Of a stretch of DNA of 34,769 nt, positions 1 to 34,769 are shown piece by piece. A program made the translations under genes and the position numbers. How positions within the stretch are numbered: position 1 is the stretch's first letter; each line of letters starts with the position of its first letter. The stretch covers positions 1-34,769 of IMG/VR virus record IMGVR_UViG_3300042485_000012; one strand, written 5' to 3'. The notes beneath the pieces were generated by a model. It was given only the letters and a program-made list of their open reading frames with translations. It was not told the DNA's origin and made no database searches. Source of the stretch: a virus.

Positions 1-186
1 GGTGTGGGTTCGGTATCTGTCGGGGTGCAGTTTCAGCCAGCCCCGTCGCGCAGATCGAAGGGGGGGGTAAACCCTAATCAGTCAGGCAGAATCGGTTAGT
101 AAGTGACCACTCTCCTAGCATGGCGCATGAATACTAGATAAACGCATATTGTCGTATATTTCTACTTAACACTATGTTCATTATGT
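1..186. repeat. Left copy of terminal direct repeat
   Basis: The first 186 bases recur at the right end (34583-34769). The only difference seen is the G-run at about 60-67, with 8 G here and 9 G in the right copy. This is what a circular or terminally redundant genome looks like after assembly, or a true short direct terminal repeat. The left copy starts inside what is a longer G-run at the right end, so the contig edge lies in a hard-to-sequence G-tract. It holds no gene: a G/C-rich first 70 bases, then AT-rich DNA. Confidence 0.95.
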
Positions 187-298
187 AAAGTTATTTTGCT
201 GTTATCCACAGGTTTGTAAGCGTTTTTGTGCATAACTTCGCCAGTTTCCACGCAACTGTGGACAACTAGGACAACTTCGCGCTGTTTTCTGTGGATAT
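91..298. other. Candidate replication origin: DnaA-box cluster with AT-rich flank
   Basis: Four DnaA-box-like 9-mers lie within about 100 bases. They are TTATCCACA at 202-210 (plus, exact), TGTGCATAA at 227-235 (minus; TTATGCACA, fits TTATNCACA), TGTGGACAA at 257-265 (minus, one mismatch) and TGTGGATAT at 290-298 (minus, one mismatch, inside the end of terS). Starts are 25-33 bases apart. The 70-110 bases to the left are strongly AT-rich and could serve as an unwinding element. Host DnaA binding is known for this motif; origin function here is inferred. The gap between terS and terL is also a common place for packaging signals, so the two roles may coexist. Confidence 0.55.
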
Positions 299-706
299 GT
301 CCTCAACCACCTCAATGCGTCGCAATGCGTCGAGCCTCATGCCAGACAAGTTGACCTGCACCGATGGCATCTTATTCTGGGCGTATGAAGCTGGATTCCA
401 GCGCTCTGCCACCCATTGCCTCGTCTGGACGCGCAGACGCGCCTTGTTGACCTCCTCGATGTCTGTATCGTCGGCAATCTCGATCATCTGACCTACGATA
501 TGATCGGCTGCTCGCGCACGCACGCGAGACAAGAAGCCTTCTTGCGCTGGTGAGTCCATCCATTCGGTCAGCGCCTTCTTGCTGACACCGAGCGCCACAC
601 ATATCCTCGTCTCGCTCATTCCCGCCTCAAACATATTGGTGATCTGCTCAATCGGCAGCGTGTTCAGTAACGCAATGTCGTGAACCTTCTTTTTGTTTCC
701 AGCCAT
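266..706 (-). CDS. terS: Terminase small subunit (TerS), Sf6-like
   Basis: This 146-residue protein would recognise phage DNA and recruit the large terminase to start packaging. Residues 20-50 read as a helix-turn-helix (MFEAGMSETRICVALGVSKK), followed by an oligomerisation region with the segment KARLRVQTRQWVAERWNPASY at about 88-108 (long version not needed: key part RLRVQTRQW). That R-L-R-V-x-T-R-x-W signature is typical of Sf6-type small terminases. The ATG at 704-706 directly follows the upstream stop codon, and a good ribosome site (GGAGGAGAT) lies in the end of the upstream gene, pointing to coupled translation. On the closed genome terL follows on the same strand after roughly 340 bases. 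Its last codons contain a DnaA-like box. Confidence 0.8.
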   Translation of the reverse strand: MAGNKKKVHDIALLNTLPIEQITNMFEAGMSETRICVALGVSKKALTEWMDSPAQEGFLSRVRARAADHIVGQMIEIADDTDIEEVNKARLRVQTRQWVAERWNPASYAQNKMPSVQVNLSGMRLDALRRIEVVEDISTENSAKLS

Positions 707-1396
707 CTAAATCTCCTCCAAAGCCCGATTAGCCGTATTTTTGCGCATCTTGCTGGTATCGAACACCTTTGGCAACGACGAAGCCTCCAGCTCGTCCGAC
801 TTGACATCATCAAAGCCTGTCGCACCACCCATCGGAAACTCCTTCGCATCCTTGTCCAGTCTGACCATCGCAGCACAAGGCATCAACGCTTTGATCTTCA
901 TGGTGTCCTTGATGACTGGCGAGTCCATGATCAACTCCAGCTCTTCCATCGTCCAGATGTGACGATTCTGGACATCGGGTCTGAACTGTTGGTACAGCGT
1001 CGCGTCGTGATGTGTCCCAACCACCACCATCACCGACCCGTCTTGCATCTCATGTTCGACTGCAACTATTGCTGGCATCTCAGACACACCGTTCTCGACA
1101 GCCCACGCTTCGAGCGCTGCATAAGCCTTGATCATTCCTCCGACAGCTCTGTCCAACTTCACCTCATCTCTGGACACCGAAGCCTCGAACACTCTCTCAG
1201 CCTGTCTCCATACCTTGATCCGAAACTCTGAGTCCACCAACTCGATCAAGCGATTGATGCCCCAACGCTTTTCGTGCTCACGCTTGACCACAGACAGCTC
1301 AATCAACCTCGAATTCATAAATACCTCAAAAGTATTCATAGGGAAATCTGGCTGTTTTAGACCACCAACAACTTTCTTCAAACTCTTCTTAACCAT
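707..1396 (-). CDS. Hypothetical protein upstream of TerS
   Basis: I do not recognise this 229-residue protein. It begins with a basic stretch (MVKKSLKKVVGG), has a mixed alpha/beta middle with a hydrophobic strand pair near MPAIVAVEHEMQDG and VMVVVGTHHD, and ends in a charged tail. I chose the ATG at 1394-1396 because GGAGTTG stands just before it; an in-frame ATG twelve bases upstream (1408) has only A/T-rich sequence before it. The gene abuts terS without a gap and follows a repeat-rich region downstream of the primase-helicase. A role in replication-to-packaging transition is possible but only from position. No known domain is evident. Confidence 0.75.
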   Translation of the reverse strand: MVKKSLKKVVGGLKQPDFPMNTFEVFMNSRLIELSVVKREHEKRWGINRLIELVDSEFRIKVWRQAERVFEASVSRDEVKLDRAVGGMIKAYAALEAWAVENGVSEMPAIVAVEHEMQDGSVMVVVGTHHDATLYQQFRPDVQNRHIWTMEELELIMDSPVIKDTMKIKALMPCAAMVRLDKDAKEFPMGGATGFDDVKSDELEASSLPKVFDTSKMRKNTANRALEEI

Positions 1397-1443
1397 AGAC
1401 AACTCCATTTTTTAAAAATAACCAAATCGGACGCATTGCCACA

Positions 1444-1559
1444 ATGGACAGGTGGTGTGTATTACATACACACACACCCCATCTGTCCATCGTTTTGGCA
1501 TAGACAAATGGATTTTTGGTTGTCCATCCATTTGTCCTTGATATGTCCATTTGTCCACA
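1444..1559. repeat. Imperfect inverted repeat and TTGTCCA-type direct repeats
   Basis: This non-coding gap between the primase-helicase and the next gene is rich in structure. ATGGACAG (1444-1451) and CTGTCCAT (1483-1490) form outer arms, and GTGTGTAT/ATACACAC (1455-1473, 3-base centre) form a perfect inner palindrome. To the right lie repeated units TTGTCCATC (1520-1528), TTGTCCTTG (1532-1540), ATGTCCATT (1543-1551) and TTGTCCACA (1551-1559), plus TCCATTTGTC at 1527-1536, 1546-1555 and inverted at 1503-1512. The last unit is one base off a DnaA box. Iterons of a replication origin, or an operator/terminator structure for the flanking genes, are the likely meanings. Confidence 0.65.
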
Positions 1560-1560
1560 C

Positions 1561-3612
1561 TCATTTCTTGATCTGCACAACCACCGAATTAGATGATTTT
1601 GCGCCATCATCGTCCGCATATACAGCCCAGCACAATTCACCATAAATGATTACTTTTTGTAAATCAGCAAGATCGGCTTTGACGCGATACCAAGCCTTAT
1701 TTAGCGTTGCTGGCATGACATCGCTGCCCATGCGTTTCTTGAATTCGTCCCTCCATTGATCAATCTTTATGCACTTATTGCGCATCCCATCGACCACCTG
1801 CATCTCGCCAAACTTCTTAATTGCGTCGTGCAGACAGGACAACGCAAGCCGTTGATTCAATCCAGCGCCTGTCCTATTTGGAGGAATTGCTTGGTTAGGA
1901 CGATCTGTATCCATCTCCTCATCTGGTTCAACCGCCAGACTGGATGCGCCTTCAAAGTCCACGATTCCACTTGATCCAGTAGTGACCTCGACCATCTTGA
2001 ATCCGATCCTCTGCCCGTCTTCCCCGTCCTTTTGCTTGCTGATGTGGAGTATTCCTTTTGGCGGTTGAACGCCTTCTATGCGGATAATCTCCAGCTCTGT
2101 GTCTACTGCTCCGAGTAGTGAGCTGTGACCCCTGAGTCCTTTGGTTGCGTCCTTACCAGCGTGATGCACCACCAATAAGGAGCACTCATACTTGCCTTGG
2201 ATCGCGCCAGCAGCCGTAATGAATGCACCCATATCCTCACTAGCGTTCTCGTTACCACCGCCAAACGCTCTAGCCAAGGTATCGATGATGATCATCTCAA
2301 AGTTGATGTCGTGGATCGCCTTCAAGTCGTCAATGGCTTGCACCAAGTCCTTGAGGTCTGTCTGACTGCTTCTCAGGTTGACTTGCCGTCTGAGGAAATA
2401 GACAGGTGTTCCTTCTGGTGTGTTGTGGTGCGTCTTGAGAGCCTTGATCCTTGACCCGATACCGCCATGACCCTCACCTGCGATGTACAGGACCGCACCC
2501 TGCTTGCTGATCTGGTTTCCGAGGAATGCTCTGCCTGTTGCGATGCACTCCGCAATGTCCAAGGCAATAAAAGACTTGAAACTCGCTGGCGGTGCGTATA
2601 AAGCGACGAATGATCTCTGTGGGATAACACCTTGCACCAGCCACTCAACTGGTTCGTCCTCGATGTCGTCCCACGCTTCGAGCTTGAATCCTTCGCGTTG
2701 AAGTGGTACTTGTGGCAGTTCCAACTCTTCTGATACTGGTGTCTCAGCAACGCCAATCAATCTTGCAGGAGTCGTTACATCTAACTCAGATGCAATGGCT
2801 TGCGTGGCTTTTGTCAGGTCTACCAGCCTGTCCTTGTCCCCGCCATACTTATGCACAAACTCGTATGCGTCTTCTTTTACTTCGTCGAGTCCAAGGTCTA
2901 CCACTCGGATACTTTTTGTAACCGACTTGAGAGCTGCAACTGCCTTCCTTGCGTACTCCCAGCCCACCGTATCGTTGTCAGGCACTATCGCAATGGTGAG
3001 TCCGACTAGGTGCTTGACCACATCTTCTGGGAAATTACTTGCACCGTTGTGCGTACAGGTTGCCACCACACCTAAAGACTTGAGAGCGTCGGCTGCCTTC
3101 TCGCCCTCACAGAGAAATACAGTTCTGCCTGTTTTTCGTGCAAAGTCCACCTCTGGCAGGTTGTACGGGACTATGTTCGCACCCGTCATACTCGCGTGCC
3201 GTCTACCGTTCTCGTCCACGCGGTACTGCTTGTATGTTTTTCCTTTGGAGTCGAAGGTCTTGTAGCGTTGTTTTATGTGCTGTACTACCCCATCCTCGTC
3301 GGTGTAGTGCCACTCCTGTTCGAGCACAGGTTCTTGAGGTTTCGGTAACGGCTTGATCTGGGTCAAGAAGTCTGTCGGGTTCGGTAAATCATCGAGCAGA
3401 CCGTAGTCCTTGACCGCATTGAAGACCGACTCCTGAGAGCACCCACTAAAGCACTTGAAGAGTGGCTTGCCTTCGTCTGTTTCAGATACACAAAGACTTG
3501 GATTCCTGTCCCCGTTACCCTGCCCGTGTGAGCTGACAGGACAGCTCGCCATCCATTGCCCGTTCACTCGTCTTGCGTTGCCAAGCGCTTGCGCTATTTG
3601 TTCGGCTTGCAT
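1561..3612 (-). CDS. Bifunctional primase-helicase (zinc finger, TOPRIM, RepA/AAA_25-like ATPase)
   Basis: The 683-residue protein joins DNA primase and replicative helicase activities for phage replication. Residues 24-58 hold a zinc-binding pattern (C24, H29, C54, C58). A TOPRIM domain follows, with CEGEKAADAL at 168-177 (E169) and PDNDTVG at 211-217 (D212, D214). From about 330 there is a RepA/RecA-type ATPase: Walker A-like APPASFKS at 340-347, Walker B MIIIDT at 440-445, and a VVHHAGKD segment at 481-488 typical of AAA_25 helicases. The Walker A lacks the usual glycines (A340 and A343), though K346-S347 are kept. The C-terminal third has an extra domain, probably DNA-binding. It follows the methyltransferase gene by 17 bases. 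Family assignment is secure; the exact reaction is inferred. Confidence 0.9.
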   Translation of the reverse strand: MQAEQIAQALGNARRVNGQWMASCPVSSHGQGNGDRNPSLCVSETDEGKPLFKCFSGCSQESVFNAVKDYGLLDDLPNPTDFLTQIKPLPKPQEPVLEQEWHYTDEDGVVQHIKQRYKTFDSKGKTYKQYRVDENGRRHASMTGANIVPYNLPEVDFARKTGRTVFLCEGEKAADALKSLGVVATCTHNGASNFPEDVVKHLVGLTIAIVPDNDTVGWEYARKAVAALKSVTKSIRVVDLGLDEVKEDAYEFVHKYGGDKDRLVDLTKATQAIASELDVTTPARLIGVAETPVSEELELPQVPLQREGFKLEAWDDIEDEPVEWLVQGVIPQRSFVALYAPPASFKSFIALDIAECIATGRAFLGNQISKQGAVLYIAGEGHGGIGSRIKALKTHHNTPEGTPVYFLRRQVNLRSSQTDLKDLVQAIDDLKAIHDINFEMIIIDTLARAFGGGNENASEDMGAFITAAGAIQGKYECSLLVVHHAGKDATKGLRGHSSLLGAVDTELEIIRIEGVQPPKGILHISKQKDGEDGQRIGFKMVEVTTGSSGIVDFEGASSLAVEPDEEMDTDRPNQAIPPNRTGAGLNQRLALSCLHDAIKKFGEMQVVDGMRNKCIKIDQWRDEFKKRMGSDVMPATLNKAWYRVKADLADLQKVIIYGELCWAVYADDDGAKSSNSVVVQIKK

Positions 3613-3629
3613 CTAGTTTTCTTTCATAT

Positions 3630-4397
3630 TTATTTTGTTAGTAATTGCCATGCTGCCGCTGCCACTCTTGGAACTTGTCCATTTCCAACGGCTGCAATTC
3701 TGTCCAACCCATTAACCATCCCATCACTACTTCTCCACATGATGGGTCTGGTATTGTCTTTCTGTCCTCTAACCCGCCAAGATGGAGATGTTCTTTCGTC
3801 ATCTCCCACCACAAAGTCGATCCAACCTTGACACCGCTCTTGCGTAGTCCACCGTTGAAATACTTTGCCTTTGCGCTCGACCAATGATTGAAAAGGTTTT
3901 TTGGAGGAGTCGGCAACAATCCAGATTCTTTCCCTTCGATGTTGCCCACCGAAGTCGTCGTGTCCCAGCACTCCCCATTGCGCATCAAACCCCATCTGGG
4001 CAAGATCACACAACACTCTGTCGAGTCCTCGAAGAGTGAGTGCTGGTGAGTTCTCAATGAATGCGTATCTGGGCTGTACTTCGCGAATGACCCGTGACAT
4101 TTCTCCCCAGAGTCCTGATCTTTCCCCATCGAGTCCCGCGCCTCTTCCTGCAACGCTGATGTCCTGACAGGGAAATCCACCGCTGACGACATCGACCTTT
4201 CCCCGCCAAGGTTTGCCGTCGAATGTTGTGATGTCGTCCCAGATAGGGAATCTAGGTAAGAGTCCATCAGCTTGCCGTTGCAGTAAAACTCTGCGTGGGT
4301 AATCTTCGATTTCAACGGCACACACGGTACGCCACCCCAACAAATGTCCTGCAAGGATTCCTCCCCCCCCCCCCGCAAATAATGCCAACTCATTCAT
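3630..4397 (-). CDS. DNA (cytosine-5) methyltransferase
   Basis: This 255-residue enzyme would transfer methyl from SAM to cytosine C5 in DNA, probably protecting phage DNA from host restriction. Motif I is FAGGGGG at 7-13, the catalytic motif IV is GGFPCQDIS with C77, motif VI is ENSP at 115-118, motif VIII is QHRRER at 152-157, and motif X is VGNGQVP at 237-243. It is short for the family, with a small target recognition region (about 163-230). GGAG lies four bases before the ATG. No restriction enzyme gene is nearby, so it looks like an orphan. The motif I codons contain a run of 12 G (plus-strand C at 4363-4374), so single-base slippage would destroy the frame after residue 8. Confidence 0.9.
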   Translation of the reverse strand: MNELALFAGGGGGILAGHLLGWRTVCAVEIEDYPRRVLLQRQADGLLPRFPIWDDITTFDGKPWRGKVDVVSGGFPCQDISVAGRGAGLDGERSGLWGEMSRVIREVQPRYAFIENSPALTLRGLDRVLCDLAQMGFDAQWGVLGHDDFGGQHRRERIWIVADSSKKPFQSLVERKGKVFQRWTTQERCQGWIDFVVGDDERTSPSWRVRGQKDNTRPIMWRSSDGMVNGLDRIAAVGNGQVPRVAAAAWQLLTK

Positions 4398-4491
4398 GTC
4401 TCTCCAATTCTTCTAATCTCTGCTCCAACTCGTAGACCCGTTGAGCCAACGCAATCAGTAGCAGCATCCAAAATTCTTGTGTGTTTTCCAT
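4390..4491 (-). CDS. Small 33-residue ORF between terminator and methyltransferase
   Basis: An ATG at 4489-4491 opens a 33-codon frame, MENTQEFWMLLLIALAQRVY followed by a heptad-like E/L-rich tail, ending in TGA at 4390-4392 and overlapping the methyltransferase start by eight bases. It has a short hydrophobic helix and a coiled-coil-like end. The start lies six bases after the U-tract of a terminator and has no clear ribosome site, so it may be expressed only by read-through. Small proteins of this shape are seen in phages, but I cannot name it. It could also be no more than a leader frame that couples translation to the methyltransferase. Confidence 0.4.
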   Translation of the reverse strand: MENTQEFWMLLLIALAQRVYELEQRLEELERHE

Positions 4492-4496
4492 AGAGG

Positions 4497-4531
4497 AAAA
4501 AAAACGGGACTGACCTCTCAGCCAGCCCCGT
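4497..4531 (-). terminator. Intrinsic terminator after the ssDNA-binding protein gene
   Basis: On the minus strand a nine-pair stem (4504-4512 with 4523-4531, one G-U pair, ten-base loop) is followed by a run of eight U (A-run 4497-4504 on plus). It ends 12 bases after the stop of the ssDNA-binding protein gene, which would cap that gene's transcript and lower methyltransferase and primase expression. Confidence 0.85.
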
Positions 4532-4543
4532 CTCTCTTAAGAG

Positions 4544-5143
4544 TTAAAACATCTCGTCGTCTTCGACTGCCTGAGCCAAAGCAGTCTTAGGCGCTGCCTT
4601 TGGTGCTGGAGCTGGTGCTGCCATGCTGATCTTGCCGTCACTATCAAATGATTGCGTGCCGTCGTCCACCGCGTCCATGCCAGCAGGTCTCTCGATCCAA
4701 GACACCACATCAAAGTTAGGGATTCTTGTTGTCCCCTTGCCGATCTTCTCTAGCGTTGAGCCTTTGTACTCAATGACTGGGTACTTCCCTGCGTTGGCTG
4801 CTTGACCTGCCTCGATTGCCTTCCACAGCTTCTCAAGTCCCATGTTCGGACCTGTGCCGTTAGCAGACCACTCTGCGAGTCCCATCTCCTTGTTGTAGAA
4901 CTTGATGGAGAAACCGCGCTTGTGATCAGGTGACGGTTGAGCACCCTTCTTACCTAGACTTGCGTCTGGTTGCCAGTCGCGCACACCTTCTCCGAGGTGC
5001 ATCCAACCAGTCTGCAACGAGTCAGTATCCACAACCATTTTCTTTGGTGTGAATTCCTCCTTGTTTGAGTTGAGCCATGCGTTTGCGCTTGGCATAAAGC
5101 GGATGTAGTTACCACCGCCAGATGATGATGAAAGATTAAGCAT
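4544..5143 (-). CDS. Single-stranded DNA-binding protein, DUF2815-like
   Basis: This 199-residue protein is likely the phage ssDNA-binding protein of replication and recombination. The beta-rich body (about 10-150) includes MPSANAWLNSNKE near the start and aromatic-rich strands. An Ala/Pro linker (about 174-187) follows, and the protein ends in the acidic-hydrophobic tip EDDEMF. Such tips in ssDNA-binding proteins recruit partner enzymes. The gene sits between a Cas4-like nuclease gene and the terminator at 4497-4531, in a replication/recombination operon, as DUF2815 genes often do beside DUF2800 nucleases. Its strong terminator fits a protein needed in stoichiometric amounts. The ribosome site is weak (AAAGG). 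Family assignment is from recall of the pattern, not a search. Confidence 0.75.
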   Translation of the reverse strand: MLNLSSSSGGGNYIRFMPSANAWLNSNKEEFTPKKMVVDTDSLQTGWMHLGEGVRDWQPDASLGKKGAQPSPDHKRGFSIKFYNKEMGLAEWSANGTGPNMGLEKLWKAIEAGQAANAGKYPVIEYKGSTLEKIGKGTTRIPNFDVVSWIERPAGMDAVDDGTQSFDSDGKISMAAPAPAPKAAPKTALAQAVEDDEMF

Positions 5144-5193
5144 TTGAGCCTTTCGAGTTTATGTTGCACAGGGCAACGGTTTGGGGGAATGGA

Positions 5194-6294
5194 TTATTGA
5201 CCTAAAGAATAGTCACGCGCAAGAGTTAAACCACTACTCTCTTTCTTGGTGAGCTTGTCAATTAAGTCTTTTGATTCTTTGGGTAAGAGTTTGGCTGCTT
5301 CAGATGGGCTAATTAGTTCGCTAGTAACCAACTTATCCGCAGGGATACCAGCGTCGTGTAATTGATTCTTTGCGTCGTTCTCGTCGATCCACTTGCGATA
5401 CGCACGCTTAGGCTGCATCTGCCAGCCCTTGATCACTTCACCTGCCTCGATGCGTTTGACTGCATGGTCTCTGACTGCATCAATGAACTTCTCTACAAGT
5501 GGTGCGCGTTCTAGCAGGTCTGCGATCTGCTCTGGTGTGAGCGTAACCACCATAGACTTCATCTCTTCCTTAGTCATCACAGCAAGGTTTGGTGTGGCAG
5601 CAATGACCTCAAACCCTTTTCTTTGCGCAGGACAGATTGCTTTTGCTGGACACCATTGGCAACCGTCTTCTGTCGGTGTGGGTTCTGTATCGCCTTGTCT
5701 GATTGCTTGAATCGCTGGAGTTAATCTATTTGCTGCCCAGTCGTTTAATTCTTTAAATGTGATCTTGTGTGTACGGGGTTCACCGTGGTGCGGTTGAATG
5801 ATCGACAACTCGATGTTGCTGAATTCAATCTTTGCGTGACGCATCGCACCGATAGCGTATATCTTCATCTGGTCTGAGTCAGCGTCAACATATCCTCTGC
5901 CAGTCTTTAGGTCTGCAATGACTAAGGTTGACTTCTCGTCATTCCACGCCACCACATCGGCAGTACCACCCAGCTCGATGTCCTTGTCCTTGTACACGGT
6001 GACATACTGCTCGACCTTCAATGTGCCAAGACGCAACTCCAAGTCCCTGATGTGGTTCACATGAGCTGCTGCAAAGTCAGCGTTCTGCTCGGTGATAAGA
6101 ATGTCCTTGACCGTCTGTCCGATCCAGTCGTAGGGAGAAGCGTTGGTGAGGTATGCAGTCTCAGCCACCTCGTGTATAGCAGTACCAATCTGCGCAGCCT
6201 CTCCTGCTGGCTGGTGAGGAATGTCGGCACAAAGTCTCACAGATGCAGGACAAGAGAGCCAGCGTGTAGCTGCCGATGGGCGTAGTTTGATCAT
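5194..6294 (-). CDS. Cas4/RecB-like PD-(D/E)XK nuclease, DUF2800 family
   Basis: The 366-residue protein is a probable exonuclease with an iron-sulphur cluster, acting in phage recombination or replication with the neighbouring ssDNA-binding protein. The nuclease core shows GTAIHEVAE (H41), GGTADVV (D113), VIADLKTGRG (D128, K130) and DQMKIYA (Q142, Y146), the usual order for this fold. Cysteines near the N-terminus (C15, C22) and CQWCPAKAIC at 212-221 would bind a 4Fe-4S cluster as in Cas4. The C-terminal 130 residues are helical and of unknown role. The start overlaps the stop of the gene upstream (TAATG), so translation is coupled. The neighbouring 155-residue RuvC-like gene supports a recombination module. 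Confidence 0.85.
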   Translation of the reverse strand: MIKLRPSAATRWLSCPASVRLCADIPHQPAGEAAQIGTAIHEVAETAYLTNASPYDWIGQTVKDILITEQNADFAAAHVNHIRDLELRLGTLKVEQYVTVYKDKDIELGGTADVVAWNDEKSTLVIADLKTGRGYVDADSDQMKIYAIGAMRHAKIEFSNIELSIIQPHHGEPRTHKITFKELNDWAANRLTPAIQAIRQGDTEPTPTEDGCQWCPAKAICPAQRKGFEVIAATPNLAVMTKEEMKSMVVTLTPEQIADLLERAPLVEKFIDAVRDHAVKRIEAGEVIKGWQMQPKRAYRKWIDENDAKNQLHDAGIPADKLVTSELISPSEAAKLLPKESKDLIDKLTKKESSGLTLARDYSLGQ

Positions 6295-6491
6295 TAGTTG
6301 TTTTCCTGTAAGTGCAAAAGTGTGTAGATGCGACCGCGCACCTCGTTAGTGACTGCGTGACCCAGCTCGTCAGGGTTAAGTAACTCAGACAGCAATTCGT
6401 CTCTTATCTTGAGTTTGGTTCTGGTGTCCTCCAGCTCCTTGGTGAGCCAGACAATGTGCTCGCGCATTGCGTTGCGTTCTTCGTCGATCAT
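6294..6491 (-). CDS. Small coiled-coil protein
   Basis: I do not recognise this 65-residue protein. Residues 5-38 form a charged amphipathic helix that could be a coiled coil (LTKELEDTRTKLKIRDELL). Its start overlaps the resolvase stop (ATGA, 6488-6491) and its stop overlaps the nuclease start (TAATG), so it is clearly part of a tightly coupled operon. It may be an accessory factor of one of these two enzymes, but that rests only on position. Confidence 0.75.
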   Translation of the reverse strand: MIDEERNAMREHIVWLTKELEDTRTKLKIRDELLSELLNPDELGHAVTNEVRGRIYTLLHLQENN

Positions 6492-6955
6492 TGTTTAGTC
6501 CCCCACATTGCGATCAATACAGCTTCAGCGCGACCGTCGTGCTTAACCAACTTAAACCACTCCTGCTTGTCTGGAAATAACTCCATTGCGCGGTGACGAC
6601 TTGCGTCCTTGCCGTAACCCTTGTTCATAGTCCTAGCCCAGACTGCTGGCTGGACATAAGTCACAGGCACTTGGAGTGCTGCCAGAACACCCTCAATGAC
6701 CCCAGCAGAGCGTCCAAACGCAAACATGGATGAGACACCTTGGTTTGGCATTGAGCTGACCTTCTCGACTGCTGCATGAGTCGGGTTCATATCCTTGAGG
6801 ATACCGACCAAGGCTTGCGCAGACACTTGGCGCTTTGTCGTCTTACCGCGCTTGATCTCGACGATTGGCATATCGACGACAGACTCCAATATGCCATCAA
6901 CGATCAATGCAATAGCACCGTTATTGCCGACATCAATCCCAAGTTGTCTAATCAT
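6488..6955 (-). CDS. RuvC-like Holliday junction resolvase
   Basis: This 155-residue protein has the RNase H-like fold of RuvC and would cut branched DNA made during replication and recombination, clearing it for packaging. Likely metal-binding acids are D8 in LGIDVGNNGA, E64 in AAVEKVSSMP, and D140 and E144 in KHDGRAEAVLIA. The segment MFAFGRSAGVIEG at 77-89 is typical of phage RuvC-like enzymes. Its length is close to that of RuvC (about 170). It overlaps the HTH gene by eight bases and the small coiled-coil gene by four. Confidence 0.85.
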   Translation of the reverse strand: MIRQLGIDVGNNGAIALIVDGILESVVDMPIVEIKRGKTTKRQVSAQALVGILKDMNPTHAAVEKVSSMPNQGVSSMFAFGRSAGVIEGVLAALQVPVTYVQPAVWARTMNKGYGKDASRHRAMELFPDKQEWFKLVKHDGRAEAVLIAMWGTKQ

Positions 6956-7160
6956 TCTTGACCCCCAGAGCCTCGACCCGTGATGCGATCAAGCGATCTG
7001 TGGCGGTTCTGAGCTTCTCTATTGAGGTGATCAGGGGTACGGTATGCCCTGCCATCCAGCGTGACATCTGAGCCTGATCAATGCCAGCCTCTCTGCATAT
7101 ATCAGCCATCTTGAAACCCGCTTTCTCAGCGCGTTCAATTATTTCAGTTAAGTAGTTCAT
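6948..7160 (-). CDS. Cro/CI-type HTH regulator
   Basis: The 70-residue protein has an XRE-type helix-turn-helix: FKMADICREAGIDQAQMSRW at about 16-35. With hardly anything beyond the DNA-binding domain it resembles a Cro-like regulator rather than a full CI repressor. It is the first gene of the leftward early operon and faces the rightward operon across a region full of dyads, so it probably controls one or both promoters. There is no ribosome site, and a promoter -10 at 7168-7173 puts transcription start on or next to the ATG, suggesting a leaderless message as with lambda cI. There is no integrase, so a lysogeny switch is doubtful. Confidence 0.8.
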   Translation of the reverse strand: MNYLTEIIERAEKAGFKMADICREAGIDQAQMSRWMAGHTVPLITSIEKLRTATDRLIASRVEALGVKND

Positions 7161-7167
7161 GCTGACT

Positions 7168-7197
7168 ATGTTAACCTAGAATTGATTACTTCAACAA
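7168..7197 (-). promoter_or_regulatory. Candidate leftward early promoter (leaderless HTH gene)
   Basis: On the minus strand TTGTTG (7192-7197) and TAACAT (7168-7173) are 18 bases apart. The expected start of transcription falls at the ATG of the HTH gene. The match is moderate, and another -35 (TTGAAG, 15-base spacing) overlaps. Confidence 0.45.
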
Positions 7198-7204
7198 GGC
7201 AAAC

Positions 7205-7236
7205 AAAAAAAGGGGTGAGGTTTGACGCTCACCCCT
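7205..7236 (-). terminator. Intrinsic terminator upstream of the early operon
   Basis: On the minus strand a perfect nine-pair stem (7228-7236 with 7211-7219, eight-base loop) is followed by seven U. No minus-strand gene ends just before it. It would stop antisense transcripts that run through from the late genes ending at 10395, keeping them out of the early operon. If a leftward promoter lies further right, it could instead act as a leader attenuator. Confidence 0.8.
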
Positions 7237-7276
7237 ATAAGGCAACTGCGCCTGTTGCGGAGACATAGGCACAGCA

Positions 7277-7298
7277 GACAGGGAAACTACACCCTGTC
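7277..7298. promoter_or_regulatory. Dyad GACAGGG-N8-CCCTGTC
   Basis: Perfect seven-base arms (7277-7283 and 7292-7298) flank an eight-base centre. No T-run follows on either strand, so it is not a terminator. It could be an operator for the HTH protein or a hairpin in a leader RNA. A weaker pair GCAAC/GTTGC (7242-7246, 7254-7258) lies just to the left. Confidence 0.5.
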
Positions 7299-7321
7299 AC
7301 TATGTATTTTATGGCGGTAAT

Positions 7322-7341
7322 ACCCGACAAAGTTGTAGGGT
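7322..7341. promoter_or_regulatory. 20-bp near-palindrome, operator candidate
   Basis: ACCCGACAAAGTTGTAGGGT has nine-base arms with one mismatch around a two-base centre. It ends 14 bases before the -35 of the rightward promoter. The tight centre is typical of a protein-binding site rather than an RNA hairpin. Confidence 0.5.
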
Positions 7342-7355
7342 CTAATAAATATTGT

Positions 7356-7383
7356 TTGACATGGTAGTCAAGTTTGATATGAT
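7356..7383 (+). promoter_or_regulatory. Strong sigma70-type rightward promoter with overlapping palindrome
   Basis: A perfect TTGACA (7356-7361) and TATGAT (7378-7383) are 16 bases apart, placing the start near 7390, about 25 bases before the first gene. The palindrome TTGAC-N6-GTCAA (7356-7371) covers the -35 and would let a bound repressor block polymerase. Confidence 0.75.
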
Positions 7384-7414
7384 TCACTCATCAACAACGA
7401 AACAGGTGAACAAC

Positions 7415-7567
7415 ATGACCAAATCTGAAATTTATAAAATCCGCAACCAAGTTCATAGCGCGATGACAAACGCGTACAACAGCAAAGCCACATACAGCCC
7501 GTTAATTCGGATGGAGTGGAAAAAGTATGGCTACATACCCGTCTCAGCCATAAACGCAAACAAATAA
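7415..7567 (+). CDS. Small basic protein, first gene of rightward operon
   Basis: This 50-residue protein (MTKSEIYKIRNQVHSAMTNA onward) is basic and has no domain I know. AGGTGA at 7404-7409, five bases before the ATG, fixes the start; an in-frame upstream extension would begin inside the promoter. As the first gene after a strong promoter, followed by a terminator-like hairpin, it would be made early and in large amounts. That is the usual profile of small phage proteins that act on the host, but its function is unknown. Confidence 0.7.
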   Translation: MTKSEIYKIRNQVHSAMTNAYNSKATYSPLIRMEWKKYGYIPVSAINANK

Positions 7568-7574
7568 ACCAAAC

Positions 7575-7595
7575 GGGGCGAAAGCCCCATCTTTT
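7575..7595 (+). terminator. Short hairpin with GAAA loop, weak terminator
   Basis: GGGGC (7575-7579), a GAAA tetraloop and GCCCC (7584-7588) are followed by ATCTTTT. The stem is strong but the T-run is interrupted. It would attenuate transcription after the first gene, leaving lower levels for the rest of the operon. Confidence 0.55.
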
Positions 7596-7607
7596 AAGGA
7601 CACCATT

Positions 7608-7787
7608 ATGAAAATCGTAGAAGTTTATTGCCAAGAAGAGAAGTTCAATCCACGCCTTAATTGCACCGTGTCAGGTGCATGGGTTGCGGTGTACGACAAC
7701 GGCATCGAGCTTGCCATCTGCCGTGACTATGAGGCATCCAGCGCCAAAGAAGCATTAGCAATTTTGAATAACGAGGTGACAGCATGA
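7608..7787 (+). CDS. Small hypothetical protein (59 aa)
   Basis: The 59-residue protein starts MKIVEVYCQEEKFNPRLNCT and looks like a small beta-alpha fold with three or four strands and a C-terminal helix (SAKEALAILNNEV). AAGGA at about 7596-7600 precedes the ATG. Its end overlaps the next gene in ATGA (7784-7787). It is rich in codons like its neighbours and has no known family to my eye. Confidence 0.65.
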   Translation: MKIVEVYCQEEKFNPRLNCTVSGAWVAVYDNGIELAICRDYEASSAKEALAILNNEVTA

Positions 7788-8017
7788 CCGAGACCCTATA
7801 CAAATTTAACTGCGAAGTGGAAGGTGTAGAACTCACCTGCCACTTGGAGTATGAACCAGAAGAACTAAACCACGGGGAAGCGCCAGACTTCCCAGCGTGC
7901 ATGAATCTTGTCAATGCCTATTGCGGTGACATTGACATCGCCCACATTCTTATGCAGTCCATCGTGGATCACATCTGCGAAGAAGCCCTCACCCAACTTA
8001 ACTCTGAAAGCGAATAA
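7784..8017 (+). CDS. Small acidic hypothetical protein (77 aa)
   Basis: This acidic 77-residue protein is not recognised. It has beta strands at the start (LYKFNCEVEGVELTCHLEYE), a Pro/Glu turn and a C-terminal helix (IAHILMQSIVDHICEEALTQ). Four cysteines (C9, C19, C39, C47, then C65) are scattered without a metal-site pattern. Start and stop overlap the neighbouring genes (ATGA and TAATG). Small acidic early proteins are often inhibitors or DNA mimics, but nothing here proves that. Confidence 0.7.
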   Translation: MTETLYKFNCEVEGVELTCHLEYEPEELNHGEAPDFPACMNLVNAYCGDIDIAHILMQSIVDHICEEALTQLNSESE

Positions 8018-8160
8018 TGAAACACCAAAACTACACCGAGAACTTTGAAGTCGATGGACCTTATCAAGACAACAAAATCAGCCTTGTTGATTGCGTCTTT
8101 ATCTTCCTTGCTGGCGTAACCGTCGGTGTCATTGGATTTATCTTAACCACAGGAAACTAA
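8017..8160 (+). CDS. Small single-pass membrane protein (47 aa)
   Basis: A 47-residue protein begins at an ATG overlapping the previous stop (TAATG, 8015-8019). A polar N-terminus of about 20 residues is followed by one hydrophobic helix at about 24-43 (VDCVFIFLAGVTVGVIGFIL). It would sit in the host inner membrane with the N-terminus inside or outside. Possible roles are exclusion of other phages or modulation of a host membrane protein, which is speculation. The next gene begins one base after its stop. Confidence 0.65.
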   Translation: MKHQNYTENFEVDGPYQDNKISLVDCVFIFLAGVTVGVIGFILTTGN

Positions 8161-8161
8161 T

Positions 8162-8422
8162 ATGTCAGTAGAAAAGAAAATCGACGAGATGGTTCTGAAG
8201 TACATCCTAGCTGCCGAAGGCAAAGCCAGAATCATGTCGCCACCAGACATCGGTAAACTGGTCAGAGAGGCAATGCACAAGGGTGCAATGCTTGGATACG
8301 ACGCTGGCATGAAGATGTCCTTGCGTGCTCACGGCAACGAGCTGGAGGTTGCAGAGCTGACCGTCAAAGAGCTGACTGAGCGAGTCAAAGAGTTAGAGAT
8401 GCAAATGATTGCGCAGCAATGA
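8162..8422 (+). CDS. Coiled-coil hypothetical protein (86 aa)
   Basis: This 86-residue protein is helical throughout. Residues 1-50 include a segment KGAMLGYDAGMKMSLRAHG with small residues, and residues 55-84 form a regular coiled coil (LTVKELTERVKELEMQMI). It probably oligomerises. It follows the small membrane protein directly and overlaps the next gene in ATGA at 8419-8422. No family is recognised. Confidence 0.7.
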   Translation: MSVEKKIDEMVLKYILAAEGKARIMSPPDIGKLVREAMHKGAMLGYDAGMKMSLRAHGNELEVAELTVKELTERVKELEMQMIAQQ

Positions 8423-8571
8423 CAGAGCCAGTCTTTAAGACGCAATGGGTTAAGCCACCACCGTGGCAGAGACCTCAGACCAAGTGCGACACCCTTGGTG
8501 TCTGCCAGTCCCTGCCCAAAGTAACCTGCATCACCTGCCCACGGCACAAAGCAAATGCGAAAAAGAAGTAA
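8419..8571 (+). CDS. Small zinc-knuckle-like protein (50 aa)
   Basis: A 50-residue basic protein starting MTEPVFKTQWVKPPPWQRPQ has C23 and C29, then C37 and C40 (CITC), followed by H43. This is a plausible four-cysteine zinc site. A Lys-rich end follows. It overlaps both neighbours: ATGA at the start and 17 bases with the next gene at its end. The size and cysteine pattern suggest a nucleic-acid or protein-binding zinc ribbon, but the family is unknown to me. Confidence 0.6.
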   Translation: MTEPVFKTQWVKPPPWQRPQTKCDTLGVCQSLPKVTCITCPRHKANAKKK

Positions 8572-9031
8572 ATACAAACCCAAAGGTGTCAGACTTGATG
8601 TCGCCACTTGGGTGATCAATGGCTTTAAACCAGTCTCCGCTACTGGCAGCGCGGTTCTCGATCTCAAGATCAAGAACCACTCTGCCCTAGAAGCGCTCAG
8701 GACGGGTCAGGCAAAACGCTACGACATTGACTCCATCATCTCTGCTTTGAATGTCTCCGAAGCCCTCTCTCGCCTTGGCATTGGGCATGAGTATGTGCAT
8801 GAGATCAAGGAAGGTCAGGATGCCTTGCTGGAGTTATCGCGTCGCGGTATCAATCGTGATGATCGGTTTGTGGCGAAGGCATCCGAGCTGACAGCGATCA
8901 ACTATGTCATGGAGCTGCATGACGCGCAGCTAGAGATCACCACCATCGCGCAACTAGAAAAGGCACTCGACATGGTTGTTCTTGAGATAAAGTCACGCAA
9001 AGCCAGAGCTATTGAGGAGAAGACAGCATGA
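8555..9031 (+). CDS. Conserved phage hypothetical protein (158 aa)
   Basis: This 158-residue protein begins MRKRSKYKPKGVRLDVATWV and is mostly helical, with a conserved-looking centre (KRYDIDSIISALNVSEALSR) and helices to the end. I recall close relatives as unnamed proteins in phages of betaproteobacteria, which is one of the few host hints in this window. The start lies within the previous gene (17-base overlap) and the stop overlaps the next gene in ATGA. The basic N-terminus could contact DNA. Function is unknown. Confidence 0.8.
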   Translation: MRKRSKYKPKGVRLDVATWVINGFKPVSATGSAVLDLKIKNHSALEALRTGQAKRYDIDSIISALNVSEALSRLGIGHEYVHEIKEGQDALLELSRRGINRDDRFVAKASELTAINYVMELHDAQLEITTIAQLEKALDMVVLEIKSRKARAIEEKTA

Positions 9032-9228
9032 CACGACACATAGGAATATCAGTCCCGCACCGCAAGGTTGTGGACGAAGACGACGACATCCAGACCTACA
9101 AAAGAGCGTGGGTATCCCTCACCGACGAGCAGATACATGAGTGTATCCATTACGGCAAAGGGGGATGTGAGATTGAGCAGACCGCCAAAAACATTGAGTT
9201 AAAACTGAAAGGGTTTAACTATGATTGA
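9028..9228 (+). CDS. Small hypothetical protein (66 aa)
   Basis: The 66-residue protein (MTRHIGISVPHRKVVDEDDD onward) is acidic in the first third and helical in the rest (SLTDEQIHECIHYG, EIEQTAKNIELKLKG). The two histidine/cysteine pairs near the middle are not a clear metal site. It overlaps the previous gene by ATGA and the next by eight bases. No family recognised. Confidence 0.65.
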   Translation: MTRHIGISVPHRKVVDEDDDIQTYKRAWVSLTDEQIHECIHYGKGGCEIEQTAKNIELKLKGFNYD

Positions 9229-9325
9229 AAATATCCTGACGATGATTGTCTTGCTTGTCCTTGGCGGTGTCATTGCAGTAGCCGTCATGTTCGCAGTCCT
9301 GTACTTTGGACTCGACGACAAATGA
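9221..9325 (+). CDS. Tiny membrane protein (34 aa)
   Basis: A 34-residue protein is almost wholly one hydrophobic helix: MIENILTMIVLLVLGGVIAV and on to a short FGLDDK tail. It overlaps the gene before by eight bases and the gene after by ATGA (9322-9325), so it lies exactly in the coupled series. It is the second one-helix membrane protein in this operon. The reading frame is short but the overlaps on both sides support it. Confidence 0.6.
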   Translation: MIENILTMIVLLVLGGVIAVAVMFAVLYFGLDDK

Positions 9326-9693
9326 AAGCCGTCAGACTGCCTCGACTCATAGCCCTGATAACGCAAAAGGGATACACGGCAGTCGAGCTGGCTGAGATTC
9401 TCTTCTGCACTATCAGGTCCAGCAGAGACATGATCGCCAAGCTGCGCAAGGACGACAAGGTGCATATCCAGTCGTGGCGTAAGACCAGCGTGACGCAATG
9501 GTCTGCTGTTTACCGCTACGGCATCGGAGTCGATGCAGATAAGCCAGAGCCTGTGAGCAGCAGCTCAAGGTTGCGTAAGCACCGAGCCAAAGAAGATGCA
9601 GACGCAAAGGAAAGAAGACTAACCAAGCAGAACCAACTCAGACGCAAGATTAAACGCGACCCGTTAACTGCTGCATTCTTTGGTGAGATATGA
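9322..9693 (+). CDS. Winged-helix-like DNA-binding protein (123 aa)
   Basis: Residues 1-68 read as a winged helix: LIALITQKGYTAVELAEILF, then TIRSSRDMIAKLRKDDKVHI and a strand pair with SAVYRYGIG. Residues 75-115 are highly basic and disordered (KHRAKEDADAKERRLTKQNQ). This layout suits a phage transcription regulator or DNA-bound factor. It overlaps its neighbours by ATGA at both ends. It may control late genes, but that is an inference from fold and position. Confidence 0.7.
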   Translation: MKAVRLPRLIALITQKGYTAVELAEILFCTIRSSRDMIAKLRKDDKVHIQSWRKTSVTQWSAVYRYGIGVDADKPEPVSSSSRLRKHRAKEDADAKERRLTKQNQLRRKIKRDPLTAAFFGEI

Positions 9694-10394
9694 AGACACA
9701 CACATTCGCTTGGCAGTCCGAGCACCCATTCAAGCACTTGGTAATTGATGACTTCTTCCCAGAGCAACTCGCTCTGCAAATATCTCAAGACTTTGACAAG
9801 GTACAAGACTTCTGGGTGCATTACAACAACGCACTTGAGCACAAGTCAACCATGAATCATTGGGGTGCTTTCCCAGCCAGCATCTACAAAGCAATGCAGC
9901 ATCTTGTCTCGCCAGACTTTGTGCAGCAGATTGAGCACCTTACTGGCTGCACGCTTTACGCTGACTCTGGTCTGCATGGTGCTGGTATGCACAGACACAT
10001 CTTTGGGGGAAAGTTAAACCCGCATCTGGACTACTCCATACACCCCAAGCTCCTTCTTGAGAGACGGTTGAATTTAATCGTGTACCTGACACCCGACTGG
10101 CACAAAGACTTTGGCGGTCACTTAGGGATGTGGAGCGAGCCGTCTGATCTAGTAAGAGAAGTGATGCCTAAATTCAATCGTGCTGTTTTGTTTGACACAA
10201 CAAACTCATTACATGGACTCTCACGACCTGTCCAATGCCCAGAAGACTTTGCACGCAAGTCTCTTGCGGTTTACTACTTATGTGAGCCAAGACCGCAAGC
10301 AGAGGAAAGATACCGAGCGCTGTACTCACCAGCAAGGGGTCAAGAAAATGATCCTAATGTGCTGGAGCTTATTGCGCTGAGAAGTCGTGTTTAA
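9690..10394 (+). CDS. 2-oxoglutarate/Fe(II)-dependent oxygenase, prolyl hydroxylase-like
   Basis: The 234-residue protein has the double-stranded beta-helix of 2OG-Fe(II) oxygenases. The metal triad is H112 and D114 (PHLDYSIH) and H175 (NSLHGL), and R189 in ARKSLAVYYL would bind 2-oxoglutarate. Strands such as LNLIVYLTPDW and GGHLGMWSE between them fit the fold. It would hydroxylate a protein, peptide or nucleotide substrate; such enzymes are common in aquatic phages with mostly unknown targets. It is the last gene of the rightward operon, and its stop touches the stop of the convergent virion gene at 10395 without a spacer. Confidence 0.85.
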   Translation: MKTHTFAWQSEHPFKHLVIDDFFPEQLALQISQDFDKVQDFWVHYNNALEHKSTMNHWGAFPASIYKAMQHLVSPDFVQQIEHLTGCTLYADSGLHGAGMHRHIFGGKLNPHLDYSIHPKLLLERRLNLIVYLTPDWHKDFGGHLGMWSEPSDLVREVMPKFNRAVLFDTTNSLHGLSRPVQCPEDFARKSLAVYYLCEPRPQAEERYRALYSPARGQENDPNVLELIALRSRV

Positions 10395-12608
10395 TTACGC
10401 CAGTAAGCCAGTCATGCCTTCGACAGCAGCCAAAGGTTGACCCTTCTGTACCGCCTTCTTCATCTCTGGCGTAATGTCTAGGTAGCGTACAGTTTCTTGC
10501 TTTGATGCTGGAATCATGCTGTTCTCAGCGCGTTCTTTAATGGTATTTACTTTAGTCTCACCAACCTGCGCACCATATTTCTTACCGTATTTGTTTAAGA
10601 AGTTTGGATATATCTCGTCGTAATACTTCTTCATGCCTTCGCCACCGACTTGAAGATCAAATCCTGAGAATTTGGCATTCGCTTCCGCATTCATTACTTT
10701 TTCAGCTATTTCTTTACCTATGACTTCATCTAATTTTTTACCGCTAAATTGAGTAGAACCTGCCCCATATCCAGTTACAACGCCTTTGGAATCAACCATT
10801 AACTTAATGCTTGTACCGTCAGTAGGATCAATTCGTACAGAGCGTGACCCATCAGCATCAACCATTGGAACTGCAATCTCATCAACTTGTTTACTCAAGT
10901 CATATCTTGCAGCTTGTTGTTTACCAGTAGTCAAACCAATTCTGTCATAGCCCTTATCCACGGCTTCTTTGATTGCTCTCTTGAGTGCTAATTGATACCA
11001 AGTGTCTTTGAATGGTGCGTCTGGTACGCCTTCACCAACTTTTCTATCCGATGTTTCATATTTAATGTCTACTGTATTTTTCCAACCAACATCTATATTT
11101 GCTTCAGCTTCTTCTTTTGTTCTTCCATATCCTATGGGAACTCTTTGACCATCTTTAGTTTCGTAATACGCCTCAACTATTCTTTCTATTTTTGGACCAT
11201 AGCCCCTTTCCCGCCCAGCTTGATGCCAGTCTGATTGCACTTCTTCAATCAATAGCATCTTTTTGCCTTCAGCGTCCACACGGTCATTCACCCTCATGTG
11301 GGCTAGTATGTTTGGGTCTTTAAAATGAGATGAGCGATAAGGTTCTTCTTTTCTAGTAAATCTACGAATAGCCTCTTCCATAGCATCATCTTTTGATTTT
11401 GCATAAATAATTGTTCCAATGTTATCTGGACTAACTAAGGTAAAGTTTCCATCTGCCATTGACTGTAAAGAATAGCCTTCTGGTAATGTTTTAGGAGTTT
11501 TCTCTGGCAAAGTCAACAATAACTCTCGATAGTTTTCACCGCCAGCAAGTTGGTATTGACCGAATTTAGGGGCTTCACCTTGGAAAGCTGATAGTGATTC
11601 TTCAATACCAGTTCTTTCTTTTGAAATGTCGCTCATTGTTTTTCTTAATTCACTATATGGAATACCACCTTCTTCATATCTTAATTTTGCCGTTTCAATT
11701 TGATCGGTTAATTGTCTGTATCTATTGTTAAGTAATTCTTTTTGCGCTTGATCTTCTGGAGTTAGAGAGCCATACCTCACCTCTTGCACATCAACTCGAT
11801 TGTTAGCAATAAAGTCTTGCACCTCTTGGCGTGTCACATTTGGCTTGCCTTTGAGGTAAGTATCCAGACCCATAGCCTCGATCTCGTACTTCTTGACATC
11901 TTGACCTTTGAGAAGATCATTCAAGAAGGACTCACCAGTTCCTTGCTTTCTTGGAATCTTGAGCGCTTGCTGCTCGACTGCTGAGTAAAACCCTAGAGGA
12001 GACACTTCGGCTTGCAACAGACCGCTAGTCATTGCTTGCTCTGCTGGGTTCACCGCAAACATTGCTGTCTGAGGTTCAGCCAACAAACTAGGCAATATAG
12101 GTCTACCAGTAGATAGCCTTGTTGCGACTTCCTCACCAAGCAGACCGCCTAGCTTCTGCGCACCTCTGACTGCTGGCATTGGATTGATAGGGGCGAAACT
12201 GCCTACCCTGCCAGCCACATTACCGACTGGTGTGTCTGACTTCAATGGCAGGTTATCAAGGAAATATTCGGTATCAGGATATTTTTGCTGACCTGTCATT
12301 GCTTGACTGAGAAGCTGCAACGGTCTAACCATTGGTATCGGCTGGTTAAATACATCACCAAACAATCCAAGCGTTCCAGCGACCCTACCTCTTGCCACAT
12401 CGACAGGCACATTGGCGCTTGCCGTAATGTCTTGCTGAGACCGATACGGTTGCATCTGCGGAAATACGCCAAAGGCAGGACTCTGAGCTGCTGCCATGCG
12501 CTCTATCTCTTGCGGAGTTATCTGCAATAAGCCTTGCGACTTTTGCGGTGAACCAAAGTAATTAGCCCCGCCAAACAGCAAACCAAGTGGGTCTGAGTAG
12601 TCTGCCAT
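10395..12608 (-). CDS. Large virion-associated protein with polyvalent-protein-type domain
   Basis: This 737-residue protein is the last of the late operon. The N-terminal 200 residues are Gln/Pro/Gly-rich like the internal virion proteins before it. The C-terminal 400 residues contain a region I recall from large polyvalent proteins of phages: LLIEEVQSDWHQAGRERGYG, then TWYQLALKRAIKEA, a TTGKQQAARYDLS segment and GGEGMKKYYDEIYPNF. Such domains are thought to enter the host with the DNA. The central coding stretch (about 10650-11800) is clearly more AT-rich than the flanks, which suggests that this domain was acquired separately. It starts directly after the preceding gene's stop at 12609. 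Confidence 0.7.
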   Translation of the reverse strand: MADYSDPLGLLFGGANYFGSPQKSQGLLQITPQEIERMAAAQSPAFGVFPQMQPYRSQQDITASANVPVDVARGRVAGTLGLFGDVFNQPIPMVRPLQLLSQAMTGQQKYPDTEYFLDNLPLKSDTPVGNVAGRVGSFAPINPMPAVRGAQKLGGLLGEEVATRLSTGRPILPSLLAEPQTAMFAVNPAEQAMTSGLLQAEVSPLGFYSAVEQQALKIPRKQGTGESFLNDLLKGQDVKKYEIEAMGLDTYLKGKPNVTRQEVQDFIANNRVDVQEVRYGSLTPEDQAQKELLNNRYRQLTDQIETAKLRYEEGGIPYSELRKTMSDISKERTGIEESLSAFQGEAPKFGQYQLAGGENYRELLLTLPEKTPKTLPEGYSLQSMADGNFTLVSPDNIGTIIYAKSKDDAMEEAIRRFTRKEEPYRSSHFKDPNILAHMRVNDRVDAEGKKMLLIEEVQSDWHQAGRERGYGPKIERIVEAYYETKDGQRVPIGYGRTKEEAEANIDVGWKNTVDIKYETSDRKVGEGVPDAPFKDTWYQLALKRAIKEAVDKGYDRIGLTTGKQQAARYDLSKQVDEIAVPMVDADGSRSVRIDPTDGTSIKLMVDSKGVVTGYGAGSTQFSGKKLDEVIGKEIAEKVMNAEANAKFSGFDLQVGGEGMKKYYDEIYPNFLNKYGKKYGAQVGETKVNTIKERAENSMIPASKQETVRYLDITPEMKKAVQKGQPLAAVEGMTGLLA

Positions 12609-14627
12609 TTACTCACCCAATAAAGTAGCAGGTGCAGCACCAGCAGAGGTTGAGTAACCTGCGCGTCGAGTGGACTCGCCTAGTGCTCTGCGTTGCAGTT
12701 CTTGCATGACAGGGGATATTCCCATGAGGAGTTGCTGTTGCTGGTTAAAGCTAGGGTTTAAGACGCTACGGGATAAGGCTTCTGCGACATTCTGATCAAT
12801 GCCTTGGATGCGTGGACCGAGCTGGCGGTAGAGGTTAGTCATACCACCAAGCACATTACCACCAGCCATTTGAGCACCAGCACCGATCAAGTCTGTGGGT
12901 GATGGTCCTGCCATCTCAGCAATGTCTTGCTGGATAGGTGCAGTTGGTGAACCACCCTCAATGCGAGAGCGAGTGATAGCCATCTGGCGCTCACGCTCTA
13001 GGTTCTTAACGAATGCCTCGTACTCACCTTGAGAGTTAAAGACGGTGCGCATACGGTCACGCATCTCACGACTATTGATGAATCTGCCAGCAATGTCACC
13101 AGTCTCCTTCATGCCGTATATTTCGTCACGCAAAGACTGAACTGCACCGAGTCGATACATCTGGCGCTCACCGTCGTCGGATAACTTAGCCAACTCGCGA
13201 TTAATCTCTGCTGGAGACTTACGCAAGAACTTATTAGAGCCAGCCTCTAGAGCGTCTTTAAGCAATGACTCACTAGCGAATGTCTTGACTGCCTCACCAT
13301 AGACAGGCACGCCAGTCTGCTTGTCTGTAATGGCATTGAGTAATTCAATACGCAAGTCATTTAAGTCATTGGCGCGAGTAGTCTTGCCAGCTCTTTTAGC
13401 CTCGTTTGCTGCGTCGCCAACATACTTGTAAGCCTTGTCCAGCATCAGCATACTGTTTGGCGGTAGATCAGCATATTGCGGTAATCCGCGAGCACTCTCA
13501 ATGGCTGTCTTGATGTCGCGTGACTTAGCCAGCAGTTCGTCAATCTTCGGAGAGTAGACCTCACCAGCAGCAAAGGCTTGCTCGTACAAAGGTCTAGCCT
13601 TCTCAGCGCGAGTCTTGATGATCTCGTCAGCAACCTCACCAATGTCACGCGCACCGACTGCTGTTAAGTCTGTGATGTCTTTGGTGATCCTTGGACCAGC
13701 GCCTACGGCACGCTCCACAAGCATCTGACGCACATCTGTCTGAGCACCGCTTGGGACTGCCATCGCACCGCGTGCAAGCCTACGCATAGACTCGCCACCA
13801 ATGTCTGCCAATGTCTCATCTCTACCACCTAGAATGCGAACTGTCTCAGCCTGACGCGCAGCTAACTGCTCAGGACTTGTGCCTTCGCGTATCAATGCGC
13901 GTGCTATCAACTCCTGCGCCTTAGTCTCTGCTGTTTGTGCTGGAGCGCCTGTTAAGACATTTGCAATCTTGCGTCCTACTGGTGCGACTACGGTACTGAC
14001 AGCAGGAGCTGCTGCACCCATGCCTAGACCTAAGCCACCACCAAGCAAACCACCCGTAACGCGACTTGGTAGACCGCCTTCAGCTCCACCGACACCAGAC
14101 GCAACGCCTGATGCAACACCATAACCAGCGCCACGACCCATTTGAGCCAGTAGGCTTGGAGCTTTCTGAGCAATAGTCTGCGCCATCCTTGCACCAGTTG
14201 CCTCAAGTGCAGGAGCTGCTGCGCCACCAGTCAGATATGTTGCACCAAGTGCAGCAGCCACAGGCGCTAAACCGCCACCTATCTCTGCCATTGTTGAGCG
14301 TACAGGATACTGCTCACCATATTCCTTGAGTCCAGCCCTGACGCGGGAAAGCATCTGCTCGTATTGAGGACCGCTAATAGCGCCAGCCCTAAACGCTGCT
14401 TCTATCTCGTCAGCAGTATTGAATGTCAAACCTTGTAGGAATGGTCCTGCAATGGTTGAAGGGATAGGAGCACCGCCAGCCTTGGTTGCGGTTTTAATCG
14501 CTTGCTCATAGCGTGATATAGAAAATCCCTCAGACTTTAAGTAGGAGGCAACCATCTCAGGTGACTGACCTTGCTGCTGCAAGGTTTTGACATTTTGCTG
14601 GACGCGTTCAATATTTGTATCAGCCAT
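12609..14627 (-). CDS. Internal virion (ejection) protein
   Basis: The 672-residue protein is probably carried in the capsid and ejected with the DNA. Residues 1-90 are helical and begin MADTNIERVQQNVKTLQQQG. Residues 105-215 are Gly/Ala-rich and hydrophobic (APVAAALGATYLTGGAAAPA, GGLLGGGLGLGMGAAAPAV) and could insert into a membrane. The remaining two thirds are long charged helices (DVRQMLVERAVGAGPRITKD). Such layout matches ejection proteins of P22/T7-like phages in general, though no named family is evident. GAGGTTACAG before the ATG is the ribosome site. Confidence 0.7.
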   Translation of the reverse strand: MADTNIERVQQNVKTLQQQGQSPEMVASYLKSEGFSISRYEQAIKTATKAGGAPIPSTIAGPFLQGLTFNTADEIEAAFRAGAISGPQYEQMLSRVRAGLKEYGEQYPVRSTMAEIGGGLAPVAAALGATYLTGGAAAPALEATGARMAQTIAQKAPSLLAQMGRGAGYGVASGVASGVGGAEGGLPSRVTGGLLGGGLGLGMGAAAPAVSTVVAPVGRKIANVLTGAPAQTAETKAQELIARALIREGTSPEQLAARQAETVRILGGRDETLADIGGESMRRLARGAMAVPSGAQTDVRQMLVERAVGAGPRITKDITDLTAVGARDIGEVADEIIKTRAEKARPLYEQAFAAGEVYSPKIDELLAKSRDIKTAIESARGLPQYADLPPNSMLMLDKAYKYVGDAANEAKRAGKTTRANDLNDLRIELLNAITDKQTGVPVYGEAVKTFASESLLKDALEAGSNKFLRKSPAEINRELAKLSDDGERQMYRLGAVQSLRDEIYGMKETGDIAGRFINSREMRDRMRTVFNSQGEYEAFVKNLERERQMAITRSRIEGGSPTAPIQQDIAEMAGPSPTDLIGAGAQMAGGNVLGGMTNLYRQLGPRIQGIDQNVAEALSRSVLNPSFNQQQQLLMGISPVMQELQRRALGESTRRAGYSTSAGAAPATLLGE

Positions 14628-14636
14628 CTGTAACCT

Positions 14637-16139
14637 CTACTCGTTTGGTTTTCTTAGATTAAATCTCTGCCACCACTCTTGACGAGTCTGCGGAATGTTT
14701 GTTGTGGTTGCGCCACCAATGATCTGCTCTGGTGTCTGTACACGCTTGAATGGATCGAATACAACCTGATTAGGATCAAGTTTGTAGTTCTTTGCGACTT
14801 CGGTATAGCGACTCATTAAGTCGTTAGACATTACGCGCTGAGACTCAACAAGGTTTCTGGCTTGCTGTAAGAAATCAGAGCGAATCTTCTCGTTGAGACG
14901 CTCACCACTTAAAGCCTTGTTGTACATATTGCGTACCGAATCAGGTACGCTTCCAGCGTTCTGAGCTGTGGCGAATTCACCCTCACGCACAACAGACGAT
15001 GGGTCTAGAACCTTCATAAAGCCGTACACCATAGCGATGTCACCAGCAGGGGAAGGATTCTTCGCTGCGGTTTCAATCTTTTGATACGCTTGACCAAGTT
15101 CAACATAAGGCTTGACTTGCGCTTGAAATTCATTACGCAAGTCTTTCTCATTTCCAAATGTCTTGCCTTGCAATGGAATGATCGGGATCAATGGTTGTGG
15201 TCCAGTAGGCGCTGCTTGAGGTGCGCCAGCACCACCAGTAGGTGCAGTTGTAGAAGGTGCGCCAGTAGGACGAGGAGCACCGCCACCCATACCGCCACCA
15301 CCGCCAACTTGGAAGTAACCACCAGCTTCTGCACCACCAACAATTTGAGGTGCAAGAGTTTGTGTGTATGTCTCACCACCTTTAAGTTGAGACTTATCAA
15401 TAGCAACAGTACGACCGCCAAGGTTTTGCAATACAACATCACGCTTTGGACCAAATCCAGTAACGGTTTGCAGACGACCAGTATCAAACTGTTGCACCAT
15501 GATTGGCTTGCCAGTCGTTGCATCAGTCACCTCAAATGGTGCGCCTGATACCTTTTCCATTGGCTTGATTTTTTGAGCCTTCTCAAGATACTTAGATGCC
15601 TCTTCAGACATTCCATATCTTTCAGCAATTTTGTATTTATTCATTGCGTCTTGATACAACATATCTTGCTCAGACATTTGTGGCGCTGGCATTCTGACTT
15701 GTTGACCAATTAAGTTTGCACGCGCAACGGTAGGACCAGCAGGTAGACCCTCCATAGATATGGCTTGATCTGGTGTGATCGTTGTGACTTCACCACCACC
15801 ACCACCCATTTGCGGTTGCATTTGTTGCGTTTGCAAAGCTCTGCGGAAGTCTTCCATACGCTTGGCTTCCATTAGTTTCTGTCGTGTCAACAAACTCTGG
15901 ACAGCACCCTGCTGTGCTTGCTGATAGCCCTGAGAACCTGCTTGCAAAGCACCGCCAAGTGCTTGACCTAAAGAGATAGGTGTGCGACTTGGACCGCCAG
16001 CCTGTAAGAGCGCTGCTGCTGCTTGCAGCATTGCTTGGTTTCTAATTCCACTTTGCTGGTCTGCACTTAGATAGTCTTCAAGTCCAGTACCACCACCGCC
16101 AAAGAGTAAACCGCCAAAGTCTTGCATTGTTGCCATCAT
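14637..16139 (-). CDS. Internal virion protein, Gln/Gly-rich
   Basis: The 500-residue protein has an Ala/Gln-rich helical start (MLQAAAALLQAGGPSRTPIS, then GSQGYQQAQQGAVQSLL), a Gly/Pro/Thr linker at about 275-320 (GGGGGMGGGAPRPTGAPST) and a helical end. Such low-complexity proteins between tail and ejection genes are usually virion parts. AAGGAG is four bases before the first ATG and seven before the second, so either could be used; a third in-frame ATG follows. It lies seven bases after the preceding gene. Confidence 0.7.
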   Translation of the reverse strand: MMATMQDFGGLLFGGGGTGLEDYLSADQQSGIRNQAMLQAAAALLQAGGPSRTPISLGQALGGALQAGSQGYQQAQQGAVQSLLTRQKLMEAKRMEDFRRALQTQQMQPQMGGGGGEVTTITPDQAISMEGLPAGPTVARANLIGQQVRMPAPQMSEQDMLYQDAMNKYKIAERYGMSEEASKYLEKAQKIKPMEKVSGAPFEVTDATTGKPIMVQQFDTGRLQTVTGFGPKRDVVLQNLGGRTVAIDKSQLKGGETYTQTLAPQIVGGAEAGGYFQVGGGGGMGGGAPRPTGAPSTTAPTGGAGAPQAAPTGPQPLIPIIPLQGKTFGNEKDLRNEFQAQVKPYVELGQAYQKIETAAKNPSPAGDIAMVYGFMKVLDPSSVVREGEFATAQNAGSVPDSVRNMYNKALSGERLNEKIRSDFLQQARNLVESQRVMSNDLMSRYTEVAKNYKLDPNQVVFDPFKRVQTPEQIIGGATTTNIPQTRQEWWQRFNLRKPNE

Positions 16140-16146
16140 TTACTCC

Positions 16147-17487
16147 TTAACCTAAGAATCCAAGCAGACCGCCAGCAGCAGCACCATAGCCAGCATACTC
16201 AGGATTAGCAGTTCCACCGATTAACTTACCAAGTTGAGCGCCACCCAAAGCACCGCCAAGACCTGACGCTGCTTGATTTCGATAGATGGGAGATGTTGTG
16301 CTTTCTCCGATCCTTGCAGGTTGCAAGCTCAATGCGCCTTGCGCAATATTGAGTCTCTCAAGTCCTAGACCGCGAGCTGCATCGAGCTTTTGCTGCTCGT
16401 ACTGCTGCATCATTTGTTGCTGTGCCAAGCCTAAGTTCTGAGCCTGTGCAAAGCCACCTTGACGAAGTTGTGCAGCCAAGTTACCTGCATTGCGTAATGC
16501 TGCTTCGTCTACCAATGATCTGGTGACTGCTTGGCGTGTACCGCCAAACGCTCCTGCTGCCGTAGCCCTTGCGCCTTCAGCAGATATTTGACCTTGACGA
16601 GCACGCTCAATGTCAGCCAATGTGTTTTGTACTACTTGGTTCTCGTAAGGGTTCATGTACTGCTGAACCATGCCTAAGTTGTACTCAGGATATGGTGCAA
16701 ACTGTCTTTGTCCTAGACTAGCTCCAACCGTTCTCGCTTCTTCCAAGTTGCGTAGATATGCTGCCTTGACATCTGGGTCAATGCTAGTTGTTGCGGTGCT
16801 TGATGTTGGTGTGCTACCGCCCAAAGCCTTGGCTGCTGCTGTTCCTATACCTAGCGCAGCCAATGGGTTTTCTTTAGCAAAGTTAAGAGCACCACTTACT
16901 AAGTTTCCAGCACCGCCACCGCCAGAAGCAGCATTAGCAGCAGCAACAGAGCTGGCAGCAGCACCAGCACCAGCAGCGCCTCCAATGCCTCCAGAAGTAA
17001 TACCACCACCTGCACCAGTACCTGCCATGTCACCTAAAGCTGTACTAAATTCTGAAGGAAGAGTTCTAGGATATTGCGTTAATTGGCTAAGGACTTCGTT
17101 GTAGGTAGTAGGACCGAGAGCACTACCAGCAGCAGCAGCGGCCTGTGCTTGACTAAGAGCCGAACTAGCAAGGTAAGCATTGTCAGCAGCGACTGCTGCA
17201 TTTGCACCAGACAATATGCCACCCTCTGCGCCAGTTGGAATACCTTGACTTGCCAGATAAATAGCTGCTGCAATCTTGGCTTCTGGCGGTATAGCGTCGT
17301 CAACTTCTGCCAAAACATCCGACACATTACCAACCGTATCGGTAATGCCACCTTCAATTTGTCCAAGTATTCCACCACTACCGCCAATAAAACCTCCTGT
17401 TTTTTCAAACGATTGTGAAAGACCTTGCCCAACATTATTGATGGCGCTGCCTAAAGAACCAGTTATATCGCTTACGACTCCACCCAT
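16147..17487 (-). CDS. Internal virion protein, Ala/Gly-rich
   Basis: The 446-residue protein starts with amphipathic, Gly-rich sequence and has a long Ala/Gly stretch at about 150-215. The second half includes QYMNPYENQVVQNTLADIER and ARATAAGAFGGTRQAVTRS, a pattern I recall from virion proteins of many podovirus-like metagenomic phages, then a Gln-rich helix (QQQMMQQYEQQKLDAARGL) and a glycine-zipper end (AAGGLLGFLG). It probably works with the next two proteins in DNA ejection. GGGAG precedes the ATG. Confidence 0.7.
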   Translation of the reverse strand: MGGVVSDITGSLGSAINNVGQGLSQSFEKTGGFIGGSGGILGQIEGGITDTVGNVSDVLAEVDDAIPPEAKIAAAIYLASQGIPTGAEGGILSGANAAVAADNAYLASSALSQAQAAAAAGSALGPTTYNEVLSQLTQYPRTLPSEFSTALGDMAGTGAGGGITSGGIGGAAGAGAAASSVAAANAASGGGGAGNLVSGALNFAKENPLAALGIGTAAAKALGGSTPTSSTATTSIDPDVKAAYLRNLEEARTVGASLGQRQFAPYPEYNLGMVQQYMNPYENQVVQNTLADIERARQGQISAEGARATAAGAFGGTRQAVTRSLVDEAALRNAGNLAAQLRQGGFAQAQNLGLAQQQMMQQYEQQKLDAARGLGLERLNIAQGALSLQPARIGESTTSPIYRNQAASGLGGALGGAQLGKLIGGTANPEYAGYGAAAGGLLGFLG

Positions 17488-17500
17488 ATCATCTCCCTTG

Positions 17501-17839
17501 CTACGCGTTAGCGTAAATAAAAGCCTTCGATCCGTCTAATAGTGATATTTGACATTTCTCAGACCAGCCAAATGACTTGGCAAATCTTGCAAGTTTGATG
17601 TCATCTTCGCGTATCAGCGCGTAGATAGGCTTCCCAATTAAATCCTCCACAAGAGCAAAGTCTCTATGACAACCTCTTTTGACTTCAGCCGACCATCTTC
17701 TGATGTCGATGTGAAACCAAAGAAGACCCTCAAAGAACTCCAAGTAAAAGATGTAATCCTCTCGGATACATACAGGTACTTTTCCTGCCCTTAATTCTTG
17801 ACTCAATTCTAAGTCACCGCTTACCCATTGCGACAACAT
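17501..17839 (-). CDS. Small protein between gp10-like and ejection genes
   Basis: The frame gives about 112 residues from the ATG at 17837-17839 and overlaps the end of the gp10-like gene by 26 bases. Aromatic-rich strands (DYIFYLEFFEGLLWFHIDIR) are followed by helix-strand units ending LLDGSKAFIYANA. The position just before the internal virion proteins and the strand order recall acetyltransferase-fold proteins such as T7 gp13, but this is a guess. The start is uncertain: a TTG codon near 17806 behind GGTGA, or an upstream TTG at 17857, are alternatives. Confidence 0.6.
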   Translation of the reverse strand: MLSQWVSGDLELSQELRAGKVPVCIREDYIFYLEFFEGLLWFHIDIRRWSAEVKRGCHRDFALVEDLIGKPIYALIREDDIKLARFAKSFGWSEKCQISLLDGSKAFIYANA

Positions 17840-19295
17840 CAAAACGGTTAACGCCAACGCGCCAATCGTCTAAGACATTGCCCGTGTATCTAACCTTGAC
17901 CTGTCTGGCAGCGAATCTCACATCTGTGGGTTGTGACGCTGTATACGGTCCATAAGTCGTCTCAGTCGCCATCGGGTACATCCGAGTCTTGAAGGACACA
18001 ACGACCTCACCTAGCGTTTGCTCGTCAGGTATGACGCGACGCACCGACATGATGTTGTCGCCAGCACCGATCTCGTAAGGACCAGACTCAGCGTAGGGGA
18101 CAGCACCGTCGTAAGTGAATCCGACTTCGTGCTCGTAGATGTAGCCGTCAGTTGAGATCATCAAAGGATTGGTGAATACGCCTCTGTCAGTTCCAGCAGT
18201 CCGAGCCAAAGTGCCAATAGCCCAATGCCCTTCACGGTAGTTGTAGACGACATAGGAGTCGTTCTCATTGCTGGCGCTAGACGGGTAAAACCATATGATC
18301 TCGCCATACTTACTATTGTGGACAGCGTAGACCTTGCTTGACTGGTTGTAGTTGATGTTCTGGAAGATGTAGTCACCAACATCTGACACCAAGGGCTTGA
18401 CATAGCCGTCATATACCCAGAAGCCTGACTTAGACATCCAAATGGCTGCCGTATCAATGGCTGCTACTGCCTGTGAGGAGATCACGCCACAGCCTGACCC
18501 TGCCTTCTCAAAGGAGTAGACATAAGGCAGACCGATGTATGTCGCCACATGGACATCGACATCTGTAAAGATTAGATTGATACCTCGGACGCGCTTGCCA
18601 CACTTTATTGAGCCGACTGAATTGATCTCAAAGTCACCTGCCTGATTGGTTGCCGATGGTGTCCAAACGGTATTGTTTTCTTGATCACACCAAGATACCT
18701 TGCGTGGATTTCCTGACGCGCCAAGAGCAAAGACAAATCTTTCTGCTGTCGTCATCACAGCCTCGCAGCTCGTTGGCGCGTTAGTAATCGCCACCGCCTT
18801 TGTTGGCGTGGTAAAGCCTAACTGCCACTCAAGGAGCTGACCGTCGGCAGATGAACACGCAACCAGATACTCGCCCCATGAGTCCATTGACCAAGTAGTC
18901 GCTGGAATGATTGCACCTAAATCTGGACGCGCCACACCGTAGGCAGAAGAGCCATAAGTGCCGTAGCCGTAACCAGTCTTTAGCGTTGCGTCTGTGATGC
19001 CAGATATGAATGTTGTTGGCGTGATGTCCTTTAAGACTCCACCCTCACTCATTGCGTAGAGCTTTGTAGGCGTGCCAGCAGCAATGTATCTTTCATCAGA
19101 GTTAGTACGCCATGTCAGCATTCCACGACTGACACCAGTCATCTGAGAGGTTGAGCGCTTACGCCACCCGCCCCAAGGTCTTAGCGTGTTCTCAAACCAT
19201 CTGACTAGATTGGAGTCAAACCAGCGACCCGCAGACTGGTACTCAGTACCGTTACGGTATACGCCAGCAGGGATTTTGATTGGTACGAGTGCCAT
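17814..19295 (-). CDS. Tail protein, P22 gp10-like DNA stabilisation/nozzle protein
   Basis: This 493-residue protein begins MALVPIKIPAGVYRNGTEYQ and continues with repeated beta-sheet units holding GVSRGMLTWRTNSDERYIAA and many Trp/Tyr/Gly pairs, as in beta-propeller tail proteins. The layout and C-terminal strands (DVRFAARQVKVRYTGN) resemble packaged-DNA stabilisation proteins such as P22 gp10, which form the tail tube end and keep DNA in. It sits between a C1q-like protein and the ejection genes, as expected for a short-tail part. There is no strong ribosome site. Assignment is by pattern, at moderate confidence. Confidence 0.65.
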   Translation of the reverse strand: MALVPIKIPAGVYRNGTEYQSAGRWFDSNLVRWFENTLRPWGGWRKRSTSQMTGVSRGMLTWRTNSDERYIAAGTPTKLYAMSEGGVLKDITPTTFISGITDATLKTGYGYGTYGSSAYGVARPDLGAIIPATTWSMDSWGEYLVACSSADGQLLEWQLGFTTPTKAVAITNAPTSCEAVMTTAERFVFALGASGNPRKVSWCDQENNTVWTPSATNQAGDFEINSVGSIKCGKRVRGINLIFTDVDVHVATYIGLPYVYSFEKAGSGCGVISSQAVAAIDTAAIWMSKSGFWVYDGYVKPLVSDVGDYIFQNINYNQSSKVYAVHNSKYGEIIWFYPSSASNENDSYVVYNYREGHWAIGTLARTAGTDRGVFTNPLMISTDGYIYEHEVGFTYDGAVPYAESGPYEIGAGDNIMSVRRVIPDEQTLGEVVVSFKTRMYPMATETTYGPYTASQPTDVRFAARQVKVRYTGNVLDDWRVGVNRFDVVAMGKR

Positions 19296-19304
19296 AGGGT
19301 CTAA

Positions 19305-19958
19305 TTATGCTGAAAGATTGGACACAAAGGTAACCGTCGCAATGACAGACGGTATAGATGGTCTTGTTGGTGTGGAGCTGGCAGCGTAGTGCTCAATGTA
19401 TGCGCCAACATCTGAAGTGCGCCACATCAGTTGAACATAGTCGTTTGTGTCAAGACTTACAAAGAAGTTCATTGCACCAATAAGGTGAAATGGGTCTCCA
19501 GCACTTTTCCTTGGCGCTAGTCCAAAGCGTGAGTTTGACTTGTCGATGTTTGTGCCGTTCTTTCTAAACCAGATGTCAACATCCACAGACGCATTCGTCG
19601 TGTTTACTAACTGCACGCTGAACTGAATGTTATAAATTCCAGCCTGAGACACATTAAGCCTTGACGAGTTAGACAAGGTTACGCCATTGTTGAAGTCAGT
19701 TGTGTCGAAGGTTATGGCGTAGGCAGTCGTTGTATTGGCTGCCGTCTGGTCTGTGCCGTCTTGGAATGCCCCGTAAGGGTTGTTTAGAAACCTACCACCG
19801 CGAGGTGACGCAATGGATTGCAAGGCATTGGTTAACTTCAAGAAGAAGGTGCGCAACGCACCATTCGTTTGCGCAACCGTCAGACGGTCATACCTGTCTT
19901 GCGGATTAGGCAGGTCTGGTACGGCTGGAGTCTGGAGCTGCTGGTAGAAGTTCGTCAT
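19305..19958 (-). CDS. C1q/TNF-like trimeric virion protein
   Basis: The 217-residue protein has a helical N-terminus of about 50 residues (RYDRLTVAQTNGALRTFFLK) and a jelly-roll C-terminal domain with strands such as AGIYNIQFSVQLVNTTNASV and NDYVQLMWRTSDVGAYIEHY. That strand and aromatic pattern is typical of C1q/TNF-like heads, which form trimers. It is probably a head fibre or tail appendage that binds the host or its surroundings. The endolysin gene upstream overlaps it in ATGA (19955-19958). Confidence 0.7.
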   Translation of the reverse strand: MTNFYQQLQTPAVPDLPNPQDRYDRLTVAQTNGALRTFFLKLTNALQSIASPRGGRFLNNPYGAFQDGTDQTAANTTTAYAITFDTTDFNNGVTLSNSSRLNVSQAGIYNIQFSVQLVNTTNASVDVDIWFRKNGTNIDKSNSRFGLAPRKSAGDPFHLIGAMNFFVSLDTNDYVQLMWRTSDVGAYIEHYAASSTPTRPSIPSVIATVTFVSNLSA

Positions 19959-20422
19959 ACAGCCTTGTTGTACTCGTCTTGAGTCAGCAAACCGATGGCG
20001 TACTTATTCTGAGGTCTGAAGATGGTGAGCTTTTGCTGACGCAATGCTGGCGCAAAGGAGATGTGAGTCCAACCCTTATCGCCAAACTCATGGATCATCT
20101 GGTCAAACTTGATACCTGCTGCGTCGATAGCCTTGCAAACTTCTAATGGAGTGCCAAAGCCTTTGCATACAAAGTCAATAGCCCAGCCGTCCATGTGACT
20201 CGATACCTTGCTACCGCCCACCGCCACATTGACCTCTGGCAGACGAATCCATGAGTTGACATTGATAGCCTTACCAAGTAGCTCTCTGACCTTCTCCATG
20301 CCAGCAGCAGCCACCTTCATGTTCTCTAGTTGCTGTGCGTCTGGTTGATTGCTTATACCGAGCCTTGTGGCGGTATCAGAGTGCGTTGCCTCCTCAAGTG
20401 TGAAGTGTTCACTTAGTTGCAT
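19955..20422 (-). CDS. Endolysin, M15-type peptidase
   Basis: This enzyme would cut peptide bonds in peptidoglycan for lysis. Counting from the ATG at 20420-20422 (155 residues), the zinc site is H76 and D83 in SSHMDGWAIDF and H120 in GWTHISF, with E112 in IHEFGDKG as possible catalytic base. The N-terminal part (LSEHFTLEEATHSDTATRLG) is the usual start of Peptidase_M15_3 proteins. I chose this start because GGGAG is six bases upstream; longer in-frame versions have no ribosome site. It overlaps the upstream membrane protein gene by 14 bases. There is no signal peptide, so it needs a holin. Confidence 0.9.
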   Translation of the reverse strand: MQLSEHFTLEEATHSDTATRLGISNQPDAQQLENMKVAAAGMEKVRELLGKAINVNSWIRLPEVNVAVGGSKVSSHMDGWAIDFVCKGFGTPLEVCKAIDAAGIKFDQMIHEFGDKGWTHISFAPALRQQKLTIFRPQNKYAIGLLTQDEYNKAV

Positions 20423-20726
20423 CATCTTCTCCCACAATGGCTTTTGCAATGGCATTTGATGCCTTGCGTCCTGAGATACCACCCATTGTTCCCACTCCCA
20501 TAAAGGCAATGGCTTTCAAGATTTCAAGAAATATTGCGTCGATTGGTGCGAGTTCGGTCTCTTGCTTCTCAAAGCCGATGAGCCACAAAGTACCAAACGC
20601 AATGCCAAGTACCATGATGGTGATCGACTTGACGACGAATGCCCAGACTTGAACCTCGACCTCTTCCACAGTTGGCTTAGGACGGTTGACCTTAGCCAGC
20701 AATAGTTGCTTTAAGAATTCAATCAT
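20409..20726 (-). CDS. Two-helix membrane protein, holin candidate
   Basis: The 105-residue protein has a charged start, then a hydrophobic helix at about 29-51 (WAFVVKSITIMVLGIAFGTL) and another at about 64-84 (FLEILKAIAFMGVGTMGG), with a charged tail. Two helices and placement between a 3TM holin and the endolysin suggest a holin, antiholin or lysis accessory. It overlaps its neighbours: ATGA with the 3TM holin gene (20723-20726) and 14 bases with the endolysin. Confidence 0.7.
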   Translation of the reverse strand: MIEFLKQLLLAKVNRPKPTVEEVEVQVWAFVVKSITIMVLGIAFGTLWLIGFEKQETELAPIDAIFLEILKAIAFMGVGTMGGISGRKASNAIAKAIVGEDDATK

Positions 20727-21172
20727 TTGCGTTTCTCCATTACCTTCTCAACAGTTCTGCCACCAAAGTAAGCCAACATGATCAGTTGACCCCACTCACC
20801 CAATAACTTCACATAGGTCTCGTTCACATTGATACTAAAAGCAGACATCATGGCGAATAAAAAATACGCGCTCAGGATCGCTATAAGGGTCATAGGACGA
20901 ATGTTTTTTGATAGGTAGGAGTCAGACTTCATGTCTGCTTCCCAGCGCTTTGTAACGGCTTCTAGTTCAGCCTTGGCAAAGTCGGCTTCTACTTCTGCCA
21001 GCTTCGCAGTTGCTGCTGGATCGCCAGCAATAGCCTTTGCAACGGCATCAACAGAATCAGACACGCCAAACTTACTAGCCAGAGCGGTAACAGCAGAAGC
21101 ACCCATAGGACCAGCGACAGCCATTGCCAGCGTGGGTGCGACACCCTTGAGAAGACCGAGTAACTCATTCAT
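20723..21172 (-). CDS. Holin, 3TM gene-transfer-agent type
   Basis: The 149-residue protein resembles the 'holin of 3TMs' family known from gene-transfer agents and many phages. Near the start is a small-residue helix (APTLAMAVAGPMGASAVTAL). A charged helix (KAELEAVTKRWEADMKSDSY) leads to the conserved SKNIRPMT and hydrophobic segments at about 94-112 and 120-135, then FGGRTVEKVMEKRK. It would open the inner membrane to release the M15 endolysin. It is coupled by ATGA to the next lysis gene. Confidence 0.85.
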   Translation of the reverse strand: MNELLGLLKGVAPTLAMAVAGPMGASAVTALASKFGVSDSVDAVAKAIAGDPAATAKLAEVEADFAKAELEAVTKRWEADMKSDSYLSKNIRPMTLIAILSAYFLFAMMSAFSINVNETYVKLLGEWGQLIMLAYFGGRTVEKVMEKRK

Positions 21173-21350
21173 TGCTTTGCCTTTCCATTAACCTTAATTG
21201 TCGGTTTATTTGTCTCTCTTTTTTCTCCAACCTCACCTCGGCTTTTTGTATCTTGATCCACATACTAATCAAGACTGGCGTGATGATTAAGATAATAGTC
21301 AGCATTACACACACAAGGATCAGAATGCTTCGATAAATGAATTTATCCAT
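21165..21350 (-). CDS. Small membrane protein with coiled coil, i-spanin candidate
   Basis: From the ATG at 21348-21350 the protein has 61 residues: MDKFIYRSILILVCVMLTII, a hydrophobic helix to about 33, then a basic coiled coil (KAEVRLEKKERQINRQLRL). A TTG 15 bases upstream is an alternative start; neither has a clear ribosome site. One N-terminal helix plus a periplasmic coiled coil is the shape of an inner-membrane spanin. I see no lipobox partner. It overlaps the upstream gene by 31 bases and the holin gene by eight. Confidence 0.6.
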   Translation of the reverse strand: MDKFIYRSILILVCVMLTIILIITPVLISMWIKIQKAEVRLEKKERQINRQLRLMERQSNE

Positions 21351-22042
21351 ACTGCGTATAGCCAAGAAACTACGAGCAGCGTGATAAACAATCCCATGCC
21401 AAGCTCAATCTTTTCTTGTCTGAACCTTTCCTGTCTGTAAGCCTCTATCTGTCTCCTAATTCTAATTTGTTCCTTGCGTTTTTGCTGTTCTAGTTGAACC
21501 TTGGAATAGATGTTGTTGTAGTTCTCCCAGAGTGGTCCGAGTTGATAAGGCACATTCGCACCTCTCATCATTCCACTCAACTTGACATAGCTCTGGTCTA
21601 GTTCGTTTTTGTAAACAGAGAGTTCCAGAATCGTCTCAGGGTCTGGATCAACGCTTGAAAATACTTCTTCATATTTGATTTCCACATACTCGGTTAACTC
21701 CTTGTGGTGTCTAAAAAAAGCACCTAAATGCTTAATGAATTGCTGAACAATCTCGGCTTCATTAGGGATGTGGGTTGTATAGACTTCCTTCTTTTTCGCC
21801 ACAGGCTTTGCGTCTGTGGCTGCTGGCTTGGACTCGGCTGGCTTTGAGCCACCAAATAATCCACTAAAGAATCCCCATATCCCTTTGACTTCCTTTGCGA
21901 TTGCTTGGGCATCATCGGTTGCCTTCTTTATCTTCTGTACAGCGACCTTGCCTTGAGACAAGGCATCGCAACAGTAGGTGATCCCGTCATACGCCAGTTG
22001 CATTGCCTTGAAAGCAGCGCCAATGGTGATGGGATCAAACAC
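21320..22042 (-). CDS. C-terminally anchored membrane protein in lysis cluster
   Basis: This 240-residue protein is not recognised. It starts at GTG (22040-22042) with a small-residue helix, has a Pro/Ala/Lys linker at about 64-86 (SKPAESKPAATDAKPVAKKK), a helical middle and a long basic coiled coil (RKEQIRIRRQIEAYRQERFR). It ends with one membrane helix at about 215-236 (GLFITLLVVSWLYAVWINSF). It is placed inside the lysis genes, suggesting an envelope role, perhaps with the next small coiled-coil protein. Confidence 0.7.
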   Translation of the reverse strand: MFDPITIGAAFKAMQLAYDGITYCCDALSQGKVAVQKIKKATDDAQAIAKEVKGIWGFFSGLFGGSKPAESKPAATDAKPVAKKKEVYTTHIPNEAEIVQQFIKHLGAFFRHHKELTEYVEIKYEEVFSSVDPDPETILELSVYKNELDQSYVKLSGMMRGANVPYQLGPLWENYNNIYSKVQLEQQKRKEQIRIRRQIEAYRQERFRQEKIELGMGLFITLLVVSWLYAVWINSFIEAF

Positions 22043-22043
22043 A

Positions 22044-22232
22044 TCACTTCTTTATGTCTTTATAAATCTGATACAGCTTGTGGCAGATCATCAAGACCGT
22101 GTAGATCAGAGTCGCCCAGATCAAGACTTCGCTGACCTGATAGCCAGCGACAGTCGCAATGGATACGGTAACTGGAGGTGCTACCTTGGCGACGATTGCA
22201 GCAGCGCCTTCAGTTGTGTGCTCTGAGGTCAT
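22044..22232 (-). CDS. Small holin-like membrane protein (62 aa)
   Basis: The 62-residue protein has an Ala/Val-rich first segment (GAAAIVAKVAPPVTVSIATV) and a strong hydrophobic helix (VLIWATLIYTVLMICHKLY) with a basic end (YKDIKK). It has the size and charge pattern of small class II holins. It directly follows the tail fibre gene (TAATG overlap) and is one base from the next gene's GTG. With two other membrane proteins further on, it may be holin, antiholin or a timing factor. Confidence 0.7.
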   Translation of the reverse strand: MTSEHTTEGAAAIVAKVAPPVTVSIATVAGYQVSEVLIWATLIYTVLMICHKLYQIYKDIKK

Positions 22233-23419
22233 TATTTAGCCTCAAGAGCCACGATTCGGGCGGTTAGTGCGTTGATTGTTTCGGCTTGTGTGTCTATCAA
22301 TGCTTTAGCCTCTTGTATAGCCGCAGTTAGTGTTGCTACTAGGAATGATGTGTCAATGCCTTGGTATTTAGGGTTTCCTTCAGCATCAAGTTCATCTTTT
22401 TCGCCAGATACACAATCTGGCACTATTTCTTGTAGTTCGTGAGCAATAAAACCTTGTCCATCAGAACCATCTAGTTTCCACTTATATGTAACAGGTTTTA
22501 ATTGTGCGACCTTGGCTAATGCACCCGTCATGGGTGCAATATTTTCTTTTAAGCGGTAGTCAGAAGATGTTAGAAATGATGTTCCAGAACCACTTGTTTG
22601 AACAAAACCAACATTGCCGTTAGGATTGGAAAAAACAAGATGGTTATATGCAGCAGAACTAGTTGTTTTTGAAAACCAAAAAGAGTTTCCTTGAACTCCT
22701 GATATTGTTACTCCAGCCCCTTGATTACTTGTAGTCCCCACCAGCAAGTTACCGCTAGTGTCGAGACGCATACGCTCTGTGGCATTTGTACCAAGAGTCA
22801 TAGCAATGTTTCTATTTTCAATTATTTCTACGGCAGTAGAACCTTCAACAATACGCAAACCCTCTGTTCCATTATTGATAAATTGAAGTACGCCACTTGT
22901 GCTACTTCCTGAATCGCCACCAATCGCCAATGTTTTAAATCCACCAAACGCACTAGGTGTAGTAGAGCCAATACCTACATTCTGTGAAGTATTAACCGTA
23001 ATCGCAGTAGTGCCAGCAGACTGCAAAGTTAGCGCAGTAGCAGATGCAGATGAAAGTGAACTGATCGTAGGAGTTGTAATTACAGGACTTGTCAGGGTCT
23101 TATTTGTCAGAGTATCTGTGGTTGCCTTACCGACTAAGGTATCGGTTGCTGCTGGTAGCGTCAAAGTGGTAGTGCCAGCAACCGCAGTTGCTGCGACTGT
23201 CGTAGTACCTGATGTTGATCCAGCAAACTTGACTGTTCCAGCAAGCGTTAAAGTCTTACCAGAGCCAACATTAAGACCTACCGATGTTCCAGTACCTGCT
23301 GCTGCAAAGATTGCATCTACCGAGTCCAGATCGGTATTGATCTTTGTACCCCATGTGTCTGTACTAGCCCCAACTTCGGGTTTAGTTAGTAATAGATTGG
23401 TTGTTGTGGTATCTGCCAT
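22232..23419 (-). CDS. Tail fibre with S74 self-cleaving chaperone
   Basis: The 395-residue protein starts [20 protein letters not shown], has long Thr/Ser/Gly beta repeats, and at the C-terminus an intramolecular chaperone of the S74 type. SDYRLKENI begins at S286, the expected self-cleavage site just before or at that serine; [12 protein letters not shown] (323-334) and a C-terminal coiled coil ([20 protein letters not shown]) follow. These chaperones trimerise fibres and then cut themselves off. The fibre would bind the host surface. AAGGTGA is the ribosome site. The plus strand has a long open frame here because of the low-complexity repeats. Confidence 0.85.
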
Positions 23420-23428
23420 AGTTCACCT

Positions 23429-23950
23429 TCATGCTGGGACTTGCGTCCATGTTTCTGAATTGTCTGCGATTGCTGTCCAAGTCTCTGGCGTATCTGCCTC
23501 TGCCGTCCAAGTCTCTGCCGTGTCTGGTATTGCACCCCATCCAAAGCCAATGATTGTCCCGACCGAGCCAGATGCCTCAACACCAATTATCGCAATAGAT
23601 ACAGCATTTGTAACGCTACCGACTGAGCCAGTACCGCCAACACCAGTAATAGCAACAAAGGATATTGTCTCTGGCGACAATGTGCCGACAGCACCAGTTG
23701 ACGAGCTACCTGTGAGAATTGGAGATACTAAGAGTGAGTTAACAGATAAGGTTGAATCGTTACCTGTAATCGCAAAACTTAAAGATATGCCGACCGTTCC
23801 GACATTACCCGTGGCGACATTGCCGTCTTCTTGGATTGATCTGTCGTCTAGTAATGTGCCAACCGCAGTAGTAGACGAGTTGCCACTAATGACGACATTA
23901 CCGATGCCATAAACACCCTTGCCGTAGTAGCCAGAGCCGTAAGCAGCCAT
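23429..23950 (-). CDS. Repeat-rich virion protein
   Basis: The 173-residue protein begins with a Gly/Tyr segment (MAAYGSGYYGKGVYGIGNVV), then four or five beta repeats of about 25-30 residues ending in TG-x-VGT or similar. It ends with three copies of an ETWT unit (TAETWTAEA, TPETWTAIA, NSETWTQVP). It sits between two other structural genes and has good AGAGG before the ATG. It is probably a minor virion or fibre part. The repeats could vary in number between related phages. Confidence 0.65.
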   Translation of the reverse strand: MAAYGSGYYGKGVYGIGNVVISGNSSTTAVGTLLDDRSIQEDGNVATGNVGTVGISLSFAITGNDSTLSVNSLLVSPILTGSSSTGAVGTLSPETISFVAITGVGGTGSVGSVTNAVSIAIIGVEASGSVGTIIGFGWGAIPDTAETWTAEADTPETWTAIADNSETWTQVPA

Positions 23951-23965
23951 TGTGCTGCCTCTTTA

Positions 23966-24424
23966 TTAAGCGAGTCTGATCAAGCCTGTGCTTGAATCAT
24001 TCGTTGGCATGGTTAAGGTAAATGTTCCAGCCGTTACGGTCTGTGAACCGAAGGTGTGGACGCTGACTGCCTTGTTTGACTGGCTTGAGTTATAGATCAA
24101 TACAGCATCAAAGGCAGTCGATAGGGTCACATTGGAGTATGTGATGCTGGCACTTGGAGTCACAAATGCTGTCGTGCTGGTAGAGCTTGGCGCTGTACCA
24201 AATGTCACCGTAGCACCGCCAGCCGTGTAGTTAGTGCCTGTCACCTCACCAGTAGAGGAATAGGCGGTTGTCGTTGCGTTGACTGTGGCAGAAGCCAAGT
24301 ACAAGGCAGCCTTGAATGTGTCGGCAGTACCTGCTGTGTGAGCTGGGACGCTAGTAGAAAATGCGTGTACAGCGTTGAGTAAATCAACCTTGAAAGATGT
24401 ACAGAGGGCTTGCGTGTTAGCCAT
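23966..24424 (-). CDS. Minor structural protein, Thr/Ala-rich
   Basis: The 152-residue protein starts MANTQALCTSFKVDLLNAVH and contains TFKAALYLASATVNATTTAY and TGTNYTAGGATVTFGTAP, patterns I recall from unnamed structural proteins of podovirus-like environmental phages. It is beta-rich with no helix after the first 20 residues. AAGGAAA precedes the ATG. Probably part of the head or tail surface. Confidence 0.7.
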   Translation of the reverse strand: MANTQALCTSFKVDLLNAVHAFSTSVPAHTAGTADTFKAALYLASATVNATTTAYSSTGEVTGTNYTAGGATVTFGTAPSSTSTTAFVTPSASITYSNVTLSTAFDAVLIYNSSQSNKAVSVHTFGSQTVTAGTFTLTMPTNDSSTGLIRLA

Positions 24425-24432
24425 AAATTTCC

Positions 24433-24624
24433 TTAACTTAAAGATTGAGCGACTGCTTCACCAGTCACATTTCGTTTTAAGGTCATATGGACTGAGCGAT
24501 GCACAAGCTCGCCTTCTAGCCAATATTCCACCCAGTTCGTCGTCTCGTTGTCGGTGTCGATAGAACCCTCTCGCTTCTCTAGCAAGGAGGCATCCATCTC
24601 GCCTTTTGTTGTGTTTACTAGCAT
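24433..24624 (-). CDS. Small hypothetical protein in structural operon (63 aa)
   Basis: The 63-residue protein (MLVNTTKGEMDASLLEKREG onward) has a beta pattern with NWVEYWLEGELVHRSVHMTL. It is not recognised. The ribosome site is weak, but it fits exactly between two structural genes with gaps of 8 and 3 bases. Confidence 0.65.
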   Translation of the reverse strand: MLVNTTKGEMDASLLEKREGSIDTDNETTNWVEYWLEGELVHRSVHMTLKRNVTGEAVAQSLS

Positions 24625-24627
24625 CTG

Positions 24628-25248
24628 TTATCCCAAAGTTCTTGCGCGTGTGATCAGTACACCGCCAGTTGAAGAGCTACGGTCATCTGCCTTGGTAACC
24701 TCTTCAAGACCAGCTCGGTACATCGATGCCCATACCGTAATTCTCGCATCATCTTGAAGATAAGGAGCTGCTTGCATGAGAGCACCATACAAGTAAACAT
24801 CTGGAGCAGCAGTAAGCAGCCAGTTAGTTGTGTTGCTAGTTGATAACTTACTCAACTTTGCGTAATAGATCAATTCGCCCGTGTAGGCAGTATCTGGTAC
24901 TGGAAGGTAGCGAAACTGCTCACCCACAACGGTAAAAAATATAGGTTTGGTTGATGTGCGATATGTAACCGCCAGAGTGTCCATTGAGTCGATAGTCTCG
25001 AACTGCAATGGCGTGACTGGATTGGTGTCGAGCTTGAAAGACTTAACTTCCAAGAAGTTATCTGGTACTGCGGAGTATTCGGTAGTGATCGACGCGGTAG
25101 CACGCACGATCATCTGTCTGGTGCGCAGATTACGCTCAATCTGAGCCTCTGCCAAACTAATAAAGTCAGGAATAGCAGTAGTCAGGTCTGAGCGATTAAG
25201 CCAGTCCCCGACCGAAGTCTTCAGTTCAGCATAGGTTGTTAACGCCAT
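24628..25248 (-). CDS. Head-tail adaptor-like protein
   Basis: The 206-residue protein begins MALTTYAELKTSVGDWLNRS and continues with IPDFISLAEAQIERNLRTRQ, a pattern typical of phage adaptor proteins related in fold to T7 gp11 and P22 gp4. The middle is beta-rich (FLEVKSFKLDTNPVTPLQFE) and the end helical. It would sit under the portal and join the tail. It starts inside the end of the glycosyltransferase gene (23-base overlap). Confidence 0.65.
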   Translation of the reverse strand: MALTTYAELKTSVGDWLNRSDLTTAIPDFISLAEAQIERNLRTRQMIVRATASITTEYSAVPDNFLEVKSFKLDTNPVTPLQFETIDSMDTLAVTYRTSTKPIFFTVVGEQFRYLPVPDTAYTGELIYYAKLSKLSTSNTTNWLLTAAPDVYLYGALMQAAPYLQDDARITVWASMYRAGLEEVTKADDRSSSTGGVLITRARTLG

Positions 25249-25909
25249 CTTCAGCCTTTTCTGCTTTCTCCAAGTCGCGCATCACCCAAGTGTGATCGTG
25301 CTTGAATTCAAATGTCCCAATGTGTCCGATCTCTTTGGACACATCATGGTCTATGTAGATTTTAAAGCCAGCAGCCTGTGCTTTACGACAGAAGAAAACA
25401 TCCTCTCCAACATAACCGCGCTTGTCATTGCGCCAAGGAGTCTCGAACCAAGGTTCGCTTAAAGCCTCAAAGACCTTGCGCTTGATCAGCATTACGCCCA
25501 TGCCGATAGAGCCGACTTCCTCAATCCCTGTGGACTCTGGCATTGTGTAGATGAGCACGCGCTCACCGTTCTCGTCATAGCGCTGGGCAGTTGGACCAGT
25601 CGGCATCCTGCGCCTTGCGCAGTTCGTTGCCACGACATCCAAGTCATGCGCCAAGAGTCTCTCGATCATGTCTTGCGGGAAGGTCATGTCTGAGTCAACA
25701 AACAAGATATGGGTACAACCCTCAGCCATTGCGTCTAGGCACAAGTCAGCACGCTGGGTCTGGATAAGTGTCCCTTGCATAATCTTCAAGGACACGGCAT
25801 CAGTCGTGTTAATCGTGTGGTGCGCCACCATGTTGGTTATGCAAAAAGCATAATTTGCGTGAACCATGTCACGCGCTGGGGTGCATACCGCAATGTAGTT
25901 TGGAGTCAT
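25226..25909 (-). CDS. Glycosyltransferase, GT-A/GT2-like
   Basis: The 227-residue protein has the GT-A fold. THILFVDSDMTFP contains the DxD metal motif (D72, D74), and GYVGEDVFFCRKAQAAGFKI with E169-D170 supplies the usual acceptor-side acids; later histidines (KEIGHIG) also fit. It would move a sugar from a nucleotide donor. Placed between capsid and adaptor genes, it probably glycosylates a virion protein, though DNA or host glycan is possible. It overlaps the previous gene in ATGA and the adaptor gene by 23 bases. Confidence 0.8.
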   Translation of the reverse strand: MTPNYIAVCTPARDMVHANYAFCITNMVAHHTINTTDAVSLKIMQGTLIQTQRADLCLDAMAEGCTHILFVDSDMTFPQDMIERLLAHDLDVVATNCARRRMPTGPTAQRYDENGERVLIYTMPESTGIEEVGSIGMGVMLIKRKVFEALSEPWFETPWRNDKRGYVGEDVFFCRKAQAAGFKIYIDHDVSKEIGHIGTFEFKHDHTWVMRDLEKAEKAEDGVNNLC

Positions 25910-26220
25910 AGTTTTCCTGCTCTTGTTCTGAAATACTTGTTTTCTGGGTCATTAAGCCAACGCTTCATGTAGGCTTCGTCTTCTAGCTTGCCTTCAGCCT
26001 TGAGCTGGAAGTAGATAGACATCGGGATGCTGGCGACTCTGCTCCACTCGCCCCACCGAGCACGCTCATCAACCTGTGCGTACTCTTGCTTATTCTCTTC
26101 AATGATCGCAGTCACATCTTGCTGCGTGTGAATCGTTGCCTGATTCGTTTCATCATCAAATTCAAATGTGCGCGTGATCCCCTGATCAGCGTCTGTACTA
26201 AATAGTCTTTTTTCAATCAT
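25906..26220 (-). CDS. Conserved hypothetical protein after the capsid (104 aa)
   Basis: The 104-residue protein (MIEKRLFSTDADQGITRTFE onward) has an acidic beta start and a helical end with RARWGEWSRVASIPMSIYF and YMKRWLNDPENKYFRTR. I recall similar unnamed proteins next to capsid genes of related phages. The ATG comes four bases after the U-tract of the capsid terminator and has no ribosome site. Its expression may depend on terminator read-through. It overlaps the glycosyltransferase start by ATGA. Confidence 0.7.
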   Translation of the reverse strand: MIEKRLFSTDADQGITRTFEFDDETNQATIHTQQDVTAIIEENKQEYAQVDERARWGEWSRVASIPMSIYFQLKAEGKLEDEAYMKRWLNDPENKYFRTRAGKL

Positions 26221-26224
26221 GTAT

Positions 26225-26255
26225 AAAAAAAGGGTCTGAGTTTCCCCAGACCCTT
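26225..26255 (-). terminator. Strong intrinsic terminator after the capsid gene
   Basis: On the minus strand nine pairs (26247-26255 with 26230-26238, eight-base loop) are followed by seven U (A-run 26225-26231). It lies 11 bases after the capsid stop. It would separate the very abundant capsid message from the less abundant tail genes. Confidence 0.9.
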
Positions 26256-26266
26256 CGTTAGTTCAA

Positions 26267-27229
26267 TTAAGAAGTAACCAAGTCAGCAGCAATGCCGTGG
26301 GCATTCTCTGCCAACACTTTGTGACCCCACTCAACGATCAGCATACGCTTTTCAGCGTCGCCAGTCTTTGCCAACTCAACTTGTTGGTAAGGACGCAAAG
26401 TTGTGACTTTTGCGTAATCTGGATCGATCACGAAAGCATCACGCTCGCGCTGGAAGCGATTAGGCACGACTTGCACATTGCCGAAGTCAGACACATAAAT
26501 GTCTGCTGCGCCAATGATGGTTGCAGGACGAGCACCGCCATCAATGTTGAAGCGTGAAGATGCGATACCAGAGAAGCCAGACACGCGCTGCTTGTTGACT
26601 GGACCAGTCATCAAGATTTTTGGTGTACCGCCAGAAGTCCAAACTTGTTGAATAACATTCTTCAAGATGGTCTCTGTAAAGGTACGCACATTGCCGTCAC
26701 TACGAGCGCCAGTAGGCACAGTCGTGTAAGTGGGGTTAGCACCGTTCGTCTGCATATCGTAGTTAGTCTTGATGAAGGCTTGCAATGAAGCAGTACCGCG
26801 AGCTGTTGTGGTGTTACCAGCAGCAGCGACAGCGCCATTCAACATTGAAAACTCTTGATCACGCTTTAACTCAGCGCTACGCTTGGCAATTTGGTATGCC
26901 AATTCAGAGCGACGACCAGCCTTGTTGACGGTCTCTTCAGTTGCAGACAAGACGATAGTCTTACGGCTGATCTGAGCGTAGTTTTGCAGACGCACAGTAG
27001 CAGTTACGCTATCGAAAGAAGTTACATCGTCGCCCTCTAACTGCTTGTTAGCAGCAGCAGAAGCCAATGTGTCAGTCTGCCACTCAAACAATGAGTTGCT
27101 GATTGACTCACGACCGATGTTGCTCATGTAAGGAGTCTCTTCGGGAGCGATGTTAGTGATGATGTTGGATAAGTCCTCGCGGATACCCTTTGCATCAAAT
27201 GTGGTGAAGGTGTTGGTTACGATTGCCAT
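26267..27229 (-). CDS. Major capsid protein, SU10/DUF5309-like
   Basis: The 320-residue protein is the likely HK97-fold shell protein. It starts MAIVTNTFTTFDAKGIREDL and continues with NIITNIAPEETPYMSNIGRE, an opening typical of the SU10/DUF5309 capsid group. Further conserved-looking parts are YAQISRKTIVLSATEETVNK and the end KMLIVEWGHKVLAENAHG-like segment. The gene follows the scaffold by nine bases and has its own strong terminator, as expected for the most abundant protein. No separate protease gene is seen. Confidence 0.85.
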   Translation of the reverse strand: MAIVTNTFTTFDAKGIREDLSNIITNIAPEETPYMSNIGRESISNSLFEWQTDTLASAAANKQLEGDDVTSFDSVTATVRLQNYAQISRKTIVLSATEETVNKAGRRSELAYQIAKRSAELKRDQEFSMLNGAVAAAGNTTTARGTASLQAFIKTNYDMQTNGANPTYTTVPTGARSDGNVRTFTETILKNVIQQVWTSGGTPKILMTGPVNKQRVSGFSGIASSRFNIDGGARPATIIGAADIYVSDFGNVQVVPNRFQRERDAFVIDPDYAKVTTLRPYQQVELAKTGDAEKRMLIVEWGHKVLAENAHGIAADLVTS

Positions 27230-27238
27230 TTGAGTGTC

Positions 27239-28225
27239 CTATTTCAAAAGAAGTTCTATTGCGGAGGCAGCGTCATTGACGCGACCTGACTTTGCAAGAC
27301 GCTGTTTTGCGCGTGTACTTTCAGTTGTTGTAGAGACGCGACCTGCTGCCGAAGGCTTGGCGGGGCGAGGACCGTTGTTGACGACTGGCTTGATCTGTCC
27401 GCGCTTGGACATCATCTGGTCATAGAGCGCTGCTTTACGCAACGCAACGACAGCTCTGTGGTCATAGACATTCTTGAGTTCATCATCGCTGAATCCGATC
27501 TTTTTGCCGAATTCGACGAGTAGAGCCTTTTCAGCCTGTGCCTTCTTGGAATCTTTCCACTCAGGTACGGCTTGGATCAGGGCTTCTTGCTGTGTGGCAA
27601 GGTGAGCTTGCATTTCCTGTGCTCTTTGTTGCGCTGTGAGCTGAGACAGTCGCTGCTGTTCGGATTGAATGGCTGCGAGTTTGTCTTGCTTCTGGCGCAT
27701 CACTTCTGACTGTCTCACCCACTCAATGGGGTCTTCGTTATAAAGACGATCCATATCGACAGGTGCTTCAGTTGACTCAAGTTGCTGTTTCAACGCTCCC
27801 AATAACTGGGCGTACTGTTCACGCTCGGCACGAATCGCACTAGCCTCTGCCTCGACAGCCTTACGGGTCTCAGCGATCTGTTGCGTCTTTCGTGTGTAGT
27901 CCTGAGTACGGGAATATCCTTTTTGAAGTTCGTCTAGCGTGACCTCGACCTCTTTACCGTCAACTTTGACGGTGTAGACCTCGGCTGGCTTTTCTTCTTC
28001 TTCGGTTTCTTCACCTTCTTCAGACTGTTCCTCTGTCGTTTCTTCATTGGATTCGTCGTCTTGCACATCCAACTCTTCATCGACAGAGACCGCGACCTCG
28101 GAATTATCTTCTTCAGTCAAACGCGCCTTGTCAGTTTTCTGCTGTTCTCCATCAATAGGCAACATCATCTGATCAAGAGCACTGGCTGCATCAGCCACAG
28201 ACATAGGGGTTTGGGTTATTTCCAT
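27239..28225 (-). CDS. Scaffolding protein
   Basis: The 328-residue protein directs capsid assembly and then leaves. Residues 35-85 are very acidic (SNEETTEEQSEEGEETEEEE). They are followed by VYTVKVDGKEVEVTLDELQK and GYSRTQDYTRKTQ, a motif typical of phage scaffold proteins. Then come long coiled-coil helices rich in Gln and Glu, and a basic C-terminus (PRPAKPSAAGRVSTTTESTR) that would bind the capsid protein. Gene order portal-scaffold-capsid agrees. AAAGGA precedes the ATG. Confidence 0.85.
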   Translation of the reverse strand: MEITQTPMSVADAASALDQMMLPIDGEQQKTDKARLTEEDNSEVAVSVDEELDVQDDESNEETTEEQSEEGEETEEEEKPAEVYTVKVDGKEVEVTLDELQKGYSRTQDYTRKTQQIAETRKAVEAEASAIRAEREQYAQLLGALKQQLESTEAPVDMDRLYNEDPIEWVRQSEVMRQKQDKLAAIQSEQQRLSQLTAQQRAQEMQAHLATQQEALIQAVPEWKDSKKAQAEKALLVEFGKKIGFSDDELKNVYDHRAVVALRKAALYDQMMSKRGQIKPVVNNGPRPAKPSAAGRVSTTTESTRAKQRLAKSGRVNDAASAIELLLK

Positions 28226-28236
28226 TTCCTAGTCCT

Positions 28237-28503
28237 TTACACCAACGACTTTTGTTCACGCTCAATCTGGCGCTGTGCGACTTTCCCGTTATCCATGATT
28301 TTGGAAATCTCGGTTCGGAAGTTGTCAATCGCACGCAACATATGCCAAGCGTGTTCTCTCTTCGTGATGTCCTCTGGTTTCGTATCTTTCCAAAACCAGA
28401 CGGCATCATTCTCCATTTTTAGTAAAGCAGTTGAGAAAGCCTCGTCAGCGATTAGCGACTCAGCCTTCTTGCCTTTTCTTACATCTTCTTCTTGTTTGCT
28501 CAC
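28237..28503 (-). CDS. Small head-module protein (88 aa)
   Basis: The 88-residue charged helical protein begins at GTG (28501-28503) directly after the portal stop. It contains AVWFWKDTKPEDITKREHAW and a C-terminal helix (KIMDNGKVAQRQIEREQKSL). Proteins like this occur between portal and scaffold in related phages without a known role; a head assembly helper is likely. The lack of spacer suggests coupling to portal translation. Confidence 0.75.
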   Translation of the reverse strand: MSKQEEDVRKGKKAESLIADEAFSTALLKMENDAVWFWKDTKPEDITKREHAWHMLRAIDNFRTEISKIMDNGKVAQRQIEREQKSLV

Positions 28504-30696
28504 TTAGACCATTCCTTGTGGGTTGATGGGTTGCATTGGTGCTGGCTGGGCTTGCGCCATCGCCTGTTGTACCAACGCACTTTGCTCTTTTACAACCTCT
28601 CGGTTGACATTCTGCTCCGCAACAATTTGCGCGGTGCTCACCTGTGTGTTGTACTTTAACTCAAGTTCGTACTGACGAAGTAGTCTATCTTGGTTCATTT
28701 GATCGCGTCTGAAGTCGTCGTCCATCATCATCTTCTGGCGCTGTAATTCAAGATCGGCAGCCTTTTTCTGGATGTCTGCCTTGATTGACTCGGCTTGCAC
28801 CTGCGCCAAAACCTCTTCTGGACTTGGCTTTTGTGGTGCTTGCGGTGCTTTCCATCCTTCTGGAATATCCGCAAAGTAACTCGATGCGTCCTTGAATCCT
28901 GAGAGTTCGACGACCTTCTTCAAGGTGCGCACATACATCTGTGGAGACACCACGGGGTTATCCAGACCGTATTGGTTAAGAAGGGATTCTTGCTTGGCGA
29001 GTATCTGCATCATGGTTGCGATACGCTCATTGGTGTCGCCATTTCCCAGACCGATATTGATGTTGACATCCATCGTGTTGTCCCATCCGCGTGGGTCAAT
29101 CTGCACCCAACGGTTACGCAAGCGGATCATGCGTGGCTTGTCTTGGTGAGTCGTGACCAAGAAAAGAATCGTCTTAAACAGCTCCCTCATGCCTTCAGCC
29201 ATTAAGCGAGCAGTCAGCTCAATGCGTCCTTGGCTGGCGCTTACTGTGGCAGCCACGGCAGCCTTTGTGCTCGACTGCAACGCATCTGGGTTTAGACCCA
29301 TAGATGCCTTGGACATTCCTGTGCGACCTTCCTTGATCTCGTCCAAGTACGCAAGGACAGGGAAAGCAGCCTGACCGACGAATGGTGTCACCAACGGCTG
29401 CACCATGTTCGGAGCACGCGCACGAATGATTGCGCCAGTCTCGTTGTTCAAGGCATCGTCAATGTTGACCTGACCCTCAACGATCACGGTGCGGGGATGG
29501 ATAGACTGCGCCAGCGAATCCAAGGTATTGCGCATGACTTCAGACTTAATCTCTTGTAAGTCTCTAGTAATGTCAAAGATCGACATCGCCTCAAGTGGTG
29601 ATGTGTGGGGTTCTGGATCGCAAGGAAACTCAATAAACGGGATGTATGACGCTGGAAGATTGCGAACCATCTTGTAGCCAGCACCCATGAAGCACATCTT
29701 CCTCAGCTCAGGGATACCGTCGCCATCAAAGTCAACCTTAGCGTAGCCCTCGACATAGAGAACGCGCTGCATCATCGGATTAGCGCTCTCATTGAAATAC
29801 TGGTTATTTGCCAACGGTGCGCGAGCCAGAGCCTCCTCGTTGTCGTTCAAGTCGGACGATCCAATATAGTCCATCACCTCGTCTTCGTCGTATCCCATAG
29901 AGATCAACTCAGCCACAGTTGCCATCTTGCGGTGACCGATAAAAGGTGCGTCCTTGAATGACATTGCTTGACGAGACAAAAGCAATTCTTCTGGCGGTAA
30001 GCACGCCACATGGATACGCTTGTCAGTTACCTTGCGCTTGATCTGCACATCATGGATCATGGCTGGGGGCATGGGTTGACCCGTCATCGGATCGATCTGC
30101 ATCGCGCCTTGCATGGTCTCGTCTGGGTAACTCGCAACGATCTTCACATCGGCATCACCCTCTTGCATGACGATCTGCAAGGTCTGGTCATCTAGACCCG
30201 AATATTCTTCGATTCGGACAGACTCGGTGTCCTCAATCCAAGCCTTGACAATGCCACACTTCCTGACAAGAGCGTCTTTAAATGTGGCGTATGCCACCAT
30301 AAAACCGTTGTTGTCATTGTTAAAAACATAGTTGCAGTAGTCTGTGGCTTGCTGTGCGTTTTCTACATCCTCTGGACCGCGAGGCACAAACTCCACCGTG
30401 TTCTCGGTAGAGAAAAACACACGCATCAAGGACGGCAGCATGGCAGACACGGTGTCACGCACCTCCATCGCCACGACTTGCGAGCGTCCATCTTCCTCGT
30501 TACCGAAGGGATCGCCACGATAGTATTCAGTACCGCGAGCGCGGATAGGGGACAGATCGGAGTCGATGTAGCTCACAGCGTCTGTGATCTCTTGACCCAT
30601 GATTGCTTCTAAGTCGGTGTCTGTCATAGGGGTGAGCGTCGGGTCAATCTGTGACGCGATGTCGGTGCTCAATCCCAGCTCGTTGGTAATGTTCAT
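28504..30696 (-). CDS. Portal protein, P22-like
   Basis: The 730-residue protein forms the twelve-part ring at the capsid vertex through which DNA enters and leaves. The N-terminal region (RGTEYYRGDPFGNEEDGRSQ, VAMEVRDTVSAMLPSLMRVF) and the stem region (FPCDPEPHTSPLEAMSIFDI, then RDLQEIKSEVMRNTLDSLAQ) are typical of P22-type portals, as is the length. The C-terminal 130 residues are a Gln-rich helix (LRQYELELKYNTQVSTAQIV) like the P22 barrel. It overlaps the methyltransferase stop by ATGA. Confidence 0.9.
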   Translation of the reverse strand: MNITNELGLSTDIASQIDPTLTPMTDTDLEAIMGQEITDAVSYIDSDLSPIRARGTEYYRGDPFGNEEDGRSQVVAMEVRDTVSAMLPSLMRVFFSTENTVEFVPRGPEDVENAQQATDYCNYVFNNDNNGFMVAYATFKDALVRKCGIVKAWIEDTESVRIEEYSGLDDQTLQIVMQEGDADVKIVASYPDETMQGAMQIDPMTGQPMPPAMIHDVQIKRKVTDKRIHVACLPPEELLLSRQAMSFKDAPFIGHRKMATVAELISMGYDEDEVMDYIGSSDLNDNEEALARAPLANNQYFNESANPMMQRVLYVEGYAKVDFDGDGIPELRKMCFMGAGYKMVRNLPASYIPFIEFPCDPEPHTSPLEAMSIFDITRDLQEIKSEVMRNTLDSLAQSIHPRTVIVEGQVNIDDALNNETGAIIRARAPNMVQPLVTPFVGQAAFPVLAYLDEIKEGRTGMSKASMGLNPDALQSSTKAAVAATVSASQGRIELTARLMAEGMRELFKTILFLVTTHQDKPRMIRLRNRWVQIDPRGWDNTMDVNINIGLGNGDTNERIATMMQILAKQESLLNQYGLDNPVVSPQMYVRTLKKVVELSGFKDASSYFADIPEGWKAPQAPQKPSPEEVLAQVQAESIKADIQKKAADLELQRQKMMMDDDFRRDQMNQDRLLRQYELELKYNTQVSTAQIVAEQNVNREVVKEQSALVQQAMAQAQPAPMQPINPQGMV

Positions 30697-31226
30697 TTTT
30701 TGCCCTTTTGCAATACGACATACATGGAGTCCACAGCTCGCGGAGTCCTTAACAGTTCTTCTTGCGTCAATTTTAGGTCTTGTGCGATGGGATTTAACCT
30801 AAATTCCAAGTGCGTCATGTAAAACCGATCTTCCCACCCAAGATACCAATGCCAGTCGGTGTAATAAAGCCACGACTTTTCGTTGAATGCGCGTAGATGC
30901 GTCGGGTCTTGCCACGCGCCATAACTCAAGTCATAAGGCACATGGATGCGCATCTCGCCACCAGCTTTCAATAACTTCTTACAGCTCGTCATCGCACCCA
31001 CCAGATCAGGCAGGTGCTCCAGCACATCATTCGCCAGTATTGCGTCAAACATCTCTGGCTGCACCTCGAAGTCACCGAGCCTTGTGGAGATCGCGTCGCC
31101 CCAAGGCACATTGCAGATGTCGAGTAACCAGTCGTGCTTGACGCGCAGTTGTATATCTGCGTTGATGCAGTCCTCTCGAAAGTCCTTGCCAGAGCCTAGA
31201 TTAAGAACCAAAGAATCGTTGTGCAT
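30693..31226 (-). CDS. SAM-dependent methyltransferase (Methyltransf_11-like)
   Basis: The 177-residue protein has a Rossmann methyltransferase fold. VLNLGSGKDF at 7-16 is the SAM-binding loop, FDAILANDVLEHLPDL at about 60-75 carries the acidic and LEHL post-motif, and LLKAGGEMRIHVPY ends the sheet. The type is that of small-molecule or sugar methyltransferases; there is no DNA methyltransferase NPPY/DPPY or PCQ motif. Next to a glycosyltransferase (26-base overlap), it may methylate the sugar that enzyme adds. It overlaps the portal start by ATGA. Confidence 0.8.
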   Translation of the reverse strand: MHNDSLVLNLGSGKDFREDCINADIQLRVKHDWLLDICNVPWGDAISTRLGDFEVQPEMFDAILANDVLEHLPDLVGAMTSCKKLLKAGGEMRIHVPYDLSYGAWQDPTHLRAFNEKSWLYYTDWHWYLGWEDRFYMTHLEFRLNPIAQDLKLTQEELLRTPRAVDSMYVVLQKGKK

Positions 31227-31890
31227 ACTGGGGACGGTGCTCCTTGACCCAAGGCATTGCCTCGGCAGTTAGTTGTTTTGAGTTGTCGCCAGTTGTCTGG
31301 CTGCCGACATGATGGACATAGGCGCTAGAGACAAAGTGCTCGTAGCCCTGATTACTGAGGTCTGCGCAGCTCACATCGTCAGAAAACCAGTTAATTGGGG
31401 GGAATCTGCCGTGATGCCATGCGTCTCTAGAGATGTACGCAAAGATCGGTGCGATGGCGCTGGCATGGCGAATGAACTGCTCAGACTTGAACCTGCACAT
31501 CTCTAGGTGATCACCGTCAGGGTTGTAGCGAATGTTCTGCGCAGGTCTTACATAGTCACTTCTTGCGCCTACCCAGCCGACATTGACCTCCAGCTCGCGG
31601 ATCACTTCCACATCTTCCAAGAGTCGCTGGTAAGAGTTCGGTGTCAAGACTACATCGTCGTTGCAGACAATGCACGCCTGTGCGTACTTCAGAGCGTCGT
31701 CGATTACTTCGTTGTAATCGTCGCCAAAGTTACGGGGTTCGCCAAAGATAAGCCTTGCGTTCTTGTACCCAGAGACAACTCTCTCTGTGCCACGCAAGTA
31801 AACAAATGCCTCTGGTGCGTATTGCTTGATGGACTCCAATAGAACTGGCAAACCTTTGCCGTTGACAGTCGATATGCAGATCGGGATCAC
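31201..31890 (-). CDS. Glycosyltransferase-like protein, GT-A type
   Basis: The 229-residue protein looks like a GT-A glycosyltransferase: MIPICISTVNGKGLPVLLES at the start, ACIVCNDDVVLTP with N77-D78-D79 in place of DxD, and FSDDVSCADLSNQGYEHFVS with acceptor-side acids D190-D191 or nearby. A late HHVGSQTT segment gives possible metal-binding histidines. It starts at GTG overlapping the previous stop (GTGA, 31887-31890). With the methyltransferase after it, it forms a two-gene decoration cassette between terminase and portal genes. Confidence 0.7.
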   Translation of the reverse strand: MIPICISTVNGKGLPVLLESIKQYAPEAFVYLRGTERVVSGYKNARLIFGEPRNFGDDYNEVIDDALKYAQACIVCNDDVVLTPNSYQRLLEDVEVIRELEVNVGWVGARSDYVRPAQNIRYNPDGDHLEMCRFKSEQFIRHASAIAPIFAYISRDAWHHGRFPPINWFSDDVSCADLSNQGYEHFVSSAYVHHVGSQTTGDNSKQLTAEAMPWVKEHRPQYAQRFFGS

Positions 31891-32180
31891 TTCTTAGCCT
31901 TATTCCTAGAGCTAATAGCCATCGCCTTCTTTTTGGCGTCTGCCTTTGAACTAGCACCCCATGCGTTGAGACTCAAGAGAAGACGGGTCTTTTCACCGTC
32001 CTTGTACTCTGGTCCAGCATTTCCCGCCATGCGAGCTAAGAAACTCGCTCGCCTTGGGTTATCTCCAGACTTGACAGGGGGCTTGAGGTTCATGCCTTCG
32101 GCTTTCGCGGAGGCACGACCTTTAGCGTTCAAGCCACCAGTTGGTGACTTGCCCTCTTTCCTCTGCCAAGCTGCACTCAC
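31887..32180 (-). CDS. Small basic protein, DUF6321-like
   Basis: The 97-residue basic protein has AWQRKEGKSPTGGLNAKGRA at the start, then RRASFLARMAGNAGPEYKDG and a Lys-rich end. I recall this pattern as DUF6321 of tailed phages, function unknown. It starts at GTG, overlapping the 52-residue gene's stop in GTGA. The high charge suggests binding to DNA or RNA in the packaging/head module. Confidence 0.7.
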   Translation of the reverse strand: MSAAWQRKEGKSPTGGLNAKGRASAKAEGMNLKPPVKSGDNPRRASFLARMAGNAGPEYKDGEKTRLLLSLNAWGASSKADAKKKAMAISSRNKAKK

Positions 32181-32335
32181 TTCTTAGCCTTCGGCTTCTT
32201 GGCTGTCTTTGCAGCAGCCTTGAAGTCGGCAGCAGACGGTGCTGCCTTAGAGCCGACTTTGTTCATCTTCTCGCCAGAGCCAGCAGCGATGCGCTTTTGC
32301 TTGGCATTGATATTTGCGTAAAGTCCAGTTTTCAT
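32177..32335 (-). CDS. Small basic protein (52 aa)
   Basis: The 52-residue protein reads MKTGLYANINAKQKRIAAGS, then GEKMNKVGSKAAPSAADFKA and a Lys/Ala tail (KTAKKPKAKK). Proteins of this pattern are common in phage packaging regions and have no known role. It overlaps the gene before by ATGA and the gene after by GTGA. The Lys-rich tail may bind nucleic acid. Confidence 0.7.
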   Translation of the reverse strand: MKTGLYANINAKQKRIAAGSGEKMNKVGSKAAPSAADFKAAAKTAKKPKAKK

Positions 32336-32811
32336 GATTTTTCCTCGTAGTCTTCGCCCTCTTCCATGTCCTCGTCCTTGGCTTCGCCAGTATTAGGACC
32401 ACCAACAACCCAAGCATCACAGGTTCTAGACGCTGCGCACTTGAAGTCGAATATCTCGCAATATCCAAGGTCAGCGAGTTTGATAGTTCCCCACGGGTCA
32501 GCCTCGTTGCCGATGCCCTGTGCAATGCACTCTTTGATGTCTTCGGAGACATTGAACGCTGCGCAGTTCCCGCAAAGGGATTGCTTGGCATCGTCCACAG
32601 TCACATCCCATGCGTCTGCCTTCTTTGCCCAGAATGGCGTGTTAGGTAGTGCTGGATTCTCAGGACCGTACTTCGCAGCCGTGATCGCCTTAGCGCGGTT
32701 TTTTAAGTTAAGGGTGATGTCTTGCGTTGGCGCTGGACACTCGCTGGTGTCGCTGTCAGACATCATCTGATCCATTGCGCCTTGTAAGCTCTTTGGGTAT
32801 GAGGTTGCCAT
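32332..32811 (-). CDS. Cysteine-rich protein, possible metal or Fe-S binder (159 aa)
   Basis: The 159-residue protein has a plain N-terminal half and a cysteine-rich part: LCGNCAAFNV, then ECIAQGIG, GYCEIFDFKCAASRTCDAWV at about 118-137, and an acidic tail (GEAKDEDMEEGEDYEEKS). The C-x2-C and spaced cysteines recall small metal or HiPIP-like sites seen in conserved phage proteins. It starts in TAATG overlap with the gene before. No enzyme motif is visible. Function is unknown. Confidence 0.75.
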   Translation of the reverse strand: MATSYPKSLQGAMDQMMSDSDTSECPAPTQDITLNLKNRAKAITAAKYGPENPALPNTPFWAKKADAWDVTVDDAKQSLCGNCAAFNVSEDIKECIAQGIGNEADPWGTIKLADLGYCEIFDFKCAASRTCDAWVVGGPNTGEAKDEDMEEGEDYEEKS

Positions 32812-32978
32812 TATTTCATTCCCTTCTTAGGCTTCACGCCAGCAGAAGACAACGCAATAGCCAAACCTTGAGCCTTGCTCTTGACGACTGGACCGCCCTT
32901 GCCTGAGTGCAACTTACCTGCCTTGAATTCGTTGTAAACCTTAGAGATTTTCTTCTCTGTCTTTGTCTTCTTCATCAT
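32811..32978 (-). CDS. Small basic protein, DUF6496-like (55 aa)
   Basis: From the ATG at 32976-32978 the protein has 55 residues: MMKKTKTEKKISKVYNEFKA, then GKLHSGKGGPVVKSKAQGLA and a basic end. The pattern matches what I recall as DUF6496. AAGGAG eight bases upstream sets the start; a longer frame to 33017 would run into terL. It is the first gene after terL, 31 bases from its stop, and its high charge suggests nucleic-acid binding. Confidence 0.75.
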   Translation of the reverse strand: MMKKTKTEKKISKVYNEFKAGKLHSGKGGPVVKSKAQGLAIALSSAGVKPKKGMK

Positions 32979-33009
32979 GTCAGTTACTCCTTGAAATGGG
33001 ATAGACGAA

Positions 33010-34509
33010 TTATGCAACCCTTGACAGGTTTCTTTTCAACGGTTGAGACCACTTCTGACTCGTATTCGCACCAAACATCGAGACGGCAGCATCGGACGCA
33101 AAGGTCAACACAAACGAGTCAGCCTTGTCGGGTGACTTCAAGCCACGCTTTCTAATGTCGTCCTTGCCCTCGACCTGCATCTTTCCTGAGCTGCTAAAGA
33201 AGTACCTGACAGTAGCCAATTCAGCCACCAGCTCCTCGTCATTGGGGATACGACAGTCACGCGCCTCGAACCACGCCTTGCACTTGTACCAAAGCTCTGC
33301 CCGTAGATTCCTGTAAGTCGTACCCATCGCGGGGGACTCGGAGACATTGATGCCCCTAGCTGGCAACCCAAGTTCTCTGAGACGGTCTACTACACCAGCG
33401 CCAAGACCAATCGAGTCCACCATGATCTCGTGCGGTCTCTGGCTTGGCGGTAATGCTTCCCACTCTGCGACGACAGCGCCTGTGAGTTGCATCAAGTCGA
33501 GGTTTTTCCAAATCTTCGTGGGTTCGATGAGTGCGTTGCCTTGGCGCTTTGAGAGTGCAGACCTGTCGCCACCAAAGCGTGCGACATCCAAGCCCCAGAT
33601 CAGTTTGGCGTGCTGAGATGTCTCGACATCGCGGTGTTTTGCCAGCTCCAAGAGTTCCATCGGGATGATCGTGTCGTCGTCTGACCTTGGAAACTCGCCC
33701 AGTACCCTTATTCGGTATGCATTCGACTCTTCCCCGTACCGCGACTTCATCTCTTCGACATAGGCATCGCTGACCCTTGGAGAGTCAACGCAAGAGACTT
33801 TCATCGTCACCCAATCGTTCGCCAGTCGGTTCTGGGTGTCGTAAAAGAATCCGCTAGAGCGTACAGGGTTGCCCAGCAGTAGGGTCACGGCATTGTGTCC
33901 AGACATTGAGCCAGCAGCAGCCTCAAAGACAGCCTCTGGGATGCCAGATGCCTCGTCAGCCACCAGCATCACATTCTCTGAGTGGACACCTTGCAGGGCT
34001 TCGGGCTGCTCTGCCCTCGATGTCCTTGCGGACACGAAAGCCTCTGTCGCTGCTTCCTTGACCTCGATCCTGTCCTGCTTGACTTCGAGCATATCCCTCA
34101 AGGTCTCAGGCAGTTCTTTGACCCAGCGCTTTAGTTCCGCAAAGAGTGCGTCGTATAGCTGGCTGGATGTGGGGGCTGTTACCACCACCTTGACTGGATA
34201 GCGCAAGAGTAGATACCAGATGATCGCCCAGCTCGCTGCTGTGGACTTGCCTACGCCATGCCCTGATCTGACCGATATTCTGCGGTTGCCCTTTGCGATG
34301 TGCATTAGGAATGTCTCTTGCCAAGTGTCGGGGTTCGCCTTGAGGACTTCCCTGACGAAGAGGACGGGGTTGTTTTTGTAGCGGATGGTGAACGCAACAA
34401 AGGGATTTTTGCTGAGTTCGTCTTCTCTCTTGTCTTGGATGCGGTCTATCTTTGCCACCACATCGGGGTGTAGTTTCTTTTGTACTGGTGCAGTTGATTC
34501 TGTCGTCAT
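33010..34509 (-). CDS. terL: Terminase large subunit (TerL)
   Basis: The 499-residue motor pumps DNA into the capsid and cuts it. The ATPase has Walker A RSGHGVGKST at 81-90 (K88) and Walker B VMLVADEA at 180-187 (D185, E186), and a coupling region near LLGNPVRSSG (211-220). The RNase H-like nuclease has D308 in GLDVARFGGD, D365 in IMVDSIGLG, and D464 in DKADSFVL. The start at 34507-34509 has no clear ribosome site. Its 5' side is an unusual T8-A-T8 and G-rich stretch, then the repeat and the DnaA-box region, with terS beyond on the same strand. Confidence 0.95.
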   Translation of the reverse strand: MTTESTAPVQKKLHPDVVAKIDRIQDKREDELSKNPFVAFTIRYKNNPVLFVREVLKANPDTWQETFLMHIAKGNRRISVRSGHGVGKSTAASWAIIWYLLLRYPVKVVVTAPTSSQLYDALFAELKRWVKELPETLRDMLEVKQDRIEVKEAATEAFVSARTSRAEQPEALQGVHSENVMLVADEASGIPEAVFEAAAGSMSGHNAVTLLLGNPVRSSGFFYDTQNRLANDWVTMKVSCVDSPRVSDAYVEEMKSRYGEESNAYRIRVLGEFPRSDDDTIIPMELLELAKHRDVETSQHAKLIWGLDVARFGGDRSALSKRQGNALIEPTKIWKNLDLMQLTGAVVAEWEALPPSQRPHEIMVDSIGLGAGVVDRLRELGLPARGINVSESPAMGTTYRNLRAELWYKCKAWFEARDCRIPNDEELVAELATVRYFFSSSGKMQVEGKDDIRKRGLKSPDKADSFVLTFASDAAVSMFGANTSQKWSQPLKRNLSRVA

Positions 34510-34527
34510 GTCAGGATTGTGCCTTGA

Positions 34528-34590
34528 TTTTTTTTATTTTTTTTGTGGGAGAGTGGTGCTGTGGGGAGGGGGGTGTGGGGGGGGTGTGGG
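34528..34590. other. T8-A-T8 tract and G-quadruplex motif upstream of TerL
   Basis: The plus strand has T8 (34528-34535), A, T8 (34537-34544), then G-runs GGGG (34563-34566), GGGGGG (34568-34573), GGGGGGGG (34577-34584) and GGG (34588-34590) with loops of 1, 3 and 3 bases. That fits a canonical G-quadruplex. The T-tract would bend DNA or melt easily. No gene lies here. Together with the DnaA-box cluster over the repeat it forms a long non-coding block between terS and terL, plausible for an origin or packaging signal. Confidence 0.7.
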
Positions 34591-34769
34591 TTCGGTATCT
34601 GTCGGGGTGCAGTTTCAGCCAGCCCCGTCGCGCAGATCGAAGGGGGGGGGTAAACCCTAATCAGTCAGGCAGAATCGGTTAGTAAGTGACCACTCTCCTA
34701 GCATGGCGCATGAATACTAGATAAACGCATATTGTCGTATATTTCTACTTAACACTATGTTCATTATGT
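34583..34769. repeat. Right copy of terminal direct repeat
   Basis: This 187-base stretch repeats positions 1-186 with one extra G in the run at 34642-34650. Removing one copy gives a genome of about 34,582 bases. It starts within the 8-G run of the G-quadruplex motif. See the left copy for interpretation. Confidence 0.95.

Follow-up and report, generated by a model that had tools for sequence, protein, structure and literature searches.

Among the closest described counterparts of the locus reported here is the plasmid pSC101, a small circular replicon that carries both a DnaA box and psi, a 28-bp XerCD site. The phage locus has the same elements; however, the origin box and psi of pSC101 are 1.8 kb apart, compared with about 10 bp in the phage. 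Moreover, the accessory sites of psi (ArcA, PepA) are located on the XerC side, whereas the phage DnaA boxes are on the XerD side, and the carrier of the phage module is a tailed phage. Phage P1 carries lox, a site-specific recombination site near pac that serves circularisation and dimer resolution. P1 encodes Cre; in contrast, no recombinase was detected in the phages with the module. The Xer sites of small plasmids are PepA-dependent, with accessory sites on the XerC side, and plasmid Xer sites without accessory sites are FtsK-dependent (PMC11724359). CTXphi, VGJphi, TLCphi, enterogokushoviruses, and NO16/PM2 also have a dif-like site and no integrase of their own, but these are integrating filamentous, microvirus, or non-tailed phages, while the phages described here are tailed, have variable cores, and carry a linked DnaA array.

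The window, that is, the whole stretch of 34,769 nucleotides that was analysed (IMG/VR record IMGVR_UViG_3300042485_000012), belongs to a circular record, since positions 1–186 are repeated at 34583–34769 with one additional G, in a G-tract. The imperfect 186/187-bp end repeat is either genuinely terminal or an overlap left by assembly; in phiM5, whose TerL is 55% identical, a terminal repeat of 357 bp is annotated immediately before terL. The minus strand encodes the Sf6-type terminase small subunit (terS, 266–706; PF20901, 5.5e-14; phrog_1482, 4.3e-15) and the terminase large subunit (terL, 33010–34509; phrog_2, 9e-44). Because the record is circular, the DnaA boxes described below lie within a single continuous terS–terL intergenic region that runs across the record ends.

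Our analysis revealed a dif-like XerC/XerD site at 164–191 on the plus strand, with a XerC arm (164–174, ACTTAACACTA), a core (175–180, TGTTCA), and a XerD arm (181–191, TTATGTAAAGT). For a scan of the whole genome, 25 published dif sites of beta- and gammaproteobacteria (PMC2731167) were combined into a matrix. The best match was this site, with a score of 17.5, while the next distinct site scored 1.6; in shuffled genomes, the mean maximum was 4.5 and the highest score 15.8. Being almost a palindrome, the site gives a score on both strands. The reversed arm order, with the XerC arm beside the boxes, was ruled out by the matrix scan; the boxes adjoin the XerD arm. The 28-bp, 11-6-11 layout with a conserved XerD arm is that by which dif/xrs sites are recognised in sequence. 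In all 26 representatives of different lineages, the XerD arm begins with TTATGTnAA; its 7th base is free, and its last two bases vary in part. In the same set, the core varies apart from a final CA, and the flank on the XerC side is nearly information-free (mean, 0.25 bits). Carnoy and Roten described dif positions 23 and 24 as variable and A25 as highly conserved; in the 26 phage sites, the free base of the XerD arm is dif position 24, and A25 is invariant. The sequence-only reading had placed the boxes beside AT-rich DNA. The AT-richness was confirmed, but that reading missed that its core is the 28-bp dif-like site. The matrix match and the arm conservation suggest that most of this AT-rich DNA is a Xer-type recombination site. 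Elsewhere, a second XerD-arm match in one record (L068) is an isolated fragment, and weak dif-like matches occur in stretches with no annotated gene in Enterococcus phages 9181 (2501–2528 of locus L354) and EG103P3 (588–613 of locus L355).

Burkholderiales chromosomal dif sites have the same 28-bp, 11-6-11 structure, an identical XerD arm, and the same ACTT...AAGT ends. The window XerD arm has the same sequence as the arm in Bordetella dif and in some Burkholderiales dif sites found in bacterial genomes, and the XerC arm of Rhodoferax dif is close to those of the window phage's relatives. From this dif similarity only, we infer a Burkholderiales host. In contrast, the Burkholderiales core, TGTATA, is absent from the phage sites, the window XerC arm differs, and the Burkholderiales dif is located at the replication terminus, whereas the phage site is linked to DnaA boxes near the terminase genes. 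The psi site of pSC101 (GGTGCGCGCAA GATCCA TTATGTTAAAC; sequence checked) agrees with the phage sites over most of the XerD arm and at the end of the core, TCCA, as phage cores such as TGTCCA and TATCCA illustrate.

The four DnaA boxes of the sequence-only reading were all found, including one inside the terS coding end. Box 1 (TTATCCACA, 202–210, plus strand) is 10 bp from the XerD arm, its orientation is opposite to that of the other three, and its fixed distance from the Xer site is kept in relatives. Box 2 (TTATGCACA, 227–235, minus strand) is kept with TTATCCACA variants and is absent in some groups of relatives. Box 3 (TTGTCCACA, 257–265, minus strand) abuts the terS stop codon, and many relatives have TTATCCACA instead. 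The DnaA-like box 4 (ATATCCACA, 290–298, minus strand) is within the 3' end of terS, where relatives have ATATCCACA, GTATCCACA, or TTACCCACA. The total of near matches to TTATNCACA across the genome is ordinary (27 observed versus 30 expected). The cluster itself is non-random, with a weighted score of 8 in 110 bp, whereas none of 500 Markov shuffles scored above 7. The array is a conserved box cluster beyond chance, as looked for in a DnaA-dependent origin. A GC-skew minimum, which the sequence-only reading had named as a further mark of an origin, was not seen: there is no turn at the boxes, and the third-position skew was also without signal. Among the carriers compared, no distinct conserved unwinding element was found beside the boxes; the AT-rich stretch coincides with the dif-like site, and the 40 bp past that site are 48–58% AT in related and unrelated carriers.

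The boxes, proposed for checking in relatives, were strongly conserved there. In most of about 70 relatives with TerL 87–99% identical, three to four boxes recur at constant intervals, and the module is about 200 to 690 bp from terL; the box variants TTATCCACA, TTATGCACA, TTATTCACA, and TTGTCCACA interchange among them. A second set of 44 loci, which represent a handful of lineages only, was fetched by TerL alone (75–82% identity) to avoid motif bias. A dif-like site and at least two near or exact boxes were present 200–370 bp upstream of terL in 38 of these 44 loci. The other six have no dif-like site, and no exact box was found in the 1.5 kb upstream of their terL. Our conservation claims rest on these TerL-fetched sets, because a search by pattern predetermines part of the core in the loci it returns. 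The related loci add up to 1.03 Mb and contain 288 exact TTATNCACA boxes, of which 262 are no more than 140 bp from a dif core; with loci pooled, the density of exact boxes is 7–10 per kb within this distance versus 0.03 per kb elsewhere. A record of 69407 bases (L310) contains two phage genomes in tandem; the stretches compared are 85–95% identical, and 35016 bp separate the two Xer sites. The record is either a heterodimer or an assembly chimera.

The sequence-only reading had further suggested that the start of replication is linked here to the start of packaging. The comparison with relatives gives no support to this link: module-free TerL relatives keep terS, terL, and a C-tract between them, and in another phage group the module runs the other way with respect to the genes. 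In the window, a C-tract/G-tract inverted repeat lies at 40–67, between the module and terL. A similar C-tract inverted repeat is kept in the module-free relatives, and several relatives' contigs end near it. Since this repeat is kept without it, the module can be separated from packaging.

When IMG/VR was scanned for the core pattern, more than 100 stretches were returned, and in most of them the boxes stand at similar distances from the site (offsets of about -97 to -109, -74, then -44, -60 or -30, and -19). Some of these carriers have an unrelated TerL or one with only about 30% identity. In one group, the module precedes a terS-like gene and the gene for a TerL of 419 aa, and in a second it is found behind terS in inverted orientation; this switch of orientation between groups argues against a promoter role. 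In a third group, the dif-like site has no boxes and directly follows a gene whose 220-aa product matches HTH_36 weakly, slightly below the curated cut-off. This HTH_36-type protein may be the initiator of the boxless group, and this arrangement suggests that the element for replication next to the Xer site is exchangeable. The carriers are mutually related and therefore represent few independent events. No convincing match to the module or its 36-bp core was found in annotated phages and plasmids.

Replication genes were compared between records with and without the site. The window phage encodes a primase-helicase with a RepA-type AAA_25 domain (1561–3612, minus strand; PF13481, 3.8e-41; several phage primase/helicase PHROGs), which we propose to be a partner of the host replication machinery; a family-A polymerase was not detected in this phage. 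PF00476 (polymerase A) was found in none of 21 records with the site versus three of five records without it, the other two of the five being short fragments; two of the three matches are below the Pfam cut-off, and the three are probably one clade. In the clearest module-free case, a 53-kb record (L321), the TerS/TerL type is the same, a polymerase is present, and the helicase is different. Phage_integrase and ParA (PF13614) gave no match in 22 records, with positive controls.

On balance, and with little better than even confidence, we read the region as a composite host-dependent replication module, in which three to four DnaA boxes stand about 10 bp from a 28-bp XerC/XerD site that acts phage-on-phage. 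This reading is supported by the joint conservation of boxes and site at fixed spacing, beside varied terminase neighbours and in either orientation, and by the fact that integrase, ParA, and family-A polymerase were undetected in the site-carrying records. The DnaA array is most simply read as an origin. The DnaA-dependent origin of the sequence-only reading is thus retained as the best reading of conserved boxes that lie between terS and terL and are absent from polymerase-carrying relatives, although the skew does not bear it out. Host DnaA would bind the box array and start theta-type replication of the circular phage genome, which the phage RepA-type helicase-primase and host polymerase would carry on. 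As no integrase was detected, the site would depend for its recombination on host XerCD, which would recombine phage site with phage site; multimers would be resolved in this way, or terminally redundant DNA would be closed into circles. Such a scheme would resemble pSC101, with a DnaA-box origin and psi, or P1, with lox near pac. The variable cores would fit homotypic recombination, as at psi of pSC101.

Against the module reading stand the missing skew signal, the lack of a separate conserved unwinding element among the carriers compared, and the position of the boxes on the XerD side, as cer and psi have their accessory sites on the XerC side. In addition, the real origin could be a lineage-specific repeat array of the GGACAAATG type at 1405–1560, itself a candidate origin or operator. 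According to this explanation, replication starts at the array or within a replication gene, and the boxes titrate DnaA or regulate transcription in the terS/terL region. The array is made up of direct and inverted copies of GGACA(AATG) together with a GTGTGTAT/ATACACAC hairpin and lies upstream of a conserved gene for a 233-aa protein (707–1408, minus strand) that is directly before terS and is retained in a module-free record (L320). In some relatives, the entire repeat set is swapped for other repeats (GATAGATGAATGG, GACGAATGG). Iteron-like repeats beside the helicase-primase gene that change as a set between relatives favor this explanation, and the swap resembles iterons or operators changing together with their protein. 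However, the repeats could equally be repressor operators, and the strict spacing of the boxes, their occurrence with unrelated terminases, and their presence in either orientation are unlike a promoter element. We consider this explanation improbable. The 233-aa protein was considered as an initiator, and nothing significant was obtained by PHROGs, Pfam, PDB profile search, AlphaFold, or Foldseek; its model is mostly helical, with a pLDDT of 73.

Integration into the host chromosome appears unlikely as well. The dif-like site would then be an attachment site at which host XerCD integrates the phage into chromosomal dif, and the boxes would be a separate origin. No integrase was found, yet there is a dif-like site with the exact host XerD arm, and the strategy is known from filamentous phages, enterogokushoviruses, and NO16, all without integrase. 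Such integrase-less phages are known to use the site for integration at chromosomal dif (PMC7062461, PMC9966536). The core homology with host dif expected of a XerCD attachment site was not found: phage cores vary, and none of 26 equals TGTATA, the core of the inferred host. The window core, TGTTCA, shares with it only the first three bases, TGT. No phage-type or hybrid site was found in 399 Burkholderiales genomes, 43 of which show one chromosomal dif of the searched type, and genome searches for such sites at the class and order levels gave only chromosomal dif and a few chance matches. In a scan of the genome collection, no close TerL relative was found in a host contig; the best were 49–69% identical, mostly in small binned contigs. 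Integration is less favored because of the differing cores and the lack of phage-type or hybrid sites and of a close TerL prophage. Finally, the idea that the boxes are Xer accessory sites, at which DnaA shapes the synapse as ArgR or ArcA does at cer/psi, would account for the conservation of boxes and Xer site at fixed spacing and for their loss together, but it is very unlikely, since the boxes are on the XerD side rather than beside the XerC arm, whose flank is unconserved, so that the direct cer/psi analogy was dropped, since one group has the Xer site but no boxes, and since the absence of the polymerase gene in carriers fits an origin better.

We found no description of a tailed-phage module of DnaA boxes and a Xer site in the open-access literature. 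Phage use of Xer is known mainly from integrating filamentous, microvirus, and non-tailed phages, and few DnaA origins are known in phages. Freshwater tailed phages without a detected integrase appear to recruit both host systems within about 135 bp. The composite module would explain why this intergenic region, easily overlooked by annotation, is conserved, and its signature could help link such phages to hosts. It also predicts host-run replication and a host-run circularisation route. More tentatively, the module may be a portable one, common to unrelated tailed phages, through which host DnaA and XerCD take charge of replication and the formation of monomers in integrase-less phages; phages of strictly lytic appearance might even have a plasmid-like state that has gone unrecognised.
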